A DNA stretch of 64,000 bases from Aminobacterium mobile DSM 12262. Lineage in GTDB: Bacteria; Synergistota; Synergistia; Synergistales; Aminobacteriaceae. Where the stretch lies: assembly GCF_000526395.1 (NCBI RefSeq), contig NZ_JAFZ01000003.1:62001-126000 (forward strand), read 5' to 3'. The position numbers and the translations under genes were made by a program. This document shows positions 1 through 64,000 of this stretch, in pieces (positions within the stretch are counted from its first letter, which is position 1; every line of letters begins with the position of its first letter). Below the pieces are notes generated by a model. It was not told the DNA's origin. It ran no database searches and saw only the letters and a program-made list of their open reading frames with translations.

Positions 1-844
1 ATTGATTCCCCAGAGGAATGCCTGCATCTGCAAGTTTGCGACAGGCTTCTGATGATTCTGGGGTAATTTCCTTAGGATGATTGAACTGAATATTCATCCA
101 CAAAGGATGATATTTTTTGAGCATGTTACATAGGTCATCGGTGATCCTCATGGGCATAACTACAGGGACTCGAGTGCCGATTCGTATAATCTCAACATGA
201 GGAATGGCGCGGATTTCCTCCAATATAGATTCAAGCTGTTGGTCAGAAAGAGTAAGAGGGTCGCCGCCTGAAATAAGAACATCCCGAATAACAGGAGTTT
301 TTCGAATGTAGTCGATACAGGCTTCTATTTCTTCATGGCTTCGAGGATGGTCTGTTTGCCCGGCAAAACGTCGTCGGGTGCAGTGCCGACAATACATGGA
401 ACACTGGTCTGTAACAAGAAGCAGGCACCGGTCGGGGTAGCGATGAGTGAGCCCTGGGACAGGCGAATCTATTTCTTCATGGAGGGGGTCTCTCTGGTCT
501 GTTTGTGAGATCAATGTTTCCTGCAAGGTGGGGACACATTGTTTTCTAATAGGACAGTTGGGATCGTTCCGGTCCATTAGAGAAGCAAAATAAGGTGTAA
601 TAGCCATGCGTAAAACATTCAGGCTTCTTTTTATAGTTGAAAGTTCGCTTTTTGTAAGGGAGATAAGTCCCTCTAGTTGCTCCACACTTGTAATGCGATT
701 AGCGAGTTGCCAATGCCAATCGTTCCACTGCTCCCCGCTAACCTCTCTTCGTAAATCTCGGAGAGCGGGCATCTTCTTTTTTCCCTGGTCATTTTTCCGG
801 GTCCATTGGCGGACGTCAGAAAGGGACGCCGGTGTTTTTTCCAC
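1..844 (-). CDS. KamA-family radical SAM amino acid 2,3-aminomutase (partial, C-terminus outside window)
   Basis: Reading the minus strand from a GTG at 844 gives about 281 residues with no stop before the window edge; the family is about 400-470 residues, so the C-terminus is missing. The radical SAM cluster motif CSMYCRHC (residues 148-155) is followed by TRRRFAGQ and SGGDPLTLSD, hallmarks of lysine/glutamate 2,3-aminomutases, which move the alpha-amino group to the beta carbon using SAM, a 4Fe-4S cluster and PLP. The stretch MNIQFNHP replaces the NTHFNHP usual in lysine 2,3-aminomutase, so the substrate (Lys, Glu or other) is open. The start is uncertain: the GTG lies 1 bp beyond the stop of the acetyltransferase gene with no good ribosome site, and an internal ATG at residue 25 is an alternative. 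Last visible gene of a four-gene operon. Confidence 0.9.
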   Translation of the reverse strand, partial: MEKTPASLSDVRQWTRKNDQGKKKMPALRDLRREVSGEQWNDWHWQLANRITSVEQLEGLISLTKSELSTIKRSLNVLRMAITPYFASLMDRNDPNCPIRKQCVPTLQETLISQTDQRDPLHEEIDSPVPGLTHRYPDRCLLLVTDQCSMYCRHCTRRRFAGQTDHPRSHEEIEACIDYIRKTPVIRDVLISGGDPLTLSDQQLESILEEIRAIPHVEIIRIGTRVPVVMPMRITDDLCNMLKKYHPLWMNIQFNHPKEITPESSEACRKLADAGIPLGNQ

Positions 845-845
845 A

Positions 846-1304
846 CTATCTCGAGGCTTTAATTTCCTTGGTGTAGATGACAAGGTCATCACCCTCCCCG
901 TAAAAATCATGGATTCGTCCACTTTCTATGTAACCGGCTCCAATATAGAAATGTCGTTGCCCGGTATATTCGCTTCTACCAGATGTTTCTACTCGAATAA
1001 CAGCCTTAGAATTGTGTTTTAATAACTGCTGCTCCATTTTTGAATTTAGAAAAATCCCTAACCCTTGGCGCTGGAAGCAGGGATTTACCACTATCCAGTA
1101 GAGATCCCAAGCAAAACGGGTCATGGGCGTAGGTCCGTAGATCAGGAAACCTGCTAAGACTCCCTCTCTGTATTCCTCCAGCACGATATAGTCTTTTGCA
1201 GGGGTTGACTCGTATTCTGTAAGAACTTCTCGCAGAACAGAAAGCTCTTCTTGTGTAAAAGCTTTTGTTGCTTCTGCAATAGCAATATACGTTTCTATGT
1301 TCAT
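846..1304 (-). CDS. GNAT-family N-acetyltransferase
   Basis: A 152-residue single-domain GNAT protein. The acetyl-CoA binding motif A is visible as VVNPCFQRQGLG (about residues 72-83), followed by the helix that starts with IFLNSKME; the C-terminal part contains a YIGAGY segment typical of motif B. Its ATG overlaps the stop codon of the upstream ATP-grasp gene by 4 bp (ATGA), indicating translational coupling. The KamA-family aminomutase follows directly. KamA plus acetyltransferase recalls the archaeal ablA/ablB pair that makes N-epsilon-acetyl-beta-lysine, but this protein is much shorter than AblB (about 270 residues), so that function is only suggested. The acyl acceptor is unknown; a beta-amino acid or a ligation product is plausible from context. 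Confidence 0.88.
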   Translation of the reverse strand: MNIETYIAIAEATKAFTQEELSVLREVLTEYESTPAKDYIVLEEYREGVLAGFLIYGPTPMTRFAWDLYWIVVNPCFQRQGLGIFLNSKMEQQLLKHNSKAVIRVETSGRSEYTGQRHFYIGAGYIESGRIHDFYGEGDDLVIYTKEIKASR

Positions 1305-2347
1305 GATTTAGCCTCTTTTATATGGTCTTTTAACGCAAGATTGACTATATGGCAGATCAAATCTTCGTAAGACCTGCCCCCTTTCGTATACTGACGGGCG
1401 AAACCACTATCTCGAGTTAAAGCCGGGTTGGGGTTCACATCAATAACATAAAAATGTCCATCTTTTTCGCGTAAATCAACCCGAAAGTAGCCTTTACAAC
1501 CAGCTATAGCTGCTGCCTTGGCGCCTGTTCCGATAATTAATTCTTTTTGAGCAGCAGGCAACTCCAGATCTTCTGGGCAGAGTCTCCAGTCAGGACTCTC
1601 CTTATCCCATTTCGCCTTGTATGTAAGAAATGGCGTAAGAGCGGGATAGCGATCGTAGTCAAGGGTGGAAACACCTACTACTTCATAAGGATCATTTCCT
1701 AGAAAAGCGATGCTATACTCAGATCCACCTAAAAACTCTTCTACAAGCAGGCCATCTGGGAATTGGGGCAATTTCTTTTGAAATTGCTCTTGTAACTCCT
1801 CATAGTTTTGGACGAGAGAGGTTTCGTCGATACCTACGCTCCCATCTTCTCTAGAGGGCTTAATAAATAGAGGGAAGGGCCATTTTTTTTTGCCCATAGA
1901 TATGGAGGAATAGGAAGAGGTAATGCATATCCCCCACGGGACGGAAATACCTTCTTGGCGTAGACGCAGTTTCAAAGCCCATTTGTCGAGACAAAGGCGA
2001 AGGACATGTGAAGGGTTTCCGGTAAAAGGGATGCCTTTTTTTTCAAGAAGCTCGCAAAAATCTGCTTCTTGACAAGGCTGGGAGCCAAAACCTTCAAAAA
2101 GATTAAAGATACACACATCTTGAAAGTTTGCTACTCGTAAAAACAGGGAGGAAGGATTATCCAAGCCATGAGGAGTAACATCGAGATCGACTACAGAGTA
2201 GCCCCTCGACGTTAAAGCACATCCTACCTCTTCTCGGCATATAAGGCTGTCAAGAAGATCTTGGCGCTCTGTTTTTTCTTTTGCTGCGGCTATAAGAAGC
2301 CGCAGGGTGGTACTGGGAGGCTCGATATTCTGTTCGACGCTATGCAT
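1301..2347 (-). CDS. ATP-grasp ligase, D-Ala-D-Ala-ligase-like (second copy)
   Basis: 348 residues with a D-Ala-D-Ala-ligase-like architecture: an N-terminal Rossmann-like part with NLFEGFGS and GIPFTGNPSHVLRLCLDK (about residues 85-125), then the ATP-grasp fold with KPSREDGSVGI (about 165-175), LLVEEFLGGSEYSIAF, and the metal-binding end FRVDLREKDGHFYVIDVNPNP near residue 300. Such enzymes join a carboxylate and an amine through an acyl phosphate. It starts 2 bp after the upstream ATP-grasp gene ends and overlaps the GNAT gene by 4 bp. It is clearly divergent from that neighbour, so it is not a recent duplicate. A housekeeping Ddl is unlikely because two dissimilar copies sit with an aminomutase and an acetyltransferase. 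Substrates unknown. Confidence 0.88.
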   Translation of the reverse strand: MHSVEQNIEPPSTTLRLLIAAAKEKTERQDLLDSLICREEVGCALTSRGYSVVDLDVTPHGLDNPSSLFLRVANFQDVCIFNLFEGFGSQPCQEADFCELLEKKGIPFTGNPSHVLRLCLDKWALKLRLRQEGISVPWGICITSSYSSISMGKKKWPFPLFIKPSREDGSVGIDETSLVQNYEELQEQFQKKLPQFPDGLLVEEFLGGSEYSIAFLGNDPYEVVGVSTLDYDRYPALTPFLTYKAKWDKESPDWRLCPEDLELPAAQKELIIGTGAKAAAIAGCKGYFRVDLREKDGHFYVIDVNPNPALTRDSGFARQYTKGGRSYEDLICHIVNLALKDHIKEAKS

Positions 2348-2349
2348 GA

Positions 2350-3453
2350 TTAGTCCCTCTTTTCGGCACAGAGGGGTTCTTCCAGCCTGGATGTGTCGAG
2401 TCCATATCTGGAGAAGGCCTCGCGGAGGATGATTCGAAGAAGATCTGAATATTCTCCTCCGCTGAGGCGATAAAGGATAGGAAGGTCACTATACGCAGGT
2501 GACAACCCAGGCAGGGGATTGATATCGATAATATGAGGTTTATCTTTCTCATCAAGCCGAAAATCAATACGTGCAATATCCCGCAGCTCCAAGGCTTCGA
2601 AAGCGCGAACTGCCAGCTTGGCAATGTCCTTCCTTAGCATAGGCCCGAGGGTATCGGGACCGTTATATTGAATTCTTTCTATATAGTTTCTCTTCTCTTC
2701 AAGAGAGTAGAGAAACATTGCAGTCTCTTCTTTGGGAGTAATAGACATCATCCCAATACACTCTGGCTTTATGTTTCCAGCCACTCCAGCAGTGATTTCT
2801 ATGCCGGGGAGGTACTCTTCGACGACAGCGGGTTGCTTATATAGGTTCCATATCCTCTGAACCCTGTCAACAAGCTGCTCTGAAGAGTCCACAATAGAAT
2901 CATGGAATATTCCTTTTGAGGATCCTTCCCAACGAGGCTTTATAATATATTGCCTGTGGTGCTTGAAAAGGACTCCCAAATTATTGAAATCAACAGGCCT
3001 TTTAAATACCCTATTCTCTGGAACGGGTAAACCCGCGCTTGCAAGAAGTCCACTCGTAAGTACTTTATCTAGGGAGAGACCTAACGATACAGAGTCGGAT
3101 CCGCTGAAAGGAATCTCCAAACTTTCAAGAATACACGGAATCTGTGATTCTCTGCCTCGAGAGGTACCCCGTCCTTCTGTTAGATTCAAAACAAAATCGG
3201 GCTTAACAGAGAGTAGTTTTTGTATGAGAGTGTCGTTCTGTTCAAACAAAAAAACCTGAAAACCATACTCTCCAAGTTCTTTAGCAATGGATTCAATGGT
3301 TTCCAGGCTGTCATATTCCTCGTAGAGATCATCAGGTTCATGATCTTTCGCTTCACAGCGTAGATTATAAGTAACTCCTATCTTTTCCACATCTTTACCG
3401 TTTGAAAAATTCGGTAAAGGATTTTCACGTTCTTCTCCAAAGATGTATTCCAT
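2350..3453 (-). CDS. ATP-grasp ligase, D-Ala-D-Ala-ligase-like (first copy)
   Basis: 367 residues and first gene of the operon. Visible features: NLTEGRGTSRGRESQIP and IPFSGSDSVSLGLSLDK (about residues 108-148), equivalent to the substrate-binding and pre-ATP-grasp parts of D-Ala-D-Ala ligase; KPRWEGSSKGI in the ATP lid; VVEEYLPGIEITAGVAG; and the metal-site segment RIDFRLDEKDKPHIIDINPLPGLSP near the C-terminus. The ATG at 3453 has a GGGGG ribosome site about 7 nt upstream. The DINPLPG motif is the usual Ddl-type metal site, so the enzyme should be active. Its pairing with a second, different ATP-grasp protein suggests two sequential ligations, or ligases for two acceptors. Not assigned to cell-wall synthesis. 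Confidence 0.88.
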   Translation of the reverse strand: MEYIFGEERENPLPNFSNGKDVEKIGVTYNLRCEAKDHEPDDLYEEYDSLETIESIAKELGEYGFQVFLFEQNDTLIQKLLSVKPDFVLNLTEGRGTSRGRESQIPCILESLEIPFSGSDSVSLGLSLDKVLTSGLLASAGLPVPENRVFKRPVDFNNLGVLFKHHRQYIIKPRWEGSSKGIFHDSIVDSSEQLVDRVQRIWNLYKQPAVVEEYLPGIEITAGVAGNIKPECIGMMSITPKEETAMFLYSLEEKRNYIERIQYNGPDTLGPMLRKDIAKLAVRAFEALELRDIARIDFRLDEKDKPHIIDINPLPGLSPAYSDLPILYRLSGGEYSDLLRIILREAFSRYGLDTSRLEEPLCAEKRD

Positions 3454-3612
3454 TTTTTAACCCCCGATAACAATAAAATATTTCCCCTTTTCCCCGCAAA
3501 GGGAGGTTTCTCGCTGATAACATTTGGCGTTTTTATAAAGCCTATTGGCTCATTTTTCCCTCCTCAAAGCGGTTTTTAATCGCCTGTTTTATCGTGGGTT
3601 CTTCTTAAGCGG

Positions 3613-3640
3613 ATTATATGCTTTTTGTAGGTAAATACAA
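3613..3640 (-). promoter_or_regulatory. Promoter of the ATP-grasp/GNAT/KamA operon with about 150-nt leader
   Basis: On the minus strand TTGTAT (3640-3635) and a perfect TATAAT (3618-3613) are separated by 16 bp, which predicts a transcript starting near 3606 and a leader of about 150 nt before the ATG at 3453. Within the leader a strong Shine-Dalgarno (GAGGAGG) precedes a tiny ORF, ATG AGC CAA TAG, and a downstream CCTCC could pair with that Shine-Dalgarno. Whether the leader is regulatory is not known. Confidence 0.55.
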
Positions 3641-3664
3641 TAGGGCAATCTGCAAATCTAAAAA

Positions 3665-3690
3665 AGGCGGGGCCTTGCAAGACCCCGCCT
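3665..3690 (-). terminator. Rho-independent terminator after the baeRF gene
   Basis: AGGCGGGG (3665-3672) pairs with CCCCGCCT (3683-3690) around a 10-nt loop, and on the minus strand the stem is followed by TTTTTT. It lies just after the stop of the gene at 3699-4850 and separates the stress island from the downstream ATP-grasp operon. Confidence 0.85.
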
Positions 3691-3698
3691 GAGAGAGA

Positions 3699-4850
3699 TC
3701 AGAATCGGAAAAGAGCAGCTACATTTCCCTTGTCGGGAATGTTCTCTGCAGGAAGAACATAGACGCGGCCGCCACGAAGAAGGGAATGAGTTGCTATAAA
3801 ATCAAGGAGGTCAATATCTTCGACTTTTTTCTCTTCATGAATAGTGGCTTTTACAGCCTTTTCATCAAAAGATCCCCAAATATGATTCCCTAAAGCAACG
3901 AAGACAGTATCTATTTTCCCTATATATGCTGCCGCAGCCGTTTCTTCTACATCTGTAGATGTTTTCCCAGTACCCTTCATTTCTATATATAACTCGGCAA
4001 ACTTTTGTTCCTCTTTTTTAAAGAAAGGATGAACTATTTCCCACCCTTTCTCGCCTAATTCTTGAGGGCTCAAAAGGTCAGGATTCCCGTTAATGCCTTC
4101 ATCCATGAGGCAAGGATATGTATTAGCCTCTTTATAGAGAGGTAAGAGGAAATCAACACCAGCGAGGACCAATGGAGCTTGTCCTTCTCCAAGGAGATCG
4201 CTGATCCCCTTATCTATTTTTTGAAAAAATTTTAGTATATATTTTTTCTCTACTTCCGCTCCCCATCCTTGGCTATGCATAATATATCCTTTCCCACCAG
4301 GTTGATCGGGAGTAACAGCATGATATTGGAACTGACGTTCCGGAGTATCGAATCCGAGGGCTTCTATTATATCCTGAGGTAAGCTCTCAACATCTACTTC
4401 TCTAGCAGCACTAAAGCGGGTTCCCTCTATGAGTCTGATACCTTTTTGGCTGATCCCAAGGACATAAAATCGTCCCTCTCTTCCGAGAAGCGGGAAAAGG
4501 GGTTTTATGTGAAAGTGGTCAGAGGTCACAATAACATCGTGAAATTTTATGGGTTGATTAAAAGTAAGAAAGATGTCTGGAGATAAAAAAAGGGCGAGTC
4601 CTTCGTTCAAATTTTGCCAAAAGAGAGAGTTGGCAAGAAGCTCTCTTGCGGGATTGAGGAAGGCTCGAGCATCTTGTTCTTTCATGCCAAGTTCCTTAAG
4701 GCGTTGCTCTCCATTTTGAAGCATGGATTTGAAACGGATTTGCCCCTGCCGAGGCTCACCAATAGCAGGGTTCCCCATATAGAGAGATAAACACGGCCCC
4801 TGACCTTTTTCTACAAGACTCTTTAAGTTTTCTCTGGTCAGTATTTTCAT
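3699..4850 (-). CDS. baeRF-family (bacterial archaeo-eukaryotic release-factor-like) protein
   Basis: 383 residues from the ATG at 4850, chosen over an upstream in-frame ATG at 4868 because GGGAGG lies about 8 nt before 4850. The early segment GPCLSLYMGNP, the LEGTRFSA-like centre and the C-terminal run from TDVEETAAAAYIGKID through GGRVYVLP match the general layout of baeRF proteins, which share the eRF1/aRF1 domain organisation and are thought to act on peptidyl-tRNA at stalled ribosomes. This is family resemblance by eye; the exact subfamily was not determined. It lies between two terminators downstream of rubrerythrin, in a run of stress genes. No signal peptide or membrane segment. Confidence 0.65.
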   Translation of the reverse strand: MKILTRENLKSLVEKGQGPCLSLYMGNPAIGEPRQGQIRFKSMLQNGEQRLKELGMKEQDARAFLNPARELLANSLFWQNLNEGLALFLSPDIFLTFNQPIKFHDVIVTSDHFHIKPLFPLLGREGRFYVLGISQKGIRLIEGTRFSAAREVDVESLPQDIIEALGFDTPERQFQYHAVTPDQPGGKGYIMHSQGWGAEVEKKYILKFFQKIDKGISDLLGEGQAPLVLAGVDFLLPLYKEANTYPCLMDEGINGNPDLLSPQELGEKGWEIVHPFFKKEEQKFAELYIEMKGTGKTSTDVEETAAAAYIGKIDTVFVALGNHIWGSFDEKAVKATIHEEKKVEDIDLLDFIATHSLLRGGRVYVLPAENIPDKGNVAALFRF

Positions 4851-4934
4851 ATAGAATCCTCCCTTCATATATGACTCATATATGATTTCTCATTCATACG
4901 AAGAAATAGGGGAGAGGAGTGTCCCAATACTAGA

Positions 4935-4966
4935 GACAAAAAAGGGGGTATCCCCCCCTTTTTGTC
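4935..4966 (-). terminator. Rho-independent terminator after rubrerythrin
   Basis: GACAAAAA and GGGGG at the left pair with CCCCC and TTTTTGTC at the right across a very short loop (4935-4966). It lies 10 bp past the rubrerythrin stop codon, and the A- and T-rich arms allow it to work in either direction. Confidence 0.8.
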
Positions 4967-4975
4967 ATGCGCTTT

Positions 4976-5476
4976 TTATTCGATGGTTTTGAAAACTTTT
5001 GCGCTAGCGCCACAAATGGGGCACGTATCTGGAGCAGATCCTTCTTGAACATAACCACAGATTGGACAGAGATAAAAATCTCCATCCTCTCCTTTTTTCA
5101 TGTTTTCTAAAGCGTGCTTATAAAGGTTCCCATGAACTTTTTCTGCTTCGTTAGCAAAATTGAAAAAGCGGAGAGCCTCTTTTTGTCCGTCAGCTTGAGC
5201 ATCTTTAATAAAAGCAGGGTACATTTCTGTGAATTCATAAGTCTCTCCTTCAAGAGCTGCCTGAAGGTTCTCTTGGGTGCTTTCTACCCCGCCCATAGTT
5301 TTAAAATGACTCAAGGCGTGAAGAGTTTCTGCTTCTGCGATGGTTCGAAACAGCTTCGCAATTTTAGGATATCCCTCTTTTTCTGCCTGCTCGGCAAAGG
5401 CTAGATATTTCCTATTTGCTTGGGATTCTCCTGCAAAGGCTGCTGCTAAGTTTTGCGTTGTTTTCGATGAACTCAT
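4976..5476 (-). CDS. Rubrerythrin
   Basis: 166 residues from the ATG at 5476 (GGGAGG about 8 nt upstream; an upstream in-frame ATG at 5494 has no such site). The N-terminal four-helix diiron domain shows FAGESQANRKY, AEAETLHALSHF and EANEAEKVHGNLY-type Glu/His ligand segments, and the C-terminal rubredoxin-like domain has CPICGY and CPICGAS, a four-cysteine iron site. Rubrerythrin reduces hydrogen peroxide in anaerobes using electrons from rubredoxin or NADH systems. A TATAAT -10 element at 5515-5510 suggests its own promoter just after the encapsulin gene. With encapsulin, ferritin-like cargo and Hsp20 upstream it forms an oxidative/iron stress group. It has no encapsulin targeting tail. Confidence 0.95.
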   Translation of the reverse strand: MSSSKTTQNLAAAFAGESQANRKYLAFAEQAEKEGYPKIAKLFRTIAEAETLHALSHFKTMGGVESTQENLQAALEGETYEFTEMYPAFIKDAQADGQKEALRFFNFANEAEKVHGNLYKHALENMKKGEDGDFYLCPICGYVQEGSAPDTCPICGASAKVFKTIE

Positions 5477-5535
5477 ATGAGTAACCTCCCTCATTAAAAT
5501 TCTATGTATATTATACCAGGGAACCGTATTCTAAT

Positions 5536-6339
5536 CTATGAAGTAGTAAGAAGAATAATCGCCTCTGGGTTAATAACTCTGAAAGTAAAGGATTCAGTAA
5601 GGAAGAAAGTCCCTTTTTGCCCTTCATTTCCAATATAGCCCAAGGAAAAATCTTGTCCCACTATAAGCTCCATATCTCCGCCTCGAATGGAGACGAGAAA
5701 AGATCCTTTATCGTGAGAAGAGAGAATGACAGGTCCACCTAGAAGATCCTTCAGGTTTTTAGCTAGCGGGTAACACTCGGTAGCAGAGTGAAGCTTTTGC
5801 CAAAAAACTGGAGAAGCTACAAGAGCATAAGGACCTGATACGCCATCCTCTTGGAAGCGATAAAGCCCTTGGCTTACAGTTTCAAGTATTCCTGTTGCGG
5901 AAGGCGTTTTTATAGCGAGAGAACGGCCATGTCCAGCTTGTAAGAGACCTTCTATTTTTGCAGATGGAAGGCCGGTATAAATGGTTTTTTCCTCAAAATC
6001 AGCAATGTGTTTCGTAGCTTCTTCAAGAGGGGTGAGGTCGGGATTTTTTAAGCCCCGGGTAATGTTGTCGAGCTCCCAAAGGTCAAGGTCAAAGACAGCT
6101 CGTGCTTCTATAAGAGGTAAGACTTCGTGGATTCCGTACATTACACCTTTTGGGGGCTGTTCCTTTTGTATCTCCAGCCTGCCGCAAGAATGGGCTGCAT
6201 AGTCCCATCCTTTAGGCCCTGTTATGTCTACGAACTTCCGGGCAGAAAGGCGAGTTTCAAGAATTCGTTTAGCTTGTTCATCCATTTCATGCCATGCTTC
6301 CGCACTTACCATTTCGGTTGACCTTCTAAGTATATCCAC
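5536..6339 (-). CDS. Family 1 encapsulin nanocompartment shell protein
   Basis: 267 residues, GTG start at 6339 with GGAGGG about 8 nt upstream. The opening MDILRRSTEMVSAEAW followed by ARKFVDITGPKGWDYAAH is the classic N-terminus of HK97-fold encapsulins (linocin M18/T. maritima type), and the protein ends in the usual E-loop and A-domain segments including VASPVFW and LTESFTFRVINPEAI. The shell self-assembles into an icosahedral compartment that binds cargo carrying a short C-terminal peptide. The gene 33 bp upstream encodes exactly such a cargo, so the pair should form an iron-storing compartment in the cytoplasm. Length is normal for the family and no defect is seen. Confidence 0.95.
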   Translation of the reverse strand: MDILRRSTEMVSAEAWHEMDEQAKRILETRLSARKFVDITGPKGWDYAAHSCGRLEIQKEQPPKGVMYGIHEVLPLIEARAVFDLDLWELDNITRGLKNPDLTPLEEATKHIADFEEKTIYTGLPSAKIEGLLQAGHGRSLAIKTPSATGILETVSQGLYRFQEDGVSGPYALVASPVFWQKLHSATECYPLAKNLKDLLGGPVILSSHDKGSFLVSIRGGDMELIVGQDFSLGYIGNEGQKGTFFLTESFTFRVINPEAIILLTTS

Positions 6340-6372
6340 GTGGAATCCCTCCTTCTCTCTAATAATAATTCT

Positions 6373-6729
6373 CTATCGCTTAAGACTGCCTATATTGAGG
6401 GTTCCTGAAGATGCCTCAATCTTTTTAGCAGATTCCTCTGACCCGGTTTTTTCTATTTGGAGTAAGGGTTTATTTGTGAAAAGATATTGACGCAATTCTT
6501 TGTCCCAGCCAGGCATATGGCGACGTAGCCATTCTATAAGCATAGCGGCATGTTCTATTTCCTCATCTCTGTTGTGCCCAAGTAATGTTTTAAGTTCCTC
6601 ATCAGTAGTAGCGTTAACTCGCTGGTTGTACCAGTTAATCGCTTCAAGCTCCTCTTGCATGCTTTTTAACACCATAGCGCAATGACGAGTCAGAGTATCC
6701 AATTGCTCTACAGGTTCTGTGTACTGCAT
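6373..6729 (-). CDS. Encapsulated ferritin-like protein (EncFtn) cargo
   Basis: 118 residues. The helical part has the EncFtn ferroxidase pattern: EELEAINWYNQR (about residues 26-37) and GHNRDEEIEHAAM (51-63), where Glu29 or a neighbour plus Glu57 and His60 would bind iron at a dimer interface. After a variable linker, the last ten residues GTLNIGSLKR match the encapsulin cargo-loading peptide (LxIGSLxx). The product should oxidise Fe(II) inside the encapsulin shell encoded directly downstream. The ribosome site is AAAGGAG, 6-10 nt before ATG 6729. Only about 60 bp separates it from hsp20, and that gap contains a terminator, so expression may depend on read-through or on a promoter inside hsp20. 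Confidence 0.94.
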   Translation of the reverse strand: MQYTEPVEQLDTLTRHCAMVLKSMQEELEAINWYNQRVNATTDEELKTLLGHNRDEEIEHAAMLIEWLRRHMPGWDKELRQYLFTNKPLLQIEKTGSEESAKKIEASSGTLNIGSLKR

Positions 6730-6753
6730 TTTCCCACTCCTTTCGACAAAAAA

Positions 6754-6785
6754 GGCGGATAAGCCTTTTCACAAGCCTACCCGCC
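6754..6785 (-). terminator. Terminator or attenuator between hsp20 and the encapsulin operon
   Basis: On the minus strand GGCGGGTAGGCT pairs with GGCTTATCCGCC (12 bp including three G-U pairs) and is followed by TTTTTTG. It fills most of the space between the hsp20 stop (6792) and the cargo-gene start (6729). Confidence 0.7.
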
Positions 6786-6791
6786 GATCCC

Positions 6792-7283
6792 TTAATGAGC
6801 GTCCTCACTCTTTATCTCAACAACTTTGCACTCTTCAGGATGTTTTTTCTCGGTAATCTCTATAGTGAGAATGCCGTTTTTATACGACGCATGGGCGCTG
6901 TCTGGATCCACTTCTTCTGGAAAATGTATCACTCGAGATATATTTCCATAATATCGTTCTGCCCTGAAGTAGTCTTCTTCTTTCAGCTGCCGTTCATCGC
7001 TTCTTTCAGCATTCAAGACAAGCCTGTCTGGATAAATTTTTAAGTCGACTTTCGAAGGATCAATGCCAGGAAGCTCAAATTCAGCAATGAATTTACCATC
7101 TTTACGATATATATCGCTTCGAGGGACAGCTACTGGGGAGTACCGCTCTTCCATCCATGGAAATGCAGAGAAAAAATCATCAAAATCTTTCATCATATCG
7201 TGCATCATGGATTCCATCCTGGGACCCCAGGGGCTTAAGGGAAACATCCTTTCCAACGGCCTTTTCATTAAAGAACGCCTCAT
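6792..7283 (-). CDS. Small heat-shock protein, Hsp20/alpha-crystallin family
   Basis: 163 residues, start ATG 7283 with AGGAGGTG 8 nt upstream. The alpha-crystallin domain spans about residues 50-145: VPRSDIYRKDGKFIAEFELPG, the beta-strand with DLKIYPDRLVLNAER, RAERYYGNISRVIHFP, and the closing A-X-X-X-N-G-I-L-T-I segment (YKNGILTIEI). Such proteins hold unfolding proteins in an ATP-independent way. The Met-rich N-terminal arm (MESMMHDMMKDF) is long but ordinary. It has a strong promoter at 7332-7360 and leads the minus-strand stress island. No CIRCE element is visible upstream. Confidence 0.95.
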   Translation of the reverse strand: MRRSLMKRPLERMFPLSPWGPRMESMMHDMMKDFDDFFSAFPWMEERYSPVAVPRSDIYRKDGKFIAEFELPGIDPSKVDLKIYPDRLVLNAERSDERQLKEEDYFRAERYYGNISRVIHFPEEVDPDSAHASYKNGILTIEITEKKHPEECKVVEIKSEDAH

Positions 7284-7331
7284 TTAAGCGCACCTCCTAA
7301 TAATTTAACTTATTTTGACCTTTCGCTGTTT

Positions 7332-7360
7332 ATTATATAGGTCAGCATTGGTTAGATCAA
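7332..7360 (-). promoter_or_regulatory. Sigma-70-type promoter of hsp20
   Basis: Minus-strand TTGATC (7360-7355) and TATAAT (7337-7332) with exactly 17 bp between them, about 50 bp before the hsp20 start. The 4-bp pair GGTC/GACC around the -10 region is too short to call an operator. Confidence 0.65.
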
Positions 7361-7437
7361 TGTGTATGTGAAGTAAATAATCGTAATTGAAAAAGATTAT
7401 TCTTTAAAATGCCTTGCGACATTAATTTTTTGTGGTT

Positions 7438-7466
7438 TTTTGCATCTCTAAAAGGTAGTGTATAAT
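7438..7466 (+). promoter_or_regulatory. Likely promoter of the flavin reductase gene
   Basis: A perfect TATAAT at 7461-7466 is preceded by TTTTGC at 7438-7443 with a 17-bp spacer, or by TTGCAT at 7440-7445 with a 15-bp spacer. It is 50 bp upstream of the GTG start at 7516. Confidence 0.45.
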
Positions 7467-7515
7467 TAAAAATACAATTGCGGTTCATTGAGGCGAAGAG
7501 AGGAGGAATGAACAA

Positions 7516-8088
7516 GTGAAAAGATCAATAGGCATTCATATGCCTGTCTACCCGGCTCCAGTTCTTATTATCGGGAATTACGATGAAAATGGCAAGTCGA
7601 ATATTATGACAGCAGCATGGGGAGGGATTTGCTGTTCTATTCCCCCATGTATCAATGTATCTCTACAAAAGAGCCGATACAGCTATAAAAATATTCTTGA
7701 GCGAAAAGCCTTTACAGTCAATATTCCGTCAGAAGAATATGTAAGTGAATCAGATTATTGTGGGATCGTTTCTGGCCGGGAGCAGGATAAGTTTGAAGTC
7801 ACAAACCTAACCCCTATACATGGAGAAAAGGTAAATGCTCCCTATGTGGAAGAGTTTCCTGTTTCTATGGAGTGTCGCTTGTTACAGACTATAGAGTTAG
7901 GTTCTCATGTCATGCTTATTGGAGAGATTGTCAATACTTTGGTTTCTGAAGGATGTTTAACAGATGAGAATTATCCGGATCCCATAAAGGTAAAGCCCAT
8001 TATTTTTACACCCAAGTTTCGTCATTATTATTCATTAGGTAAAGATTTAGGAGAGGCATATGTTTTAGGGAAAAAGTTTTTTAAGTAA
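7516..8088 (+). CDS. Flavin reductase-like (flavoredoxin type) FMN-binding protein
   Basis: 190 residues, GTG start with GAGGAGG about 8 nt upstream. The order of features fits the flavin-reductase-like split-barrel family: PAPVLIIGNYDENGKSNIMTAAW near the N-terminus, a PPCINVSL strand, YSYKNI, and FTVNIPSEEYV followed by DYCGIVSG. These proteins bind FMN and transfer electrons or reduce flavins; the C-terminal HYYSLG is also common in the family. The partner is unknown and the gene stands alone between a divergent hsp20 and its own terminator. It could supply electrons for oxidative-stress defence next to the rubrerythrin/encapsulin group, but that is context only. Confidence 0.85.
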   Translation: MKRSIGIHMPVYPAPVLIIGNYDENGKSNIMTAAWGGICCSIPPCINVSLQKSRYSYKNILERKAFTVNIPSEEYVSESDYCGIVSGREQDKFEVTNLTPIHGEKVNAPYVEEFPVSMECRLLQTIELGSHVMLIGEIVNTLVSEGCLTDENYPDPIKVKPIIFTPKFRHYYSLGKDLGEAYVLGKKFFK

Positions 8089-8114
8089 AGTGAAAGAAAT
8101 ATGTCTTGCTACGC

Positions 8115-8142
8115 AAGCCTGCGGCCCTCTATCCGCAGGCTT
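8115..8142 (+). terminator. Terminator after the flavin reductase gene
   Basis: AAGCCTGCGG (8115-8124) and CCGCAGGCTT (8133-8142) form a 10-bp stem around an 8-nt loop, followed by ATGTTTCTT, a weak T-tract. Confidence 0.7.
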
Positions 8143-8204
8143 ATGTTTCTTAAATAACCTTGTTATTATTTACGATAGTTTCTATTAACAGGAGGTAGTT
8201 TTTA

Positions 8205-10067
8205 ATGGTGATGGGGTTAACAAAGAACGTTCCATTTATGAAAAAAGATCCTTCAAATGATGGGGTGTTACCTATAGGGAGTCTTCCTAGAAGAGACGAG
8301 ATAGATAGGCGGTATCTATGGAAACTTGAAGATATTTACTCTTCTTCAGAGTCTTGGGAAAAAGATTTTTATCATCTAGAAGAAATGCTCCCTCGATTTA
8401 GTGAGTTCCGCGGTGCTTTACATCTCTCTGCATCTACCCTTTTAGGAGGTCTCCGCCTTATGGAGGATGCAGAAATTATTATGGGTAAGCTCTATGCTTA
8501 TGCTGTGATGAGAAGCCATGAAGATATGGCGAATAAAGCTGCTCAAGCCTTGGCAGAGCGGGCAGAGCTCTTGCTTGTAAAACTTTCTGCCGCTGTTTCC
8601 TTTTATACGCCAGAAATCTTGGAGATGGACGAAATAAAGATTCGAGAATTTATGGAAGAGGAGAAGGAGCTTCAAATATATCGCTTCTTTTTCGAAGATC
8701 TCATGCGCTCCCGGCCTCACACTCTTTCCTCAGTGGAAGAAGAGCTGTTAGCGAGATCTGGGGAAATAGCCCGAGCTCCAGAGAACATCTTCTCTCTTTT
8801 TACGAACGCCGATATAAAATTTCCTACCGTAACTGATGAGGATGGGAATGCAATAGAGCTAAGCGAGGAGCGATATATTCGCCTTATCCGTTCTCAGAAT
8901 CGTAACGTTCGTCATGAGGCGTATGAGGGGTTATTTCGTACCTATGACCAATATCAGAACAGCTTAGCTGCCATGTATGGGGCGAGCGTAAAGGGGGATA
9001 TTTTCTACTCCCGATCCAGAAAATATAACAGTAGTCTTGAGGCAGCTCTTCATCCAGAGAATATTTCTCCGTCTGTGTACGATATGGTTGTAGATACAGT
9101 TCGAGACAATCTTGAACCTCTTCACGAATATGTACAGTTGAGAAAAGAGGTTCTGGCTCTCCCTGAGCTGGCTATGTGTGATCTCTACGTTCCTTTGGTA
9201 GATGAACCTCAAAAGGAAATTTCTTATGAAGAGGCATGTAATGTGGTTCTAGATGGCCTCCGACCTTTAGGCGAAGAGTATGTTTCTATATTAAAGGAAG
9301 GATTTTTGTCAGGATGGATTGATGTATACGAAAACGAGGGGAAGAGAAAGGGAGCTTATTCCTGGGGGAGTTATGGTACCCATCCCTACGTTCTTTTAAA
9401 CTATAACGGAACGATTCATGATATGTTTACGATTGCCCATGAAATGGGGCACGCCATTCATACATGGTATTCTCATAAGCATCAGCCTTATGTTTATGCC
9501 GATTACACTATTTTTTTAGCAGAGGTGGCTTCCACTACAAACGAAGCGCTGCTTCTTCAATTCCTTCTTAAAAACTCCCGGAAAGATGCTGAGCGACTCT
9601 ACCTTTTGAATTATTCCCTTGAACAGATCAGGACCACCGTTTATCGGCAGGCGATGTTTGCTGATTTTGAAAAAATGACCCATAGCATGATGGAAAAGGG
9701 AGAACCTCTTACGGCTGATCGTCTTTCAAATATATGGCATGAATTAAATGAGGCTTATTACGGTTCTCATATTAGTGTGGATCACCTTATTGATATTGAA
9801 TGGGCCAGAATTCCTCATTTTTATAGCGCATTTTATGTTTATAAGTATGTAACAGGTTATGCTGCCGCTACATCCCTTTCTCAAAAGATTTTAAGAGAAG
9901 GAAAGGACGCTCAGCGTCAATATATTGAGTTTTTGAAGAAGGGGCGTTCCGCTTATTCTTTAAATATCCTCAATGAAGCAGGGGTAGACATGACGACTTC
10001 TCAGCCTCTTCTGGATACAATAGCTCTCTTTAAAAAGAACCTTATGGAAATGAAGTCTCTTTTATAG
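8205..10067 (+). CDS. pepF: Oligoendopeptidase F (M3B metallopeptidase)
   Basis: 620 residues, ATG 8205 with AGGAGG about 10 nt upstream. The zinc-binding motif HEMGH lies at residues 412-416 and the third ligand is expected in EVASTTNE near residue 440. PYVLLNYNGT before it and YRQAMFADFE after it are typical of the M3B/PepF family, which degrades cytoplasmic oligopeptides of about 7-20 residues. The first 30 residues are a variable extension before RRYLWKLEDIY. The protein is soluble, with no signal peptide. For a peptide-fermenting organism this is a core enzyme that releases amino acids after oligopeptide import. It is transcribed alone. Confidence 0.95.
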   Translation: MVMGLTKNVPFMKKDPSNDGVLPIGSLPRRDEIDRRYLWKLEDIYSSSESWEKDFYHLEEMLPRFSEFRGALHLSASTLLGGLRLMEDAEIIMGKLYAYAVMRSHEDMANKAAQALAERAELLLVKLSAAVSFYTPEILEMDEIKIREFMEEEKELQIYRFFFEDLMRSRPHTLSSVEEELLARSGEIARAPENIFSLFTNADIKFPTVTDEDGNAIELSEERYIRLIRSQNRNVRHEAYEGLFRTYDQYQNSLAAMYGASVKGDIFYSRSRKYNSSLEAALHPENISPSVYDMVVDTVRDNLEPLHEYVQLRKEVLALPELAMCDLYVPLVDEPQKEISYEEACNVVLDGLRPLGEEYVSILKEGFLSGWIDVYENEGKRKGAYSWGSYGTHPYVLLNYNGTIHDMFTIAHEMGHAIHTWYSHKHQPYVYADYTIFLAEVASTTNEALLLQFLLKNSRKDAERLYLLNYSLEQIRTTVYRQAMFADFEKMTHSMMEKGEPLTADRLSNIWHELNEAYYGSHISVDHLIDIEWARIPHFYSAFYVYKYVTGYAAATSLSQKILREGKDAQRQYIEFLKKGRSAYSLNILNEAGVDMTTSQPLLDTIALFKKNLMEMKSLL

Positions 10068-10110
10068 GTAGACGCCTTTTGCGAAGCAATTAATTATTTC
10101 TATTTGAAGT

Positions 10111-10204
10111 AAAGAGAGCCCTGTTTGTTTATGAGGGGCACTTTTAAATGCTAGATTTTCTGTCCAACTTTTGGAGTGCTGAACAGTATCTAAGGGCTCT
10201 CTTT
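10111..10204 (+). terminator. Long-loop hairpin between convergent pepF and symporter genes
   Basis: AAAGAGAGCCCT (10111-10122) pairs perfectly with AGGGCTCTCTTT (10193-10204), and the stem is followed by TTAATA on the plus strand. The loop is 70 nt and contains further complementarity (GCACT at 10138-10142 with AGTGC at 10175-10179; TCCAA with TTGGA nearby). It most likely terminates both convergent genes, but the loop is far longer than in ordinary terminators. Confidence 0.5.
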
Positions 10205-10283
10205 TTAATATCTTTCCTTATAACTATAACAGCTGCCACATCGTCGATGTCAGAAAGCTACAGTATGTAATGAAGGAAATAAG

Positions 10284-11630
10284 TTACATATGTCCCTTTT
10301 TGTAGTCATTAAACAACTGTACAAATTTCCCACTGAGCAATAGAAGGGCGAGCATATTCGGAAGGCCCTCTATCCCTGTGGAAATATCTACTATTGTCCA
10401 CACAAACTCTACAGATAAGCTCACTGCAATGAAAGGAGGAATCAAATATATCCATCGGAAAAAACGCACTGCCTTTTGCCCGAAAAGATAAACTACAGAT
10501 GTTTCATATTCTATATAGTATCCCACCATTGTAGAAAATGCCGCAAGTAAGACTCCTATTGCTACTATTCCTGTTCCCCATTTCCCGTAAAATTGCTGGA
10601 AGGCCGAAAACGTTAGTTCCACTCCATTTAAACCACTGTGCCAAATGTTCGGAGCTGCAACAAGAATAACGAGAGCTGTCATAGTGCAAATGACGATTGT
10701 ATCTATAAAAACCTCAAAGGCTCCGAATAGGCCTTGTCGTATAGGATGGTCTGTTATGGCTGTAGCATGAACCATTGGGGCGGAGCCCATGCCAGCCTCG
10801 TTAGAGAACATGCCTCGAGACATTCCTCTTTTCATTGTTAGTAAGATAGCAGACCCTGCAAATCCGCCTATTGCCGGAGTAGGGCTAAAAGCATCTTTGA
10901 AAATGAGAACGAGTGCATTGGGAAGAGCCGTAATATTGGCTATTATAATAACGAGAGAAGCGATTATATAAAATAAGCACATAAAAGGCATAAGTTTTTC
11001 ACAAAAAACACCTATTCGTTTAAAACCGCCTATAATAACAAGAGCTGTTAGTAACACTGCAACAGTAGCTGTCCATATTGGTGGAATATTAAAAGCCTCG
11101 CGCATGGCCATGCCCATTGTGTGGGGTTGAACCCATACAGCAGTACCAAGAGCTCCTAAAACCATCATCGCTGCAAAGAATTTCGCTAAAGGTTTCCATT
11201 TAGGGCCCAGGCCTTTCTCTATATAGTACATAGGGCCGCCATAGTAATTTCCCTGACTATCTTTTTCTCTATATTCTACGGCAAGTGAGACCTCTACCAT
11301 TTTTGTCATCATTCCAAAGAAAGCGACAATCCACATCCAGAAAATAGCGCCTGGTCCTCCCATGGCGATAGCGGTTGCTACTCCGGCGATATTGCCATTT
11401 CCGACAGTTCCCGCGAGGGCAGTAGAAACAGCCTGCCATGGCGTCATAACTCCTTCGCCTCGATTAGTTTCTTTCCGGAATACCTTGCCTAGCGTGTTAT
11501 TCAGGATATATCCCAAATGAGTAATTTGGAAAAAACCTGTTCGAATACTAAAAATAAGACCGCATGAGAAAATAAGGATCATCATTGGCCAACCCCATAA
11601 AACACCTGCAAACCAATTACAGAAGCGCAT
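10284..11630 (-). CDS. Sodium:alanine/glycine symporter (AGCS family)
   Basis: 448 residues with about ten hydrophobic membrane segments spread evenly over the whole length. The AGCS signature is visible as GTVGNGNIAGVATAIAMGGPG (about residues 73-93), together with MYYIEKGLG and KRGMSRGMFSNEAGMGSAPM in the centre. Members import alanine or glycine with Na+. The start ATG 11630 has GGAGGGA about 6 nt upstream. The leader upstream is unusually long and carries a terminator-like hairpin and a separate strong dyad, suggesting control by attenuation. The nearest gene upstream is a LysR regulator on the same strand, but a strong terminator separates them. Confidence 0.94.
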   Translation of the reverse strand: MRFCNWFAGVLWGWPMMILIFSCGLIFSIRTGFFQITHLGYILNNTLGKVFRKETNRGEGVMTPWQAVSTALAGTVGNGNIAGVATAIAMGGPGAIFWMWIVAFFGMMTKMVEVSLAVEYREKDSQGNYYGGPMYYIEKGLGPKWKPLAKFFAAMMVLGALGTAVWVQPHTMGMAMREAFNIPPIWTATVAVLLTALVIIGGFKRIGVFCEKLMPFMCLFYIIASLVIIIANITALPNALVLIFKDAFSPTPAIGGFAGSAILLTMKRGMSRGMFSNEAGMGSAPMVHATAITDHPIRQGLFGAFEVFIDTIVICTMTALVILVAAPNIWHSGLNGVELTFSAFQQFYGKWGTGIVAIGVLLAAFSTMVGYYIEYETSVVYLFGQKAVRFFRWIYLIPPFIAVSLSVEFVWTIVDISTGIEGLPNMLALLLLSGKFVQLFNDYKKGHM

Positions 11631-12116
11631 TTAAAGTCCCTCCTTATTTTTAGTTTTTGTGCAATACAAAACAAAGGGAAGAGTTCTTCTTCCCTAAGGC
11701 TATGCAGAAATATTTTTAGTGAAAATACTAGTTGGATATCTCCCGACAACTTTTTGACGCAACCTTATTTTCGAGTCGGGAGATGCACGAAGAGGTTTTT
11801 TATTGGAAACTCCGCATGGTTCGCAGTTAAATATGTCTATTATGGACAAAAAATTTAATAGAACCTGTACTCTAACGTAAAAAGAAAATACCTATATAAA
11901 ATTCTAAGAACATGTAGTTTATTGCGTTTTTAAGTGCCCAACTTAGATCTATCTCAACTTTAAAGAAGTTCATCATATCAGAAACGCGAGAGACAACTTT
12001 TTAGCTTTTTATAGTAAAAGAATGAGATATATTTCTCTTTCTTGTATATAAGATACATCGGATATTATTAATTGCAATAATTATTTGCCAATCAGTTTCA
12101 TAATAAAAACATTATC
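11631..12116 (-). promoter_or_regulatory. Long non-coding leader region of the alanine symporter gene, candidate attenuator or riboswitch
   Basis: No credible gene is visible in this AT-rich gap of almost 500 bp. Reading toward the symporter, a 10-bp perfect stem ATCTCCCGAC/GTCGGGAGAT (11784-11775 with 11747-11738, 27-nt loop) is followed by a terminator-like hairpin and then the ribosome site. The loop AGGTT could pair with the AACCT lying just upstream of the stem, allowing a pseudoknot. I could not match it to glycine, lysine, T-box or other consensus elements I know. No clear promoter was found. Confidence 0.4.
11675..11695 (-). terminator. Terminator-like hairpin in the symporter leader
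   Basis: AGGGAAGA and TCTTCCCT (8 bp, 5-nt loop) followed on the minus strand by TTGTTTTGT. It lies 45 bp upstream of the coding start, where it could act as an intrinsic attenuator. Confidence 0.5.
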
Positions 12117-12159
12117 AATAAAGAAAGCCCTTGTTGTACCCGCAAGGGCTTTCTTTATT
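12117..12159. terminator. Strong bidirectional terminator downstream of the LysR gene
   Basis: A 17-bp perfect inverted repeat, AATAAAGAAAGCCCTTG (12117-12133) and CAAGGGCTTTCTTTATT (12143-12159), with a 9-nt loop. It follows the LysR stop codon by about 100 bp on the minus strand and is symmetric enough to work on both strands. Confidence 0.85.
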
Positions 12160-12255
12160 TAGAGATGGGATAATATGATTTATTACTTCTAGTATATACG
12201 CTTTGTTCCCTTCTTCTTTGCTATTTTGTATAAAACAAGATTAAAGCGATAGTTT

Positions 12256-13185
12256 TTAGTCTTTCGCACTATAGGCTGTTCCTAGCACTTCTGAAGCAAC
12301 TTTTTCAGCAATTTTCCCCATTTCCCAGCCTGCATAAGAAAATCCTTTTACTGTGGAGTGAACGAGGAAGATTTCGCGGTTTATACTATGAAATCCTCGT
12401 AGAGGGAGTATCACCACTTCTTTATGTTGCACGTCTTTCCTTACCGCTATTTCTGTTGCTATTCCAATACCGATACCTTGAGAAACGAGCCCCGTAAGAA
12501 TCTCCTCATTATCTACCTGTATCAATTGAGGTATTTTAAGGCGATAGTTAAGAAAAAAGTCGTTTAAATAATAATAAAGAGCAGTCTTATTCGTATATGT
12601 AATAAAAGGTTCTTTTAAGAGATCAGAAGGATGGATGATCGTACGTGTTGCCCATGGATGATCAGGAGAGGCAATAAGGACAAAGGGGCTTCTTCCAAGA
12701 GATTTAAGTGTACAGGACGAAGGAGGGGAAAGAAGAGGGTTACATCCTAAAAAGGCAAGCTCTATTTCGTCTTGCTCGATCATAGAAAAAAGCGTTTTTT
12801 CAGAATTTATTTTCAAACATATCTCTATGTGAGGAAATTTATGGCGAAACTCCTTAATTATGAAAGGGATGATTGTCTTCGAATAAGAAGCAGTTGTTCC
12901 TAAATGGAGTTGCCCGTATTTTAGTAATTGCATATCGCGAAATTTTTCTGGAATAGCATCTGCTCGTTTTAAGAGATCACATGCAAGCATATAGAGAATT
13001 CTTCCTTCAGGCGTTACTGCGAAACTCCGCCCTCTTCTGTTAAAGAGCTTAACGTCATAATTTTTTTCTAGCGCTGCAATATATTGACTTACTGAAGGTT
13101 GAGAAAGAAAAAGTTTTTCTCCAGCTCGTCGGAAGGATCCTTCTTCAACTGTGGCGCAAAAAACCCGTAATTGGTTTAAAGTCAC
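12256..13185 (-). CDS. LysR-family transcriptional regulator
   Basis: 309 residues, GTG start at 13185 preceded by GGGGGGA. The N-terminal winged HTH is clear (MTLNQLRVFCATVEEGSFRRAGEKLFLSQPSVSQYIAALE, quoted here only as the region 1-40), followed by the linker helix and a periplasmic-binding-like effector domain with LHLGTTASYSKTIIP and LVSQGIGIGIATE. LysR proteins bind T-N11-A sites next to divergent targets and respond to a small molecule. The gene is divergent from the M20/glyA/TRAP catabolic cluster across 284 bp rich in AT dyads, so it probably regulates that cluster. The ligand may be a cluster substrate, but this is inference. Confidence 0.92.
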   Translation of the reverse strand: MTLNQLRVFCATVEEGSFRRAGEKLFLSQPSVSQYIAALEKNYDVKLFNRRGRSFAVTPEGRILYMLACDLLKRADAIPEKFRDMQLLKYGQLHLGTTASYSKTIIPFIIKEFRHKFPHIEICLKINSEKTLFSMIEQDEIELAFLGCNPLLSPPSSCTLKSLGRSPFVLIASPDHPWATRTIIHPSDLLKEPFITYTNKTALYYYLNDFFLNYRLKIPQLIQVDNEEILTGLVSQGIGIGIATEIAVRKDVQHKEVVILPLRGFHSINREIFLVHSTVKGFSYAGWEMGKIAEKVASEVLGTAYSAKD

Positions 13186-13232
13186 GAACTATCCCCCCAA
13201 TATATAATTTTTATTATGCAATACATGGTTGA

Positions 13233-13253
13233 ATGATTATTATATCTAATCAT
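13233..13253. promoter_or_regulatory. Candidate LysR operator
   Basis: ATGATTA (13233-13239) and TAATCAT (13247-13253) form a perfect dyad with a 7-bp centre and include a T-N11-A core. It lies about 50 bp upstream of the LysR start, a typical autoregulatory position. A second AT-rich dyad, ATTATT-GTAATT-AATAAT, lies near 13411-13428 close to the divergent M20 gene. Confidence 0.45.
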
Positions 13254-13469
13254 AAAAGATACACCCTTATTTTACACAATATAACAGAAATTAGTATTTA
13301 AGTTTGTCGAAACTGGATGAGGAGGCAAAAAGAAAGAATTTAATATGTGCCAAGAAGCACAATGTGCCTTATTTATAATGTTTTTATTATGTAATTGATT
13401 GATAATTGATTATTGTAATTAATAATAGGTGATGTATGTTTATATCACACGATGCGGGGTGAGACTCTT

Positions 13470-14660
13470 ATGAAGGAAAAAGAAAGAGAAACAGATCTCA
13501 TTCAATTGTGTCAGGAGTTAATACGACGACCGAGCTTGTCAGGTAAAGAGAGAGACATTGCCCATTACATTGCAGATGTGATGAGGTTCATCGGTTACGA
13601 TGAAGTTTCGATTGACTCTCTTGGGAATGTAGTGGGTCGCATTGCTTTTCATGCTCCAGGTAAGCGTCTTCTCTTTGAATCTCAAATGGATCATGTCGAT
13701 CCGGGGACTCTTGCTGATTGGAGTTTTTATCCCTATGGTGCATTTATAAAAGATGGTTGTATCTATGGCCGGGGAGCTTCAGATCAAAAGGGATGCCTAG
13801 CCGCTATGGTGATGGCAGGAGCAGAGTTAAAAGATAAGTTTTATGACACTTTGAAAGGCGAACTCGTGGTTGCGGGGACCGTGTTTCAAGAGCGTTTTGA
13901 AGGTATTGCTTCTCGGTCTGTAGCTTCTACTTTTCCTCCAGATTATGTTGTTTTAGGGGAAGCTACGGATCTAAAGGTAAAACGTGGTCAGCGGGGACGT
14001 GCCGAAATAGTAATTGAAACGCAAGGACGGATGGCGCACTCTTCTAATCCAGAGCTAGGTTCAAACCCAGCTGATGCCATGATATCAATTCTTTCTTCGA
14101 TTTATCAGTTCTTTACTCCCTCCTTCCAACCTTTTTTTGGGGAGAATGTTCTCGTTCTTACAACTCTTCATACGTATCCTGATTTGGGGACAGGACTTGT
14201 TCCAGAGATTTGCCGAGCGATTTTTGACTTGCGTATTTCTCCAGATGATTCTCCAGAATCTGTAATTGAAAAATTTGGAATTTTCATAGATCAAGTGAAA
14301 GATTCCTTACATGGAATTAAGGTTAAAATTTTTGTCTCTGAAACAGAAGAACGAACATATACAGGAGCTCCCATCAGAGGAAAACACTTTGCCAGCGCGT
14401 GGGCTTTATCACCTGATTCGGAATATCTAAAAAAAGTTCTGAATGCTGTTATGGCTTTAGATGTGGAAAGTAGATTATCAGATTCTCCAGGGTTTGGTAC
14501 TAATGGTTGTTATTATGCGGGGGAATTAGGAATTCCTACAGTTGCTTTTGGCCCTTCAGGAGAAGGGCAAGTCCATAGCGTTGATGAATACATAGAAATA
14601 AATGACCTTTTACGTGCCTTTAGAGGATATGAGGGTATTGCTAGGGAAGTTTTAGCCTGA
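13470..14660 (+). CDS. YgeY-like M20 family protein with altered catalytic residues
   Basis: 396 residues from ATG 13470 (GGGGTGAG about 8 nt upstream; an in-frame ATG at 13452 overlaps that site). It aligns along its whole length with the M20 protein encoded at 22526, including [44 protein letters not shown], and HSVDEYIEI. Two positions that M20 enzymes need differ: the zinc-ligand His of the GHxD motif is Gln (SQMD, Gln72), and the general-base Glu of the EE pair is Gln (FQER, Gln140). The other metal ligands remain. It may be inactive, bind one metal, or catalyse different chemistry. First gene of the cluster divergent from LysR. Confidence 0.85.
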
Positions 14661-14757
14661 GGCGATACGAGGGGAATTTGTTGCAAGAATATTTGAGTAT
14701 GTCGACGTCGCGACTCGGAACACTCTAAAAATCAGCAGTTGTTTAGGAGGGGAACAT

Positions 14758-16014
14758 ATGTTTGAGCAGGGTTGGAATATGCTTGAAAAAACAGATAATG
14801 CTATAGCCGATATCATAGCCCGCGAGAGGGATCGTCAGGATCATGGTATCGAGTTGATCGCTTCCGAAAATTTTGTTTCTCCTGCAGTGTTGTGTGCTAT
14901 GGGGTCTATCCTGACCAATAAATATGCGGAGGGATACCCGGCCCACCGTTATTATGGCGGCTGCCACATTGTTGACGAGGCCGAAAATCTGGCACGAGAC
15001 AGAGCGAAGAAGCTCTTCGGGTGCGACCATGTGAACGTACAGCCTCATTCAGGCTCTCAGGCCAACATGGCAGTTTACTTCACATGCCTTAAGCCAGGGG
15101 ATACGGTTTTGGCCATGAACCTGTCCCATGGCGGACACTTGACCCACGGTTCCCCAGTAAACTTTTCAGGGAAGCTTTATAACATTGTTCCCTATGGAGT
15201 CAGCCGAGATACGGAGACCATCGACTTTGCAGAAGTAGAGCGGCTGGCACTGGAACATCATCCGAAGCTTATTGTATGCGGAGCGAGCGCCTATCCCCGC
15301 GAGATTGACGCGGAGAGATTCAGAGAGATAGCGGACAAAGTAGGCGCTCTCCTCATGTTTGACATAGCCCATATAGCAGGACTTGTGGCAGCTGGACTTC
15401 ATAAAGATCCAGTTCCCTTCTGCGACTTTGTAACCACCACGACCCACAAGACCCTTCGGGGTCCCCGGGGCGGCATGATCATGTGCCGAGAGCAGTATGC
15501 GAAAGACCTGGACAAGAGCATCTTCCCGGGAATGCAGGGAGGTCCTCTGATGCACGTGATCGCGGCGAAGGCAGTAGCCTTCGAGGAAGCCCTTCGGCCA
15601 TCTTTCAAGAGCTACCAGAAGAAGATAGTGGAGAACGCCGCCGTTTTGGCTGATGAGCTGTTGAGCCACGACCTTCATCTCGTATCAGGTGGAACGGACA
15701 ACCATCTGATCCTCATTAACCTTACGAACCGTAACGTGACAGGCAAGGCAGTGGAGGCGGCGCTTGACAAGGCTGGGATTACGGTGAACAAGAATACGGT
15801 TCCCTTCGAGACCCAAAGTCCCTTTGTGACGAGCGGTATCCGCATCGGGACCCCGGCGGTAACCACTCGTGGTTTTGGCTCAGACGAGATGAAGAAGATA
15901 GCGGCGTGGATCAACGACGTGGTGGATAACGTAGAGAACGAGAAGGTTTTGTCGAGGATTCGCGGTGAAGTTCTGGAGCTGTGCGGAAAATATCCTCTTT
16001 ACGCAGGGTTTTAA
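14758..16014 (+). CDS. glyA: Serine hydroxymethyltransferase
   Basis: 418 residues, normal for bacterial SHMT. Landmarks are [11 protein letters not shown] (about residues 31-41), [27 protein letters not shown], and the PLP-lysine segment [15 protein letters not shown] near residue 230. It interconverts serine and glycine with tetrahydrofolate and can also cleave threonine or other beta-hydroxy amino acids. GGAGGGG precedes ATG 14758. From about 14890 onward the codon third positions are visibly richer in G and C than in neighbouring genes. Placed between an M20-family gene and a PLP enzyme, it may serve catabolism as well as one-carbon supply. Confidence 0.97.
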
Positions 16015-16078
16015 GAGCGAAAATATCGGCTAGAAGAGAACAGACAGTGAGAATATATAAGAACGGGAGTGAGCAAGA

Positions 16079-17548
16079 ATGATCGATTTGACCATTCACA
16101 AAGAGGGGCTCAAAAAAGCGGTGGAGCAGGCAAAAAAACGAAATATTGTTATCCCCACCTTTAAGCAGATGAAAGATCCGGATCGTTATACCCCGGAAAA
16201 AATTAAAGAGCGCCTAAAGAAGACGGGTCTTTGGGATGTAGATTCAGTCAATTTGTTCCGCATAACCTGGAAAAATGAGCCGAAAAAGCAGGGTGGATTG
16301 TTCGGCAACGTGAATTATGTAGAGATTCCTAGAGAGATTACAGGCGTAAAGGCAAAAATAGTGGCTCTTGTGGGGAAATGGTTTCCTACAGGGGCTCACA
16401 AGGTGGGAGCGAGCTTCGGATGTTTGGCACCCCGTCTTGTCACGGGCCAGTTTGATCCTACATCACAAAAAGCAGTGTGGCCTTCAACGGGAAACTATTG
16501 TCGTGGAGGAGCCTATAACGCTCAGCTGCTGGGATGTGATTCTATTGCCATTCTCCCAGAAGGAATGAGTTCTGAGCGCTTCGAGTGGCTGAAAACTGTA
16601 GCAGGGGAAGTTATTGGTACACCTGGAACGGAAAGCAACGTAAAGGAAATTTACGATAAGGTTTGGGAACTGCGTAAAACTCGAGACAACATAATGGTAT
16701 TCAATCAGTTTGAAGAGTTTGGAAATCATCTGTGGCATTACGAGGTAACTGGTCACGCTATGGAAGAAGTCCTTCAGCAGGTATGTGGTAAGGATGGACG
16801 ATATTTTGGAGTGGTGTTGACTTCCGGATCAGGTGGAACACTTGCAAGCGGAGATTATCTGAAGGGAAAGTACCCTGGGAGCAAGATTGGAGTGGGAGAA
16901 GCTCTTCAGTGTCCCACACTTCTGTGGAACGGCTTTGGTGCTCACCGCCTTGAGGGGATAGGAGATAAACACGTTCCATGGATTCACAATGTGAAGAACA
17001 CCGACATGATTATTGACATAGATGATGCTGACAGTATGGCTATGATACGCCTTTTCAACGAACCAGCAGGCCAGGAATTCCTGCGCAAGAGTGGCATATC
17101 AGAGACATTCATGGAAAGCCTGCCACTTATAGGAATTTCGGGAGCGGCTAATATCCTTATGGCCATAAAGATGGCGAAGTACTACGAGCTGAGTGAACAG
17201 GATGTCATAATGACTGTTCTGACTGATTCCATGGAAATGTACGGCTCAAGGGTCAAAGAAATGGAAGAGGAAATGGGCCCCTATACGGAGATGGATGCTG
17301 CCATCGATCTTCACCAGCATATTTTTGGAGTCGGAGTCGATTATATGCAGGAACTTTCATATTACGATCGGAAGCGAATCCACAATCTCAAATATTATAC
17401 ATGGGTTGAGCAACAGGGGAAGACTTCAGAGGAACTGAATGATCAGTGGTACGACTACGATGCGTATTGGGGTTCTATTCATAAAATGGCCGATGCTATT
17501 GACGAAAGAATTGATGAATTTAATAGGCTTACAGGACTTCTTGTTTAA
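16079..17548 (+). CDS. Fold-type-II PLP-dependent enzyme of unknown substrate (lyase/synthase-like)
   Basis: 489 residues; GGGAG about 10 nt before ATG 16079. The PLP lysine is in FPTGAHKVGASFG (about residues 99-111), whose TGAHK core resembles tryptophan synthase beta, whereas PSTGNYCRGGAYNAQLLG (about 139-156) resembles the serine/threonine dehydratase and cysteine synthase substrate loop. A glycine-rich phosphate-binding loop, TSGSGGTLASG, follows near residue 250. About 100 C-terminal residues beyond the core are acidic and aromatic (YDYDAYWGS). Reaction candidates are beta-elimination or beta-replacement on an amino acid released by the neighbouring enzymes, in the role YgeX (diaminopropionate lyase) has in E. 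coli, but sequence alone does not fix the substrate. Confidence 0.8.
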   Translation: MIDLTIHKEGLKKAVEQAKKRNIVIPTFKQMKDPDRYTPEKIKERLKKTGLWDVDSVNLFRITWKNEPKKQGGLFGNVNYVEIPREITGVKAKIVALVGKWFPTGAHKVGASFGCLAPRLVTGQFDPTSQKAVWPSTGNYCRGGAYNAQLLGCDSIAILPEGMSSERFEWLKTVAGEVIGTPGTESNVKEIYDKVWELRKTRDNIMVFNQFEEFGNHLWHYEVTGHAMEEVLQQVCGKDGRYFGVVLTSGSGGTLASGDYLKGKYPGSKIGVGEALQCPTLLWNGFGAHRLEGIGDKHVPWIHNVKNTDMIIDIDDADSMAMIRLFNEPAGQEFLRKSGISETFMESLPLIGISGAANILMAIKMAKYYELSEQDVIMTVLTDSMEMYGSRVKEMEEEMGPYTEMDAAIDLHQHIFGVGVDYMQELSYYDRKRIHNLKYYTWVEQQGKTSEELNDQWYDYDAYWGSIHKMADAIDERIDEFNRLTGLLV

Positions 17549-17572
17549 TATGATGTAGCGGGCTAAAGATGT

Positions 17573-17594
17573 GAGGTTGCGTTGTCGCAACCTC
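17573..17594 (+). terminator. Hairpin after the PLP enzyme gene
   Basis: GAGGTTGCG (17573-17581), loop TTGT, CGCAACCTC (17586-17594), followed by TTCTTCG. The stem is strong, but the T-tract is interrupted, so it may slow or partly terminate transcription before the TRAP genes. The rest of 17595-17747 holds a CTTCCGGAAG palindrome at 17710-17719 and the ribosome site, with no clear promoter. Confidence 0.5.
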
Positions 17595-17747
17595 TTCTTC
17601 GTCAGTAAGGCCGAGGGGAGGGCGAACGGCGGAGAAACGTTATCCTGTTCTTGGGGAGTATTAATTCGCGAGGGGAAAGTCGTTGCGTTTTTAGGGCTCT
17701 TGAACTGCACTTCCGGAAGGATCTGCGCATGAAAAAGGAGGCGTTAC

Positions 17748-18836
17748 ATGATGTCTAAAGTTGGGTTCTGGAGAAAGAGTTTAGTCGTCGTATTGGTTGT
17801 TCTGTCTTTAGGTTTTGCCATTGTTGCGGGAGCAGCTGAACCGGAGTATAAGTGGCGTTTTGGGCAGACCTCAGTTCGAGCATCTCAAGGGGAGTCCTAC
17901 AAGCTTTTCTGTGAGTTGATCTCGAAATATAGTGATGGTCGAATCCAAGTCGAGTTTTTCCCTGATAACCAGCTGGGCACTCTTGATGAAATTTTCCATG
18001 CCGTTCAGGATGGCGAAGTGGAAATATGTGGAGTGGCACCTTATGTAAACCTCGTCCCAGGTGGAATGTTTAACTGGATGCCTTGGACTGTTGAGACATG
18101 GGAAGAGTGTAAGATGGCTTTTAAGCGTCCAGATGGATGCTTGTATGCACCAATGGAAAAGGCTATGAACGAAGTCGGAATGCACATCCTTTTCACCGTG
18201 TCTCAAGGATCTTATGGTGTTGGAAACAATACACGGCCCATTAAGACCCCTGAAGATTTCAAGAACCTGAAAATGCGAGTTTCTTCTTCTCTTGGCTGTG
18301 TAAGAGGACTTCAGAATATGGCTGAAGGAACAGGCATGACTGTGGAAACCGTACCTTGGGGCGAGCTCTATAATGCTCTGTCTCGTGGAGTTGTCGATGG
18401 TTGTTGGTCAATGTGGCCTTCTCTTGTGGAGGAGCGCCATTACGAGGTTATAAAGTATTACACCTCCCTTGATTGGTGCTGGGATGCAAACCAGGTTGTC
18501 ATCAACAAAGATCTTTGGGAAGAGCTTCCTGATGATCTCAAAGCCGCTATAGAGAAAGCTGCCCTAGAGGCAGAGGCTCATCAGTATGCAATTCAGGAGC
18601 GTATGGCGGAAGAATTCCAGGCGTTCTTGAAAGATCAGAAGAATTTCGAGATTTATTATCCTACCGACGAAGAGCGAGCCGCATTCCGTGAAAAAGCAAA
18701 TGTTTTGAGCATTTGGAACGAGCTGTGCAAGCCTTGGCTCGATAAGCATTATCCTGGTCAGAATATGACCGAAAAGATTCTTGCTGAGCTTGAGGCGAAT
18801 CGGAAACTGGTTTTATCCGAAAAAGCGGCGAAGTAG
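17748..18836 (+). CDS. dctP: TRAP transporter substrate-binding protein (DctP family)
   Basis: 362 residues with a signal peptide (basic start, hydrophobic LVVVLVVLSLGFAIVAG, cleavage near AAEPEY at about residue 30). The mature part has the DctP layout, including QLGTLDEIFHAVQDGEVEIC, a central GVGNNTRPIKTPEDFKNLKMR, and PWGELYNALSRGVVDG, the region carrying the conserved arginine that binds carboxylate ligands. It captures an organic acid or N-acylated amino acid in the periplasm for the DctQ/DctM permease encoded next. GGAGG lies 6-8 nt before ATG 17748. A terminator follows it, so it should be made in excess over the membrane subunits. Confidence 0.95.
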   Translation: MMSKVGFWRKSLVVVLVVLSLGFAIVAGAAEPEYKWRFGQTSVRASQGESYKLFCELISKYSDGRIQVEFFPDNQLGTLDEIFHAVQDGEVEICGVAPYVNLVPGGMFNWMPWTVETWEECKMAFKRPDGCLYAPMEKAMNEVGMHILFTVSQGSYGVGNNTRPIKTPEDFKNLKMRVSSSLGCVRGLQNMAEGTGMTVETVPWGELYNALSRGVVDGCWSMWPSLVEERHYEVIKYYTSLDWCWDANQVVINKDLWEELPDDLKAAIEKAALEAEAHQYAIQERMAEEFQAFLKDQKNFEIYYPTDEERAAFREKANVLSIWNELCKPWLDKHYPGQNMTEKILAELEANRKLVLSEKAAK

Positions 18837-18845
18837 ATGAAATCT

Positions 18846-18873
18846 AAGGAGGCAGTCAAAGGACTGCCTCCTT
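18846..18873 (+). terminator. Intra-operon terminator between dctP and dctQ
   Basis: AAGGAGGCAGTC (18846-18857) and GACTGCCTCCTT (18862-18873), a 12-bp perfect stem with tetraloop AAAG, then ATTTCTT. Its position between the binding protein and permease genes fits partial termination that sets subunit ratio. Confidence 0.8.
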
Positions 18874-18954
18874 ATTTCTTCCCTTACTGTAGATTAACCT
18901 ATTCCCTATTTTGAGATAGAGGGGATTGCGCTTCAGAGAGAAGGAAGTGTTACG

Positions 18955-19479
18955 ATGAAAAAGTTTTTCTTGTATTTGGAAAAAGTGGAATTTTTCCTAG
19001 CCTCCGTAGGGCTTTTATCAGCAATTATTCTCACGTTCTGCCAGGTTGTTAATCGGTATTGGCTGCATTTTGAGATTATGTGGATCAGTGATTTTATGTT
19101 GTATATATTTATTTTCACAATCTATATTGCTATTTCGTATGGGGCATCCCAGAAAACTCATATTGCTGTAGATATTCTTCCAGATTGTTTGTGTGGGAAT
19201 GACAAGGCAAAGAGAGCAATGTTCGATATTGTTAAAAGTGTTGTTACCATTTTCATGATAATTTCTATGAGTGGGTCTACATGGAAAGTATTAAAAAGGG
19301 CTTTTAAATACCCTGAATACGCGACCCTTGTTCGCTGGTTCAATATGAGCTGGCTCACATATGCGATGGGAGCTATGGTTGTTTTTGCTATTCTTCATTA
19401 TGGATGGCATGTGGCTTGCGATATTTACGAGCTGAAGCAACTTCGTTGGATTTCAGCAAATGAAGGGGAGGCAGAATAG
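18955..19479 (+). CDS. dctQ: TRAP transporter small permease (DctQ family)
   Basis: 174 residues with four predicted membrane helices (hydrophobic blocks at about residues 13-33, 44-64, 88-108 and 133-152). CQVVNRYWLHFEIMWISDF is the usual DctQ segment around helices 1 and 2. It is the small membrane subunit that bridges the binding protein and the DctM channel. The dctM start codon follows its stop with no gap. Ribosome site GAAGG lies upstream of ATG 18955. Confidence 0.92.
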   Translation: MKKFFLYLEKVEFFLASVGLLSAIILTFCQVVNRYWLHFEIMWISDFMLYIFIFTIYIAISYGASQKTHIAVDILPDCLCGNDKAKRAMFDIVKSVVTIFMIISMSGSTWKVLKRAFKYPEYATLVRWFNMSWLTYAMGAMVVFAILHYGWHVACDIYELKQLRWISANEGEAE

Positions 19480-20814
19480 ATGTTAGACATCGGAACAGTA
19501 ACCACACTAATTAGTTTTCTTGTGGGGATCGTTCTGGGTTTCCCCATAGGATGGCTCTTTATAGGTTCAACGGCTTTGGGTCTTTTGGTTATGGGTGGCT
19601 CTACAGCCTTTATGGCAAATACATTTTTCCACGCATTAGATTCGTCAACGGTTATGGCCATAGCTTTTTTTGTCTTTTCTGGAGCTTTAATTTCAGAGGC
19701 AGGATTGGCCGATCGCATTGTCAATTTCTCACATTCTCTCGTAGGGCGTCTCAAGGGGGGGCTTACGGCTGTAGGAATAGTAGCTACCCTTTTTTTAGGG
19801 GCTTTAACGGGATCGTCTGTTCCTTGTATCGCTGCTCTGATTCCCTTGCTGGTACCGCGTCTGGAGAAATTTGGCTATAAGAGAGTTTATACAACGGCTC
19901 TGCTTTGTTCTTCAAGTTATTTGGGATATTTGATTCCTCCCAGTGTGCCGGCGATGATCTATTGTCTTCTTTCAGGGCAGTCAGTGGCGGCTCTCTTTCT
20001 CGCCACAGTTTTTCCGGGATTTGTGCTTGCAATTGGTTACGGGATTTTAAATTACTTTATGGTAGATCGTTATACATTTGAAAGCAGCGAGAAGCCTGAG
20101 CTTCCAACAACTTTCAAAGAGTCTTTTAGAGACGTACTTCACACTGGCCGGGTTGCTATTCCGGCGTTGGGATGTCCAGTATTGATTCTTGTCGGCATTT
20201 ATGGTGGTATTTTTACCCCTAACGAAGCCGGCGGAATTGCCTCAGTATACTGTCTTCTTGTAGGGTGGTTTGCCTATCGTGAACTGACGAATGCAAAGTT
20301 GAAGAAAGCTTTGTCGAGCACAATTGGTACCTTTGGAATGACCACTCTGCTTCTTGCTGGAGGGACGATACTGACTCGCTTCCTTACGCGCCAAGGAGTT
20401 GCGCAGGAAGTAGCAACGTTCATGTTGACATTATTTGAGAACAAGTACCTTATCCTTCTTATGTTGAATATTTTCCTCCTGTTTTTGGGAATGTTCTTGG
20501 ATGGTATTCCCATTTTGATCCTCGTTGTTCCCCTCGTGCTTCCTCTTATGCAGGAACTTGACGTAAATTTGGTTCACCTGGGGGCCATGATGATTGTCAA
20601 TGTAGGAATTGGTGTTATGACACCACCTTTTGCCATGTCAATATTCGTTGGCTCTCGATTGGCTCAGGTACCAGCCGCTGAATTAACGAAAACGATGATG
20701 CCATTTTTGCTCCTGGTCTCTTTACCCGTGTTGCTTCTGACTACTTATGTACCAGCATTGTCATGCTGGCTTCCGGAAGTTTTACTGGGCTCATCTATTG
20801 TGGGACCATGGTGA
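19480..20814 (+). CDS. dctM: TRAP transporter large permease (DctM family)
   Basis: 444 residues, strongly hydrophobic throughout with about 12 membrane segments. Family landmarks: GFPIGWLFIG at the start, GLADRIVNFSHSLVGRLKGGLTAVGI, GSSVPCIAALIPLLVPRLEKFGY, YLIPPSVPAMIY and GIFTPNEAGGIASVY. It is the Na+-coupled translocating subunit. Its ATG directly follows the dctQ TAG, showing coupled translation. The PNEAG segment is the usual PTE(A/S)G DctM motif with Asn in the second position. The substrate is not readable from sequence; the deacylase and peptidase neighbours suggest an acylated amino acid or related acid. Confidence 0.95.
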   Translation: MLDIGTVTTLISFLVGIVLGFPIGWLFIGSTALGLLVMGGSTAFMANTFFHALDSSTVMAIAFFVFSGALISEAGLADRIVNFSHSLVGRLKGGLTAVGIVATLFLGALTGSSVPCIAALIPLLVPRLEKFGYKRVYTTALLCSSSYLGYLIPPSVPAMIYCLLSGQSVAALFLATVFPGFVLAIGYGILNYFMVDRYTFESSEKPELPTTFKESFRDVLHTGRVAIPALGCPVLILVGIYGGIFTPNEAGGIASVYCLLVGWFAYRELTNAKLKKALSSTIGTFGMTTLLLAGGTILTRFLTRQGVAQEVATFMLTLFENKYLILLMLNIFLLFLGMFLDGIPILILVVPLVLPLMQELDVNLVHLGAMMIVNVGIGVMTPPFAMSIFVGSRLAQVPAAELTKTMMPFLLLVSLPVLLLTTYVPALSCWLPEVLLGSSIVGPW

Positions 20815-20859
20815 TTAGGGTTTGTTGAAGCGTAGAAGATTGAGGGGAGGGATTTCATT

Positions 20860-22446
20860 TTGTTCGATATCTTAATAAAGAATGGAACCTGTTACGCTGG
20901 AGATGGAAAAGCTGGTTTTGTTTCTGATATCGCTGTTGAAGGTGGCATTATAGCGGCTATAGGAAATTTAGAGAATGCTGAAGCTAAACGAGTGATCGAT
21001 GCCAGAAATTTAGCAGTAACGCCGGGTTTTATCGATACTCATAGCCATTCTGATCTTGTAGCTCTTGTGGAACCGGAGATTGCGAATAAAACGACACAAG
21101 GTGTGACGACGGATATTATAGGGCAAGACGGCATGTCTCTTGCTCCAGTTCGAACTGAGTATATTGATGTTTGGAAGAAAGTTATGGCAGGATTGGAGGG
21201 GCAATATGAGGTGGAATGGAATTGGCACAGTTCCGCTGAATATCTCGCCCGGTTGGAAGCTCAACCCTTAGGTCCAAACTTAGCGTATCTTGCTCCTTAT
21301 GGAAATATTCGCATGTGTGTTGTGGGGCTTGAAAATCGTCCTGCCACAAAAGATGAAGTAAAAAAAATGCAAGACCTTTTGGAAGAAGCTATATTAAATG
21401 GAGCTGTGGGGTTGTCTACTGGTTTAATATATCCTCCCTGTAATTACGCTTCAGAAGACGAGATAGCTGAGCTTACGAAGGTCCTTACGAAGTATGGTCT
21501 CCCCTTAGTGATTCATCAGAGAAGCGAGGCTGATGATATTTTAAACTCGATGGACGAGGTTGTTCGTATTAGCCGGAAATCTGGTTGCCCCATCCACTTC
21601 TCCCATTTTAAAGTTTGTGGCAAGAAAAATGCCCATCTCTTTGATGCTGTAATGGAAAAGCTGGAATCTGCATCAAAAGAAATTGCAGTTTCTTTTGATC
21701 AATATCCCTATACGGCTGGAAGCACGACATTCAGTGTTATTCTTCCTCCATGGGTTCATGACGGCGGAGCTGATAAGGCTTTAGCTCGTTTAGCCGATCC
21801 TGTAGCGCGAGAACGGATGAAACGGGATATTCGAGATGGTATCCATGGGTGGGATAACTTTATCGACTTTGCCGGAATGGAGAATATCTCTGTTACATTC
21901 GTTAAAACAGCAAAAAATGCTGATGTAGTGGGGAAAAACATGATCGAGATAGGCAAGCTGAGAGGGAAAGATCCTCTCGATGCGGCTTTCGATATCCTTC
22001 TCGAGGAAGAGATGGTGGTAGGCCTCGTAGATTTTTACGGATACGAAGAGCATGTTGAGAAAATTTTAGCTCACCCTCTTCAGAACCCTTGCACAGATGG
22101 AATTCTTGGGGCTCATCCTCATCCCAGAGTCTATGGTTCGTTCCCTCGCATATTGGGGCACTATGTGAGAGAACGTAAAATCTTAGATCTTCCTACAGCT
22201 ATCCATAAAATGACAGGACGTCCGGCTTCTATCTTCAAGATGAGAAATAGAGGGCTTCTCAAAGAAGGATACGTGGCAGACATTTCTATTTTCGACCCTG
22301 AGACGGTAATCGATACTGCTACCTACGAAAATCCGAAACAGTTTGCTAAAGGCATTCCTTACGTCATAGTCTGTGGACGGCTTGTAGTTGATGATGGGGC
22401 TGTTATGAAAGAGAAAGCTGGTCAAGTCGTACGGTTCGAAAAATAG
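20860..22446 (+). CDS. N-acyl-D-amino-acid deacylase family amidohydrolase
   Basis: 528 residues, TTG start at 20860 with GGGGAGGG 10 nt upstream and no usable ATG nearby. The metal-dependent hydrolase signature TPGFIDTHSHSD (about residues 55-66) gives the HxH zinc pair; further ligands are expected in VIHQRSEADD (about 216-226) and IHFSHFK (about 246-252), and the conserved Asp lies late in the barrel near TDGILGAHPHPR. The urease-like composite beta domain frames the barrel at both ends (start MFDILIKNGT, end ADISIFDPETV). D-aminoacylases release D-amino acids from N-acyl forms; related dihydropyrimidinase/hydantoinase-type substrates cannot be excluded. It follows dctM by 45 bp, in the same operon. 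Confidence 0.88.
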   Translation: MFDILIKNGTCYAGDGKAGFVSDIAVEGGIIAAIGNLENAEAKRVIDARNLAVTPGFIDTHSHSDLVALVEPEIANKTTQGVTTDIIGQDGMSLAPVRTEYIDVWKKVMAGLEGQYEVEWNWHSSAEYLARLEAQPLGPNLAYLAPYGNIRMCVVGLENRPATKDEVKKMQDLLEEAILNGAVGLSTGLIYPPCNYASEDEIAELTKVLTKYGLPLVIHQRSEADDILNSMDEVVRISRKSGCPIHFSHFKVCGKKNAHLFDAVMEKLESASKEIAVSFDQYPYTAGSTTFSVILPPWVHDGGADKALARLADPVARERMKRDIRDGIHGWDNFIDFAGMENISVTFVKTAKNADVVGKNMIEIGKLRGKDPLDAAFDILLEEEMVVGLVDFYGYEEHVEKILAHPLQNPCTDGILGAHPHPRVYGSFPRILGHYVRERKILDLPTAIHKMTGRPASIFKMRNRGLLKEGYVADISIFDPETVIDTATYENPKQFAKGIPYVIVCGRLVVDDGAVMKEKAGQVVRFEK

Positions 22447-22525
22447 AGGCCAGGGTTCTTTGCCTTATATCGCTGTTATTTTTATATCCGTCGCTGTTTT
22501 ATCTTAGTGAGGAGGTAATGTTTTT

Positions 22526-23707
22526 ATGAGTATGGATTGGCGAGAGCCTCTCGTCTCCTTGTGCAGAGAAATGATCCGCCGCCCCAGCCTCTCAGGGCAG
22601 GAGAAAGAGATGGCTGATTTTGTAGAACGCAGCATGCAGGAACTTGGCTTTGACTCCGTAGAACGTGACCATTACGGAAACGTGTCTGGGCGGATTGTTC
22701 TCGGTAGTGGCGGCCGTCGTATTCTCTTTGAAGGACATATGGACCATGTGGAAATAGTAGATCCCTCGAAATGGACCCATGACCCCTTCGGCGCAGAAAT
22801 TGTTGATGGACGTATATATGGGCGGGCAACATCAGATATGAAGGGGAACTTGGCAGCTTCCATTATGGCAGCATCTTTGATAAAAAAAGAAAGAGCCGAC
22901 CTTAATGGAGAAATTATTGTTGCAGGATCCGTTCATGAAGAATGTTTTGAAGGAGTTGCATCTGAGGCGATAGGGAAACGCTGGAATCCCGATTGCGTCG
23001 TTATTGGAGAGGCTTCCTCTTTAAACCTTAAGCGGGGACAGAGAGGCCGAGCAGAAGTTGTTTTAGAAACGTACGGCAAATCAGCTCACTCATCAAATCC
23101 TGATGTAGGTTTGAACGCTGTTAAAACAATGGTACCTCTCCTTGCTGCCATAGAGCGCGAGTTTCAGCCTAAAGAACAACCCGTTCTCGGTAAGGGAGTC
23201 TTGGAATTAACCGACATTATTTCCTCTCCCTATCCTGGAGCGAGTGTGGTTCCAGAACGTTGCCGCGTAACATATGACCGAAGACTTCTTGTAGGAGAAA
23301 CTGATGCCGAAGTTTTAGATCAGATCCAAAAGATTATTGATGAAGAGAAGAAGCGCAATTCTAAACTCGATGCGAAGGTCGCTCTCGCTGTAGGAAGCGA
23401 AATGTGTTATACCGGTGCTCCCATAGAGGCAACACGTTACGCGCCTGGCTGGCTATTCCCTGAAGATAACTGGTTTGTAGCCGCAGCTTTACGTGGGTTG
23501 CGCCAGGCTGGGTTGAACCCTGAACTTTCTCATTACGCCTTCTGTACTAACGGGAGCTATTATGCTGGGAAAGCGGGAATCCCGACGATTGGTTTTGGAG
23601 GGTCTTTAGAGTCGTTAGCTCACGTAGTTGACGAATATATTGAGATTGACCAGCTTGAAAAGGCCTGTCTCGGTTATATGGGTATTATTCGTTCGGTACT
23701 CGGGTAG
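22526..23707 (+). CDS. ygeY: YgeY-like M20 family metallohydrolase (intact active site)
   Basis: 393 residues, ATG 22526 with GAGGAGG about 9 nt upstream. All expected M20 residues are present: EGHMDHVE (His71, Asp73), YGRATSDMKGN (metal-bridging Asp), SVHEECFEG (general base Glu138, ligand Glu139), VIGEASSL (Glu), and a C-terminal His in LAHVVDEYIEI. It closely resembles YgeY of E. coli (selenium-metabolism-linked hydrolase family), whose physiological substrate is still uncertain. It pairs with a catalytically altered paralogue at 13470-14660. Likely cytoplasmic, with two zinc ions. It sits between the deacylase and the threonine-synthase-like gene, with only 8 bp to the latter. Confidence 0.88.
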   Translation: MSMDWREPLVSLCREMIRRPSLSGQEKEMADFVERSMQELGFDSVERDHYGNVSGRIVLGSGGRRILFEGHMDHVEIVDPSKWTHDPFGAEIVDGRIYGRATSDMKGNLAASIMAASLIKKERADLNGEIIVAGSVHEECFEGVASEAIGKRWNPDCVVIGEASSLNLKRGQRGRAEVVLETYGKSAHSSNPDVGLNAVKTMVPLLAAIEREFQPKEQPVLGKGVLELTDIISSPYPGASVVPERCRVTYDRRLLVGETDAEVLDQIQKIIDEEKKRNSKLDAKVALAVGSEMCYTGAPIEATRYAPGWLFPEDNWFVAAALRGLRQAGLNPELSHYAFCTNGSYYAGKAGIPTIGFGGSLESLAHVVDEYIEIDQLEKACLGYMGIIRSVLG

Positions 23708-23715
23708 GCCTTGCT

Positions 23716-24969
23716 ATGTCTAAAGTAGTTGCTTTGAAGTGCGCTCTCTGTGGGCGTACGTTTGCACAGGAAGCAGGAGTAAAGACTTGCCCTCATTGCG
23801 GCGTTGATGGAACGATGCATGTTTTTTACGATTATGAAGAAGTTGCCAAGACGTTCACTCGTCGTTCCCTGGCTGCCGATTCTCGGCACTCCCTTTGGCG
23901 TTATGATGCACTTTTGCCAGTAGAGGAAGGTTCCGTTCGCCCTAACCTCCAGGTTGGGTGGACTCCGCTGTACGACGAACCGAAGCTGGCTCAGCGCTAT
24001 GGAGTTGCTTCAGTGAAAGTGAAAGATGATGGTCGTAACCCAACTGCATCTTTGAAAGATCGAGCTAGCGCAATTGCTGTAACAATGGCTCTAGAGCAGG
24101 GGCAATCTACAGTGGCTTGCGCGTCTACAGGAAATGCGGCAAGTTCTTTGTCGGGGTTTGCTGCAGTAACGGGATTAAACAGCGTTATTTTTGTTCCCGA
24201 AACAGCCCCAATAGCAAAAGTAACTCAGCTTTTAGTTTACGGAGCAAAAGTTTTTCTTGTGCGTGGAGATTATGCTCAAACAGTGGAACTGGCAATGAAA
24301 GCTATTGAACATCATGGTTGGTACGATCGTAATTGCGCAATCAACCCTTATTTAGTGGAAGGGAAGAAGACCTGCGCCATGGAGATTGCGGAGCAGTGTA
24401 ATTGGGATCTTCCAGACATCGTTTTTGTATCTGTGGGGGATGGTTGCATCGTCAGTTCGATGTATAAAGGCTTTTACGATCTTAAACAAGTAGGGCTGAT
24501 TGAGACCATTCCTGCTATTGTTGGTGTTCAGGCCGAGGGGGCATGTCCGATTCACCGCGCTATCCAAGCTGGTTCTAATAGAGTAGAGTTTGGTGCGGCC
24601 AATACTATTGCTGACAGCATTTCTGTTGGTGCTCCTCGTAACTGGGCCAAGGCGTTAAATGCTATACGTAGCAGCGGAGGAACAACTGTTGCTGTTTCAG
24701 ACAGCGAAATTCTTGAGTCCTTATGTGAATTGCCTCGCTTGACAGGCGTTTTTGCTGAGCCTGCCGGAGTGGCAGCATACGCAGGTTTCCGACATATGGC
24801 TTTAGAGGGACGCCTGAAAGCTGATGAGCGTGTAGCGCTGGTCGTTACAGGAAATGGGCTTAAAGATGTAGCGTCTGCCCAAAAAGCTGTACAATCTGCA
24901 ATGACTGTGGATACTGGTTCAGAGGGGTTGGAACAAATAGAAGCGTTTCTACAGCGAGAAGAGAGATAA
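23716..24969 (+). CDS. Threonine synthase-like PLP enzyme with N-terminal zinc ribbon
   Basis: 417 residues. The N-terminus has CALCGRTF and CPHCGVDG (residues 10-13 and 26-29), a four-cysteine zinc ribbon found in many archaeal and bacterial threonine synthases. The PLP lysine is in NPTASLKDRAS (about residues 109-119) and ASTGNAASSLSGFAA forms the substrate loop; VSVGDGCIVSSMYKG is the phosphate-binding turn. Threonine synthase converts O-phosphohomoserine to threonine, but in this catabolic setting a related elimination (for example on diaminopropionate or another beta-substituted amino acid) is also possible. It starts 8 bp after the M20 gene; no thrA or thrB is nearby. A strong terminator follows. 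Confidence 0.82.
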   Translation: MSKVVALKCALCGRTFAQEAGVKTCPHCGVDGTMHVFYDYEEVAKTFTRRSLAADSRHSLWRYDALLPVEEGSVRPNLQVGWTPLYDEPKLAQRYGVASVKVKDDGRNPTASLKDRASAIAVTMALEQGQSTVACASTGNAASSLSGFAAVTGLNSVIFVPETAPIAKVTQLLVYGAKVFLVRGDYAQTVELAMKAIEHHGWYDRNCAINPYLVEGKKTCAMEIAEQCNWDLPDIVFVSVGDGCIVSSMYKGFYDLKQVGLIETIPAIVGVQAEGACPIHRAIQAGSNRVEFGAANTIADSISVGAPRNWAKALNAIRSSGGTTVAVSDSEILESLCELPRLTGVFAEPAGVAAYAGFRHMALEGRLKADERVALVVTGNGLKDVASAQKAVQSAMTVDTGSEGLEQIEAFLQREER

Positions 24970-24979
24970 AAGCAAACCC

Positions 24980-25014
24980 ATGGCCTCCTTGTAGCATTTT
25001 TTCAAGGAGGCCAT
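24980..25014 (+). terminator. Terminator after the threonine-synthase-like gene
   Basis: ATGGCCTCCTTG (24980-24991) and CAAGGAGGCCAT (25003-25014), 12 bp, 11-nt loop, then TTTAC. Ends the TRAP/deacylase/M20 transcript. Confidence 0.8.
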
Positions 25015-25110
25015 TTTACAAAGCAGAATGGCTATGACCGTTTCATTCTCGACGAGATAGGGTTATATTATTTGTATTTGTAACTTATTCAATGACAGGA
25101 GAGTGAAGTC

Positions 25111-26067
25111 GTGAGCTCGAGAGTTTTAGTGGCCTTAGGAGGGAATGCCATTCTGCAGCCGGGCCAGAAGGGAACAGCTGTAGAACAGCTGGCTAATATA
25201 ACTCACACCGTAGAACAGCTATTAGATATTGTAGAAAAAGGATATGAACTGGTTCTAACTCATGGAAACGGTCCTCAGGTTGGTGCCATTCTTATTCAAA
25301 ATGAGATGTCTAGGGAGCAGGTTCCGGCTATGGGGTTGGATTTTTGTGGAGCAGAGAGTCAAGGATTTATTGGCTATATGTTGTGCCAGGTTCTCCATAA
25401 TGAGTGTATGGCGCGAGGATTGAAAAAAGATGCGGTTTGCGTTGTGACTCAGGTAGAAGTAAATCCTGACGATAAGGCTTTTAGCACTCCTACAAAACCT
25501 GTAGGGCCTTTTTATTCCCAAGCAGAAGCTGAGCTTCGCATGGCACAGAGGTGCGAACGATGGATAGAAGATGCCGGACGAGGCTGGCGAAAGGTCGTCC
25601 CTTCCCCTGAACCTAAAAACGTCATAGAAAAAGAGGTTATTCGAGAGCTTGTCGATAGAGGATTTATAGTTGTAGCGTCTGGTGGGGGTGGCATTCCTGT
25701 TTGTCGAGATGCGCAGGGCCGTCTTTATGGTGTGGAAGCTGTGATCGATAAAGATTTGGCAGGGGAACGATTGGCCCAAGACGTGCATGCTGATACTTTT
25801 GTTATTCTAACAGATGTCCCCAACGCTATTCTTAATTACAATACACCCCATCAGATGCCTTTAGGAAAAGTTACGATAGAAGAGATGGAAAAGTATGTGG
25901 AAGAGGGACATTTTCGAGCGGGATCCATGGGACCTAAAGTTCAAGCAGCCCTTCGTTTTGTTAAAGATGGAGGAGATCGAGCTATTATAGCTCGCCTTGA
26001 TCAAGTTCTTGCAGCCTTGAAAGGAGAAGCTGGAACGCAGATAGTTTCAGAAGCAGATCAGGAATAG
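25111..26067 (+). CDS. arcC: Carbamate kinase
   Basis: 318 residues, GTG start at 25111 after CAGGAGAG. Family landmarks: ALGGNAILQPGQKGT (residues 7-21), HGNGPQVG, SPEPKNVIE, VVASGGGGIPV, EAVIDKDLAGERLA, DVPNA and GSMGPKVQAA. The enzyme converts carbamoyl phosphate and ADP to ATP, CO2 and ammonia, and thus provides ATP from fermentation of arginine, citrulline or carbamoylated compounds. No carbamoyltransferase or arginine deiminase gene is in this window, so the carbamoyl phosphate source is elsewhere. In E. coli the comparable gene yqeA lies with ygeW, ygeX and ygeY. It has its own terminators on both sides. Confidence 0.95.
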   Translation: MSSRVLVALGGNAILQPGQKGTAVEQLANITHTVEQLLDIVEKGYELVLTHGNGPQVGAILIQNEMSREQVPAMGLDFCGAESQGFIGYMLCQVLHNECMARGLKKDAVCVVTQVEVNPDDKAFSTPTKPVGPFYSQAEAELRMAQRCERWIEDAGRGWRKVVPSPEPKNVIEKEVIRELVDRGFIVVASGGGGIPVCRDAQGRLYGVEAVIDKDLAGERLAQDVHADTFVILTDVPNAILNYNTPHQMPLGKVTIEEMEKYVEEGHFRAGSMGPKVQAALRFVKDGGDRAIIARLDQVLAALKGEAGTQIVSEADQE

Positions 26068-26103
26068 ATGCGTTTTTAGAATATATTGAACCTTAAATAT
26101 ATT

Positions 26104-26131
26104 GAGTGCCCTCCCTTTATGAAGGGCACTC
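26104..26131 (+). terminator. Terminator after carbamate kinase
   Basis: GAGTGCCCT (26104-26112) and AGGGCACTC (26123-26131), 9-bp stem followed by TTTTTATAA. Confidence 0.85.
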
Positions 26132-26156
26132 TTTTTATAAGGAGTGATTATGCATC

Positions 26157-27440
26157 ATGAGGCAAGAGCAGGAGCATAGAAGGAAAGCGTACCTTATTTT
26201 CGTCGTGTTGTTGTTTTCTTATTTCATGTCATATTTCTTTCGCATCGCCCCTTCCGTGGTAATGCCTCTTTACTCAGCTCGTTTAAACCTTAGCGCGACG
26301 ATGACGGGGTTTATAGCGAGCTTGTTCTTTTACGCCTATGGAGCCATGCAGCCTGTGTGCGGAGTACTGCTCGACAGGTTCGGTCCGATGAGAGTTGCTT
26401 CTATAGGATTGTTTTTTACAGCTTTAGGTGGCTTTATGATGATTTTTGAGCCGACAGTTATGACTCTTTCTTTGTGGAGGCTTTTTATGGGGTTAGGTTT
26501 TTCTCCTTTATTTATGGGAGCTTTGGTTTTTCAGGCTGCCGCTTTCCCCATTGCACTTTACGCGTTCTACTCTGGAATTACATTGGCGTGCGGCAACATG
26601 GGAACAGTGATAGGAGTGGCTCCCTTAGGTGCGGCTATTGATAGATGGGGCATGAGCAACGTGTCTCTGGCTCTTGCCCTTTTTTGTCTCTTGTTATCTA
26701 CTTTCCTTTTTTGGGTGAGACATGAAGATCCTGTGTATATTAAAAATAGTTCCTCATCTTCAGGATTGCTTCATAATTTGAAAGAAGCTTTCCTTTTTGT
26801 AACAGGTTCGCCTGTTGCCCGTTCCGTGACGCTTCTTTGGAGTCTTTCCATGGCGTCTATCCTTTCTTTACAAGCGTTATGGGCTGTTTCCTGGTTTTCT
26901 GCTGTTTACGGTCGATCTGTTGCTGATTGTCGGGGATGGGCTTCGCTTATGGGAGTTGGGGTGGTAGTCGGCACTCTTCTTTCAGGTTTTTGGGGGCGCT
27001 CGAAAAGGAACAGAGAGATTCTTCTCTTCGTGTTCTCAATGTTTTTTTCGCTCTCTTTGGCTCTTATTACAGGGTTTCTTTATTTTCGTTTTCCTATATA
27101 TGTAGCAGCAGGGGCAGGATTTCTTTTGGGAGCGAGTACTGGCGGAGGGGCAGTTTGTTACGCGGCAAAAATTAATGATGTGGCCCGTCCCCATCTTCGG
27201 GGAGCTGTTATGGGAATTGTCAACGCTTTTATTTATATGACGGTCATTATTTACCAATGGGGGACAGGTGCCATTCTCGATTTCTTCCCAGGCAGTGCAC
27301 TGGGACACTATGCTAAAGAAGGGTACTCTGTAGCATATGTGGTCGTGTTTTGCGCGAGTACCCTTTCTTTTTGGGCCCTTCGAACTTTATATAAAAAGGA
27401 GAAAGAACCTTTAAAAGCTCAAGCTGAGAGCGATTCGTAA
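26157..27440 (+). CDS. Major facilitator superfamily transporter
   Basis: 427 residues with about 12 hydrophobic segments. Helices 1-2 are joined by the MFS loop GVLLDRFGPMR (about residues 64-74), a variant of the GxxxDRxGRR motif. The start region SYFFRIAPSVVMPLY is common in bacterial MFS carriers of organic acids or sugars, but the substrate is not readable. The ribosome site AGGAG lies 13 nt before ATG 26157, which is long; a better spaced ATG at 26150 opens only a 9-codon ORF that overlaps this start. The gene converges with feoB and their ends overlap by 30 bp. Confidence 0.88.
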   Translation: MRQEQEHRRKAYLIFVVLLFSYFMSYFFRIAPSVVMPLYSARLNLSATMTGFIASLFFYAYGAMQPVCGVLLDRFGPMRVASIGLFFTALGGFMMIFEPTVMTLSLWRLFMGLGFSPLFMGALVFQAAAFPIALYAFYSGITLACGNMGTVIGVAPLGAAIDRWGMSNVSLALALFCLLLSTFLFWVRHEDPVYIKNSSSSSGLLHNLKEAFLFVTGSPVARSVTLLWSLSMASILSLQALWAVSWFSAVYGRSVADCRGWASLMGVGVVVGTLLSGFWGRSKRNREILLFVFSMFFSLSLALITGFLYFRFPIYVAAGAGFLLGASTGGGAVCYAAKINDVARPHLRGAVMGIVNAFIYMTVIIYQWGTGAILDFFPGSALGHYAKEGYSVAYVVVFCASTLSFWALRTLYKKEKEPLKAQAESDS

Positions 27441-29156
27441 AAGAGTTCCAGCCGTTAAGGCTGATATGATCATAATAGCGAGGCTTCCTGTCATCTTTTT
27501 CCCGCCGAGTTCTTTCCAAAGGACAATGAATGTGGCGATACAGGGGAAGGTCATAGCGAGAGTTACGGTAGCCACTACAAGCTGAGAAGGGGAGAGATTT
27601 AGTGTGGCCAGCATTCCTACGGCGACGTCTTTTCGAAGCAGTCCCATAATAATAGGTGCTGCGGCTTCGGCAGGGAGGCCAAGCAGGTTGGTAAATATGG
27701 GCTTGAGTATGCCTGTAATAACAGTGATAGCTCCTGTCATATAAAGGGCGTTAATGAGGAGTACGCCGACCATGACTAGAGGAATAGCTTCTTTAAAAAA
27801 ACCTTTTAAACGGAACCAGAGTTTAAAAAAGAGATCTCTCACAGAGGGTATTCTATACGGCGGAATCTCCACGATCAGTTCAGGACTATATCCTGGCATG
27901 GTCATATGGAGAATTCGGCCGATGATAACCCAAGCTAAAAAAAGGACTCCGTAGGTAATAAAGACGTAACGAATTCCAAGATGTCCTATAACCCCCACAA
28001 TCATGGCTTGAAGTCCGGCGCATGGGATGGCAACAGAGATGAGCGTAGCTGCTATGAAGCGCTCGCGCTCCGATTCCAAAACTCGTGTAGCAAGAATGCC
28101 AGGGACGTTACACCCCAACCCTAACAGAGCGGGTACCACGGCATAGCCATGGAGTCCTAATCTGTGAAAAAGCGCATCGAAGAGAACGGCGAAACGAGGC
28201 AGATATCCTACATCTTCAAGAAAGCTTAATGCCAGATAAAAAGAAAAAACGTAGGGTAATACCATGACGATAGGAACATAAAGTCCTGTAGAGAGAAGCC
28301 CGAAACTTTGTTCCATGTTGATTGAACCATCAATAAGGCTCCCCACAAGCAGATGCTGTGCGAGGGGCCATCCTTTCAATGCTTCCGATAACTTTATTAA
28401 AAAAGGGATCCAGAATTTTGCTACAAGGGGGTCCAGAACATGGTCGATAAGACCTTCTCCTATAAGACGAATGACATAAAAACTTACAGCTATAACTAAA
28501 ATTCCAATAAGCCCTCCCCAAAGAGGATGAACAGATAGATCTTCAAGAGTATCTCGAAGAGTATGGTGTCGATGAACAACTTTTTGAACCTGTCCAATAA
28601 TGCTCCCTATTTTTTGCCATCTTTCCTCACTTGAAAGGGGAGCGACATGTCCTGTCCTAGCTTCGGGAATTCGCTCTATGAGCTTGCTGATTCCTACGCC
28701 GCTTAAAGCAACAGTAGGAATTACAGGAACTCCGAGAAGGCTTTCCAGTTTTCCTACATCTATAGTGATGCCTCGATGGCGGGCCTCGTCAACCATATTA
28801 AGCGCAATAATAGTTGGTAGCCCTCGTTCCATTGTCTGGAAGGCGAGATAGAGATTCCTCTCCAAGGCGGTGGCATCAAGAACTATAACTGCTAAATCGG
28901 CGCCTTCATCTATCATGCGTCTGGCGACTTGCTCTGCCTCATTAGTGGGATCAAGGGTATATGCTCCTGGTACATCAATAATACGGTAGGCCTCAGACTT
29001 ATAGCGCAGACATCCCTCCATAAATCCCACAGTTGTGCCCGGATAGTTGGAAGAGAGGGCGCGAACTCCCGTTAATCTGGTGAAAATAACGCTTTTCCCT
29101 ACGTTTGGATTTCCAACTAAAAGTAATGTCTTGCTTGTTTTCTTTTCTATGCTCAT
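27411..29156 (-). CDS. feoB: Ferrous iron transporter FeoB
   Basis: 581 residues. The N-terminal G domain shows G1 GNPNVGKS (residues 15-22), G2 YPGTTV, G3 DVPGAY and G4 NMVD, followed by a helical GDI-like spacer and two Gate-type membrane halves with about seven to eight helices, including the conserved LGLGCNVPGILATR. It imports Fe(II) across the inner membrane. It is shorter than E. coli FeoB (773) but within range for anaerobes; the usual C-terminal cytoplasmic tail is absent. Its ATG overlaps the feoA stop by 4 bp. Iron uptake here complements the encapsulin iron store elsewhere in the window. Confidence 0.96.
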   Translation of the reverse strand: MSIEKKTSKTLLLVGNPNVGKSVIFTRLTGVRALSSNYPGTTVGFMEGCLRYKSEAYRIIDVPGAYTLDPTNEAEQVARRMIDEGADLAVIVLDATALERNLYLAFQTMERGLPTIIALNMVDEARHRGITIDVGKLESLLGVPVIPTVALSGVGISKLIERIPEARTGHVAPLSSEERWQKIGSIIGQVQKVVHRHHTLRDTLEDLSVHPLWGGLIGILVIAVSFYVIRLIGEGLIDHVLDPLVAKFWIPFLIKLSEALKGWPLAQHLLVGSLIDGSINMEQSFGLLSTGLYVPIVMVLPYVFSFYLALSFLEDVGYLPRFAVLFDALFHRLGLHGYAVVPALLGLGCNVPGILATRVLESERERFIAATLISVAIPCAGLQAMIVGVIGHLGIRYVFITYGVLFLAWVIIGRILHMTMPGYSPELIVEIPPYRIPSVRDLFFKLWFRLKGFFKEAIPLVMVGVLLINALYMTGAITVITGILKPIFTNLLGLPAEAAAPIIMGLLRKDVAVGMLATLNLSPSQLVVATVTLAMTFPCIATFIVLWKELGGKKMTGSLAIMIISALTAGTLLRIALSLSF

Positions 29157-29437
29157 GGTTCTTCCTTCTCTAGAGAATCGTAATGTAAATCATTTTTCAG
29201 AAGGGGTTCCACCTCTACACGAGACGATATTCTCCAGCCTATGGCAATTTGTCGCCCGTCGACAATAATAGTAACAGGACCATGGAAAGGCATTCCAGAA
29301 ACTTTTTCTACCAGTTTGCCTTCCCGAAGTCCCAAGGCTTCTAAACGCCGCCTGCTCTCTCCTGAGGGAAGGGTCACTATCCGCGCCTTCCTGCCGTTTT
29401 CCAGGTCTTTTAGACTAGTTTTTTGCGTCTTTCCCAT
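29153..29437 (-). CDS. feoA: FeoA domain protein
   Basis: 94 residues from the ATG at 29437; the open frame continues to 29500, but that extension lies inside rlmN. The SH3-like FeoA fold is supported by SLKDLENGRKARIVTLP, RRRLEALGLREGKLVEK, and the closing DGRQIAIGWRISSRVEV. FeoA supports FeoB-mediated iron uptake. It overlaps the end of rlmN by 23 bp and the start of feoB by 4 bp, forming rlmN-feoA-feoB in one transcript. The residues after the last strand (EPLLKNDLHYDSLEKEEP) form an acidic tail. The start codon is a judgement. Confidence 0.85.
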   Translation of the reverse strand: MGKTQKTSLKDLENGRKARIVTLPSGESRRRLEALGLREGKLVEKVSGMPFHGPVTIIVDGRQIAIGWRISSRVEVEPLLKNDLHYDSLEKEEP

Positions 29438-30458
29438 CTCGTCTTCGCAACTGGCCACATGCAGCATTGATATCAGATCCCTTTTCTCGTCGAATTTCAA
29501 ATTCTATGTTCATTTCGGAAAGCACCGCGCTAAAAGCTTTAATGCGGCCAGCGGAGGAACGCTTGAATCTTCCTTCTACAGGGTTATAGGGGATAAGGTT
29601 GACGTAGACAGAAAGGCCATTTAAAAGAGTGGCTAGTTCGTAAGCCTGCTCGACAAGGTCATTTACTTTATCGATCATAACGTACTCTATGGTTATGCGA
29701 TCTCCTGTGGCAGTTTGATATTCCCGAAGGGCATCCACAAGAGCCCCCAATGGATACTGCCTGTTTACCGGCATTAACTTATTTCGAAGCTCATCGTTTG
29801 TTGCATGGAGAGAGACAGAAAGCTTTACGGGCATTTGAAGTTTTATCAGAGCCTGTATTCCAGGAACTATCCCTGACGTGGATATTGTCATATGACGAGC
29901 GCCGAGTCCTCGCATCTTAGGGTCGTTAAAAATCCTGATGCTTTTGAAAAGAGCTTCCTGATTTAAAAAGGGTTCCCCCATTCCCATGAAAACAATATTG
30001 TTAATGTCCATGCCGGCGATCTTTTCCATGGCAAGAAATTGACCTACTATTTCACCAGCGGAAAGGTTGCGTACAAATCCTCCCTGTCCCGTAGCACAGA
30101 AAGAACAAGCTAGCGGACACCCCACTTGGCTCGATAGACAGGCGGTCATATGGTTCCCGTGAGATAAAAGTACCGATTCAATTCTTTCCCCATCTCGTAA
30201 TTGCCAAAGAAATTTTCTTGTGCCGTCTTTCGATATTTCCTGACGCACAAGCATGGGGGGCAAAATTAAAAGTTTGTATACTAAATCTTCTCTCAATTCT
30301 TTGCTCAGATTTGTCATGTCAGCAATATTAAAAACCTTTTTCTGATAAATCCACTGGCAGATCTGATCCGTTCTATACCGTTGGAGCCCGAATTTCTCTG
30401 TGCAGAGATCGAGCCATTGGTTGTACTCAAGTTCGAGAACGATAATGGGCTCTTCCAT
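29415..30458 (-). CDS. rlmN: Dual-specificity 23S rRNA/tRNA adenine-C2 methyltransferase RlmN
   Basis: 347 residues from the ATG at 30458, which has AGGAGG 7 nt upstream; an in-frame ATG at 30488 lacks one. The radical SAM cluster motif is CPLACSFCATG (about residues 107-117), preceded by LSSQVG; MGMGEPFLN and the terminal AACGQLR, with the conserved methyl-carrying cysteine, are also present. It methylates A2503 of 23S rRNA and A37 of some tRNAs. Co-transcription with feoAB is unusual but may only reflect compact packing, with the radical SAM enzyme needing iron. Confidence 0.96.
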   Translation of the reverse strand: MEEPIIVLELEYNQWLDLCTEKFGLQRYRTDQICQWIYQKKVFNIADMTNLSKELREDLVYKLLILPPMLVRQEISKDGTRKFLWQLRDGERIESVLLSHGNHMTACLSSQVGCPLACSFCATGQGGFVRNLSAGEIVGQFLAMEKIAGMDINNIVFMGMGEPFLNQEALFKSIRIFNDPKMRGLGARHMTISTSGIVPGIQALIKLQMPVKLSVSLHATNDELRNKLMPVNRQYPLGALVDALREYQTATGDRITIEYVMIDKVNDLVEQAYELATLLNGLSVYVNLIPYNPVEGRFKRSSAGRIKAFSAVLSEMNIEFEIRREKGSDINAACGQLRRRDGKDAKN

Positions 30459-30713
30459 AGCATTTCCTCCTGACTGAAGATACTTCATCTATTTTTCTCA
30501 TAAACAATTGATGATCCCACACCTTTGCGGGGACTGTCAATGATAATATATTTCCCTTTTTATAACTAACTATAAATATAATAACAGGGTGTCTGAAAAA
30601 ATTCCTGAATAAGTGAAAAACAAGATATAAAAATATTGCGACATTTTGGCTGATATAGTCTCTAGATTATTTTATGAAAAGAAAAATCGATTCTCAGTTT
30701 TTTACGGTTGAAA

Positions 30714-31037
30714 TCAAATAAATTCTTCTTTTTTGTGATTTTCATCTAAATGAGGGAACGTATTGTTTAACAGGTTCTTTAGTTTGTCTTTAGTCATAAA
30801 TCCGTAAATGTTCCCCCTAATTTCTATGACCGGAGAGGCTCCACATTCACCGAGGCATGTAGTTAATTGAACCGTTACTTTTTCTGCAAGTCCAAGCTCT
30901 CGTATAGTCTCCTCTGCTACAGGCAGAAAGGCCCTACTGCAAGGACCGCAGACAGCAAGAATTTCTGGTGCAGACCATGCAGGCAAAGGTGCTGTAGAAA
31001 AAGCCAGTATGATTATAAAGAGAGAGATTATTTTTTT
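30714..31037 (-). CDS. Exported thioredoxin-fold, 2Fe-2S ferredoxin-like small protein
   Basis: 107 residues from GTG 31037, chosen because AAGGTGAG lies just upstream and it leaves a clean signal peptide (MKK followed by a hydrophobic core to residue 20, AWSA cleavage site). The mature domain has CGPC at residues 31-34 and CLGEC at 62-66. The CxxxC with its spacing matches thioredoxin-like 2Fe-2S ferredoxins such as the NuoE/HoxE family, while CGPC is also the thioredoxin redox motif. Ends in a charged tail (HKKEEFI). Whether it binds a cluster or acts as a dithiol is undecided. It is a single gene; an ATG at 31058 is the alternative start. Confidence 0.6.
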   Translation of the reverse strand, partial: KKIISLFIIILAFSTAPLPAWSAPEILAVCGPCSRAFLPVAEETIRELGLAEKVTVQLTTCLGECGASPVIEIRGNIYGFMTKDKLKNLLNNTFPHLDENHKKEEFI

Positions 31038-31163
31038 CACCCGACTCACCTTCTTCATATGTATAGTAATATAAATATAATAAAGTTTGTGTATAAATAG
31101 AGCTGCATTTTTGCTGATCTAAAGTTACATAACATTACGGATAGAAATGGAGTGAAATAGAGA

Positions 31164-31976
31164 ATGATAGACTTCCTTGTTGGTGCAAGTCCTGTGATGC
31201 AGGCTTTAATGGGGACTCTCTTTACTTGGGGGCTTACATCTCTTGGTGCGGCTGTTGTGTTTCTGCGAAAAAACCCGAGCCAGAAATTGCTCGATATTAT
31301 GCTAGGTTTTGCTGCAGGAGTGATGATTGCGGCGAGTTATTGGTCTTTATTGGCTCCAGCTATTGATATGGCGACGGAAATGGGGAAGTTGCCTTGGCTT
31401 TCTCCAGCGGTGGGTTTCATGCTTGGCGGAGTTTCTCTTCGTATTATCGATCGTTTTTTGCCTCACCTTCATTTAGGCCTGCCTCGAAACGAGGCGGAGG
31501 GTGTTTCTACAACGTGGAAAAGGACGACTCTTCTTGTATTGGCCATTACGCTTCATAATATTCCTGAAGGCATGGCGGTAGGCGTTGCTTTTGGAGCTGT
31601 AGCATCTGGTATCCCATCTGCTTCCTTAGCAGGAGCTGCTGCTTTAGCGTTGGGTATCGGCATTCAGAATTTCCCTGAAGGGATGGCTGTTTCCATGCCA
31701 TTGCGTCGGGAAGGAATGGCACCAAGTAAGAGCTTCTGGTATGGTCAGCTTTCTGGAATTGTAGAGCCTTTTTTTGGTGTTATAGGCGCTTTGGCAGTAA
31801 CTGTGGCGCGCCCTATTCTACCTTATGCCTTGGCATTTGCCGCTGGTGCCATGATCTTTGTAGTTGTGGAAGAGGTTATTCCAGAATCTCAGCAAGGGGG
31901 ACATGGAGATCAGGCCACTATGGGGGTCCTTATTGGTTTCACTGTAATGATGATATTAGATGTAGCTTTAGGGTAA
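31164..31976 (+). CDS. ZIP-family divalent metal transporter
   Basis: 270 residues with eight hydrophobic segments. The ZIP signature is in helix IV as TLHNIPEGMAVGVAFGA (about residues 129-145), with a matching GIQNFPEGMAVSMPLR in helix V (about 170-185); both carry the His/Asn/Glu metal ligands. A third, VVEEVIPESQQGGHGD, lies in helix VI. Members import zinc, iron or manganese; the GufA-like subfamily fits best. It is followed 61 bp later by mntP, which exports manganese, so the two may balance divalent metals. Ribosome site GGAGTGA upstream of ATG 31164. Confidence 0.92.
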   Translation: MIDFLVGASPVMQALMGTLFTWGLTSLGAAVVFLRKNPSQKLLDIMLGFAAGVMIAASYWSLLAPAIDMATEMGKLPWLSPAVGFMLGGVSLRIIDRFLPHLHLGLPRNEAEGVSTTWKRTTLLVLAITLHNIPEGMAVGVAFGAVASGIPSASLAGAAALALGIGIQNFPEGMAVSMPLRREGMAPSKSFWYGQLSGIVEPFFGVIGALAVTVARPILPYALAFAAGAMIFVVVEEVIPESQQGGHGDQATMGVLIGFTVMMILDVALG

Positions 31977-32037
31977 AATAATTATTAGAGGGTCATAAGT
32001 GTTATGTTTACACTGTTTTTAAAAAGAAGGGTAGATT

Positions 32038-32592
32038 ATGTCAAATTTAGAAATATTGCTTACGGCAGCTGCTCTTTCTATGGATGCTTTTGCAGTCTCC
32101 ATAGGCGTAGGAGCTTGTCTGTCCGCGCCTTCCGTCGCCCCTGCTTTTCGAATGGGAGCCGCTTGTGGCGGTTTTCAGTTTGCCATGCCTTTGATAGGGT
32201 GGTGTTTAGGAGTTCAGTTGCTTGGCTTTATTGAAGCTTACGACCACTGGGTAGCCTTTGTCATCTTGTTTTTTCTCGGAGTGAATATGATCCGGGAATC
32301 TCAGGAAGAAAAAAGTTGTAATGGACAAGATCATACTCATGGAGCCATGTTGTTATCTCTTGCATTAGCTACTTCTATTGATGCTCTTGCAGCTGGGATA
32401 GGTGTTGCAGCCCTGAAGGGATCAGTTCTTCTATTGGCAGTTCCTGCCGGAATAATTACTGGTGGCTTATCGGCTTTTGGGGTCTTTTTGGGATTCCAAG
32501 CAGGGCGCATTTTGGGAAAGTACGTAGAGATAGCAGGCGGGTTGGTCTTATGTGGCATAGGGTTAAGAATTTTGTTGGTTTCGATTTTATGA
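32038..32592 (+). CDS. mntP: Manganese efflux protein MntP
   Basis: 184 residues with six membrane segments. Two repeated halves each contain the metal-site helix: ALSMDAFAVSIGVGA (residues 12-26) and ALATSIDALAAGIGVA (about 108-123), the paired Asp motifs of MntP (formerly YebN). It exports Mn(II) and protects against manganese excess. The usual yybP-ykoY manganese riboswitch is not visible in the 61 bp upstream. GAAGGG precedes the ATG. The poly-gamma-glutamate synthase gene starts 39 bp downstream. Confidence 0.93.
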   Translation: MSNLEILLTAAALSMDAFAVSIGVGACLSAPSVAPAFRMGAACGGFQFAMPLIGWCLGVQLLGFIEAYDHWVAFVILFFLGVNMIRESQEEKSCNGQDHTHGAMLLSLALATSIDALAAGIGVAALKGSVLLLAVPAGIITGGLSAFGVFLGFQAGRILGKYVEIAGGLVLCGIGLRILLVSIL

Positions 32593-32631
32593 CGCGTAGG
32601 ATGTTTCTTCTTCCGTGATACAATCCTTCCT

Positions 32632-33660
32632 ATGAGAATCTTGAAGTGTATTGATGTAAAACATGAAGAGGCCGTACAAATAGTGGTAACAGGGAGTCGG
32701 GGGAAAAGCAGCGTTGTCCGTTTTCTCTTCGCTGCTCTTTCTGCTTGTGGCCTCAGAACGTGGGCCAGAATTACCGGTGTCATTCCAAGGGAGCTCTCTC
32801 CTTCTGGAGAAAGAGCCATATTGAGAAGTTCTGGGGGGCATGTAGAAGAGATGCGGTGGTGGCTCTCTTCGATTCCTTCTGAAGCAGAAGCCATCGTTAT
32901 GGAAAATAGTGCAGTGGCCCCAGACTTACAGCGTCTTGCTGCGCAGTGGATGGGGAAGGATGCTCTTCTTGTCCTCACTAATGTCCGTCCTGACCATCAA
33001 GATGCGTGGGGAGCTGGCGAGATAGGGGCCGTTCGAGCCTTATCAGGAGGCATCCCCAAAGGAGCTACTGTTTTTACTCCTGAGAATACGGCCAGGTCTC
33101 TCTCTTTGCTTACAGCTTTAGAAGAGAAGGGGTGTCATGTTCATATAGCACCTCCGGTTTTTTCTTCCTCCTCTCCTGAATGGGTAAATGAAAATTTGTC
33201 TATAGTTCTTGCAATTCTCTCTTACCTAGGTTTAAACGAGAAGAAGGGTGAAGAAGCAGTGAGGTCTCTTCCACCAGATATAGCAGATTTTAAGGTTCTG
33301 TCGTTTGATGGAAGCCAGCTTGCTGTTGCTTTCTCTGCTAACGATATTGAGACTACGATCAGGCTTTTCAATACCCTTCAGTGGCCTATGGAGGGAACCA
33401 CAGTGCTTTTTAATAATCGACGAGACCGCCCAGAACGGCTTAAAGCCTTTCTCCCTTGGTTACAAAAAAAACAATGGAAGAGGTCGCTTCTTATGGGGGA
33501 TCGCCCTTTTAAATCACACCTTCTTTATAGAGAGGTCCTCTCTGTTGATGCTTTGAAATGTCTTATAAAAGAAGAAGGGCGTGTATTTGGATGCGGCAAT
33601 GTAGCGGGAGTGCCTCTTCAACTGCTTATTGAAGGGAAACAAGGTGAAGACCATGCATAA
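32632..33660 (+). CDS. pgsB: Poly-gamma-glutamate synthase PgsB/CapB-like ligase
   Basis: 342 residues. The P-loop VVTGSRGKSS (residues 18-27) and the Mur-ligase-like segments MENSAVAPDLQ, LTNVRPDHQDAWG and PKGATVFTPENT are those of PgsB/CapB, the ATP-dependent amide ligase that polymerises glutamate through gamma-carboxyl linkage. It is somewhat shorter than the B. subtilis enzyme (393). The ribosome site before ATG 32632 is weak. Its last codons overlap the PgsC-like start by 8 bp. The monomer might not be glutamate in this organism; the family mainly shows that an amino acid polymer is made. Confidence 0.85.
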   Translation: MRILKCIDVKHEEAVQIVVTGSRGKSSVVRFLFAALSACGLRTWARITGVIPRELSPSGERAILRSSGGHVEEMRWWLSSIPSEAEAIVMENSAVAPDLQRLAAQWMGKDALLVLTNVRPDHQDAWGAGEIGAVRALSGGIPKGATVFTPENTARSLSLLTALEEKGCHVHIAPPVFSSSSPEWVNENLSIVLAILSYLGLNEKKGEEAVRSLPPDIADFKVLSFDGSQLAVAFSANDIETTIRLFNTLQWPMEGTTVLFNNRRDRPERLKAFLPWLQKKQWKRSLLMGDRPFKSHLLYREVLSVDALKCLIKEEGRVFGCGNVAGVPLQLLIEGKQGEDHA

Positions 33661-34096
33661 TGTTCAGCTTATAACCATTGGCCTTGGAATTGTCCTTGGC
33701 ATGATTTTCTATCATAGAACAGGCCGTTCTTGCGGCGGCATTATTACCCCCGGAATCCTTGCGTTGCAGATTCATGATCCTCATGGGGTGGCCTGGGCTG
33801 TGGGGACGGCTATTCTCCTTTCCTTGATTTTGGAAGGAGTGGTACGATATACAGGCATATATGGGCGGCAGAGGATAGCTACTGCCATGATTATGGCTTT
33901 AGGAGCCAAACTTTTTTTAGATTATCTTTTCCCTGCCTCATCTCTCTGGTTGGGATGGGTTATTCCGGGGCTTATGGCCGCAGATATGCAGAGGCAGGGG
34001 ATTGGGGATACGTTGATAGGTACCGTTATCGTCACTATCGTTACGGCGATGACTCTTGAGAGTGTGGTCTTTCTAGGCCAGATATTAGGTGCTTAA
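33653..34096 (+). CDS. pgsC: Poly-gamma-glutamate biosynthesis membrane protein PgsC/CapC-like
   Basis: 147 residues from ATG 33653 (AAGGTGAAG upstream; the open frame extends 24 bp further up, into pgsB). Five hydrophobic segments; GLGIVLGMIFYHRTGRSCGGIITPG near the N-terminus is the typical PgsC start region (cited as residues 8-32), and LIGTVIVTIVTAMTLESVVFLG forms the final helix. PgsC forms a membrane complex with PgsB. Overlap with pgsB and the 1-bp gap to the next gene indicate one translational unit. Confidence 0.88.
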   Translation: MHNVQLITIGLGIVLGMIFYHRTGRSCGGIITPGILALQIHDPHGVAWAVGTAILLSLILEGVVRYTGIYGRQRIATAMIMALGAKLFLDYLFPASSLWLGWVIPGLMAADMQRQGIGDTLIGTVIVTIVTAMTLESVVFLGQILGA

Positions 34097-34097
34097 A

Positions 34098-35186
34098 ATG
34101 GGATATTCACAATACGACGACATTAAGGATTATCAGCAGCGCTATCATCGTTTTATATGGAAGAATCGTCTGCTTCTCTCTTTTCTTGCAATTGTCCTAC
34201 TGTTTCTATGGTTTTTCCCTCGGCAACAGGGGCTTTCCATTGAAGAGAAGAAAGTATGGGAGCGCGTTCGTCAGGCTGAGCTGCATTTATGGCAGTGGCG
34301 CGAAGATCTTCATATAGGAGCAGGAGGAGCTGATCCGTGGCAGCTCGGTCTTATTGGCTTGGAATGGAGTCCCTTAACGACGACCCTCGGAAGCTTAGAG
34401 GCGAAACGAACAGCGTGCCAACCAAGTTGGTCTGCTATTTTTCTCAGGGAATTTCATCGGCTAGGTCTCAAGAAAGGAGATAGGATTGCTATCTTTTCTT
34501 CCTCCTCTTTTCCAGGCTTGTTGCTTAATGTTTTAGAGGCTGCAGAACATGGCGGTTTCCAGATCGCTCTCGTAGTATCGCTGGGAGCCTCTACATGGGG
34601 GGCGAATGTGCCGGAAGCTCCTTGGCCTGTAATGGCTTCAGAGCTTCGAAGGGTAGGCCTTTTGCATAGCAAGGCTCAATATTATACCCTTGGTGGCAAT
34701 GATGAAAATGGCGGTGGTATAGCACCTGAAGGAATAGCCATTATGGAGAGGGCTGCAGCAGAAGAAGGCGTTCCCATTCTTCGTGGAAAAGATCTGCAGG
34801 AAATGATAGATCAAAAGATAAGGCTTGTGCGAAATTTTTCTCCTAAACTTGTTGTGAGCATTGGGGGATCCCATGCCAATATGGGAGAGGATGAAGAAAT
34901 TCTTTCTTTACCTGGAGGGCTTCATCTTCCAACATCCTCTAATCATGGCGGGGATGGGCTTATAGGGAAAGCTCTGAGAGAGGGGTATCCTGTCCTTCAT
35001 CTTTTAAATTTAAAAGATCTCAGCTTGAAATATGGCATTCCTTATAACGTACAACCTTCACAACAGCTTTCATCAAGCATCGGTTGGAAGTTTTCTTTAT
35101 TGGGCATAATCCTATTTATGGGTGTTCTAGCGGTTTATAAACGGTGGCAAATAAGCGACGACAGTGTGGGAGGAGTAAAGGATTGA
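34098..35186 (+). CDS. Poly-gamma-glutamate system protein (PgsW-like)
   Basis: 362 residues from ATG 34098 (TAGGTG upstream). One membrane helix near the N-terminus (LLLSFLAIVLLFLWFF, about 24-39), a large soluble region that should be outside the inner membrane, and a second helix near the C-terminus (about 326-346). LGLKKGDRIAIFSSSSFPGLLLN and LGASTWGANVPEAPW match the family found with PgsB/PgsC when PgsA is absent. It may take the transport or amidase role of PgsA. Assignment rests on recollection of the family plus gene order. Its stop overlaps the response-regulator start (TTGA). Confidence 0.75.
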   Translation: MGYSQYDDIKDYQQRYHRFIWKNRLLLSFLAIVLLFLWFFPRQQGLSIEEKKVWERVRQAELHLWQWREDLHIGAGGADPWQLGLIGLEWSPLTTTLGSLEAKRTACQPSWSAIFLREFHRLGLKKGDRIAIFSSSSFPGLLLNVLEAAEHGGFQIALVVSLGASTWGANVPEAPWPVMASELRRVGLLHSKAQYYTLGGNDENGGGIAPEGIAIMERAAAEEGVPILRGKDLQEMIDQKIRLVRNFSPKLVVSIGGSHANMGEDEEILSLPGGLHLPTSSNHGGDGLIGKALREGYPVLHLLNLKDLSLKYGIPYNVQPSQQLSSSIGWKFSLLGIILFMGVLAVYKRWQISDDSVGGVKD

Positions 35187-35812
35187 CGACTCTTCATATA
35201 GGCGTTATAGATGATGATCGAAATGTTCTTTACCAGCTGGAAAAAATGGCGGAGGAAGAAGATTGGCGTTTCTTTTCTACTGTGGAACCTGAGGAAGCAT
35301 TAGGTTGGGTGAAGGATGATGAAGTAGATCTTCTGTTGATGGATGTTTGGTTGCCGGTGGCCAGTGGCTTGCAGCTTATTCGAAAAGCCAGGGGATTGTC
35401 AGAAAAAGTAGTTCTTATTGGCCTTTCAGAAATGGATAAGGAAAACGTGGCTTCTCGCCTCCTCTTGGCGGGGGCCGATGATTTTATTTTGAAACCCCTT
35501 AGGATGCCAGACTTTCGTGCGCGCCTTCGGCTCCACGAAAAGTTGGTAAATTACAGGGATCAACTGAATTGGGATATTCGTAAAAAAGGTATTAGCATAG
35601 ATACGATGCGAGAAATTATCTATTGCGTTAAAAGGCATAAGGGGCCTATGGATTGTGATGCGGTTGCGGCTGCAAGCGGACTTGCGTATGTAACAGCTCA
35701 TCGATATCTTGACTTCCTGGCGGATCGAGGAATGGTTGTACGATTAACAGCTTCTCCAGATGGCCGTCCAGGGCGCCCTAAAACTTTTTATGAATGGAAG
35801 GGGGGGCTTTAA
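35183..35812 (+). CDS. Response regulator, CitB/DcuR-like (REC plus HTH)
   Basis: 209 residues from TTG 35183, chosen because GGAGGAG lies 7 nt upstream and because an upstream open stretch lies in the previous gene. The REC domain has the acidic cluster IDDD (residues 9-12), phospho-acceptor Asp in LLLMDVWLP (about 56) and Lys in ILKPL (about 107). The C-terminal HTH (about 150-195) contains AAASGLAYVTAHRYLDFLADRG. CitB/DcuR-type regulators work with dicarboxylate-sensing kinases, but no kinase is in this window. Embedded between pgsW- and larA-like genes, it probably governs this operon or a distant target. Confidence 0.85.
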   Translation: MTTLHIGVIDDDRNVLYQLEKMAEEEDWRFFSTVEPEEALGWVKDDEVDLLLMDVWLPVASGLQLIRKARGLSEKVVLIGLSEMDKENVASRLLLAGADDFILKPLRMPDFRARLRLHEKLVNYRDQLNWDIRKKGISIDTMREIIYCVKRHKGPMDCDAVAAASGLAYVTAHRYLDFLADRGMVVRLTASPDGRPGRPKTFYEWKGGL

Positions 35813-35817
35813 AACAT

Positions 35818-37089
35818 ATGAAGTCCAACATATCCTTAGCTTTAGGTCGAAGGAAAATAAAAATTTCTTTAGATAGAGCAGTATTGAGCGGAGTACAAAG
35901 TAAAAACAAGCCCCTTCCTAACTCTCCTGAAAATGCATTGAGCTCTCCTTATGAAAGCCCTTCTTTGCGAGAGATGCTTCGTTATGTAAAAGACATAACG
36001 GTTGTTGTTCCCGACGCTACTCGATCGTGGGAACAAGTCCCCCTTATGGCCCAAGCTATACGACGAGAAATTAGATCTGGCGGACGTTTTCCCGTGACAT
36101 GGGTTATAGGTGGAGGTCAGCATCGTTTGCCCACAAGGGAAGAGACGGAAATGCTTCTTGAAGATATTCCTCTTGCTGGCGATGTGGTTTCGCCCCATGA
36201 TAGTTTAAAGGGTATCGATACAGGAGAAAAAACCAGTCGCGGTACGCCGGTTATTCTTCATGAGGCTGTGGCTCAAGCAGATAGTCTTATCCTTCTGGGG
36301 GGAATAGTACATCATGATCTCGCAGGTTTTAGTGGGGGACGAAAATCTCTCTTGCCAGGTGTATCTGACGGCATCTCTATTCAACATAACCATAGCCTGT
36401 GTCTGGAAGGGGAGACTTTTGCTTCGGGTGTAGAATGTGGGCGATTGGAAGGTAACCCTGTGGCAGAAGATATGGCTGAATATGAAGAACTTGTTCTTCG
36501 GACGCGGAAAGGTTTTCTGCTCAATGTTATTCCAGATAGTTCTGGTTCCCCTTATTGTTACATAGCAGGACATCCAATTCGTGCCTGGCGCTACGGAACG
36601 GAGATAGCCTCATTGCTTCAAACGTTGTGGATTCAGGAATCAGTTCCATTAGTACTCGTTTCCTGTGGAGGATATCCTTACGATATTGATCTTTATCAGG
36701 CGACAAAATCTATTTCTGCTGTATTGCAAGCCCTTGCCCCGGGAGGTGGAATTCTTCTTTGTGCAGGTTTGGAAGATGGGGCTGGTCCTGGTACTTTCGC
36801 TCAGTCTCTTGCCCTTGCTATGGAAGCTCCGGAATTGGCCATGTCCGAACTGTCAAAAAATTTTACTATACCGGCTTTTATCGCGTCAAAGGTTGTTTTT
36901 GATCTGAAAGGCCATCCAGCAGCTCTCATGACTGAAAAGCCGGGACTTCCCTTCCCTGGGGAAACTTTCTTGAATTCAGCCGAGGCCATATCATGGCTTA
37001 ATAAATATATTCCTAAAGGCCCAGCTTTATGTGTTGAGGCAGGTAATTGTGTAGTTGTAAAAAAGAATATAAAGGGGGACGGACTATAG
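35818..37089 (+). CDS. larA: LarA-family nickel-pincer-dependent racemase/epimerase
   Basis: 423 residues from ATG 35818; GGAAGGGGGGG upstream favours it over an in-frame ATG at 35794. All key LarA residues are visible: PDATR (65-69), GGGQHR (98-103; catalytic His102), HHDLAGFSGGRKSLLPG (165-181; His166 and the pincer-bearing Lys176), and IQHNH (188-192; nickel His). Known members racemise lactate or other 2-hydroxy acids using the nickel-pincer cofactor made by LarB, LarC and LarE, none of which is in the window. Association with poly-gamma-glutamate genes is unusual and the substrate may not be lactate. Confidence 0.88.
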   Translation: MKSNISLALGRRKIKISLDRAVLSGVQSKNKPLPNSPENALSSPYESPSLREMLRYVKDITVVVPDATRSWEQVPLMAQAIRREIRSGGRFPVTWVIGGGQHRLPTREETEMLLEDIPLAGDVVSPHDSLKGIDTGEKTSRGTPVILHEAVAQADSLILLGGIVHHDLAGFSGGRKSLLPGVSDGISIQHNHSLCLEGETFASGVECGRLEGNPVAEDMAEYEELVLRTRKGFLLNVIPDSSGSPYCYIAGHPIRAWRYGTEIASLLQTLWIQESVPLVLVSCGGYPYDIDLYQATKSISAVLQALAPGGGILLCAGLEDGAGPGTFAQSLALAMEAPELAMSELSKNFTIPAFIASKVVFDLKGHPAALMTEKPGLPFPGETFLNSAEAISWLNKYIPKGPALCVEAGNCVVVKKNIKGDGL

Positions 37090-37106
37090 ATAGGTCCTCC
37101 CCCTTT
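37071..37106. terminator. Terminator overlapping the end of larA
   Basis: AAAGGGGGA (37071-37079) and TCCCCCTTT (37098-37106), 9 bp, with GGAC/GGTCC complementarity inside and AATGATTTT after. It overlaps the larA stop and probably ends the convergent binding-protein transcript as well. Confidence 0.65.
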
Positions 37107-37138
37107 AATGATTTTGTTTAATTCTAGAGATGGAATTT

Positions 37139-37894
37139 TTAGTTATTAAACCATTTATTTTGTAGGTCTTGAAGTTCTCCAGAATCTATTATTTCCTGTA
37201 GTGCCTTGTTAACAGCATTGAGAAAATCTTTTTCTTCTAAATGAATAGCCATAGCCTTGCCTGCGCCAGTAATTTCTTGCTTGAATGCGACGGCTATTTC
37301 TCCTTCAAAATCCCTTTGCTCCAAAAATTTTTTCGCAACAGGAATGTCCATGAGAGAAGCGTCTGCCCTGCCGAGTATTACTTCTCGCACGCAGTCGTCA
37401 AACTTCTGAAAGGTCTTTACCGCCGCTCCTTCTATAGATCGGGAGAAAGATTCCTGAACTGTCCCCAGCTGTACCGCAATAGTTTTCCCCTTCATGTCGT
37501 TGAGTTCTTTCATCGAATTGTTCTTAGCCTGTACAATAAAGGCACTCATGGAGATTTCATAAGGAGTAGAGAAAGCGACTCGCTTAGCCCGTTCAGGTGT
37601 AGCGCTCATCCCTGCGGCAACAATATGAATTTTCTTTGCCAAAAGAGAGGGGATAAGGCTGTCAAAAGGCATGTCTGCCCATTCAAGCTTTTTCCCGAGC
37701 TTTCTGGCGATAGTCTCCATAAGTTCAATATCGAAACCTTGCAGGTTATTTTTTTCGTCGCGAAACTCGTAAGGGGGATAAGTACTCTCGGTCCCTACTA
37801 TAATTGTATTGCTACCCAATACTGCAGCAGAGGCAAGAAAAGGAAAACACAAAAACAGAAGAGTTACAGCGAGAAATACGGAAATTTGTTTCAT
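37139..37894 (-). CDS. Amino acid ABC transporter substrate-binding protein (family 3)
   Basis: 251 residues with a signal peptide (MKQISVFLAVTLLFLCFPFLASAA). The mature part starts GSNTIIVGTESTYPPYEF, then LQGFDIELMETIARKLGKK, the signature of family 3 polar amino acid binding proteins, with WADMPFDSLIPSLLAKKI and MSATPERAKRVAFSTPY. It binds an amino acid in the periplasm; no cognate permease or ATPase gene is nearby, so it is an orphan or works with a system elsewhere. Ribosome site GGAGGTG upstream of ATG 37894. Convergent with larA. Confidence 0.93.
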   Translation of the reverse strand: MKQISVFLAVTLLFLCFPFLASAAVLGSNTIIVGTESTYPPYEFRDEKNNLQGFDIELMETIARKLGKKLEWADMPFDSLIPSLLAKKIHIVAAGMSATPERAKRVAFSTPYEISMSAFIVQAKNNSMKELNDMKGKTIAVQLGTVQESFSRSIEGAAVKTFQKFDDCVREVILGRADASLMDIPVAKKFLEQRDFEGEIAVAFKQEITGAGKAMAIHLEEKDFLNAVNKALQEIIDSGELQDLQNKWFNN

Positions 37895-38023
37895 TATATA
37901 CGCACCTCCATGGTAAACAATTGTTTATTTATGATATAGGATATGCCTTAAAGTTTATAATGAAATGCTAACAGAATTATTTTTCATGTCAAGAGTAAGA
38001 TATTATTACAATGAGGTGATGAC

Positions 38024-39220
38024 ATGTATTGGGAGTCTCTTTTTAACCACCGAGCATTGCGACTACAACCATCTATCATCCAGGAAATGATGGCGTTTGC
38101 TTCTCGTCCAGGTGTCATTTCTTTTGCGGCAGGACAACCTTCTGAAGATTTGTACCCGACAGAGGCCATTGCTGAAGGGCTGAAGTTTTCATTATCGGAA
38201 CCTTTTGTTCTAGCCTATCCGAATACAGCAGGGGATACTTCTTTGCGAGAGTGGATTTCAGTATGGATGGCGAAAGAGGGTCTGTCCTCAGGGGAAAAAG
38301 GGGGGAAAAACATTCTCCTTACAACTGGTTCACAGCAGGGGCTTAATATCCTTTCCCAACTTTTTTTGCAAGAAGGGGATGGAGTTATAGTCGAAAATCC
38401 GTCATATCCTGAGGCAATGTTGACATTTGCCAAGGAAGGTGCCAGATTTTTCCCGGTCTCTCTCGATGAAGAAGGACCGATCCCAGAAGAATTAGAGACT
38501 CTCTTATCTCAAGAAAAAATTCGTTTCTTCTACACGATTCCTACTTTCCAAAATCCATCAGGGCGCAGCACCTCTGCAGCGAGGAAAAAAATAATTCTTG
38601 AGGTGTTGAAGAGACATAATGTTTTTGTTGTAGAGGATGACCCCTATCGTCAATTATGGTTTGATGAGGAACCTGCGTGTACATATTTAAGTATGGCTGA
38701 AAAAGAGAATCATGTTGTGTATTTAGGTAGCTTTTCAAAAATTATTGCTCCTGGTCTTCGATGTGGCTGGATGGTGCTTCCCCCTGAAGTTATGGAAAAA
38801 GCTGTGTATTTACGATTGACCTTAGAACTAGGAGTGTCCGCTCTTTTGCAGAAAACCGTATTATATGTTGTGTCGCAAGAAAAATTTTTACATCATATGC
38901 GCAGAATCAGAGCTGTATATGCTCAGCGCCGTCATGCTATGGCTTCAGCGGTGGAAGAATATTTGAATCCTCTAGGCTTTAAAAGTGTTGTTCCCAAGGG
39001 TGGTTTTTTCTTTTGGGGTGAGCTCCCTGGGGTGAATGGCGTGGATCTTTCATATTTGGCAGCGGCTAAACATAAAGTGGCTGTTATTCCTGGGGAAATA
39101 TTTTTCTCCAAACCTGAAGAGGGACGTTTCTGGATGCGTCTCTCTTTTGCCAAGGTGGGAGAGGAGAAAATTATAGATGGAGTGAAACGTTTGTCTTGTG
39201 CAATTCAGGAATTTATATGA
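38024..39220 (+). CDS. Class I/II PLP-dependent aminotransferase (2-aminoadipate/MocR-like group)
   Basis: 398 residues. SFAAGQPSEDLYPTEAI at the start, TTGSQQGLNIL, ENPSYPEAM, IPTFQNPSGRS, VEDDPYRQLWFDEEP, and the PLP lysine in YLGSFSKIIAPGLRCGWM (about residues 235-252) place it with LysN/aminoadipate and aromatic/multisubstrate aminotransferases. It lacks the GntR HTH domain of full MocR regulators. It has GAGGTGATGAC before ATG 38024. It immediately precedes the lysine-regulated lysA transcript, so lysine or diaminopimelate metabolism is possible, but the gene has a separate transcript start region and its substrate is uncertain. Confidence 0.88.
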   Translation: MYWESLFNHRALRLQPSIIQEMMAFASRPGVISFAAGQPSEDLYPTEAIAEGLKFSLSEPFVLAYPNTAGDTSLREWISVWMAKEGLSSGEKGGKNILLTTGSQQGLNILSQLFLQEGDGVIVENPSYPEAMLTFAKEGARFFPVSLDEEGPIPEELETLLSQEKIRFFYTIPTFQNPSGRSTSAARKKIILEVLKRHNVFVVEDDPYRQLWFDEEPACTYLSMAEKENHVVYLGSFSKIIAPGLRCGWMVLPPEVMEKAVYLRLTLELGVSALLQKTVLYVVSQEKFLHHMRRIRAVYAQRRHAMASAVEEYLNPLGFKSVVPKGGFFFWGELPGVNGVDLSYLAAAKHKVAVIPGEIFFSKPEEGRFWMRLSFAKVGEEKIIDGVKRLSCAIQEFI

Positions 39221-39239
39221 AAATTTAGTTTTTATTATG

Positions 39240-39268
39240 TTGACGGAGTAATGGGTGTCCGTTATAAT
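39240..39268 (+). promoter_or_regulatory. Consensus promoter of the lysA T-box transcript
   Basis: TTGACG (39240-39245), 17-bp spacer, TATAAT (39263-39268): nearly perfect sigma-70-type sequence. Transcription should begin near 39275, just before the T-box leader. Confidence 0.8.
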
Positions 39269-39274
39269 ACCTCC

Positions 39275-39557
39275 AAATATTTTAAGCAATGGCGATGAAG
39301 CAGGGCGCAGAATCGACGTAAAAGTGATACCAGGGATGAACATTCAGAGACTGAGAGATGTTCTTATCACGGTCGGGAAGCTTAAAACCTGCAGAGCTGA
39401 AGCGGAAAGAGAAAGCGAAAATAAAAACTTGGAGTACGCTTCCGGGTTGTCTCCGTTATCAGACGAGAGAGGGGTATTCGTTGTTTGAGAATATCCAAGC
39501 AGGGTGGTACCGCGAGCATAAGCAGCTCGTCCCTTCGGGGACGGGCTGCTTTTTTTA
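39275..39557 (+). ncRNA. T-box leader (tRNA-sensing riboswitch) of lysA, probable lysine specificity
   Basis: The T-box itself is unmistakable: AGGGTGGTACCGCG at 39501-39514, which pairs with the NCCA end of uncharged tRNA. Upstream, GCGATGAAGC near 39291-39300 resembles the base of stem I, and AAAACTTGGAGTACGC at 39424-39439 resembles the specifier region. There an AAA triplet (39424-39426), a lysine codon, is followed by AC as in known leaders. The exact specifier was not derived by folding. A terminator follows. When lysyl-tRNA is uncharged, the antiterminator should form and lysA with its downstream transporters be transcribed. Confidence 0.9.
39521..39556 (+). terminator. Regulated terminator of the lysA T-box
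   Basis: AGCAGCTCGTCCC (39521-39533), loop TTCG, GGGACGGGCTGCT (39538-39550), then TTTTTTAT. A 13-bp stem with one G-U pair; its left arm lies just after the T-box, so the antiterminator competes with it. Confidence 0.9.
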
Positions 39558-39572
39558 TGAGGAGGAACAGAG

Positions 39573-40871
39573 ATGTTTGCTGAGGAGAAACATTTTGTTT
39601 TTGATGGGTGCGATACGGTGGAGCTTGCAGACACTTTCGGAACGCCGCTTTATGTCGTATCAGAAACGGCGATTCGAGAGCGATGCTGTGAAATTAAAAG
39701 AGATTTTCTCGATAAATATCCTGGGACGAGGGCCGTTTACGCGAGCAAGGCCTTTTTAACTCTTACGATGGCCAGAATTATTGCCAGTGAAGGGTTAGGT
39801 CTTGATGTGGTTTCCGGCGGAGAAATATATACAGCTTATAAAGCAGGGTTCCCTATGGAGAAAACAATATTTCATGGGAACAACAAAACTCAGGAAGAGC
39901 TTGTACTAGCCATGCAGACAGGGGTAGGTAGAATAGTTGTGGATAGTGAATCAGAACTTGAGCTTGTTGAAAAAACTGCAAGAACCATAGACGTACGACC
40001 AGCTCTTCTTTTTAGAATAGCTCCAGGCGTAGATGCTGAAACCCATCAATATATAGCTACAGGGCATTCTACGTCTAAATTTGGCTTCTCTTTAAATGAC
40101 TCCTCTTTGGAACAACTTGTTCGGCGTGTAATGGATTCAGACCATATGGTTCTGAAAGGGTTCCATTTTCATGTGGGGTCACAACTTCAAAGCAATCGGT
40201 CACACCTCTTGGCGGTAGATGTCTTGGTCCATTGGATGGGGGCCCTTTCTCGAAATATAGGGTTTGTTACAGAGGAGTTGAACATAGGGGGAGGTTTTGG
40301 CGTTCCACAGCAACCTGATGAGGGAAGAAAGCCCCTTGCCTATTTTACAGATTCCATAATGACCAGAATTCGAGAGGAATCAGAAAAAGAGGGTATTTCT
40401 CTCCCCTCCGTGCTTATTGAGCCCGGGCGATGGGTTGTATCGGAAGCTGGAATTACTCTTTATCGCGTAGGGAGCATAAAAGAGATCCCGGGAGCTATGA
40501 CATACGTAGGAATTGACGGTGGTATGACGGATAATCCAAGACCAGAACTGTATGGAGCTCAGTATTGGGGAGTTTTGGCAAATAAAATGGGAGAACCGGC
40601 AGTAAAGCAGGTAACCGTAGTGGGTAAATGCTGTGAGTCCGGCGATGTGCTGATGCGAGACGTTATGGTACCTGACTCTATCAGGAGAGGAGATGTTCTG
40701 GCAGTCTTTAATACAGGTGCTTATACCTTCTCTATGGCGAGTAACTATAATCGTTTGCCTCGTCCAGCAGTGGTCCTTGTTCATGAAGGAGAAGCTCATG
40801 CTATTGTAAAGCGTCAAAGCTACGACGATCTTCTTCGAGGGGAAGAAATTCCTGAACACTTGCGCTCTTAG
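39573..40871 (+). CDS. lysA: Diaminopimelate decarboxylase
   Basis: 432 residues, GAGGAGG about 9 nt before ATG 39573. Landmarks: TFGTPLYVVSE (about 21-31), the PLP lysine in AVYASKAFLT (about 53-62), HGNNKT, FHFHVGSQ (about 196-203), LNIGGGFGV, EPGRWVVSEAG, and the late active-site Cys in GKCCESGDVL. It decarboxylates meso-diaminopimelate to lysine, the final step of lysine synthesis. Regulated by the T-box leader upstream. It is the first gene of lysA-yfcC-nhaC, which ends at a terminator before dapF, the gene for the preceding pathway step. Confidence 0.96.
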   Translation: MFAEEKHFVFDGCDTVELADTFGTPLYVVSETAIRERCCEIKRDFLDKYPGTRAVYASKAFLTLTMARIIASEGLGLDVVSGGEIYTAYKAGFPMEKTIFHGNNKTQEELVLAMQTGVGRIVVDSESELELVEKTARTIDVRPALLFRIAPGVDAETHQYIATGHSTSKFGFSLNDSSLEQLVRRVMDSDHMVLKGFHFHVGSQLQSNRSHLLAVDVLVHWMGALSRNIGFVTEELNIGGGFGVPQQPDEGRKPLAYFTDSIMTRIREESEKEGISLPSVLIEPGRWVVSEAGITLYRVGSIKEIPGAMTYVGIDGGMTDNPRPELYGAQYWGVLANKMGEPAVKQVTVVGKCCESGDVLMRDVMVPDSIRRGDVLAVFNTGAYTFSMASNYNRLPRPAVVLVHEGEAHAIVKRQSYDDLLRGEEIPEHLRS

Positions 40872-40912
40872 TTTCTACATATTTCACTTTGGACAGAGAA
40901 AGGATGGACATA

Positions 40913-42352
40913 ATGAGTTATAAGGAAGAAGTTTCGACGAGCTCAACATTGCCCGGAGAAAAAAAGAAATTCAAATTGCCCCATGTTTTTGTGCTGCTCT
41001 TTTTAATGATTTGTTTTGCTGCTTTTCTTACCCATATTTTGCCAGCTGGGCAGTTTGATCGCCAAGCTCTCGAAATTGGACCTAACCAGGTGAGGCAGGT
41101 TCTTGTCCCTGGAAGTTATCACACAGTGGAGGCTTCTCCTGTCGGACCTTTTGAAACCATGATTTCCATTTATAAAGGCATGGTCGCTGCGGCAGATATT
41201 ATCTTTTTAGTGTTTCTCCCGTATGCTTCTTTTTGCATTGTAGTAAAAACCGGGGCCATGAATAGTTTTGTTAGCTGGCTTCTACATATTACTAAGGGGA
41301 AAGACGTTCTTCTCATTCCTCTCTTTTCCATTGTTTTTAGTTTAGGCGCCTCGTTATTTGGCATGTTTTCCGAATTTTACGGTTTTATACCTCTTTTTGT
41401 AGGACTTGCTATTGCGCTTGGTTATGATGCGATGGTTGGTTTGGCTATTGTTGGGCTCTCTACAGGTATTGGTTTTGCTGCTTCTATGACAAACCCGTAT
41501 ACCGTTGGTATTGCTCAAAAAGTTTCAGAGGTTCCCCTTTTCTCGGGATTAGGGTTCCGTTTTTTTCACTGGGCTCTTTTTACAGCTATTGCTATTTGGT
41601 GGACCTTGCGATATGCCAGGAAAGTAAAAAGAGACCCTTCGACTAGTTTGGTGAACGGCACAAACTATGACCATGTCGCTATGAAACAGGAGGATATAGA
41701 AAATAGCTCTACATCGTGGAAAGATAGGGGCGTTTTGTCCATAGTGGCTGTGACTATGGTACTTCTTGTCTACGGGACATTAAAAAGGGGATGGGGGTTC
41801 AGTGAGCTGTGTGGACTTTTCCTATCTATGGGTATATTGAGCGGACTCACTGCTGGTTGGTCGCCTAATAGAATCGCTAAAGAGTATTCAAGCGCATGTA
41901 GTGATGTTGTAGGTGGCGCTTTTGTTGTAGGGTTGGCTAGGGGTGTCCTTGTTGTTTTGGCAGATGGGAACGTAATAGATACCGTTATTTACGGGTTATC
42001 TCTTCCTCTTTCCGGGCTCCCTCGTTTTATATCTGCCCAGGGGATGCTTGTAACTCAAACTTTGATCAATTTCTTTATTCCGTCGGGGTCAGGACAAGCT
42101 GCTACAACGATGCCTATTATGGCACCTTTAGCTGATATTTTAGGAGTAACACGCCAGACGGCTATTTTAGCCTTTCAGTATGGTGATGGTTTCTCTAATT
42201 TGCTTTTCCCTACGTCGGCTAATATTGTAATTATGTGTGGCATTGCCCATATTACGTTGGAGCAGTGGTGGAAATTCTTTATTCCTCTTTTTGGACTTTC
42301 CTACCTTGTACAGATGGGCCTCCTTGTTTTGGCGCAGTTGACTGGATATTAG
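40913..42352 (+). CDS. YfcC/ArcD-type membrane transporter, possible lysine carrier
   Basis: 479 residues from ATG 40913 (AAGGATGG upstream; an in-frame start 24 bp earlier lacks spacing). About 12 hydrophobic segments. FKLPHVFVLLFLMICFAAFLTHILPAGQFDR (start region, residues about 20-50) and late IPSGSGQAATTMPIMAPLAD are typical of the YfcC family of basic amino acid or C4-dicarboxylate carriers related to arginine/ornithine antiporters. It lies in the T-box controlled operon 41 bp after lysA, which points to lysine or diaminopimelate as substrate, though a basic amino acid exchanger is equally possible. Confidence 0.85.
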   Translation: MSYKEEVSTSSTLPGEKKKFKLPHVFVLLFLMICFAAFLTHILPAGQFDRQALEIGPNQVRQVLVPGSYHTVEASPVGPFETMISIYKGMVAAADIIFLVFLPYASFCIVVKTGAMNSFVSWLLHITKGKDVLLIPLFSIVFSLGASLFGMFSEFYGFIPLFVGLAIALGYDAMVGLAIVGLSTGIGFAASMTNPYTVGIAQKVSEVPLFSGLGFRFFHWALFTAIAIWWTLRYARKVKRDPSTSLVNGTNYDHVAMKQEDIENSSTSWKDRGVLSIVAVTMVLLVYGTLKRGWGFSELCGLFLSMGILSGLTAGWSPNRIAKEYSSACSDVVGGAFVVGLARGVLVVLADGNVIDTVIYGLSLPLSGLPRFISAQGMLVTQTLINFFIPSGSGQAATTMPIMAPLADILGVTRQTAILAFQYGDGFSNLLFPTSANIVIMCGIAHITLEQWWKFFIPLFGLSYLVQMGLLVLAQLTGY

Positions 42353-42395
42353 TAAGTTTAGGAGGTATTGGGGGAGTTTATTTTAAAAGGGAGTG

Positions 42396-44057
42396 ATGAT
42401 GGTGAAGAGATTGAGACGATGGAAAGTTCCAATGGAATTTGGTCTAGTAATAGTAACGCTGCTGTTTTTTGCCAGTATAGCTTTTGCAGCAGAGGGGGAG
42501 GCCAAACCTGATTTCGGAATTCTTTCTCTTTTGCCACCATTCATTGCTATTAGTCTCTGTATTATTTCTAAAGAGGTAATCCCTTCTCTTTTTATTGGAG
42601 CTTGGTTTGCTGGTACTATGGTGGCAGGGTGGAACCCCATTGTAGGTTTTGGGAAAGCAGTAGAGCTCCTGTGGGATAATTTGGGAGATCCCTGGGGGGC
42701 TCGAATAGTTCTTACAAGCCTTACAATGGGTGGACTCGTGGGGATTATGCAAATTGGGGGAGGCATAGAGGCAATAGTTCGCTGGATTACGAAAAAGATT
42801 GAAACAGCGAGGGGAGCCATGTTCATTACTGAACTTTCAGGTTTCATCATTTTCTTCGAAGACTATGTGAATACCCTCGTTGTTGGGACGACAATGAGCC
42901 CCATTACAGATGAATATCGAGTTTCGAAAGAAAAACTTTCATATATAGTAGACTCTACTTCGGCACCTATTGCTTGTATTGCCGGCATATCCTCATGGGT
43001 GGCATATATGGTGGGGCAGATCGGGAATCAGTTCAACAACCTTGGAATTACGTATTCTCCTTACATTGCCTATCTTCGCTCCATTCCCTTTGTTTTTTAT
43101 AACATTATCGCTTTGATTCTTCTAACATATGTTATTTATTCCGAGCGAGATATGGGATCTATGCTTCAGGCAGAGCGTCGAGCCCGAACTACTGGACACG
43201 TGTTGCGAGAAGGTGCTAAGCCTCTTATTAACACGAAGCAGGCTGACTTGCAACCAGAAGAGGGCATCCCGAAGCGCATTATAAATTTTCTTATTCCTCT
43301 TGGTTTTATGGTGGGGCTTATCCTTTTAATGCTTCTTATAACTGGAGGATGGCCGGAAGTCTCTATCCCAGTTGCCATGGGAGAAGGGGACAGTTCGAAG
43401 GCTTTAGTATGGGGAGCTTCGGGGGCAGTTTTTCTCACTCTTATTTTCTTTAAAATACAGGGGCTCGCTACATGGGAACGGCTTTTCTATGGTTTTATGC
43501 AGGGCATGAGCTCTATCTTTTTCGGCACCCTTATCCTTATTTTTGCCTGGGCTATTAGTTCTGCCATTAAGGAAGTAGGGACAGCCCAGTACATTGTAAG
43601 AGTGGCTGGAAGTGCTCTATCTCCTGCATGGATTCCTCTCCTCACTTTTTTTGTGGGAGCGGTTATCTCTTATTGTACAGGTACTTCTTATGGCACAATG
43701 GGAGTGCTTATGCCTATAGTTGTTCCCCTTGTCTATTCTGTAGCCCAAAATCACGGAGCTGAGCTTGTAGATATACTGCTTCCTTCTATTGGCGCTGTTT
43801 TTGCAGGGGCGGTGTGGGGAGACCATTGCAGTCCTATTTCTGATACTACTATTATGAGTTCCATGTTTAGTGGAGCAGATCATATGGATCACGTAAATAC
43901 TCAAATGCCTTATGCTTTTGTAGCGGCTTTTGGGGCTGTTGTGGGATATGCTCTTCTGGCCCTGGGAATATCTGTTTACGTTGGTTTGGCGATAGGGACC
44001 CTTGCATCATGTGCCTTATTCTATTTTATTTCTAAACCTATAGAGCAAAAAGCCTGA
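42396..44057 (+). CDS. NhaC-family Na+/H+ antiporter or Na+-coupled amino acid carrier
   Basis: 553 residues with about 12-13 hydrophobic segments and a signal-like first helix ending SIAFAAEGEA. Several starts (42393 GTG, 42396 and 42399 ATG) lie together after AAAAGGGAG; 42396 is a guess. FFEDYVNTLVVGTTMSPITD and FAGAVWGDHCSPISDTTIMSS are diagnostic of the NhaC superfamily. Some NhaC-like proteins under lysine-responsive riboswitches have been proposed to be lysine transporters (LysW). Third in a lysine T-box operon, this one could import lysine with Na+; a plain Na+/H+ antiporter is the alternative. Confidence 0.85.
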   Translation: MMVKRLRRWKVPMEFGLVIVTLLFFASIAFAAEGEAKPDFGILSLLPPFIAISLCIISKEVIPSLFIGAWFAGTMVAGWNPIVGFGKAVELLWDNLGDPWGARIVLTSLTMGGLVGIMQIGGGIEAIVRWITKKIETARGAMFITELSGFIIFFEDYVNTLVVGTTMSPITDEYRVSKEKLSYIVDSTSAPIACIAGISSWVAYMVGQIGNQFNNLGITYSPYIAYLRSIPFVFYNIIALILLTYVIYSERDMGSMLQAERRARTTGHVLREGAKPLINTKQADLQPEEGIPKRIINFLIPLGFMVGLILLMLLITGGWPEVSIPVAMGEGDSSKALVWGASGAVFLTLIFFKIQGLATWERLFYGFMQGMSSIFFGTLILIFAWAISSAIKEVGTAQYIVRVAGSALSPAWIPLLTFFVGAVISYCTGTSYGTMGVLMPIVVPLVYSVAQNHGAELVDILLPSIGAVFAGAVWGDHCSPISDTTIMSSMFSGADHMDHVNTQMPYAFVAAFGAVVGYALLALGISVYVGLAIGTLASCALFYFISKPIEQKA

Positions 44058-44097
44058 GGAAAATACGGAAGCCTTCTTATAAAAGGTACGGTACAAT

Positions 44098-44123
44098 AAT
44101 GGCAGAGGAAAACCTCTGCCATT
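44098..44123 (+). terminator. Terminator ending the lysA-yfcC-nhaC operon
   Basis: AATGGCAGAGG (44098-44108), loop AAAA, CCTCTGCCATT (44113-44123), then TTTAATG. An 11-bp perfect stem that separates the T-box operon from dapF. Confidence 0.88.
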
Positions 44124-44150
44124 TTTAATGAATAATACGAGGTGTTTACT

Positions 44151-44981
44151 TTGTTGGAATTTGCTAAAATCCAAGGGAATGGCAATGATTTTGTGGTTAT
44201 AGATAATCGGGATAAGAAATTGTCTGAAAGAGAGCTATCTGATCTCGCTCAAAAGGTATGTGAGCGCCGTCAATCTTTAGGCGGTGACGGGCTTTTGGTC
44301 GTAGAGGTATCGAAGACGTATGATTTTAAAATGCGGCTTTTCAATAGCGATGGTTCAGAAGCGGAAATGTGTGGAAATGGAGCTCGATGTATTGCCAGGT
44401 ATGCGCAAAAAAAGATGCTGGCAGGGGAGCAAATGGTATTTGAGACATTAGCTGGTGCGATTCGTGCTACAGTTCAAGGAGCTTATGTAGAACTTGATAT
44501 GGGAGAGATACATCTTTCAGAAGGTTTTTGGGGGGAGAATCTTACAGTGGAAGGAATGACTTTCCCCTTCGTATACCTTGTAGTTGGAGTCCCTCATTGT
44601 GTGCTATTTGTGGAGGATCTCCATGGTTTTTCGAGAGATGAGCTGGTTTTTATAGGACGAACAATTCGGCATGATACGCAACGTTTTCCTAAGGGAACAA
44701 ACGTTAATTTTGTAGAGAAAACAGGCCAGTCTGCGTTACAGAGTATCACTTATGAAAGAGGAGTAGAAGATCTGACTCTTTCCTGCGGGACAGGTTCCGT
44801 AGCTTCAGCTATTGCCTCGGCTATAGTTTTCGATATGTCCTCACCAGTGGAGGTACATAATCCTGGAGGAATAAATTGGGTATCTCTGCAATTTAACGAG
44901 TCGAAGAGTCAATGCCATGCTTATTTGAAAGGGAAAACAGTAATAGTTGCGGAAGGACGGCTTTGTGAGGAACAACTATAG
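44151..44981 (+). CDS. dapF: Diaminopimelate epimerase
   Basis: 276 residues from TTG 44151, chosen because GAGG lies 8-9 nt upstream and MLEFAKIQGNGNDFVV is the standard N-terminus; a GTG at 44142 adds three residues but overlaps the ribosome site. Two catalytic cysteines are visible in EMCGNGARCIARYA (about residue 73) and LSCGTGSVASA (about 214-224). It converts LL- to meso-diaminopimelate for lysine and peptidoglycan. Placing it beyond the terminator fits its need for cell wall even when lysine is plentiful. Confidence 0.96.
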   Translation: MLEFAKIQGNGNDFVVIDNRDKKLSERELSDLAQKVCERRQSLGGDGLLVVEVSKTYDFKMRLFNSDGSEAEMCGNGARCIARYAQKKMLAGEQMVFETLAGAIRATVQGAYVELDMGEIHLSEGFWGENLTVEGMTFPFVYLVVGVPHCVLFVEDLHGFSRDELVFIGRTIRHDTQRFPKGTNVNFVEKTGQSALQSITYERGVEDLTLSCGTGSVASAIASAIVFDMSSPVEVHNPGGINWVSLQFNESKSQCHAYLKGKTVIVAEGRLCEEQL

Positions 44982-45022
44982 GTAAAAGGAGAAGACGGGA
45001 AGACGCCGAGGAGGTGCAATGG

Positions 45023-48000
45023 ATGAAACGAAGTAGAAAAATGACCCTCGCTCTTTTTGTAGCTGTAGGGATAGTAGGCTTACTTCTCATTGTGGGAAGT
45101 TTGAATATTGGCGGAGACTTGGTAAAACGAGAGGCTAGTCAGGCCGCAGCTACCATCATGGGGGCAGATCTTGCTATCGATAGTGTCATGGGCAATCCTT
45201 TGCGGGGATATAAGCTCTATGGTCTTCACTTAAGAAAGGGAGAGAACGTTCTCTTATCGGCGGAGTCGATTGGGGTAAAAATAAACCTTATGTCAGTTCT
45301 GTCGAAAAATCCTCGTCTCTCTCAGGTGACAATCGAAGGTATTATGGCAGATGCGGATTTATTAGCTAAAGAGATTGCTTCTATGAAAGTGGAAGCTGGT
45401 GGTGGAGAAACTCCAGTAGAAGAGGTAGCTCTAAAGGGAGGAGTCGTTCGCTCTCCGTGGGGGGAGACTTCTATCACAAAAGCTTCAATTTCTCTTGGTC
45501 GGGAAAGTATAAAAACATTTCTAGATATAGCCATGAATAGTGTCCCGGTTAAAGGGGATATTGCTTTGAAGCGGACTGAAAAGGGACTGGACCTGAAAGA
45601 TCTCGATCTACGTGTGGGCGATGGGGAAGTAAAGGTCAATGGAAGTGTCATGCCCGCCCTTTCGTTGAAAGGGGATCTCAATAAATTGAATGTATCTCAA
45701 ATTGTACACCTTTGGCCAGTTCTTCCTATGGATAGTTACGATGGAACTCTTTCTGTTCGTTTCTTTGCTAATGGAACGTGGGATAATCCCCAACTTCAAG
45801 GTCATCTTTCTTTTGCGGGTGCGTCTCTAGCAGGGTATCCAGTACAGGAGGTCGAGAGCGACCTGAAATATGAGAATTTCCGCTTAGATCTCGATAACCT
45901 GCAGGGCGTAGTGTTTGCATTGCCTCTTCAAGGACGAGCGACAGCGGCATTTGCTCCTGGAAAAGTGCCATCCCTGGATCTTGCCCTTAGAGGCGAGAAG
46001 GCGTCTCTTGCCAATCTTCGAGATAAATTTCCTGCCCTGAATTCTGTTAAGGGAACAGTGGATTCTTTTTCAGTTTCCCTAAAGGGTTCTGTAACGGCAC
46101 TTTCAGGGAACATAGATTTAAAAGCTTCACAAATCGAAGCCTATGGGCAGGATCTTCGAAATAATATGTTGACCGTTGTTTTTAAGGATTCTACTGCCAC
46201 TGTAAATGGAACGTCTATGCTAGACAAAGGGGCTCTCTCATTGAAAGGCACGGTAGCTCAAATTCAAAAGGATCCCCTTCTTAATATCAATGTTGCGGCA
46301 CGAAGTCTCGATATTGGTAAAATCGCAGTTTCCTTTCCTAAACCTCCCAAGGTGAAACCTATAGGAGATGTAAGTGGTGATGTAACTGTGAAAGGACGTA
46401 TGGCTCAGCCTCGATTAGAAGGATCGGTATGGTCTAATCATATAGCTGTAGGGGAAGAAGCTATGGATGATCTAGCTTTAGCTTTTATTTTTCAAAATGA
46501 CACGCTATCAGTTTCTACGGCGAAAGGTCGATGGCGTGGAATTCCTCTTGTGGGGAGGGGAGCCGTAGCTCATATTTCCCAGCCGTCTCCTTATCTGGAT
46601 CTTGTTTTTGAAGTTCCCAATGTAGAGCCTCAAGTTCTGGAATCTTTTGTCCCTGCTTTAAAGGAGTATGAACTTCGTGGTTCAGTAACAGGAACGGCAC
46701 ATGTATCTGGCACTCTTTCTACTCCTGGTGTGCAGATGTCTCTTCGTTCAACACGTCTTGGATTTATGGGGCAGGGATATGTTGCGAATATGGACATGGG
46801 AACGGCATTTACTTTCAAAGATGGGGTTCCTAAAGAGGTGGGACTTAACCTTTCTGCTGGTGCTATGGGCTTTGCGGGTATAGGTGCGGAGAAAATATCA
46901 GCTCGTATTGATGTTTCTCAGGAACGGATATCTCTAACCCAGGCTCGTGCCACTCTTGGGGCGGGTGAAGTTTCCGGGGCGGGAACGGTTAAAATAAAGC
47001 CTAAAGAGCCAGCTGATGTAGATCTTTCTTTCGCAGTAAAAAATGGGGATCTCGGTGTTTTAGCTCGTGCAGGAAAATTATCCTATCCCATGTCGGGGAC
47101 CCTCGATGGCTCCATTACGTTGAAAGGTCGATCTGATAATCCTTCTATTTCGGTGGATATGAACTCTCCGCGAATTGCCTTCTCCGGATTGTCTTTCACA
47201 AATATGACGGGGAGTCTTGTAGGCAATGTTGAAAAACTGACTTTAAAGAATTTTAACGCAGCTGTTGGCGGTGGTTCGCTTACTGCTTCCGGTGCTTTCT
47301 ACCTTAAAAAAGAAACTCCTGCTGCTGAGATTGTCCTCGATGGCAAAGGACTCGACATAGCTTCTCTTTCATCGGGATTCCCAGAGGCTGTTGCATATAA
47401 ACCGACAGGATCTTTTAGTGTAAAATTTGATGGAACTATTTCAGGGAGTACCAGTAGCGGGAAGGGGACCCTTTCTTCCCCGGCATGTTCCATAGCTGGA
47501 ATAAAATTCGATGATATCTCATACCCCTTTATCCTCAAGGGGATGACTCTCTTTTTCCCAGAAGGTCGGGCTCGCCTTTATGGTGGTGCAGCCACTGGGA
47601 AAGGAGAGGTAGATTTTAGCAAGGGATTTTTCAGCAAAACGGTAAGCATGGAAAACGTAGACGTGGATCCTCTTTTACAAGACGCTACAGGAGGGCTGAA
47701 AGGTCATATTCAAGGAAAAGCGAAAGGGTCAGCTACTATTTCTGGAACCTTCGGCAAAAAGTTTTCGTTGAATGGGAAAGGCGAAATGCGTATGGGAGAA
47801 GGGGCTATTACAGATTTCAAAGCGGTAAAGGTAGGAGCGGCTCTTTATGGCCTTTCGTCTATACGATTTGTTTCAGTAGTAGCTCCATTTAAGTTGGAAA
47901 CGCATCGCATTCTTCTCGATAATGCCAAGGCGACGGCTGTGGAGGGAGATCCGATCTATCGCTTCATTAAGGCCTCCGGTCCAATTGGATTTGATACCTC

Positions 48001-48412
48001 CTTAGGGCTTCAGTGTAGTGGAAACGCAAATATACAGGTATTAAATGCTCTTTTTGGAGGAGTAGCGGGTGTTCTTGGCGCGGGTTCAGGAAAATCTTTG
48101 GAAGATGTGGTGAGAGGGGCCCTATCGGGGGCTAAAACAGGATTGGAAAAGCCTGATTTCAGAGATGTATCTTTTTATGTAGGAGGGACTATTGCTGATC
48201 CCAGCTTTTCCAGTGTTAAAATAGCTCCTGCCCCTCAGGGAGCGCAGCAGCAGGTTCCTCAAAAAGCACCTGTAGAGCAGACAGCTCCAACTCCATCTCC
48301 ATCTCAGGAAGTGCCTACTGAACAGCAGCCTGCCGAAAAAGAGCAGAAACCAGAGAAACTTCTGGAAGAGGCTATTCAGGAAGGGCTCAAAAACATTTTA
48401 AAATTGAACTGA
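45023..48412 (+). CDS. AsmA/TamB-like envelope protein
   Basis: 1129 residues from ATG 45023 (GAGGAGG, 8 nt upstream). One N-terminal membrane anchor (MTLALFVAVGIVGLLLIVGS) then a very long stretch of alternating beta segments with repeated motifs of the form LxGxxxxxG and 'VDLSFAVKNGDL', 'SISVDMNSPRI', ending in an AsmA-2/DUF748-like C-terminal part and a Pro/Gln/Glu-rich tail (about 1070-1115). AsmA-like proteins form beta-groove bridges that move phospholipids between membranes. It supports a two-membrane cell. No other envelope gene lies beside it. It shares dapF's strand with a 41-bp gap. Confidence 0.8.
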   Translation: MKRSRKMTLALFVAVGIVGLLLIVGSLNIGGDLVKREASQAAATIMGADLAIDSVMGNPLRGYKLYGLHLRKGENVLLSAESIGVKINLMSVLSKNPRLSQVTIEGIMADADLLAKEIASMKVEAGGGETPVEEVALKGGVVRSPWGETSITKASISLGRESIKTFLDIAMNSVPVKGDIALKRTEKGLDLKDLDLRVGDGEVKVNGSVMPALSLKGDLNKLNVSQIVHLWPVLPMDSYDGTLSVRFFANGTWDNPQLQGHLSFAGASLAGYPVQEVESDLKYENFRLDLDNLQGVVFALPLQGRATAAFAPGKVPSLDLALRGEKASLANLRDKFPALNSVKGTVDSFSVSLKGSVTALSGNIDLKASQIEAYGQDLRNNMLTVVFKDSTATVNGTSMLDKGALSLKGTVAQIQKDPLLNINVAARSLDIGKIAVSFPKPPKVKPIGDVSGDVTVKGRMAQPRLEGSVWSNHIAVGEEAMDDLALAFIFQNDTLSVSTAKGRWRGIPLVGRGAVAHISQPSPYLDLVFEVPNVEPQVLESFVPALKEYELRGSVTGTAHVSGTLSTPGVQMSLRSTRLGFMGQGYVANMDMGTAFTFKDGVPKEVGLNLSAGAMGFAGIGAEKISARIDVSQERISLTQARATLGAGEVSGAGTVKIKPKEPADVDLSFAVKNGDLGVLARAGKLSYPMSGTLDGSITLKGRSDNPSISVDMNSPRIAFSGLSFTNMTGSLVGNVEKLTLKNFNAAVGGGSLTASGAFYLKKETPAAEIVLDGKGLDIASLSSGFPEAVAYKPTGSFSVKFDGTISGSTSSGKGTLSSPACSIAGIKFDDISYPFILKGMTLFFPEGRARLYGGAATGKGEVDFSKGFFSKTVSMENVDVDPLLQDATGGLKGHIQGKAKGSATISGTFGKKFSLNGKGEMRMGEGAITDFKAVKVGAALYGLSSIRFVSVVAPFKLETHRILLDNAKATAVEGDPIYRFIKASGPIGFDTSLGLQCSGNANIQVLNALFGGVAGVLGAGSGKSLEDVVRGALSGAKTGLEKPDFRDVSFYVGGTIADPSFSSVKIAPAPQGAQQQVPQKAPVEQTAPTPSPSQEVPTEQQPAEKEQKPEKLLEEAIQEGLKNILKLN

Positions 48413-48439
48413 TTTTTCATTTCGAAGCAGGTGAGATTG

Positions 48440-49180
48440 GTGAGGCTATGGGCTTTTAACGGGAGCCCCCGCGGTTCGCGAGGGGCAACGGCTATGATGA
48501 TAAACACGTTTTTAAAAGGGGCAAGGAGAGGAGGCGCAGAAACCCACGCAATTTCTCTCAGTGAGAAGGTTATCCATCCGTGTCTTGGTTCTTTATATTG
48601 TTGGACGAAAACTCCTGGTCGGTGCCTTCTTCAAGACGATATGCGTCTGCTGCTGAAATGTTTTGTAGAGGCTGATGTGGTGATACTTGCGACCCCGCTC
48701 CATTTTTTAGGGGTTACTGCTATTATGAAGGCCTTTATTGACAGGCTTCTCCCATGTTTTCGTCCAGAGACATCCCCTGACAATCCTCGAGTGAAGCTTT
48801 GTTTTCGAGATAGAAAGGAGCCGCTTCCCATTGTTGTGATGGGAAGTGGCAGTTTTTCTGAAGAAAAGTCTTTCCATTCTTTGAGCAGCTATATGCATGT
48901 TTTAGCGGAAAACATAGAAGGAGGACATGTAGCTCTGGAAATATATCGATCACAGTCCGATTTCCTTCATCAAAGGAGCGTAGAGGCAGCGGACAGTGTT
49001 AATAGATATCTCGATGCTCTTGAAGAGGCTGGAAATAGCTTTGTCCTTTCAGGTAAAATAGAAACTGATCTCAAGGAAAGACTCTCTATGCCATTAGCAG
49101 ATGGGCAAACGTATTCCAGTTATTTTTATGATTATTGGACATCTATTTTTCAAACGAATGGAGTTAACGGAGGACGGTAG
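48440..49180 (+). CDS. NADPH-dependent FMN reductase family flavoprotein
   Basis: 246 residues from GTG 48440 (AGGTGAG upstream; an in-frame GTG at 48431 overlaps it). The opening RLWAFNGSPRGSRGATA is the flavodoxin-like phosphate loop, LKCFVEADVVILATPLHFLGVTAIMKAFIDRLL is the next conserved block (about residues 72-106), and SLYCWTKTPGRCLLQDDM contains Cys residues typical of iron-sulfur flavoproteins, though the Cys spacing differs from the classic Isf cluster. It likely reduces quinones, metals or other acceptors with NAD(P)H. A terminator overlaps its end. Confidence 0.85.
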   Translation: MRLWAFNGSPRGSRGATAMMINTFLKGARRGGAETHAISLSEKVIHPCLGSLYCWTKTPGRCLLQDDMRLLLKCFVEADVVILATPLHFLGVTAIMKAFIDRLLPCFRPETSPDNPRVKLCFRDRKEPLPIVVMGSGSFSEEKSFHSLSSYMHVLAENIEGGHVALEIYRSQSDFLHQRSVEAADSVNRYLDALEEAGNSFVLSGKIETDLKERLSMPLADGQTYSSYFYDYWTSIFQTNGVNGGR

Positions 49181-49195
49181 AATCTTTACCGTCCT
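49171..49195. terminator. Terminator between the FMN reductase gene and glgA
   Basis: AGGACGGTA (49171-49179) and TACCGTCCT (49187-49195), 9 bp, 7-nt loop, followed on the plus strand by TTCTTTTTATT. The stem overlaps the ends of both convergent genes. Confidence 0.8.
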
Positions 49196-50643
49196 TTCTT
49201 TTTATTCATGAGAGCGCTTTCGTAAATTTTTTTGTAGTGGAGTGATGATGCATTCCATGAAAAATCCTGTCCCATGCCACGCTTTACTATCTCTTCCCAA
49301 CGTTTTCTGTCACGAAAGGCATTAAATGCTCTTTGAGCTGTTTCAAAAAGAGAGGAGGCGGTGTAGGTTTCAAAGGTAAATCCATATCCTTCCTTGTCAT
49401 GATCGGCATCTTTTATAGTGTCTGCCAACCCGCCTATTTCTCTTACTATGGGGACAGTTCCATAGCGTAAGGCTATCAGTTGAGCTAAGCCGCAAGGTTC
49501 GTAGAGAGAAGGCATGAGAAGCATATCAGAACCAGCATAGGCAGTATGAGAAAACTCTTCATGAAACCCATTGAAAAAAACAACGTGGTCTGGATAATCT
49601 TTTGCTGTTTTGTGGAGATGCATTTCAAAATCAGGATTACCGGAACCGATAAAAATACACCGAAACCCTAGTTTCAATAATTCTGGGAGAGCTGGAAGTA
49701 AAATGTCATATCCTTTTTGTAGTGTAATTCGGCTTATAGATAGAAGCAATGGACTGTGTTCCTCTCTCCATCCAATCTGGTTAAGCAAGGCACTACGGCA
49801 CTCTTTCTTCCCTTCTAAATTTTCAGACGAGTATAAAGACGGGATAATGTGGTCGCAAGTAGGAGACCACTGCTCGTCTATGCCGTTAAGTACGCCATGG
49901 AGCTTAAAGTGATTTTCGCGCAACACTCCGTCTAATCCATACCCCATGGCTCGTGTCTGTATCTCTTCTGCATATCGAGGGCTTACTGTTGTTACGAGAT
50001 CTGAGGTTATAATAGCTCCTTTTAACAGATTAACGTGACCAAAATATTCTAGCCCGTAAATAGTAAAAGCTTCATCCCCAATTCCCCACTCGTCTAGAAC
50101 ATGAAACGGCAATATTCCTTGATGCGCTACATTATGGATAGTGAAGAGTGTAGCTGGTTGAAGTGTTTTGTTACGATAATATTTATGCCACGAGAGCGCT
50201 ATGGGTACTAAGGCTGAAGGCCAATCATGACAATGGATAATATCTGGAATCCAACGGGTCCGTTTTTCTAGCTCAAGGGCGGCAAAAGAAAGAAAGGCGA
50301 AGGGAAGCACGCTATCTGACGTCATTTCGTGGGGATATATGGGAATTCCTTCAAATAAATTAGGATTCTCAAGGATAAAAACAGGAACCCCATCAATTAC
50401 CGCTTTCCATATTTTCCCGCTATAGACCTGCCATTTAAGGGCAGCGTGAAGTTGCGCAGGCAAACGAGTCAGCTTCTCTCCTTTCTTATTGGCTCTTTCA
50501 AGAACTCCAGGCCAGGCGGGAGTGATAACACGTACGTCTATATTCAGTTTTTTCAGGGCTTTGGGAAGCGAGCCTACCACATCTCCCAATCCTCCTGCTT
50601 TCGAAAGAGGGGCCATTTCAGTAGCGACATGAAGAACTTTCAA
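49186..50643 (-). CDS. glgA: Glycogen synthase, ADP-glucose dependent
   Basis: 485 residues. KAGGLGDVVGSLPKAL (residues 16-31) is the ADP-glucose-binding K-x-G-G-L motif of GT5 synthases; GLDGVLREN and GIDEQWSP follow, and LLMPSLYEPCGLAQLIALRYGT with VREIGGLADTI forms the C-terminal donor site. It extends alpha-1,4-glucan in the cytoplasm. No glgC is in this window, so ADP-glucose must be supplied from elsewhere. Last of glgP-glgA-type order malQ-glgP-glgA on the minus strand, with 22 bp to glgP. Confidence 0.96.
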   Translation of the reverse strand: MKVLHVATEMAPLSKAGGLGDVVGSLPKALKKLNIDVRVITPAWPGVLERANKKGEKLTRLPAQLHAALKWQVYSGKIWKAVIDGVPVFILENPNLFEGIPIYPHEMTSDSVLPFAFLSFAALELEKRTRWIPDIIHCHDWPSALVPIALSWHKYYRNKTLQPATLFTIHNVAHQGILPFHVLDEWGIGDEAFTIYGLEYFGHVNLLKGAIITSDLVTTVSPRYAEEIQTRAMGYGLDGVLRENHFKLHGVLNGIDEQWSPTCDHIIPSLYSSENLEGKKECRSALLNQIGWREEHSPLLLSISRITLQKGYDILLPALPELLKLGFRCIFIGSGNPDFEMHLHKTAKDYPDHVVFFNGFHEEFSHTAYAGSDMLLMPSLYEPCGLAQLIALRYGTVPIVREIGGLADTIKDADHDKEGYGFTFETYTASSLFETAQRAFNAFRDRKRWEEIVKRGMGQDFSWNASSLHYKKIYESALMNKKKGR

Positions 50644-50665
50644 CGTACGTCACCTTCCTCTCTCA

Positions 50666-52399
50666 TTACATACCTCGAAAGGCTATGCCATATGCTTTTT
50701 CACAATACTCCTTTACCACTCTGTGTGTATGAAAGTAGCAGCTGTTGATTGCTATTGTATTTTTCATCATATTTATCCACTTGTTCCTATCATCGTAATA
50801 AGTGGGGATGATTTTTTTCTCAAGCTTATCGAAAAGGTCCAAAGCGTCCTGTGACTCGTTATAGACATGAAGATCTGAGCTGCTAGGTTCAGGTCCGATA
50901 GACCAACCTGTTATGTCTTCTATCCATCCCTCAATCCACCACCCGTCCAAGACAGAAAAATTCATAACTCCATTTAATGCACACTTCATTCCACTCGTTC
51001 CCGAAGCTTCTCTTGGCCGAAGCGGTGTGTTGAGCCACAGGTCTACACCTTGCGTCATGAGTCGTCCTAAATCCATAGTGTAATTGGGGAGGTAAATAAT
51101 GGGGATAAAGGGATTGACCTTATTTGATATATTTAAAATTTCTTGTATAAGGGCTTTCCCGCCCTCGTCTTTGGGATGGGCTTTACCTGAAAAAATCAGT
51201 TGCAGCTTCCCGTGCCCTATTTGCGTGAGTCTTTTTATATCGGAAAATATAAGGTCAGCTCGTTTGTATGTGGCGGCTCTTCGTGCGAAACCTATAGTGA
51301 GAATGTCAGATTTTAAATCCCATCCGGTTTCTTCAAGAACGTATGTCAAAAGGCGCATCTTAGAGGCCTGGTGAACCTTCCAAAGCTCATCTGACGGTAG
51401 GGCTAGAGCTTGAATAAGACGGCCAGGTTCGTTCTCCCATCCTGGAATGTGTCGAGAAAGAAGGTTTTTTATCCCAGGGCTGATCCAAGTCATGGGGTGT
51501 ATCCCATTTGTGACGTTTTGGATATTAGGCACATTAAAAAGCTTGCGACTTACTTCTGCGTGTTTTTTTGACACCCCGTTTACGAAATGACTGTATCGGA
51601 ATCCCAGCTCTGTCATCGAAACTCCTTCTGAAGGCATCATGCGTTTTAAGGTGGCGAGAGCATCTTCCGACATAGTTTTTTCTATCAGGTCATATTTGAA
51701 ATAATCATGTCCTGCTGCAACAGGTGTATGTGTTGTAAATACTACCTGTTCTCGAACCTTTTGAGGGTCGTAATAACCCATTTCCCGCATAAGTTCGAGA
51801 GTTAAAAAGCCTGCATGTCCCTCGTTAAGATGAAAAGTTTCTATGTTGTTGTAACCTAAATCCCTTAAGATCCTAAGACCTCCTACTCCCAAGATAATTT
51901 CCTGACATAGACGACAAAGAATATCTCCGCCATAGAGAGACCATGTAAATTGACGATCTTCAGGTTGGTTCAATTCAAAGTCTGTATCGAGAAAATAAAT
52001 AGGAACGGTATATCCTGTAAGACCGGATATCTCATAACTCCAAGCTCTAATTCGAACATCACGACTTTGTATAGACACTGATATCTGATTAGGCAGCAAA
52101 GTAAGTTCTGCAGCTGGATCCCAAGTTGAAGGTTTTTCTATTTGCCAGTTTTCTTTAGTGAACGCCTGTTCAAAGTATCCCTTGCGATATAGGAGGGTAA
52201 CGCCTACCATAGGGACCCCAAGGTCAGCGGCGCTTTTTAACATATCTCCAGCAAGAAGACCAAGGCCGCCTGCATACGTAGGGATAGAAGATTTAATTCC
52301 TATTTCCATTGAAAAATAGGCTACTGTGCGGAACGAAGGGTCCTGTCCCGTAAAATCTTGAATAGCCCGTCCCAAAGTTGCCCGAGAATAGGAAGACAT
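50666..52399 (-). CDS. glgP: Alpha-glucan (glycogen/maltodextrin) phosphorylase, short type
   Basis: 577 residues, the short form of the family (E. coli GlgP and MalP are about 800). YFSMEIGIKSSIPTYAGGLGLLAGD (residues 28-52) at the start and the PLP-lysine block PREASGTSGMKCALNGV near residue 470 identify it. HLNEGHAGF and TTHTPVAAGHDYF are the conserved central segments of this subfamily. It releases glucose-1-phosphate from alpha-glucans. It stands between malQ and glgA with gaps of about 20 bp, so the three are one transcript that combines synthesis and breakdown. Confidence 0.95.
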   Translation of the reverse strand: MSSYSRATLGRAIQDFTGQDPSFRTVAYFSMEIGIKSSIPTYAGGLGLLAGDMLKSAADLGVPMVGVTLLYRKGYFEQAFTKENWQIEKPSTWDPAAELTLLPNQISVSIQSRDVRIRAWSYEISGLTGYTVPIYFLDTDFELNQPEDRQFTWSLYGGDILCRLCQEIILGVGGLRILRDLGYNNIETFHLNEGHAGFLTLELMREMGYYDPQKVREQVVFTTHTPVAAGHDYFKYDLIEKTMSEDALATLKRMMPSEGVSMTELGFRYSHFVNGVSKKHAEVSRKLFNVPNIQNVTNGIHPMTWISPGIKNLLSRHIPGWENEPGRLIQALALPSDELWKVHQASKMRLLTYVLEETGWDLKSDILTIGFARRAATYKRADLIFSDIKRLTQIGHGKLQLIFSGKAHPKDEGGKALIQEILNISNKVNPFIPIIYLPNYTMDLGRLMTQGVDLWLNTPLRPREASGTSGMKCALNGVMNFSVLDGWWIEGWIEDITGWSIGPEPSSSDLHVYNESQDALDLFDKLEKKIIPTYYDDRNKWINMMKNTIAINSCYFHTHRVVKEYCEKAYGIAFRGM

Positions 52400-52419
52400 T
52401 ACGACTCACCTTCTTTTTG

Positions 52420-53916
52420 TTAGGTTCTTCCATATGTTTGTGAAAGAAGGAATAGAGAAGAAGAAAGTTGTTCTGTAAAGGCTATATTGGGAACTCTCCA
52501 TTCCCAATTTCCTTTCGATAGCGAAGGAGTGTTTATGCGACTGGAACTTCCAAGGTTAAGAATATCTTGCATTGGAATTATGGCCACAGAGGCTACAGAC
52601 ATGAGAGCCATTCGAATGAAGACTGAAGCCACATTAAATGAGGTAACTTCCTGACCGGTATACGTTATAAGTCGCTTTTTCTCTTCTAATAGAGCCTCTT
52701 CCTCAAACCACCCGCGAGCTGTATTATTGTCATGTGTTCCCGTATATACGATATTCTTGGGGCGGTGATTATGGAGAATATAGGGGTTCTGTGGCATAGA
52801 ACTGTCGAAAGCAAACAGGAGAACAAGCATCCCCGGGAGCTCGTATTTTTTCATCATTGCTGTCACGTCAGGTGTAATAATCCCTAGATTTTCTGCTACG
52901 AAAGGCATAGAGGGAAAGTTTTTTTTAAGGCACGATAAAAAACTCTCCCCTTCCCCTTGTTCCCAATGGCCATGTACAGCGGTTTTTTCATGAGAGGGAA
53001 TAGACCAATATGCGATAAGTCCTCGAAAATGATCGATTCTTAAGATATGGAAAAAATTCAGGGCGTAGGAAATGCGTTTCATCCACCATTGAAAGTTATC
53101 TTCTTTTAATAAAACCCACTTATAGAGAGGATTCCCCCATCGTTGCCCTGTAGAACTGAAGTAGTCTGGGGGAACTCCAGCAATAAACTCGGGCTTAAGT
53201 TGAGAATCAAGTTGAAAAAATTCAGGGTGGCTCCATACATCGGCGCTGTCATAACTTACATAAATAGGGAGATCACCAATGAGACAGATATTATGTTTCT
53301 GACAATAATTTTTTAACCCATTCATTTGGGAATAGGCGATAAATTGAATGAAGATGGTTAGGAAAATTTCCTCTTCATATTCATTCCAAATCTTTTTTAG
53401 AGCTTGAGGGGATCGGAAACGAAAAGGTTCAGGCCAGCAATTCCAAGAAAGATTGTTATGGAGACGGCGAAGGGTGACAAAGAGAGCGAAGTCTTTGAGC
53501 CACATTTCCTGTTCTTCCAGAAAGTAGAGAAGAGGATCAGAGCCTTTCTGCCTTAAAAAAGAATAAAAAGCTTTTTTGAGAAGAGGTAGTTTTCCCTCTT
53601 GGGCTTGCTCATAATTCACAGAAAGCTGAGAATGCGAAATAGGAGGGGATAGGTCTTTTCCCTCTAGAAATCTTTCATTAGCAAGATCATCCAGAGAGAT
53701 GAGGAGCGGAGAACAAGCGAATGTAGAGATACTGCTATAGGGAGAATTTCCGAGCCCCACTTCAGTAGGTGTTAAAGGCAAAATTTGCCAATAAGATTGT
53801 CCAGCTTGTGCCAACCAATCTACAAAGTTTCTGGCACTTTCCCCAAAATCTCCTATAGCCCAACGAGATGGTAGAGAAAAGATTGGCAATAGAATTCCAG
53901 CTCCCCTGTGGCTCAT
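52420..53916 (-). CDS. malQ: 4-alpha-glucanotransferase (amylomaltase)
   Basis: 498 residues, normal for GH77. HRGAGILLPIFSLPS and QAGQSYWQILPLTPT mark the N-terminus, GDLPIYVSYDSADVW the centre, LRIDHFRGL carries the nucleophile Asp, VAENLG the acid/base Glu and YTGTHDNNTARGW the transition-state stabilising Asp. The enzyme moves maltodextrin chains between acceptors, making substrates for the phosphorylase encoded next. Start ATG 53916 with GGAGGTG upstream. First gene of the minus-strand glycogen operon, divergent from glgB. Confidence 0.96.
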   Translation of the reverse strand: MSHRGAGILLPIFSLPSRWAIGDFGESARNFVDWLAQAGQSYWQILPLTPTEVGLGNSPYSSISTFACSPLLISLDDLANERFLEGKDLSPPISHSQLSVNYEQAQEGKLPLLKKAFYSFLRQKGSDPLLYFLEEQEMWLKDFALFVTLRRLHNNLSWNCWPEPFRFRSPQALKKIWNEYEEEIFLTIFIQFIAYSQMNGLKNYCQKHNICLIGDLPIYVSYDSADVWSHPEFFQLDSQLKPEFIAGVPPDYFSSTGQRWGNPLYKWVLLKEDNFQWWMKRISYALNFFHILRIDHFRGLIAYWSIPSHEKTAVHGHWEQGEGESFLSCLKKNFPSMPFVAENLGIITPDVTAMMKKYELPGMLVLLFAFDSSMPQNPYILHNHRPKNIVYTGTHDNNTARGWFEEEALLEEKKRLITYTGQEVTSFNVASVFIRMALMSVASVAIIPMQDILNLGSSSRINTPSLSKGNWEWRVPNIAFTEQLSSSLFLLSQTYGRT

Positions 53917-54028
53917 GCTCTCACCTCCAAATGTAACATGGGAGCACGATCATTTTACACCAACAACTTGGAAGATTGGTATAATTTAAAAAAATTATAT
54001 TTTGTTTCGGAAGTGAGGGGCGTAGCGA

Positions 54029-55933
54029 ATGGAAAAACAGGAAAAATTCTCTCTCTTCTCGGAATTTGACGTTTATCTATTTAAGGAAGGAACTCATTAT
54101 GCTCTTTATGAGAAAATGGGAGCTCATTCCTTATCCGTTGAGGGCGTAGAAGGAACATATTTTGCTCTCTGGGCTCCTAGCGCACGCCACGTATCCGTAA
54201 TTGGCGATTTTAACGAGTGGAATCCATCCCTTCATTTTTTGAATCAACGAGCGGATGGAAGTGGCATATGGGAGGGCTTTATTCCTAGGACTCAACTAGG
54301 GGATCGATACAAGTTCCACGTAGAGACTTTTTTCGGAGAGTTTTTTGATAAGGGAGATCCTTTTGCTTTCTTATGGGAAGAGCCTCCTAAAACAGCTTCA
54401 GTTATTACGACTCTGGATTATTTGTGGGGAGATAATGAGTGGCTTGACAAAAGAAAAAACATAGATTGGGCACAATATCCTCTTACTTTTTATGAAGTGC
54501 ATCTTGGATCGTGGATGAGGTCTTCCGATGAAAGATGGTTGAATTATAAAGAGATAGCTTCGCATTTAGTTGCTTATGTAAAAGAAATGGGGTTCTCCGC
54601 TGTAGAAATTATGCCTGTTATGGAGCATCCTTTCTATGGATCTTGGGGATACCAAGTGACAGGCTTTTTCGCTCCAACACGACGATACGGTATCCCTCAG
54701 GATTTTATGTTTCTTATCGATGCTCTTCATCAGGCAGGAATTGCTGTTTTTCTCGATTGGGTTCCTTCTCATTTCCCTTCTGATAGTCATGGCTTAGCCT
54801 CTTTTGATGGAACGGCTCTGTATGAACATCTGGATATGAAGCAACGGATCCATCCAGAATGGAAGAGCTATCTTTTCAATTATGGAAGAACAGAAGTGGC
54901 AGAGATCTTAATAAACAGCGCATTGTTTTGGCTTGATTATTATCATGCAGATGGGCTTCGTGTCGATGGCGTGGCTTCGATGCTTTATTTAGATTATGGA
55001 AGGAAAGATGGAGAATGGGTTCCTAACAAGTATGGTGGCAGGGAAAACTTGCAGGCAGTTTCCTTTCTCCAGAAGCTGAATCAGGCTATTTTTTATCGCT
55101 TCCCTTCCGTTCAGACTATTGCTGAAGAATCCACAGCATGGCCTCTTGTTACGAAGCCTCCTTATGATGGGGGGTTGGGTTTTAGCCTTAAATGGAATAT
55201 GGGATGGATGCACGATATCTTAGACTATATGTCTCTTGATCCATTCTACAGGCAATTCCACCAGAATGATTTGACGTTCAGCTTTATGTATGCATTTTCG
55301 GAAAATTTTGTGCTCCCCTTTTCTCACGATGAGGTTGTTTATGGGAAACGATCTCTTCTTTGGAAGATGCCAGGTGATCTGAACCAAAAATTTGCTCAAT
55401 TACGACTCTTATTTGGATATATGTATGCCCATCCAGGAAAGAAATTAATTTTTATGGGAGGAGAATTTGGGCAATGCAGGGAATGGGACCATCAAAGGGC
55501 TGTAGATTGGTGGTTACTCGGTGAAAAGGTTCATAAAAACTTACAGCGGTGGGTGCAAGATTTGAATCGCTTCTATACAGAGGAACAGTCTCTTCATGGA
55601 TGGGATTTTATCCGGGGAGGGGTTGAGTGGATAGGATGTTCCGACAGTTCTGCCAGTGTCCTGGGCTTTTTACGAAGGGCAAAGGGGATTCCTCCTATTT
55701 TAGCCCTTTTCAATTTTACCCCAGTCCCAAGGTTTCAATATGATGTGGAGGTTTCAGAGGGAGGGTATTGGTTAGAACTTCTGAACAGTGATGGAGAGGT
55801 CTATGGAGGAGATGGAGTGGGCAATTTAGGTGGGCAGAGAGCTTTGGATCGGCCGGGGAATTCTATGCGCTACTCCCTTTCTCTGACCCTTCCTCCTTTT
55901 GGCGCTCTTTTCTTCAGAAAAGAGGGAGAATGA
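54029..55933 (+). CDS. glgB: 1,4-alpha-glucan branching enzyme (GH13)
   Basis: 634 residues. CBM48 domain: YFALWAPSARHVSVIGDFNEWN (about residues 44-65). The GH13 barrel has FYEVHLGSW, DWVPSHFP, GLRVDGVASMLYLDYGR with the nucleophile Asp (about residue 312), IAEEST with the acid/base Glu, and FSHDEVVYGK. The usual longer N-terminal domain is absent, as in many non-enteric enzymes. It introduces alpha-1,6 branches in glycogen. TATAAT at 53980-53985 is a likely -10 element for this transcript. Followed after 1 bp by the GH57 gene. Confidence 0.96.
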   Translation: MEKQEKFSLFSEFDVYLFKEGTHYALYEKMGAHSLSVEGVEGTYFALWAPSARHVSVIGDFNEWNPSLHFLNQRADGSGIWEGFIPRTQLGDRYKFHVETFFGEFFDKGDPFAFLWEEPPKTASVITTLDYLWGDNEWLDKRKNIDWAQYPLTFYEVHLGSWMRSSDERWLNYKEIASHLVAYVKEMGFSAVEIMPVMEHPFYGSWGYQVTGFFAPTRRYGIPQDFMFLIDALHQAGIAVFLDWVPSHFPSDSHGLASFDGTALYEHLDMKQRIHPEWKSYLFNYGRTEVAEILINSALFWLDYYHADGLRVDGVASMLYLDYGRKDGEWVPNKYGGRENLQAVSFLQKLNQAIFYRFPSVQTIAEESTAWPLVTKPPYDGGLGFSLKWNMGWMHDILDYMSLDPFYRQFHQNDLTFSFMYAFSENFVLPFSHDEVVYGKRSLLWKMPGDLNQKFAQLRLLFGYMYAHPGKKLIFMGGEFGQCREWDHQRAVDWWLLGEKVHKNLQRWVQDLNRFYTEEQSLHGWDFIRGGVEWIGCSDSSASVLGFLRRAKGIPPILALFNFTPVPRFQYDVEVSEGGYWLELLNSDGEVYGGDGVGNLGGQRALDRPGNSMRYSLSLTLPPFGALFFRKEGE

Positions 55934-55934
55934 A

Positions 55935-58313
55935 ATGAAATACATTTGTATTCATGGACATTTTTACCAGCCACCTCGGGAAAATCCTTGGCTAGGAGAT
56001 GTGGAAATTCAGGAGTCAGCGTTGCCTTGGCACGATTGGAATGAACGAGTAGCAGCCGAATGTTATGCTCCTAACAGGGCTGCTAGGATTTTAGGTGACG
56101 GTGGGAAAATAGTAAAAATTATGTCGAACTACGAGCGAATGAGTTTTAATTTTGGTCCGACACTTCTCTCTTGGATGGAGCGCCATGACCCTGAAACATA
56201 TCAAGCCATTTTGGATGCAGATCGACGAGGACAGGTTCGCTATGCAGGGCACGGTCCAGCTATAGCACAGGTTTACAATCACATGATTATGCCTTTAGCT
56301 TCGAAGCGAGACAAAATTACGCAGGTACTCTGGGGAATTCAAGATTTCACCCGTCGTTTTGGTCGCTTCCCTGAGGGCATGTGGCTTCCTGAAACGGCGG
56401 TAGATATAGAAACTCTTGAAGTCATGGCAGGGGAAGGGATTCTTTTTACCATATTAGCTCCCCATCAGGTTCAGGCCTGGAGACGTATAGGAGCTATGTG
56501 GGAGTATCCCCTTGAAAAAACTCTGGATACGTCTCGCGTCTATAAATGCGAGCTTCCTTCTGGACGGTCTATCGCATTATTTTTTTACAATGGAAGCCTA
56601 GCACATGAAATAGCTTTTGGCACATTGTTGTCTAACGGAGAAGCATTTGCTCAAAAACTTGTTAATTCTATTGCTAGTAGAGGGGAAGGAGCGTTAGCTC
56701 ATATAGCCACAGACGGCGAGACTTTTGGGCATCATCATAAATATGGAGATATGGCTCTCGCTTGGTGTCTTCACCGTTTCGAAAAAAATGATGAAGTCCG
56801 CTTAACAGTTTATGGTGAATATCTGAAAAAACTCCCTCCTCAATGGGAAGTAAAAATTCAAGAGAATACTTCATGGAGTTGCGTGCATGGAGTTGAGAGA
56901 TGGAGAAGGGATTGTGGATGCAAAAGCGGTGCACATCTGGATTGGCATCAGCAGTGGAGACAACCTCTACGGCAATCTTTGGATTGGCTCCGGAAGGAGA
57001 TCGATGCTTACTTTGAAAGGGAGGGAGCTCGTTTTTTTAAAGATCCCTGGAAGATTCGAGAGCTTTGTGGCGATTTTTTCTCATCGGCAAATACTCCCAA
57101 AAGGGAGGAACTTTTAAAATCCTTTGCTTGGCGGGAACTTACGAGGGAAGAAAAAGTGAGGGCGGTAAAGCTTTTAGAAATGGAGCGAAGCGCTCTTTTT
57201 ATGTACACTAGTTGCGGTTGGTTTTTTGATGATATCTCTGGTATTGAATCTTTGCAGGTACTTCTCTATGCGTATCATGCTCTTTCCTTATATCAGGAAC
57301 TTTCGGGAGAAGAAATTTCGGAGCCCTTTCTTTCTCGTCTGGAGGGAGCCTTAAGCAATATTCGTGAGTTTAGAAATGGTCGTAAGGTCTTTGAAATTTT
57401 TGTTTTCCCCCTTTATGTTGACTTTTTACGGGTTGGAGCCCATTATGCTGTGCAAGCGCTCTTTGAGCCCATTCGGAAACGTTCTCTAGCTGTAACGCTC
57501 TACGATTACAGGATATTTCCGGCCACACTCTTTTCTCTTGAAAAGGGGGAGGAATCTCTTTGTATGGGGCAAGCCTCCTTAACATACGTTATAACGGACG
57601 AAAAGCAAGACATATTTTTTGCGTCCTACTATAAAGGAGGGCACAAAGTTTTATGCGGGGTAAGAAATTTTATAAACGAAGATATGAACAGACAATGGAT
57701 GGCTGAGATTCAAAGGGGGTTCCCTGAGGAGGCAGATAAAGTTTTTGTAGAGCTCTTTGGGCATAGGACCTACTCTTTGCGCCATCTTTTCCGGGATGGA
57801 CAGAGAAGAATCATTCACCAGATTATAGAGAGAGACGTAGCTAATATTGAAACATATCTTGCCTCTGTGGTTCGAAATTACGAGGGGTTGTTGGATTTTA
57901 TGGGGCTTATTAGGATGTCTCCTCCGGAAGCATTGCTTAGAGTAGCAGAAGTTGTCCTTAATGGAGAACTCAGACGATCTATAAAGAAAGAGGAGCCAGA
58001 TATAGATCGTATAGCAGATTATCTTGATCAGGCCCAAACATGGGGAGTCGTGTTAGACTTTAACAGTCTCCTGCACCATATTCGGGACCGGCTAGAGCGA
58101 GAAATGTTGCAATTTGTAGAAGGGGGAGACGACGAGAAGCAAGCATCCCTTCGCCGGATGACCAAAATGCTTGGATTTGTTCGAAGTCGAAGGTGGGATA
58201 TAAACTTATGGAAAGTACAAAATTTTTATGTCGCTATAGCGGAACAACAAAAAATCGAAAGCTCTGAGTATAGACAGTTAGGTGATTTTTTAAATATAAG
58301 GGTTAGAGAATGA
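55935..58313 (+). CDS. GH57 family glycoside hydrolase with DUF3536-type C-terminal region
   Basis: 792 residues from ATG 55935 (GGGAG upstream; the open frame begins earlier, inside glgB). IHGHFYQPPRENPWL at the start is the GH57 conserved region 1, GMWLPETAVD (about 155) contains the likely nucleophile Glu region, and ATDGETFGHHHKYGDMA (about 255-271) the acid Asp. The long C-terminal part (about 400-790) is helical and matches DUF3536-containing GH57 proteins. These act on alpha-glucans (amylase, amylopullulanase or branching activity). It is coupled to glgB, so it probably trims or debranches glycogen. Confidence 0.9.
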   Translation: MKYICIHGHFYQPPRENPWLGDVEIQESALPWHDWNERVAAECYAPNRAARILGDGGKIVKIMSNYERMSFNFGPTLLSWMERHDPETYQAILDADRRGQVRYAGHGPAIAQVYNHMIMPLASKRDKITQVLWGIQDFTRRFGRFPEGMWLPETAVDIETLEVMAGEGILFTILAPHQVQAWRRIGAMWEYPLEKTLDTSRVYKCELPSGRSIALFFYNGSLAHEIAFGTLLSNGEAFAQKLVNSIASRGEGALAHIATDGETFGHHHKYGDMALAWCLHRFEKNDEVRLTVYGEYLKKLPPQWEVKIQENTSWSCVHGVERWRRDCGCKSGAHLDWHQQWRQPLRQSLDWLRKEIDAYFEREGARFFKDPWKIRELCGDFFSSANTPKREELLKSFAWRELTREEKVRAVKLLEMERSALFMYTSCGWFFDDISGIESLQVLLYAYHALSLYQELSGEEISEPFLSRLEGALSNIREFRNGRKVFEIFVFPLYVDFLRVGAHYAVQALFEPIRKRSLAVTLYDYRIFPATLFSLEKGEESLCMGQASLTYVITDEKQDIFFASYYKGGHKVLCGVRNFINEDMNRQWMAEIQRGFPEEADKVFVELFGHRTYSLRHLFRDGQRRIIHQIIERDVANIETYLASVVRNYEGLLDFMGLIRMSPPEALLRVAEVVLNGELRRSIKKEEPDIDRIADYLDQAQTWGVVLDFNSLLHHIRDRLEREMLQFVEGGDDEKQASLRRMTKMLGFVRSRRWDINLWKVQNFYVAIAEQQKIESSEYRQLGDFLNIRVRE

Positions 58314-58469
58314 TGAAGGATTGTGATACATATTGTCATATTTTCGTGAGTCTCCCCTTATATTATTATTTTTATCTAGAATGCTACCTCCAAAGTCTTC
58401 TTTCCCTCCTGATATTTGTGTTGGTTTTGGCCTAGGGAATTCCCGATCGAGAGATGTATTATGAGAGAC

Positions 58470-58486
58470 GTTCTTTTTAAAAGAAC
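58470..58486. promoter_or_regulatory. Perfect dyad upstream of proB
   Basis: GTTCTTTT-T-AAAAGAAC at 58470-58486, an uninterrupted 17-nt palindrome 50 bp before the proB start. The rest of the 223-bp gap (58314-58536) is AT-rich with no clear gene; TTGTCA near 58341 and TATATT about 20 bp on make a weak promoter candidate. Could be an operator site. Confidence 0.4.
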
Positions 58487-58536
58487 TGTTACTATTAAAT
58501 TGTTAAAGGAAAAGTTTTAGTGTGGGGTGAAGAGAA

Positions 58537-59661
58537 ATGATACAGCGGGAGAAACTTCGAGATTGCCATCGAGTTGTAATAAAAGTAGGCACAAGCACGG
58601 TGACTCATGATTCGGGAAAACTTAACCTCCTCAGGTTGGAGAATCTGGCGAGGGAGATGTCTGACCTTCACAGCGACGACAGGAATGTCAGCCTTATAAG
58701 TTCAGGGGCTGTAGGCGCTGGGGTAGGGAAGATACATTTCCCTGATCGTCCTAAAACAATACCGGAAAAACAGGCTTTGGCTGCTATTGGGCAGGGTCGA
58801 TTGATGCATATGTATGAGAAGTTTTTTTCTGAATACGGGAAGACTGTAGCTCAGGTGTTGCTCACGAGAGATGTTTTTGCTAACCGGCTTCGTTATCTTA
58901 ATGCCAGACATACCCTTCTGACCCTTCTTGATTTTGGTGTAATCCCTATTATTAACGAGAACGATACGGTAGCGGTCGATGAAATAAAGTTTGGGGATAA
59001 CGATACTCTTTCGGCTTTAGTAGCTTGCCTTATCGACGCAGATCTCTTAATTATTCTATCTGACATAGACGGACTTTATAGTGATGATCCTCGAACGAAC
59101 CCTGATGCTCAGCTTCTTCCAGTAGTATCGGAAATTACCAATAACATGATAGCTCATTCCCGATCTCGTGGGAGCAAACTTTCCAGCGGGGGGATGTTTA
59201 CGAAGCTTACTGCGGCAAAAATTGCCATGACGTCTGGCATCCCCATGGTTATTGCAAACAATAAAGAACAAAATGTGCTTCGCCGTATTGTTGCAGGAGA
59301 ATCTCTTGGAACTCTTTTTGTCCCTTCAAGAGAGCCAGTTCAGGGGAGAAAACAGTGGATTGCTTTTGGTAGCTCGCCACATGGTTCTATTGTCATTGAT
59401 CAAGGGGCTGTAGAGGCTATCCTTAAAAGAGGGAAAAGCTTGCTTCCTTCGGGAGTGGTGGAGGTAGAAGGGGGTTTTTCCCGAGGGGATGTGGTTTCTA
59501 TTATTAGTCCCGAAGGTTCGGAAATAGCAAGGGGAATGGTGAATTTTTCTGCCGATGAAATCTCTGTTATAGCGGGACATCATACAGATGAGATAGGCGA
59601 ACTTCTTGGAAGCATTGATTATGATGAAGTGGTTCATCGCAATAATCTAGCCCTTATTTAA
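58537..59661 (+). CDS. proB: Glutamate 5-kinase
   Basis: 374 residues. The amino acid kinase domain covers about residues 1-260: VVIKVGTSTVTHD (10-22), LISSGAVGAGV, PIINENDTVAVDEIKFGDNDTL (about 137-158) and GGMFTKLTAAKIA. The C-terminal PUA domain (about 278-360) carries GSIVIDQGAVEAILKRGKSLLPSG. It phosphorylates glutamate, the first step in proline synthesis, and is typically feedback-inhibited by proline. GGGGTG lies before ATG 58537, spacing about 10. Twelve base pairs separate it from proA. Confidence 0.97.
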   Translation: MIQREKLRDCHRVVIKVGTSTVTHDSGKLNLLRLENLAREMSDLHSDDRNVSLISSGAVGAGVGKIHFPDRPKTIPEKQALAAIGQGRLMHMYEKFFSEYGKTVAQVLLTRDVFANRLRYLNARHTLLTLLDFGVIPIINENDTVAVDEIKFGDNDTLSALVACLIDADLLIILSDIDGLYSDDPRTNPDAQLLPVVSEITNNMIAHSRSRGSKLSSGGMFTKLTAAKIAMTSGIPMVIANNKEQNVLRRIVAGESLGTLFVPSREPVQGRKQWIAFGSSPHGSIVIDQGAVEAILKRGKSLLPSGVVEVEGGFSRGDVVSIISPEGSEIARGMVNFSADEISVIAGHHTDEIGELLGSIDYDEVVHRNNLALI

Positions 59662-59673
59662 GGAGGGAGACGA

Positions 59674-60930
59674 ATGGAAATAAAAGATACGTTGTTAGAA
59701 ATGGGACGAGCAGCTCGATGTGCAGCTCGTTTCCTGGCGACAGCTACAGGGGATCAGAAAAATCGGGCTTTATTTTTAATGGCTCAGGCTCTTCGAGATC
59801 ATAAGAAAGAAATACTCCTAGCCAATCATAAAGATATAGAGGCGGGGCGAGAAGCAGGACTTACGTCAGCTCTTATCGAGCGCCTTACATTGAACGAGAA
59901 ACGTGTAGAGGCAATGGCCTTGGGATTGGAGGAGATTGCTGCCCTTCGTGATCCGGTTGGAGAAGTTTTAGGAATGTGGACGGCGGAAAAAGGCCTCCGG
60001 GTGGGGAGGGTACGAGTTCCATTAGGGGTTATAGGCATTATTTATGAGTCTCGCCCTAACGTTACAGCTGATGCGGCAGGACTTTGTTTGAAAGCGGGTA
60101 ATGCCGTCATTCTAAGGGGAGGTAAAGAAGCATTGCATTCTAATATTGCTATTGCTTCCATACTTTCCCAAGCAGCCTTTTCTGCCGGCATTCCCCAAGG
60201 GGCGATTTCTCTTATTGAAAGTCCTGATCGCCAGGCTACCACTATGCTCATGAAGATGAACGAATATGTAGATGTCCTCATTCCCCGGGGAGGGAAAGGG
60301 CTGAAACTGGCCGTGTTGGAAAATGCCACGGTTCCTTTTATTATGACGGGCATGGGGAATTGTCATATTTTTGTTGACGAAACGGCAAATATAGAGAAGG
60401 CAATTCCCATTGTGGTGAACGCTAAGGTGCAGCGTCCTTCAGTTTGTAATGCTATGGAAACTATGTTGGTCCATAAAAAGATTGCCCCTCTTTTTATCCC
60501 CCAAGCATTGACGGTTCTTAGAGAGCAAGGGGTGGAAATACGAGGAGACAAAGCGGTTTGTCGCTTATATTCTCAAGCCGTACCGGCTACGGAGAAGGAT
60601 TGGAGCACTGAATATTTAGATCTCATTCTCGCGGTAAAGATCGTAGATAATATAGAAGAAGCTATGAATCATATCGCGAATTATGGTACAGGACATAGCG
60701 AGGCGATCCTTACAGAGAGCTATACAAATGCTCAAGCATTTCTTAACGGAATTGATGCTGCTGCAGTATATGTTAATGCCTCTACTCGTTTTACAGATGG
60801 TGGAGTTTTTGGGTTCGGAGCAGAGATGGGGATTAGCACGCAAAAACTTCACGCACGAGGGCCCATGGGAGTGGAACAGCTTACATCAACGAAGTTCATT
60901 ATCTATGGGAACGGGCAGGTCAGAGAGTGA
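59674..60930 (+). CDS. proA: Gamma-glutamyl phosphate reductase
   Basis: 418 residues, ATG 59674 with AAGGAGGG upstream. Landmarks: LGVIGIIYESRPNVTADAAGLCLKAGNAVILRGG (cited as residues about 112-145), PRGGKGLK, MTGMGNCHIFVD, and the catalytic Cys in RPSVCNAMETML (about residue 255). It reduces gamma-glutamyl phosphate to glutamate semialdehyde with NADPH for proline synthesis. No proC is in the window. The TRAP binding-protein gene follows 38 bp later with no terminator, so proBA and the TRAP genes are probably one transcript. Confidence 0.97.
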   Translation: MEIKDTLLEMGRAARCAARFLATATGDQKNRALFLMAQALRDHKKEILLANHKDIEAGREAGLTSALIERLTLNEKRVEAMALGLEEIAALRDPVGEVLGMWTAEKGLRVGRVRVPLGVIGIIYESRPNVTADAAGLCLKAGNAVILRGGKEALHSNIAIASILSQAAFSAGIPQGAISLIESPDRQATTMLMKMNEYVDVLIPRGGKGLKLAVLENATVPFIMTGMGNCHIFVDETANIEKAIPIVVNAKVQRPSVCNAMETMLVHKKIAPLFIPQALTVLREQGVEIRGDKAVCRLYSQAVPATEKDWSTEYLDLILAVKIVDNIEEAMNHIANYGTGHSEAILTESYTNAQAFLNGIDAAAVYVNASTRFTDGGVFGFGAEMGISTQKLHARGPMGVEQLTSTKFIIYGNGQVRE

Positions 60931-60968
60931 TCGTTTCGTTATAAAGAATATAGGAAGGAGTGTCAGGC

Positions 60969-62015
60969 ATGTCCCATAGAATGAAAGGTCTGTTGCGAGG
61001 AGTGGCTGTATGCGTGTTTCTCTTTTCTCTGACAGCTACGGCAGCAGCTCAAAATATAAAACTATCTTATAACGGGCCGGCAGATGAAGAAAACAATGCG
61101 GTCCATCTTTTTGCAGTTCATTTTAAATCTATGGTGGAAGAGGAGAGCAAGGGAATTCTGTCGATACAGTTATACCCCGATAGTCAGCTTGGGAACGAGG
61201 AAGAGCGCATGGAGCTTCTGACCCGAGATGGAATGAATCAACCTATTATGAATATCGCGTCTTTTGGTGGGGTTGCTCCTCTTTTTCCAGAAATTTATGC
61301 TACGGCGGTACCTTTTATGTTTAATAGTTATCAGGCGGCACACTCTTTTTTTGACAAAGGGTTATTTTGGGACAAGGCTCGCAAAGAGTTTCAAAATCGT
61401 ACAGGAGCTATATTGCTGGAAGTAGTGGAAGAAGGGGGGTTTCTCGCCTTTACAAACTCGAAAAAAGCACTTCAGTCTCCGAAAGATTTCGAGGGCCTTA
61501 AATTTAGAGGCATGGATGAAGGTCAGATTACTCTCTATAAATCTTTTAGCGCCAGCGGTACCCCGATACCATGGACAGAGCTCTACATGGCATTAAAGAC
61601 AGGCGTAGTAGATGGTCAGATGAACCCGGCCATGTATATTAAAATGGGGAGTTTATATGAAGTACAAAAATACCTGACTTTAGCCAATATTCAATACTCA
61701 GACCAGTTTCTCGTTATAAACGGGGATCTTTTTGAGTCGCTTAGTGGAGAGCAGCGGTCTATTATTCAGAAAGCTTCTCGTCAAGCTAATATGATGAATA
61801 GAGAAGCAGTGGAAGCTCAAGACTTTAAGGATATTCAGTTTCTTCAAGAGCGAGGGATGGAAGTCTATACCCCTACAGAAGATGAGATGGAAGTTTTTAG
61901 AGATAAGGCTATCCCGGCATATCTGGAATGGCTTAAAACAAAGCTCTCTAAAGAATGGTTAGATCTGGCTCTTGAAAGTGCTAGAAATTCGAATACTGAA
62001 GCTGCAGGGCATTAG
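60969..62015 (+). CDS. dctP: TRAP transporter substrate-binding protein (DctP family)
   Basis: 348 residues from ATG 60969 (AAGGAG about 8 nt upstream; a GTG at 60960 overlaps it). Signal peptide: basic RMKGLLR then GVAVCVFLFSLTATAAAQ. Mature part has DEENNAVHLFAVHFKSMVEE, YPDSQLGNEEERMELL, LKFRGMDE with the ligand-binding Arg, and PWTELYMALKTGVVDGQMNP. Related but not closely similar to the DctP at 17748. Ligand probably a carboxylic acid. Followed by its own DctQ and DctM genes, and preceded by proA on the same transcript. Confidence 0.94.
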   Translation: MSHRMKGLLRGVAVCVFLFSLTATAAAQNIKLSYNGPADEENNAVHLFAVHFKSMVEEESKGILSIQLYPDSQLGNEEERMELLTRDGMNQPIMNIASFGGVAPLFPEIYATAVPFMFNSYQAAHSFFDKGLFWDKARKEFQNRTGAILLEVVEEGGFLAFTNSKKALQSPKDFEGLKFRGMDEGQITLYKSFSASGTPIPWTELYMALKTGVVDGQMNPAMYIKMGSLYEVQKYLTLANIQYSDQFLVINGDLFESLSGEQRSIIQKASRQANMMNREAVEAQDFKDIQFLQERGMEVYTPTEDEMEVFRDKAIPAYLEWLKTKLSKEWLDLALESARNSNTEAAGH

Positions 62016-62038
62016 AGAGAGATAGGGTTGCTGCTGTT

Positions 62039-62536
62039 ATGACTGCTGATACTCATACGTTCTCTGAAAAATGGATCCTTCGATTAGAGCGTTTTAGCGC
62101 TTGGAGTGCGGGGGCTCTTCTTGTTATAAATGTGGGAGATGTTCTCTTAGGTATCTTCATGCGATATATCATGAAAAGCTCTGCTATATGGACTGAAGAG
62201 GTTGCCCGCTTTTCCCTGGTATGGCTTGTGATGGTGGGAGCTACAGGAGCTCTTTGTCATGGCGATCATATGGTTATTGATTTTGTCACTCCCCGGTTGC
62301 CTCAAAAAATTCAGCGAATTATAAAGTTTTTTCAAGGGATCATCACTCTTTTAGTGCTAGGTGCCATGGTCTATCTCGGCAGCATTAATGCTATTAAAAT
62401 ATGGGGAATGCGGACTATGGCTCTTAATATCCCTAAAACTGTCCCTCTCCTCTCTGTTCCAGTAGGTTGTACTCTTCTGTTGGCAGAGACATCGCTTTTT
62501 CTCTTCCGATCTATAAGGGATGGTGGTCAGAACTAA
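62039..62536 (+). CDS. dctQ: TRAP transporter small permease (DctQ family)
   Basis: 165 residues with four hydrophobic segments. DVLLGIFMRYIMKSSAIWTEEVARFSLVWLVMVGA is the usual DctQ block of helices 1-2 (about residues 28-62). The stop codon overlaps the dctM start by one base (TAATG). It bridges binding protein and channel. ATG 62039 has only a weak ribosome site (GAGATAGGG upstream), so it may rely on coupling with dctP. Confidence 0.9.
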   Translation: MTADTHTFSEKWILRLERFSAWSAGALLVINVGDVLLGIFMRYIMKSSAIWTEEVARFSLVWLVMVGATGALCHGDHMVIDFVTPRLPQKIQRIIKFFQGIITLLVLGAMVYLGSINAIKIWGMRTMALNIPKTVPLLSVPVGCTLLLAETSLFLFRSIRDGGQN

Positions 62537-63828
62537 TGGTCCTTTTTATGCTCTGTGCTTTTTTCATTATGATGGTGATCGGGTTCCCTCTCTATCTTTC
62601 GTTGTTGGGGGCGGCCTTTCTGGGTGTCGTTGTTTTAGGGGATTGGTCTCTTTGCCGCGTTATTGCTCAGCAATTCTATGGCGGTATGGACGTCTTTTCC
62701 CTCATGGCCATCCCGTTCTTTATTTGGACAGGGATTCTTATGAACCGCTCTGGTCTCACTGACCGTCTTCTTGATTTAAGTCGACTTTTGGTAGGGTCAG
62801 TACGGGGAGGACTTGGCTACGTGAACGTGGTGGGTGGCATTATTCTCGCAGGTGTTAATGGTTCTGCTGCTGCAGATGCTTCGGCACTAGGATCCATACT
62901 TATTCCAGCCATGATTAAAGATGGTTTTTCCCCTGCTTATTCGGCTGGTCTGACAGCAAGTAGTTCTTTAATAGGTCCTATTATTCCCCCGAGTATTTTT
63001 ATGGTTATTTACGCCACCATGACAAATACATCTATTGGAGGACTTTTTGCCGCCGGCATTCTCCCGGGGATCGTACTCGGTGGTGCCTTTATGATTATGA
63101 ACTATTTTTATTCCATAAAACATGGAATGCCTATTTCTGATTTTAGAGAGATTCGTTCTCAAGGAAAAGAGATTTTACGGCGTTCCTGTATTGGTTTGGT
63201 GGCTCCCCTCATTATTATTGGCGGTATTGTAACAGGAATTGTAACACCCACAGAGTCTGGAGCCTTAGGAGTGGCTTATTGCATAGTGGCTGGTTCCCTT
63301 TACACTCGAAAATTGACATGGAGAGACATAGGGGAATCTATTTATGAAACGGTCCGTATGACGAGCTCCATCTTTTTGATTATGGGGGCGGCGACGGTGA
63401 TTGGCTGGATATTGAAGTGGGAGCAGGTTCCCCAACGTTTTGCGGGTATGGTGATACAATCGGGTCTGATGGATAATCCCTGGCTCCTTATGATGGTTCT
63501 TTCTGCTATTATTTTCCCTATCGGCATGTTTATGGAAGAGGTCTCGACGTTGACGCTTCTCACCCCTATCTTTGCGCCTCTTGCTGCGAAGGCTGGCATT
63601 GATCCTCTCCATTTTGGTGTGGTGATGACATTGAATGTAACTATTGCCCTTATCACCCCTCCTATGGGGGCGTGTAATTATATAGTGGCTGCTGTTGGTG
63701 GAGTTGAATTGGGAGATGTCTTCAAATATATATGGCCCTTTATAGGGGTGGCATTGCTTGTATTGTTGCTCATCATTACGTTCCCTTCTATAACGACCCT
63801 TATCCCGCGTCTTCTCGAACTGTCATGA
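62536..63828 (+). CDS. dctM: TRAP transporter large permease (DctM family)
   Basis: 430 residues from ATG 62536, which overlaps the dctQ stop; the open frame itself starts earlier, inside dctQ. About 12 membrane segments. Family motifs: FFIWTGILMNRSGLTDRLLDLSRLLVG, GGLGYVNVVGGIILAGVNGSAAADASALGSILIPAM, SSLIGPIIPPSIFM, GIVTPTESGALGVAY and GMFMEEVSTLTLLTPIF (each a known DctM region). The PTESG motif is canonical here, unlike the PNEAG of the first DctM. Ends in a strong terminator. Confidence 0.95.
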   Translation: MVLFMLCAFFIMMVIGFPLYLSLLGAAFLGVVVLGDWSLCRVIAQQFYGGMDVFSLMAIPFFIWTGILMNRSGLTDRLLDLSRLLVGSVRGGLGYVNVVGGIILAGVNGSAAADASALGSILIPAMIKDGFSPAYSAGLTASSSLIGPIIPPSIFMVIYATMTNTSIGGLFAAGILPGIVLGGAFMIMNYFYSIKHGMPISDFREIRSQGKEILRRSCIGLVAPLIIIGGIVTGIVTPTESGALGVAYCIVAGSLYTRKLTWRDIGESIYETVRMTSSIFLIMGAATVIGWILKWEQVPQRFAGMVIQSGLMDNPWLLMMVLSAIIFPIGMFMEEVSTLTLLTPIFAPLAAKAGIDPLHFGVVMTLNVTIALITPPMGACNYIVAAVGGVELGDVFKYIWPFIGVALLVLLLIITFPSITTLIPRLLELS

Positions 63829-63834
63829 AAAATA

Positions 63835-63875
63835 AAAATCCGTCGTGTCCCTTTTAGAGGAATGCGACGGATTTT
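63835..63875. terminator. Terminator after the second TRAP operon
   Basis: AAAATCCGTCG (63835-63845) and CGACGGATTTT (63865-63875), 11-bp stem, 19-nt loop. Near-symmetric, so it can also serve a convergent gene on the minus strand. Confidence 0.8.
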
Positions 63876-63950
63876 ATATTCTTATGAATATAGAAAATTA
63901 TTTCGGAATGATACTAACGATATTTTCCCTTTAACATTCCCATACAGATA

Positions 63951-64000
63951 CTACTTGCAAAATACAGAGGCAAGTACTCCTGCTACCAAGAGAGCAGGCA
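63951..64000 (-). CDS. Possible C-terminal end of a membrane protein (partial)
   Basis: On the minus strand one frame runs from the window edge to a TAG at 63953-63951 and encodes only PALLVAGVLASVFCK, hydrophobic like a last membrane helix. Fifteen codons are too few to be sure; the intervening 63876-63950 shows nothing else. The shared terminator just beyond fits a convergent gene. Confidence 0.3.
   Translation of the reverse strand, partial: PALLVAGVLASVFCK

Follow-up and report, generated by a model that had tools for sequence, protein, structure and literature searches.

Among the closest known counterparts of the locus analyzed here is pgsBCA/capBCA of Bacillus and relatives, in which a PgsB-like ligase and a CapC-like membrane protein are likewise encoded in overlapping order. 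Classical poly-gamma-glutamate (PGA) loci carry a GGT-family enzyme, and GGT adjoins the corresponding cluster in many Synergistota. The two systems differ in that CapA/PgsA (PF09587) has no match in the three genomes of the Aminobacterium group (G000, G030, and G031), where PgsW takes the third position; in that the wider Synergistota cluster adds a histidine kinase and response regulator (RR), DUF6305, a Zn hydrolase, and a carrier; and in that PgsB and PgsC of the window score under the equivalog cut-offs.

Francisella also has a three-gene capBCA locus; its capA has been called a poly-gamma-glutamate system protein in one paper (PMC5362203), and the locus is reported as not required for capsule (PMC4688374). 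The likeness of this locus to ours is one of description rather than of sequence comparison with the PgsW studied here. Unlike the Francisella locus, Synergistota clusters carry GGT or a C69 peptidase, a Zn hydrolase, a carrier, a histidine kinase with its RR, and sometimes LarA. Literature searches on PgsW, on LarA with polyglutamate, and on Synergistetes with polyglutamate returned nothing on this system.

A tight pgs-regulator-larA gene string in Aminobacterium

We analyzed a 64,000-nucleotide stretch of the genome of the amino-acid-fermenting Aminobacterium mobile DSM 12262 (contig NZ_JAFZ01000003.1, positions 62,001 to 126,000), hereafter the window. Five plus-strand genes form one tight string, in the places originally predicted: a PgsB-like Mur-ligase-type gamma-glutamyl ligase of 342 aa with the P-loop TGSRGKS (32632..33660), recognized by profile scores and conserved motifs; a PgsC/CapC-like membrane protein (33653..34096); PgsW, a poly-gamma-glutamate system protein (34098..35186); an orphan RR with a receiver domain (PF00072) and a C-terminal HTH (35183..35812); and a LarA-superfamily (NPN-dependent) 2-hydroxy acid racemase (35818..37089), identified by profiles and alignment. 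The pgsB stop (33658-33660) overlaps pgsC, whose ATG lies at 33653 within an open reading frame beginning at TTG 33629. The pgsC stop (34094-34096) is followed by pgsW after 1 bp if ATG 34098 is the start, or overlaps it if GTG 34089 is used. The predicted TTGA overlap is seen in the sequence, the RR start TTG 35183 sharing bases with the pgsW stop TGA (35184-35186), as is the 5-bp gap between the RR stop (35810-35812) and the larA ATG at 35818. Such an arrangement would suit common transcription; scans for promoters and terminators gave no informative signal.

Upstream, profile searches identified a plus-strand MntP-like manganese exporter gene (32038..32592), 39 bp from pgsB and adjoining it in each of the genus's three species; together with the preceding ZupT-like transporter gene (31164-31976), it is possibly co-transcribed with the pgs string. 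Downstream, profiles and synteny identified a Family 3 amino-acid-type solute-binding protein on the minus strand, convergent with larA (37139..37894), followed by a plus-strand PLP aminotransferase (38024..39220). The binding protein is a conserved LarA neighbor in several genera, also in genomes without pgs genes; in the window it stands alone, with no genes for an amino-acid ABC permease or ATPase adjacent.

Family membership of the ligase and membrane proteins is uneven. PgsW scores 349.5 bits against TIGR04332 (NCBIfam cut-off 100) and shares the B-C-W order of that family. PgsC exceeds the Pfam cut-off for CapC (PF14102; 99.7 versus 27 bits) and falls under the NCBIfam equivalog cut-off of TIGR04011 (81.4 versus 96.45), as PgsB does for TIGR04012 (120.6 versus 222.7). 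Across 51 Synergistota homologues of PgsB, the Mur-ligase-type P-loop and ligase motifs (T20-G21-R23-G24-K25-S26, E91-N92, D121-H122, and R263/D265/R266) are conserved, and P-loop residues G21/R23/G24/K25/S26 are kept in at least 88%. In an AlphaFold2 model of PgsW (pLDDT 92.7), N- and C-terminal transmembrane helices flank an alpha/beta domain. Compared with PDB structures, this model gave no convincing fold match, the hits being weak and Rossmann-type (TM about 0.2), and at the search thresholds applied the PDB contained no sequence relatives of PgsW or PgsB.

A phylum-wide cluster and its stripped Aminobacterium form

Comparison across Synergistota revealed a phylum-wide cluster of DUF6305, a DctM/DcuC-type carrier, a periplasmic AspA/M14-like Zn hydrolase, GGT (or a C69 peptidase), PgsB, PgsC, PgsW, a histidine kinase, and an RR, of which the window string is a stripped form. 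The fuller cluster is present in genera with RR-type pgs clusters (including G121, G182, G042, and G021-24), while in Aminobacterium the carrier/hydrolase module sits elsewhere, away from the pgs string. Among 188 genomes, PgsW and DUF6305 occur together in 63, and just one of them occurs in 9 and 7. To our knowledge, neither of these named families has been assigned a function. The AspA-like model has matches among M14/AspA zinc hydrolases, and N-terminal signal-like hydrophobic stretches are found on the GGT, C69, AspA-like, and DUF6305 proteins.

One Synergistota subfamily of PgsW is encoded without PgsB/C: at about 10 loci it accompanies the carrier, the Zn hydrolase, and the C69 peptidase. 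A profile search beside this second PgsW type found no divergent PgsB/C, and two neighbors whose length had made them candidates turned out to be an SBF transporter and a phosphatase. This gene content is no worse a fit to a role in uptake or processing than to polymer synthesis.

These observations bear on whether PgsB, PgsC, and PgsW build a capsule at all. They might instead make short gamma-glutamyl compounds, or take up and process gamma-glutamyl peptides with the carrier and secreted hydrolases, a serious possibility even if we would not call it probable. The sub-cut-off scores of PgsB and PgsC, the missing CapA in the genus, the PgsW loci without PgsB/C, and the reported dispensability of Francisella capBCA for capsule all point that way. 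Against it, PgsB and PgsC retain conserved motifs and stand in B-C-W order beside GGT, an arrangement reminiscent of classical PGA loci. This reading overlaps our best explanation, given below, which spans polymer and short compound alike.

Loss of the partner kinase in Aminobacterium

The RR had been described as an orphan, which holds for the genus: no homologue of the cluster kinase was found anywhere in the three Aminobacterium-group genomes at 1e-10, and a kinase hidden elsewhere in the genome was thereby rejected. Beyond the genus the description fails. In all 20 other RR-containing genomes, the RR is paired with a cluster-encoded kinase, normally right after PgsW, indicating that the RR is orphan because the genus lost its kinase. 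The window RR keeps the phospho-acceptor Asp54, the acidic pocket, the switch T/S, and Lys104, while in the two other genomes the phospho-acceptor is replaced by Asn (G031) or the switch residue is Ala (G030).

Linkage of LarA to pgs genes across genomes

The order PgsB-PgsC-PgsW-(histidine kinase)-RR-LarA recurs in 8 genomes from 5 genera, with adjacent genes overlapping or no more than 32 bp apart and LarA proteins 47-65% identical. The presence of LarA directly after the RR in this many lineages means that the association extends beyond this strain, as the original prediction required, and rules out a strain-specific accident.

The linkage could nevertheless reflect inherited gene order without function, an ancestral LarA beside its binding protein having lain behind pgs-RR; we consider this rather unlikely. 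Each half of such an ancestral array can be seen on its own: LarA and the Family 3 binding protein adjoin in two genomes without pgs (G176 and G177), and the RR and the binding protein adjoin without LarA in G027, G041, G039, and the second copy in G042. LarA is moreover adjacent to pgs in just 8 genomes, and in 20 other genomes its orthologue lies away from pgs, beside symporters or aminotransferases. Set against this, adjacency has been kept across two families at about 47-51% LarA identity, with overlapping or near-abutting genes, while the genes downstream of LarA vary (CheR-type in G042 and G025, the binding protein in others). At the genus level, the LarA orthologue is also commoner with RR-type pgs clusters (8/13 versus 3/22; Fisher p 0.007, phylogeny ignored). 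For the pgs-linked copies, the LarA tree allows either a single origin followed by losses or two separate origins.

Active site, pocket, and probable substrate of LarA

The prediction that LarA keeps its catalytic and nickel-binding residues was borne out. His102, His166, Lys176, and His190/192 (numbered from the start at 35818) are present, and Asp66, Arg69, His102, His166, Lys176, His192, Tyr293, Gln294, and Lys297 do not vary among 18 LarA orthologues. The protein passes Pfam Lar_N and has the superfamily hallmarks, namely two catalytic His, the NPN Lys, the Ni-ligand His, and the Asp and Arg of DxxR. Cofactor synthesis genes are absent from the window, as noted originally, but not from the genome: larC and larE lie at about 295-298 kb of C1 with scores over their cut-offs, and a larB candidate at C1:517771 exceeds the AIRC cut-off and is distinct from a strong PurE-like match.

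Pocket residues D167/L168/F354/I355 place D, L, F, and I at LarA positions 175, 176, 358, and 359. Under the published specificity rules (PMC11770544), lactate racemase requires F, F, W, and E/Q at these positions; malate racemase, H/Q and K at 358/359; 2-hydroxyglutarate racemase, Y, F, H/Q, and T; gluconate 2-epimerase, E, V, A, and H; and LarAH10/HHR, F/Y at 358 with a hydrophobic pocket. The window protein lacks the gluconate 2-epimerase set, and its pocket appears nearest to the hydrophobic LarAH10 group, with which it has in common an aromatic F/Y in place of W358, the catalytic His pair, and the NPN-binding residues. LarAH10 is also its best NCBIfam model, although the protein differs in having Asp at 175 and in scoring 248 bits, about half of the equivalog cut-off of 540. 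LarA is thus unlike lactate racemase, its specificity residues and best model pointing elsewhere, in agreement with the original suggestion that it may act on a related 2-hydroxy acid.

Across the orthologue group, the pocket signature is D-L/M-F/Y-I/C, and Clostridia/Halanaerobium relatives with D175, L/M/I176, and F/Y358 lie mostly beside an amino-acid-type binding protein, the LarA search pattern favoring HD[LM]AG sequences. Among these are ABC-transporter and aminotransferase operons (L188 and L221); together with L198, they resemble the window in their D-L/I-F/Y pocket, same-family binding protein, and nearby aminotransferase. They differ in LarA identity (about 31-37%), in having a complete ABC transporter where the window has a lone binding protein, and in having no pgs genes. 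Judged by the four pocket positions and the gene neighbors, LarA most likely racemizes a 2-hydroxy acid derived from an amino acid, under regulation shared with the pgs genes; the enzyme looks suited to amino-acid breakdown products, not to polymer building.

The original proposal had tied LarA to a polymer monomer, and a 2-hydroxy acid such as 2-hydroxyglutarate, entering a mixed or capped polyglutamate, would account for the tight physical coupling in 8 genomes and for PgsW in 26 of the 28 genomes carrying the LarA orthologue. We regard this as very improbable: the 2-hydroxyglutarate signature matches at 0 of 4 positions (D, L/M, F/Y, and I/C being found instead), most pgs clusters lack LarA and most LarA orthologues lie away from pgs, and beyond the phylum the closest relatives accompany amino-acid transport and transamination. 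Nor does LarA offer evidence for an unusual polymer. Slightly weaker still is the view that LarA simply racemizes lactate or malate and has no special role, for although superfamily membership, the intact NPN site, and a second-best match to the malate racemase model agree with it, the protein is far under every equivalog cut-off (248/540 for LarAH10, 214/500 for malate, and 161/460 for lactate) and lacks both the malate H/Q-K pair, having F and I, and the lactate F-F-W-E/Q set.

A proposed make-and-recycle system

The explanation we favor, and hold at about even confidence, is that the string is a reduced, Aminobacterium-type version of a cluster that makes a gamma-glutamyl polymer or compound and recycles it, with a kinase-less RR and a LarA acting on an amino-acid-derived 2-hydroxy acid. 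PgsB (the ligase) and PgsC would form the gamma-glutamyl product at the membrane, with PgsW, a membrane-anchored alpha/beta protein, as their putative partner instead of CapA/PgsA. Where the cluster is fuller, the operon would be under two-component control; secreted GGT or C69 peptidase and the periplasmic Zn hydrolase may degrade the product and the DctM/DcuC-type carrier may help to recover it. The Aminobacterium RR probably works without a kinase, and LarA, an NPN-dependent racemase at the end of the string, would be expressed under the same RR. By racemizing an amino-acid-derived 2-hydroxy acid, LarA would feed amino-acid fermentation. Counting against this explanation are the sub-cut-off scores of PgsB and PgsC, the lone binding protein in the window, the PgsW loci without PgsB/C, and the finding that of 23 genomes with an RR in the pgs cluster, just 8 have LarA alongside.

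More tentatively, PgsW, DUF6305, the DctM/DcuC-type carrier, and the periplasmic Zn hydrolase might constitute a previously undescribed envelope system by which anaerobic amino-acid fermenters make, break down, and take back gamma-glutamyl compounds within their amino-acid metabolism. PgsB/C, the two-component system, and the LarA-type racemase would then be plug-ins, and "poly-gamma-glutamate capsule" would be the wrong label.

The cluster ties PgsW and DUF6305 to a carrier and secreted hydrolases in most PgsW-bearing Synergistota; these links, together with the PgsW loci lacking polymer-synthesis genes, make the roles of both families testable. The D-L/M-F/Y-I/C pocket gives this LarA group a clear substrate class to try, and the Aminobacterium RR offers a modest natural example of regulator drift following the loss of a kinase.

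Conserved pgs cluster in Synergistota

In Aminobacterium mobile, the genes for PgsB-like, PgsC-like and PgsW (TIGR04332) proteins, a response regulator (RR) and a LarA homologue constitute one tight string on the plus strand (32632-37089). The window lies on contig C3 of a 2.1 Mb genome that comprises five contigs and is 99.7% complete. Re-reading of the window reproduced all coordinates, overlaps and spacings of the original prediction; the pgsC-pgsW junction is a 1-bp gap with the start ATG 34098 and an overlap with GTG 34089. PgsW is a secure member of its family. The PgsB protein retains the ligase motifs while scoring well under the PgsB equivalog cut-off, and the PgsC protein carries a CapC domain with a score under the NCBIfam PgsC cut-off, so that the cautious names "PgsB-like" and "PgsC-like" are preferable. 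Searches of the three Aminobacterium-group genomes found no protein of the CapA/PgsA family.

Across the phylum (188 genomes), PgsW was present in 72 genomes, and its flanks, read in 68 of these, revealed a conserved pgs cluster; some of the compared loci are truncated at contig ends, and several genomes are MAGs. The recurring string comprises DUF6305, a DctM/DcuC-like carrier, an AspA/AstE-like protein, a gamma-glutamyltransferase (GGT) or C69 peptidase, PgsB, PgsC, PgsW, a histidine kinase and the RR. Signal-like N-terminal segments occur in DUF6305, the AspA-like protein, GGT and C69, and the model of the AspA-like protein (pLDDT 92.5) matches zinc carboxypeptidases, succinylglutamate desuccinylase, Csd4 and MpaA. 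DUF6305 was detected in 63/72 genomes with PgsW versus 7/116 without it, a co-occurrence that ignores phylogeny.

In the window's genome, the carrier/AspA-like/C69 module lies away from the pgs string in two copies, one on contig C1 (L155, ~489-496 kb) and one on C3 just upstream of the window (L156, ~51-60 kb), the latter showing no DUF6305 match. Its place directly upstream of pgsB is taken by ZupT-like and MntP-like metal transporter genes (31164-32592), with MntP at this site in each of the genus's three species. The polymer operon may thus have a link to metals.

Kinase loss and regulator divergence

The RR had been described as an orphan, which holds for the Aminobacterium group, where no homologue of the cluster kinase was found in the three genomes searched, but not more widely: all 20 other RR-bearing genomes encode the kinase within the cluster, usually directly after PgsW. 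The kinase has thus been lost in this group. The window's RR (35183-35812) retains its phosphorylation residues, including the phospho-acceptor Asp and the T/S switch. Among the congeneric RRs (L065:9235-9867; L066:10341-10973), that of G031 carries Asn in place of the phospho-acceptor Asp and that of G030 carries Ala at the switch position. This pattern is consistent with a regulator that, once its kinase was lost, came under weaker constraint or acts independently of a kinase.

Partial association of LarA with the pgs cluster

LarA orthologues (identity >=40%, E <=1e-70; the next matches follow only after a gap, at 35% and 1e-48) were found in 28 genomes. The gene directly follows the RR in eight genomes of five genera (G000, G030, G031; G025, G029; G042; G103; G121), spaced -8 to +18 bp where measured, and the joining is therefore not confined to this strain. 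It lies away from the RR in the other 20. Orthologues occur in 8/13 RR-type PgsW genera versus 3/22 other genera (p 0.007, uncorrected for phylogeny). Taken together, these patterns indicate a real but partial association. Linked copies cluster in both the LarA and PgsW trees, a topology compatible with one origin plus losses as well as with two origins.

Elsewhere, LarA adjoins a sodium/solute symporter (G011-G016), an aminotransferase and DcuC-type carrier (G142), or a family 3 binding protein in genomes without any PgsW (G176, G177). A further arrangement, read in G023, has a DUF711 protein and a Gate-domain transporter on one side of LarA and a class V aminotransferase on the other; at L080:7985-13252 this setting possibly hints at the substrate. 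At L157:9753-12200, the window's genome also has a third, divergent LarA-type gene; the protein encoded after it resembles the 5-keto-gluconate epimerase IolO (185 bits, under the IolO cut-off).

LarA active site and probable substrate class

The NPN-type active site of LarA is intact. Of the cofactor genes, noted originally as missing from the window, larC and larE and a larB candidate are present elsewhere in the genome. At the four published specificity positions (175, 176, 358 and 359; PMC11770544), profile alignment to the LarA and Mar2 structures gave D, L/M, F/Y and I/C, which differs from the signatures for lactate, malate, 2-hydroxyglutarate and gluconate alike; earlier doubt about a plain lactate racemase was accordingly well placed. 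Two features, an aromatic side chain at 358 and a best NCBIfam score with LarAH10, suggest the broad "hydrophobic" group; the Asp at 175 is unusual.

Beyond the Synergistota, relatives from Clostridia and Halanaerobium with D175, L/M/I176 and F/Y358 mostly adjoin an amino-acid-type binding protein (D-L/I-F/Y pockets at L188, L191, L192, L194, L196, L198, L201, L186 and L221), a count that is not a survey because the search patterns favour the D-L/M motif. The two loci read fully, L188 and L221, are operons with a binding protein and a class I aminotransferase; L188 also includes an annotated permease and ATPase, and the Halanaerobium operon additionally contains alanine dehydrogenase and alanine racemase. 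From the four positions and these neighbourhoods, we infer that LarA interconverts the two forms of a 2-hydroxy acid that derives from an amino acid. It may thereby contribute to amino-acid fermentation, and the RR may control larA jointly with the pgs genes. Aminobacterium colombiense ALA-1, of the same genus, is an asaccharolytic fermenter of amino acids (PMC3035294).

Polymer product and the role of PgsW

LarA gives no ground for the mixed, non-plain polymer once proposed. PgsB and PgsC would link glutamate by gamma bonds, PgsW would help them at the membrane, and secreted hydrolases and the carrier would retrieve the product, a putative gamma-glutamyl polymer. A capsule should not be assumed: in another phylum, a three-gene cap locus, the capA of which one paper calls a poly-gamma-glutamate system protein (PMC5362203), has been reported dispensable for the capsule (PMC4688374), a further reason for caution with the Synergistota cluster.

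Comparison of the confident PgsW model (pLDDT 92.7) with the PDB gave no clear match in fold. A separate PgsW subfamily, ~30% identical, ends the DUF6305-carrier-AspA-like hydrolase-C69 string, and neither PgsB nor PgsC was found nearby, also by profile search (L096, L113, L136, L140, L258 and L267; second copies in L122, L125, L261 and L262). PgsW may therefore be as much a part of the carrier/hydrolase system as of polymer synthesis, and the poly-gamma-glutamate name of its family may mislead.
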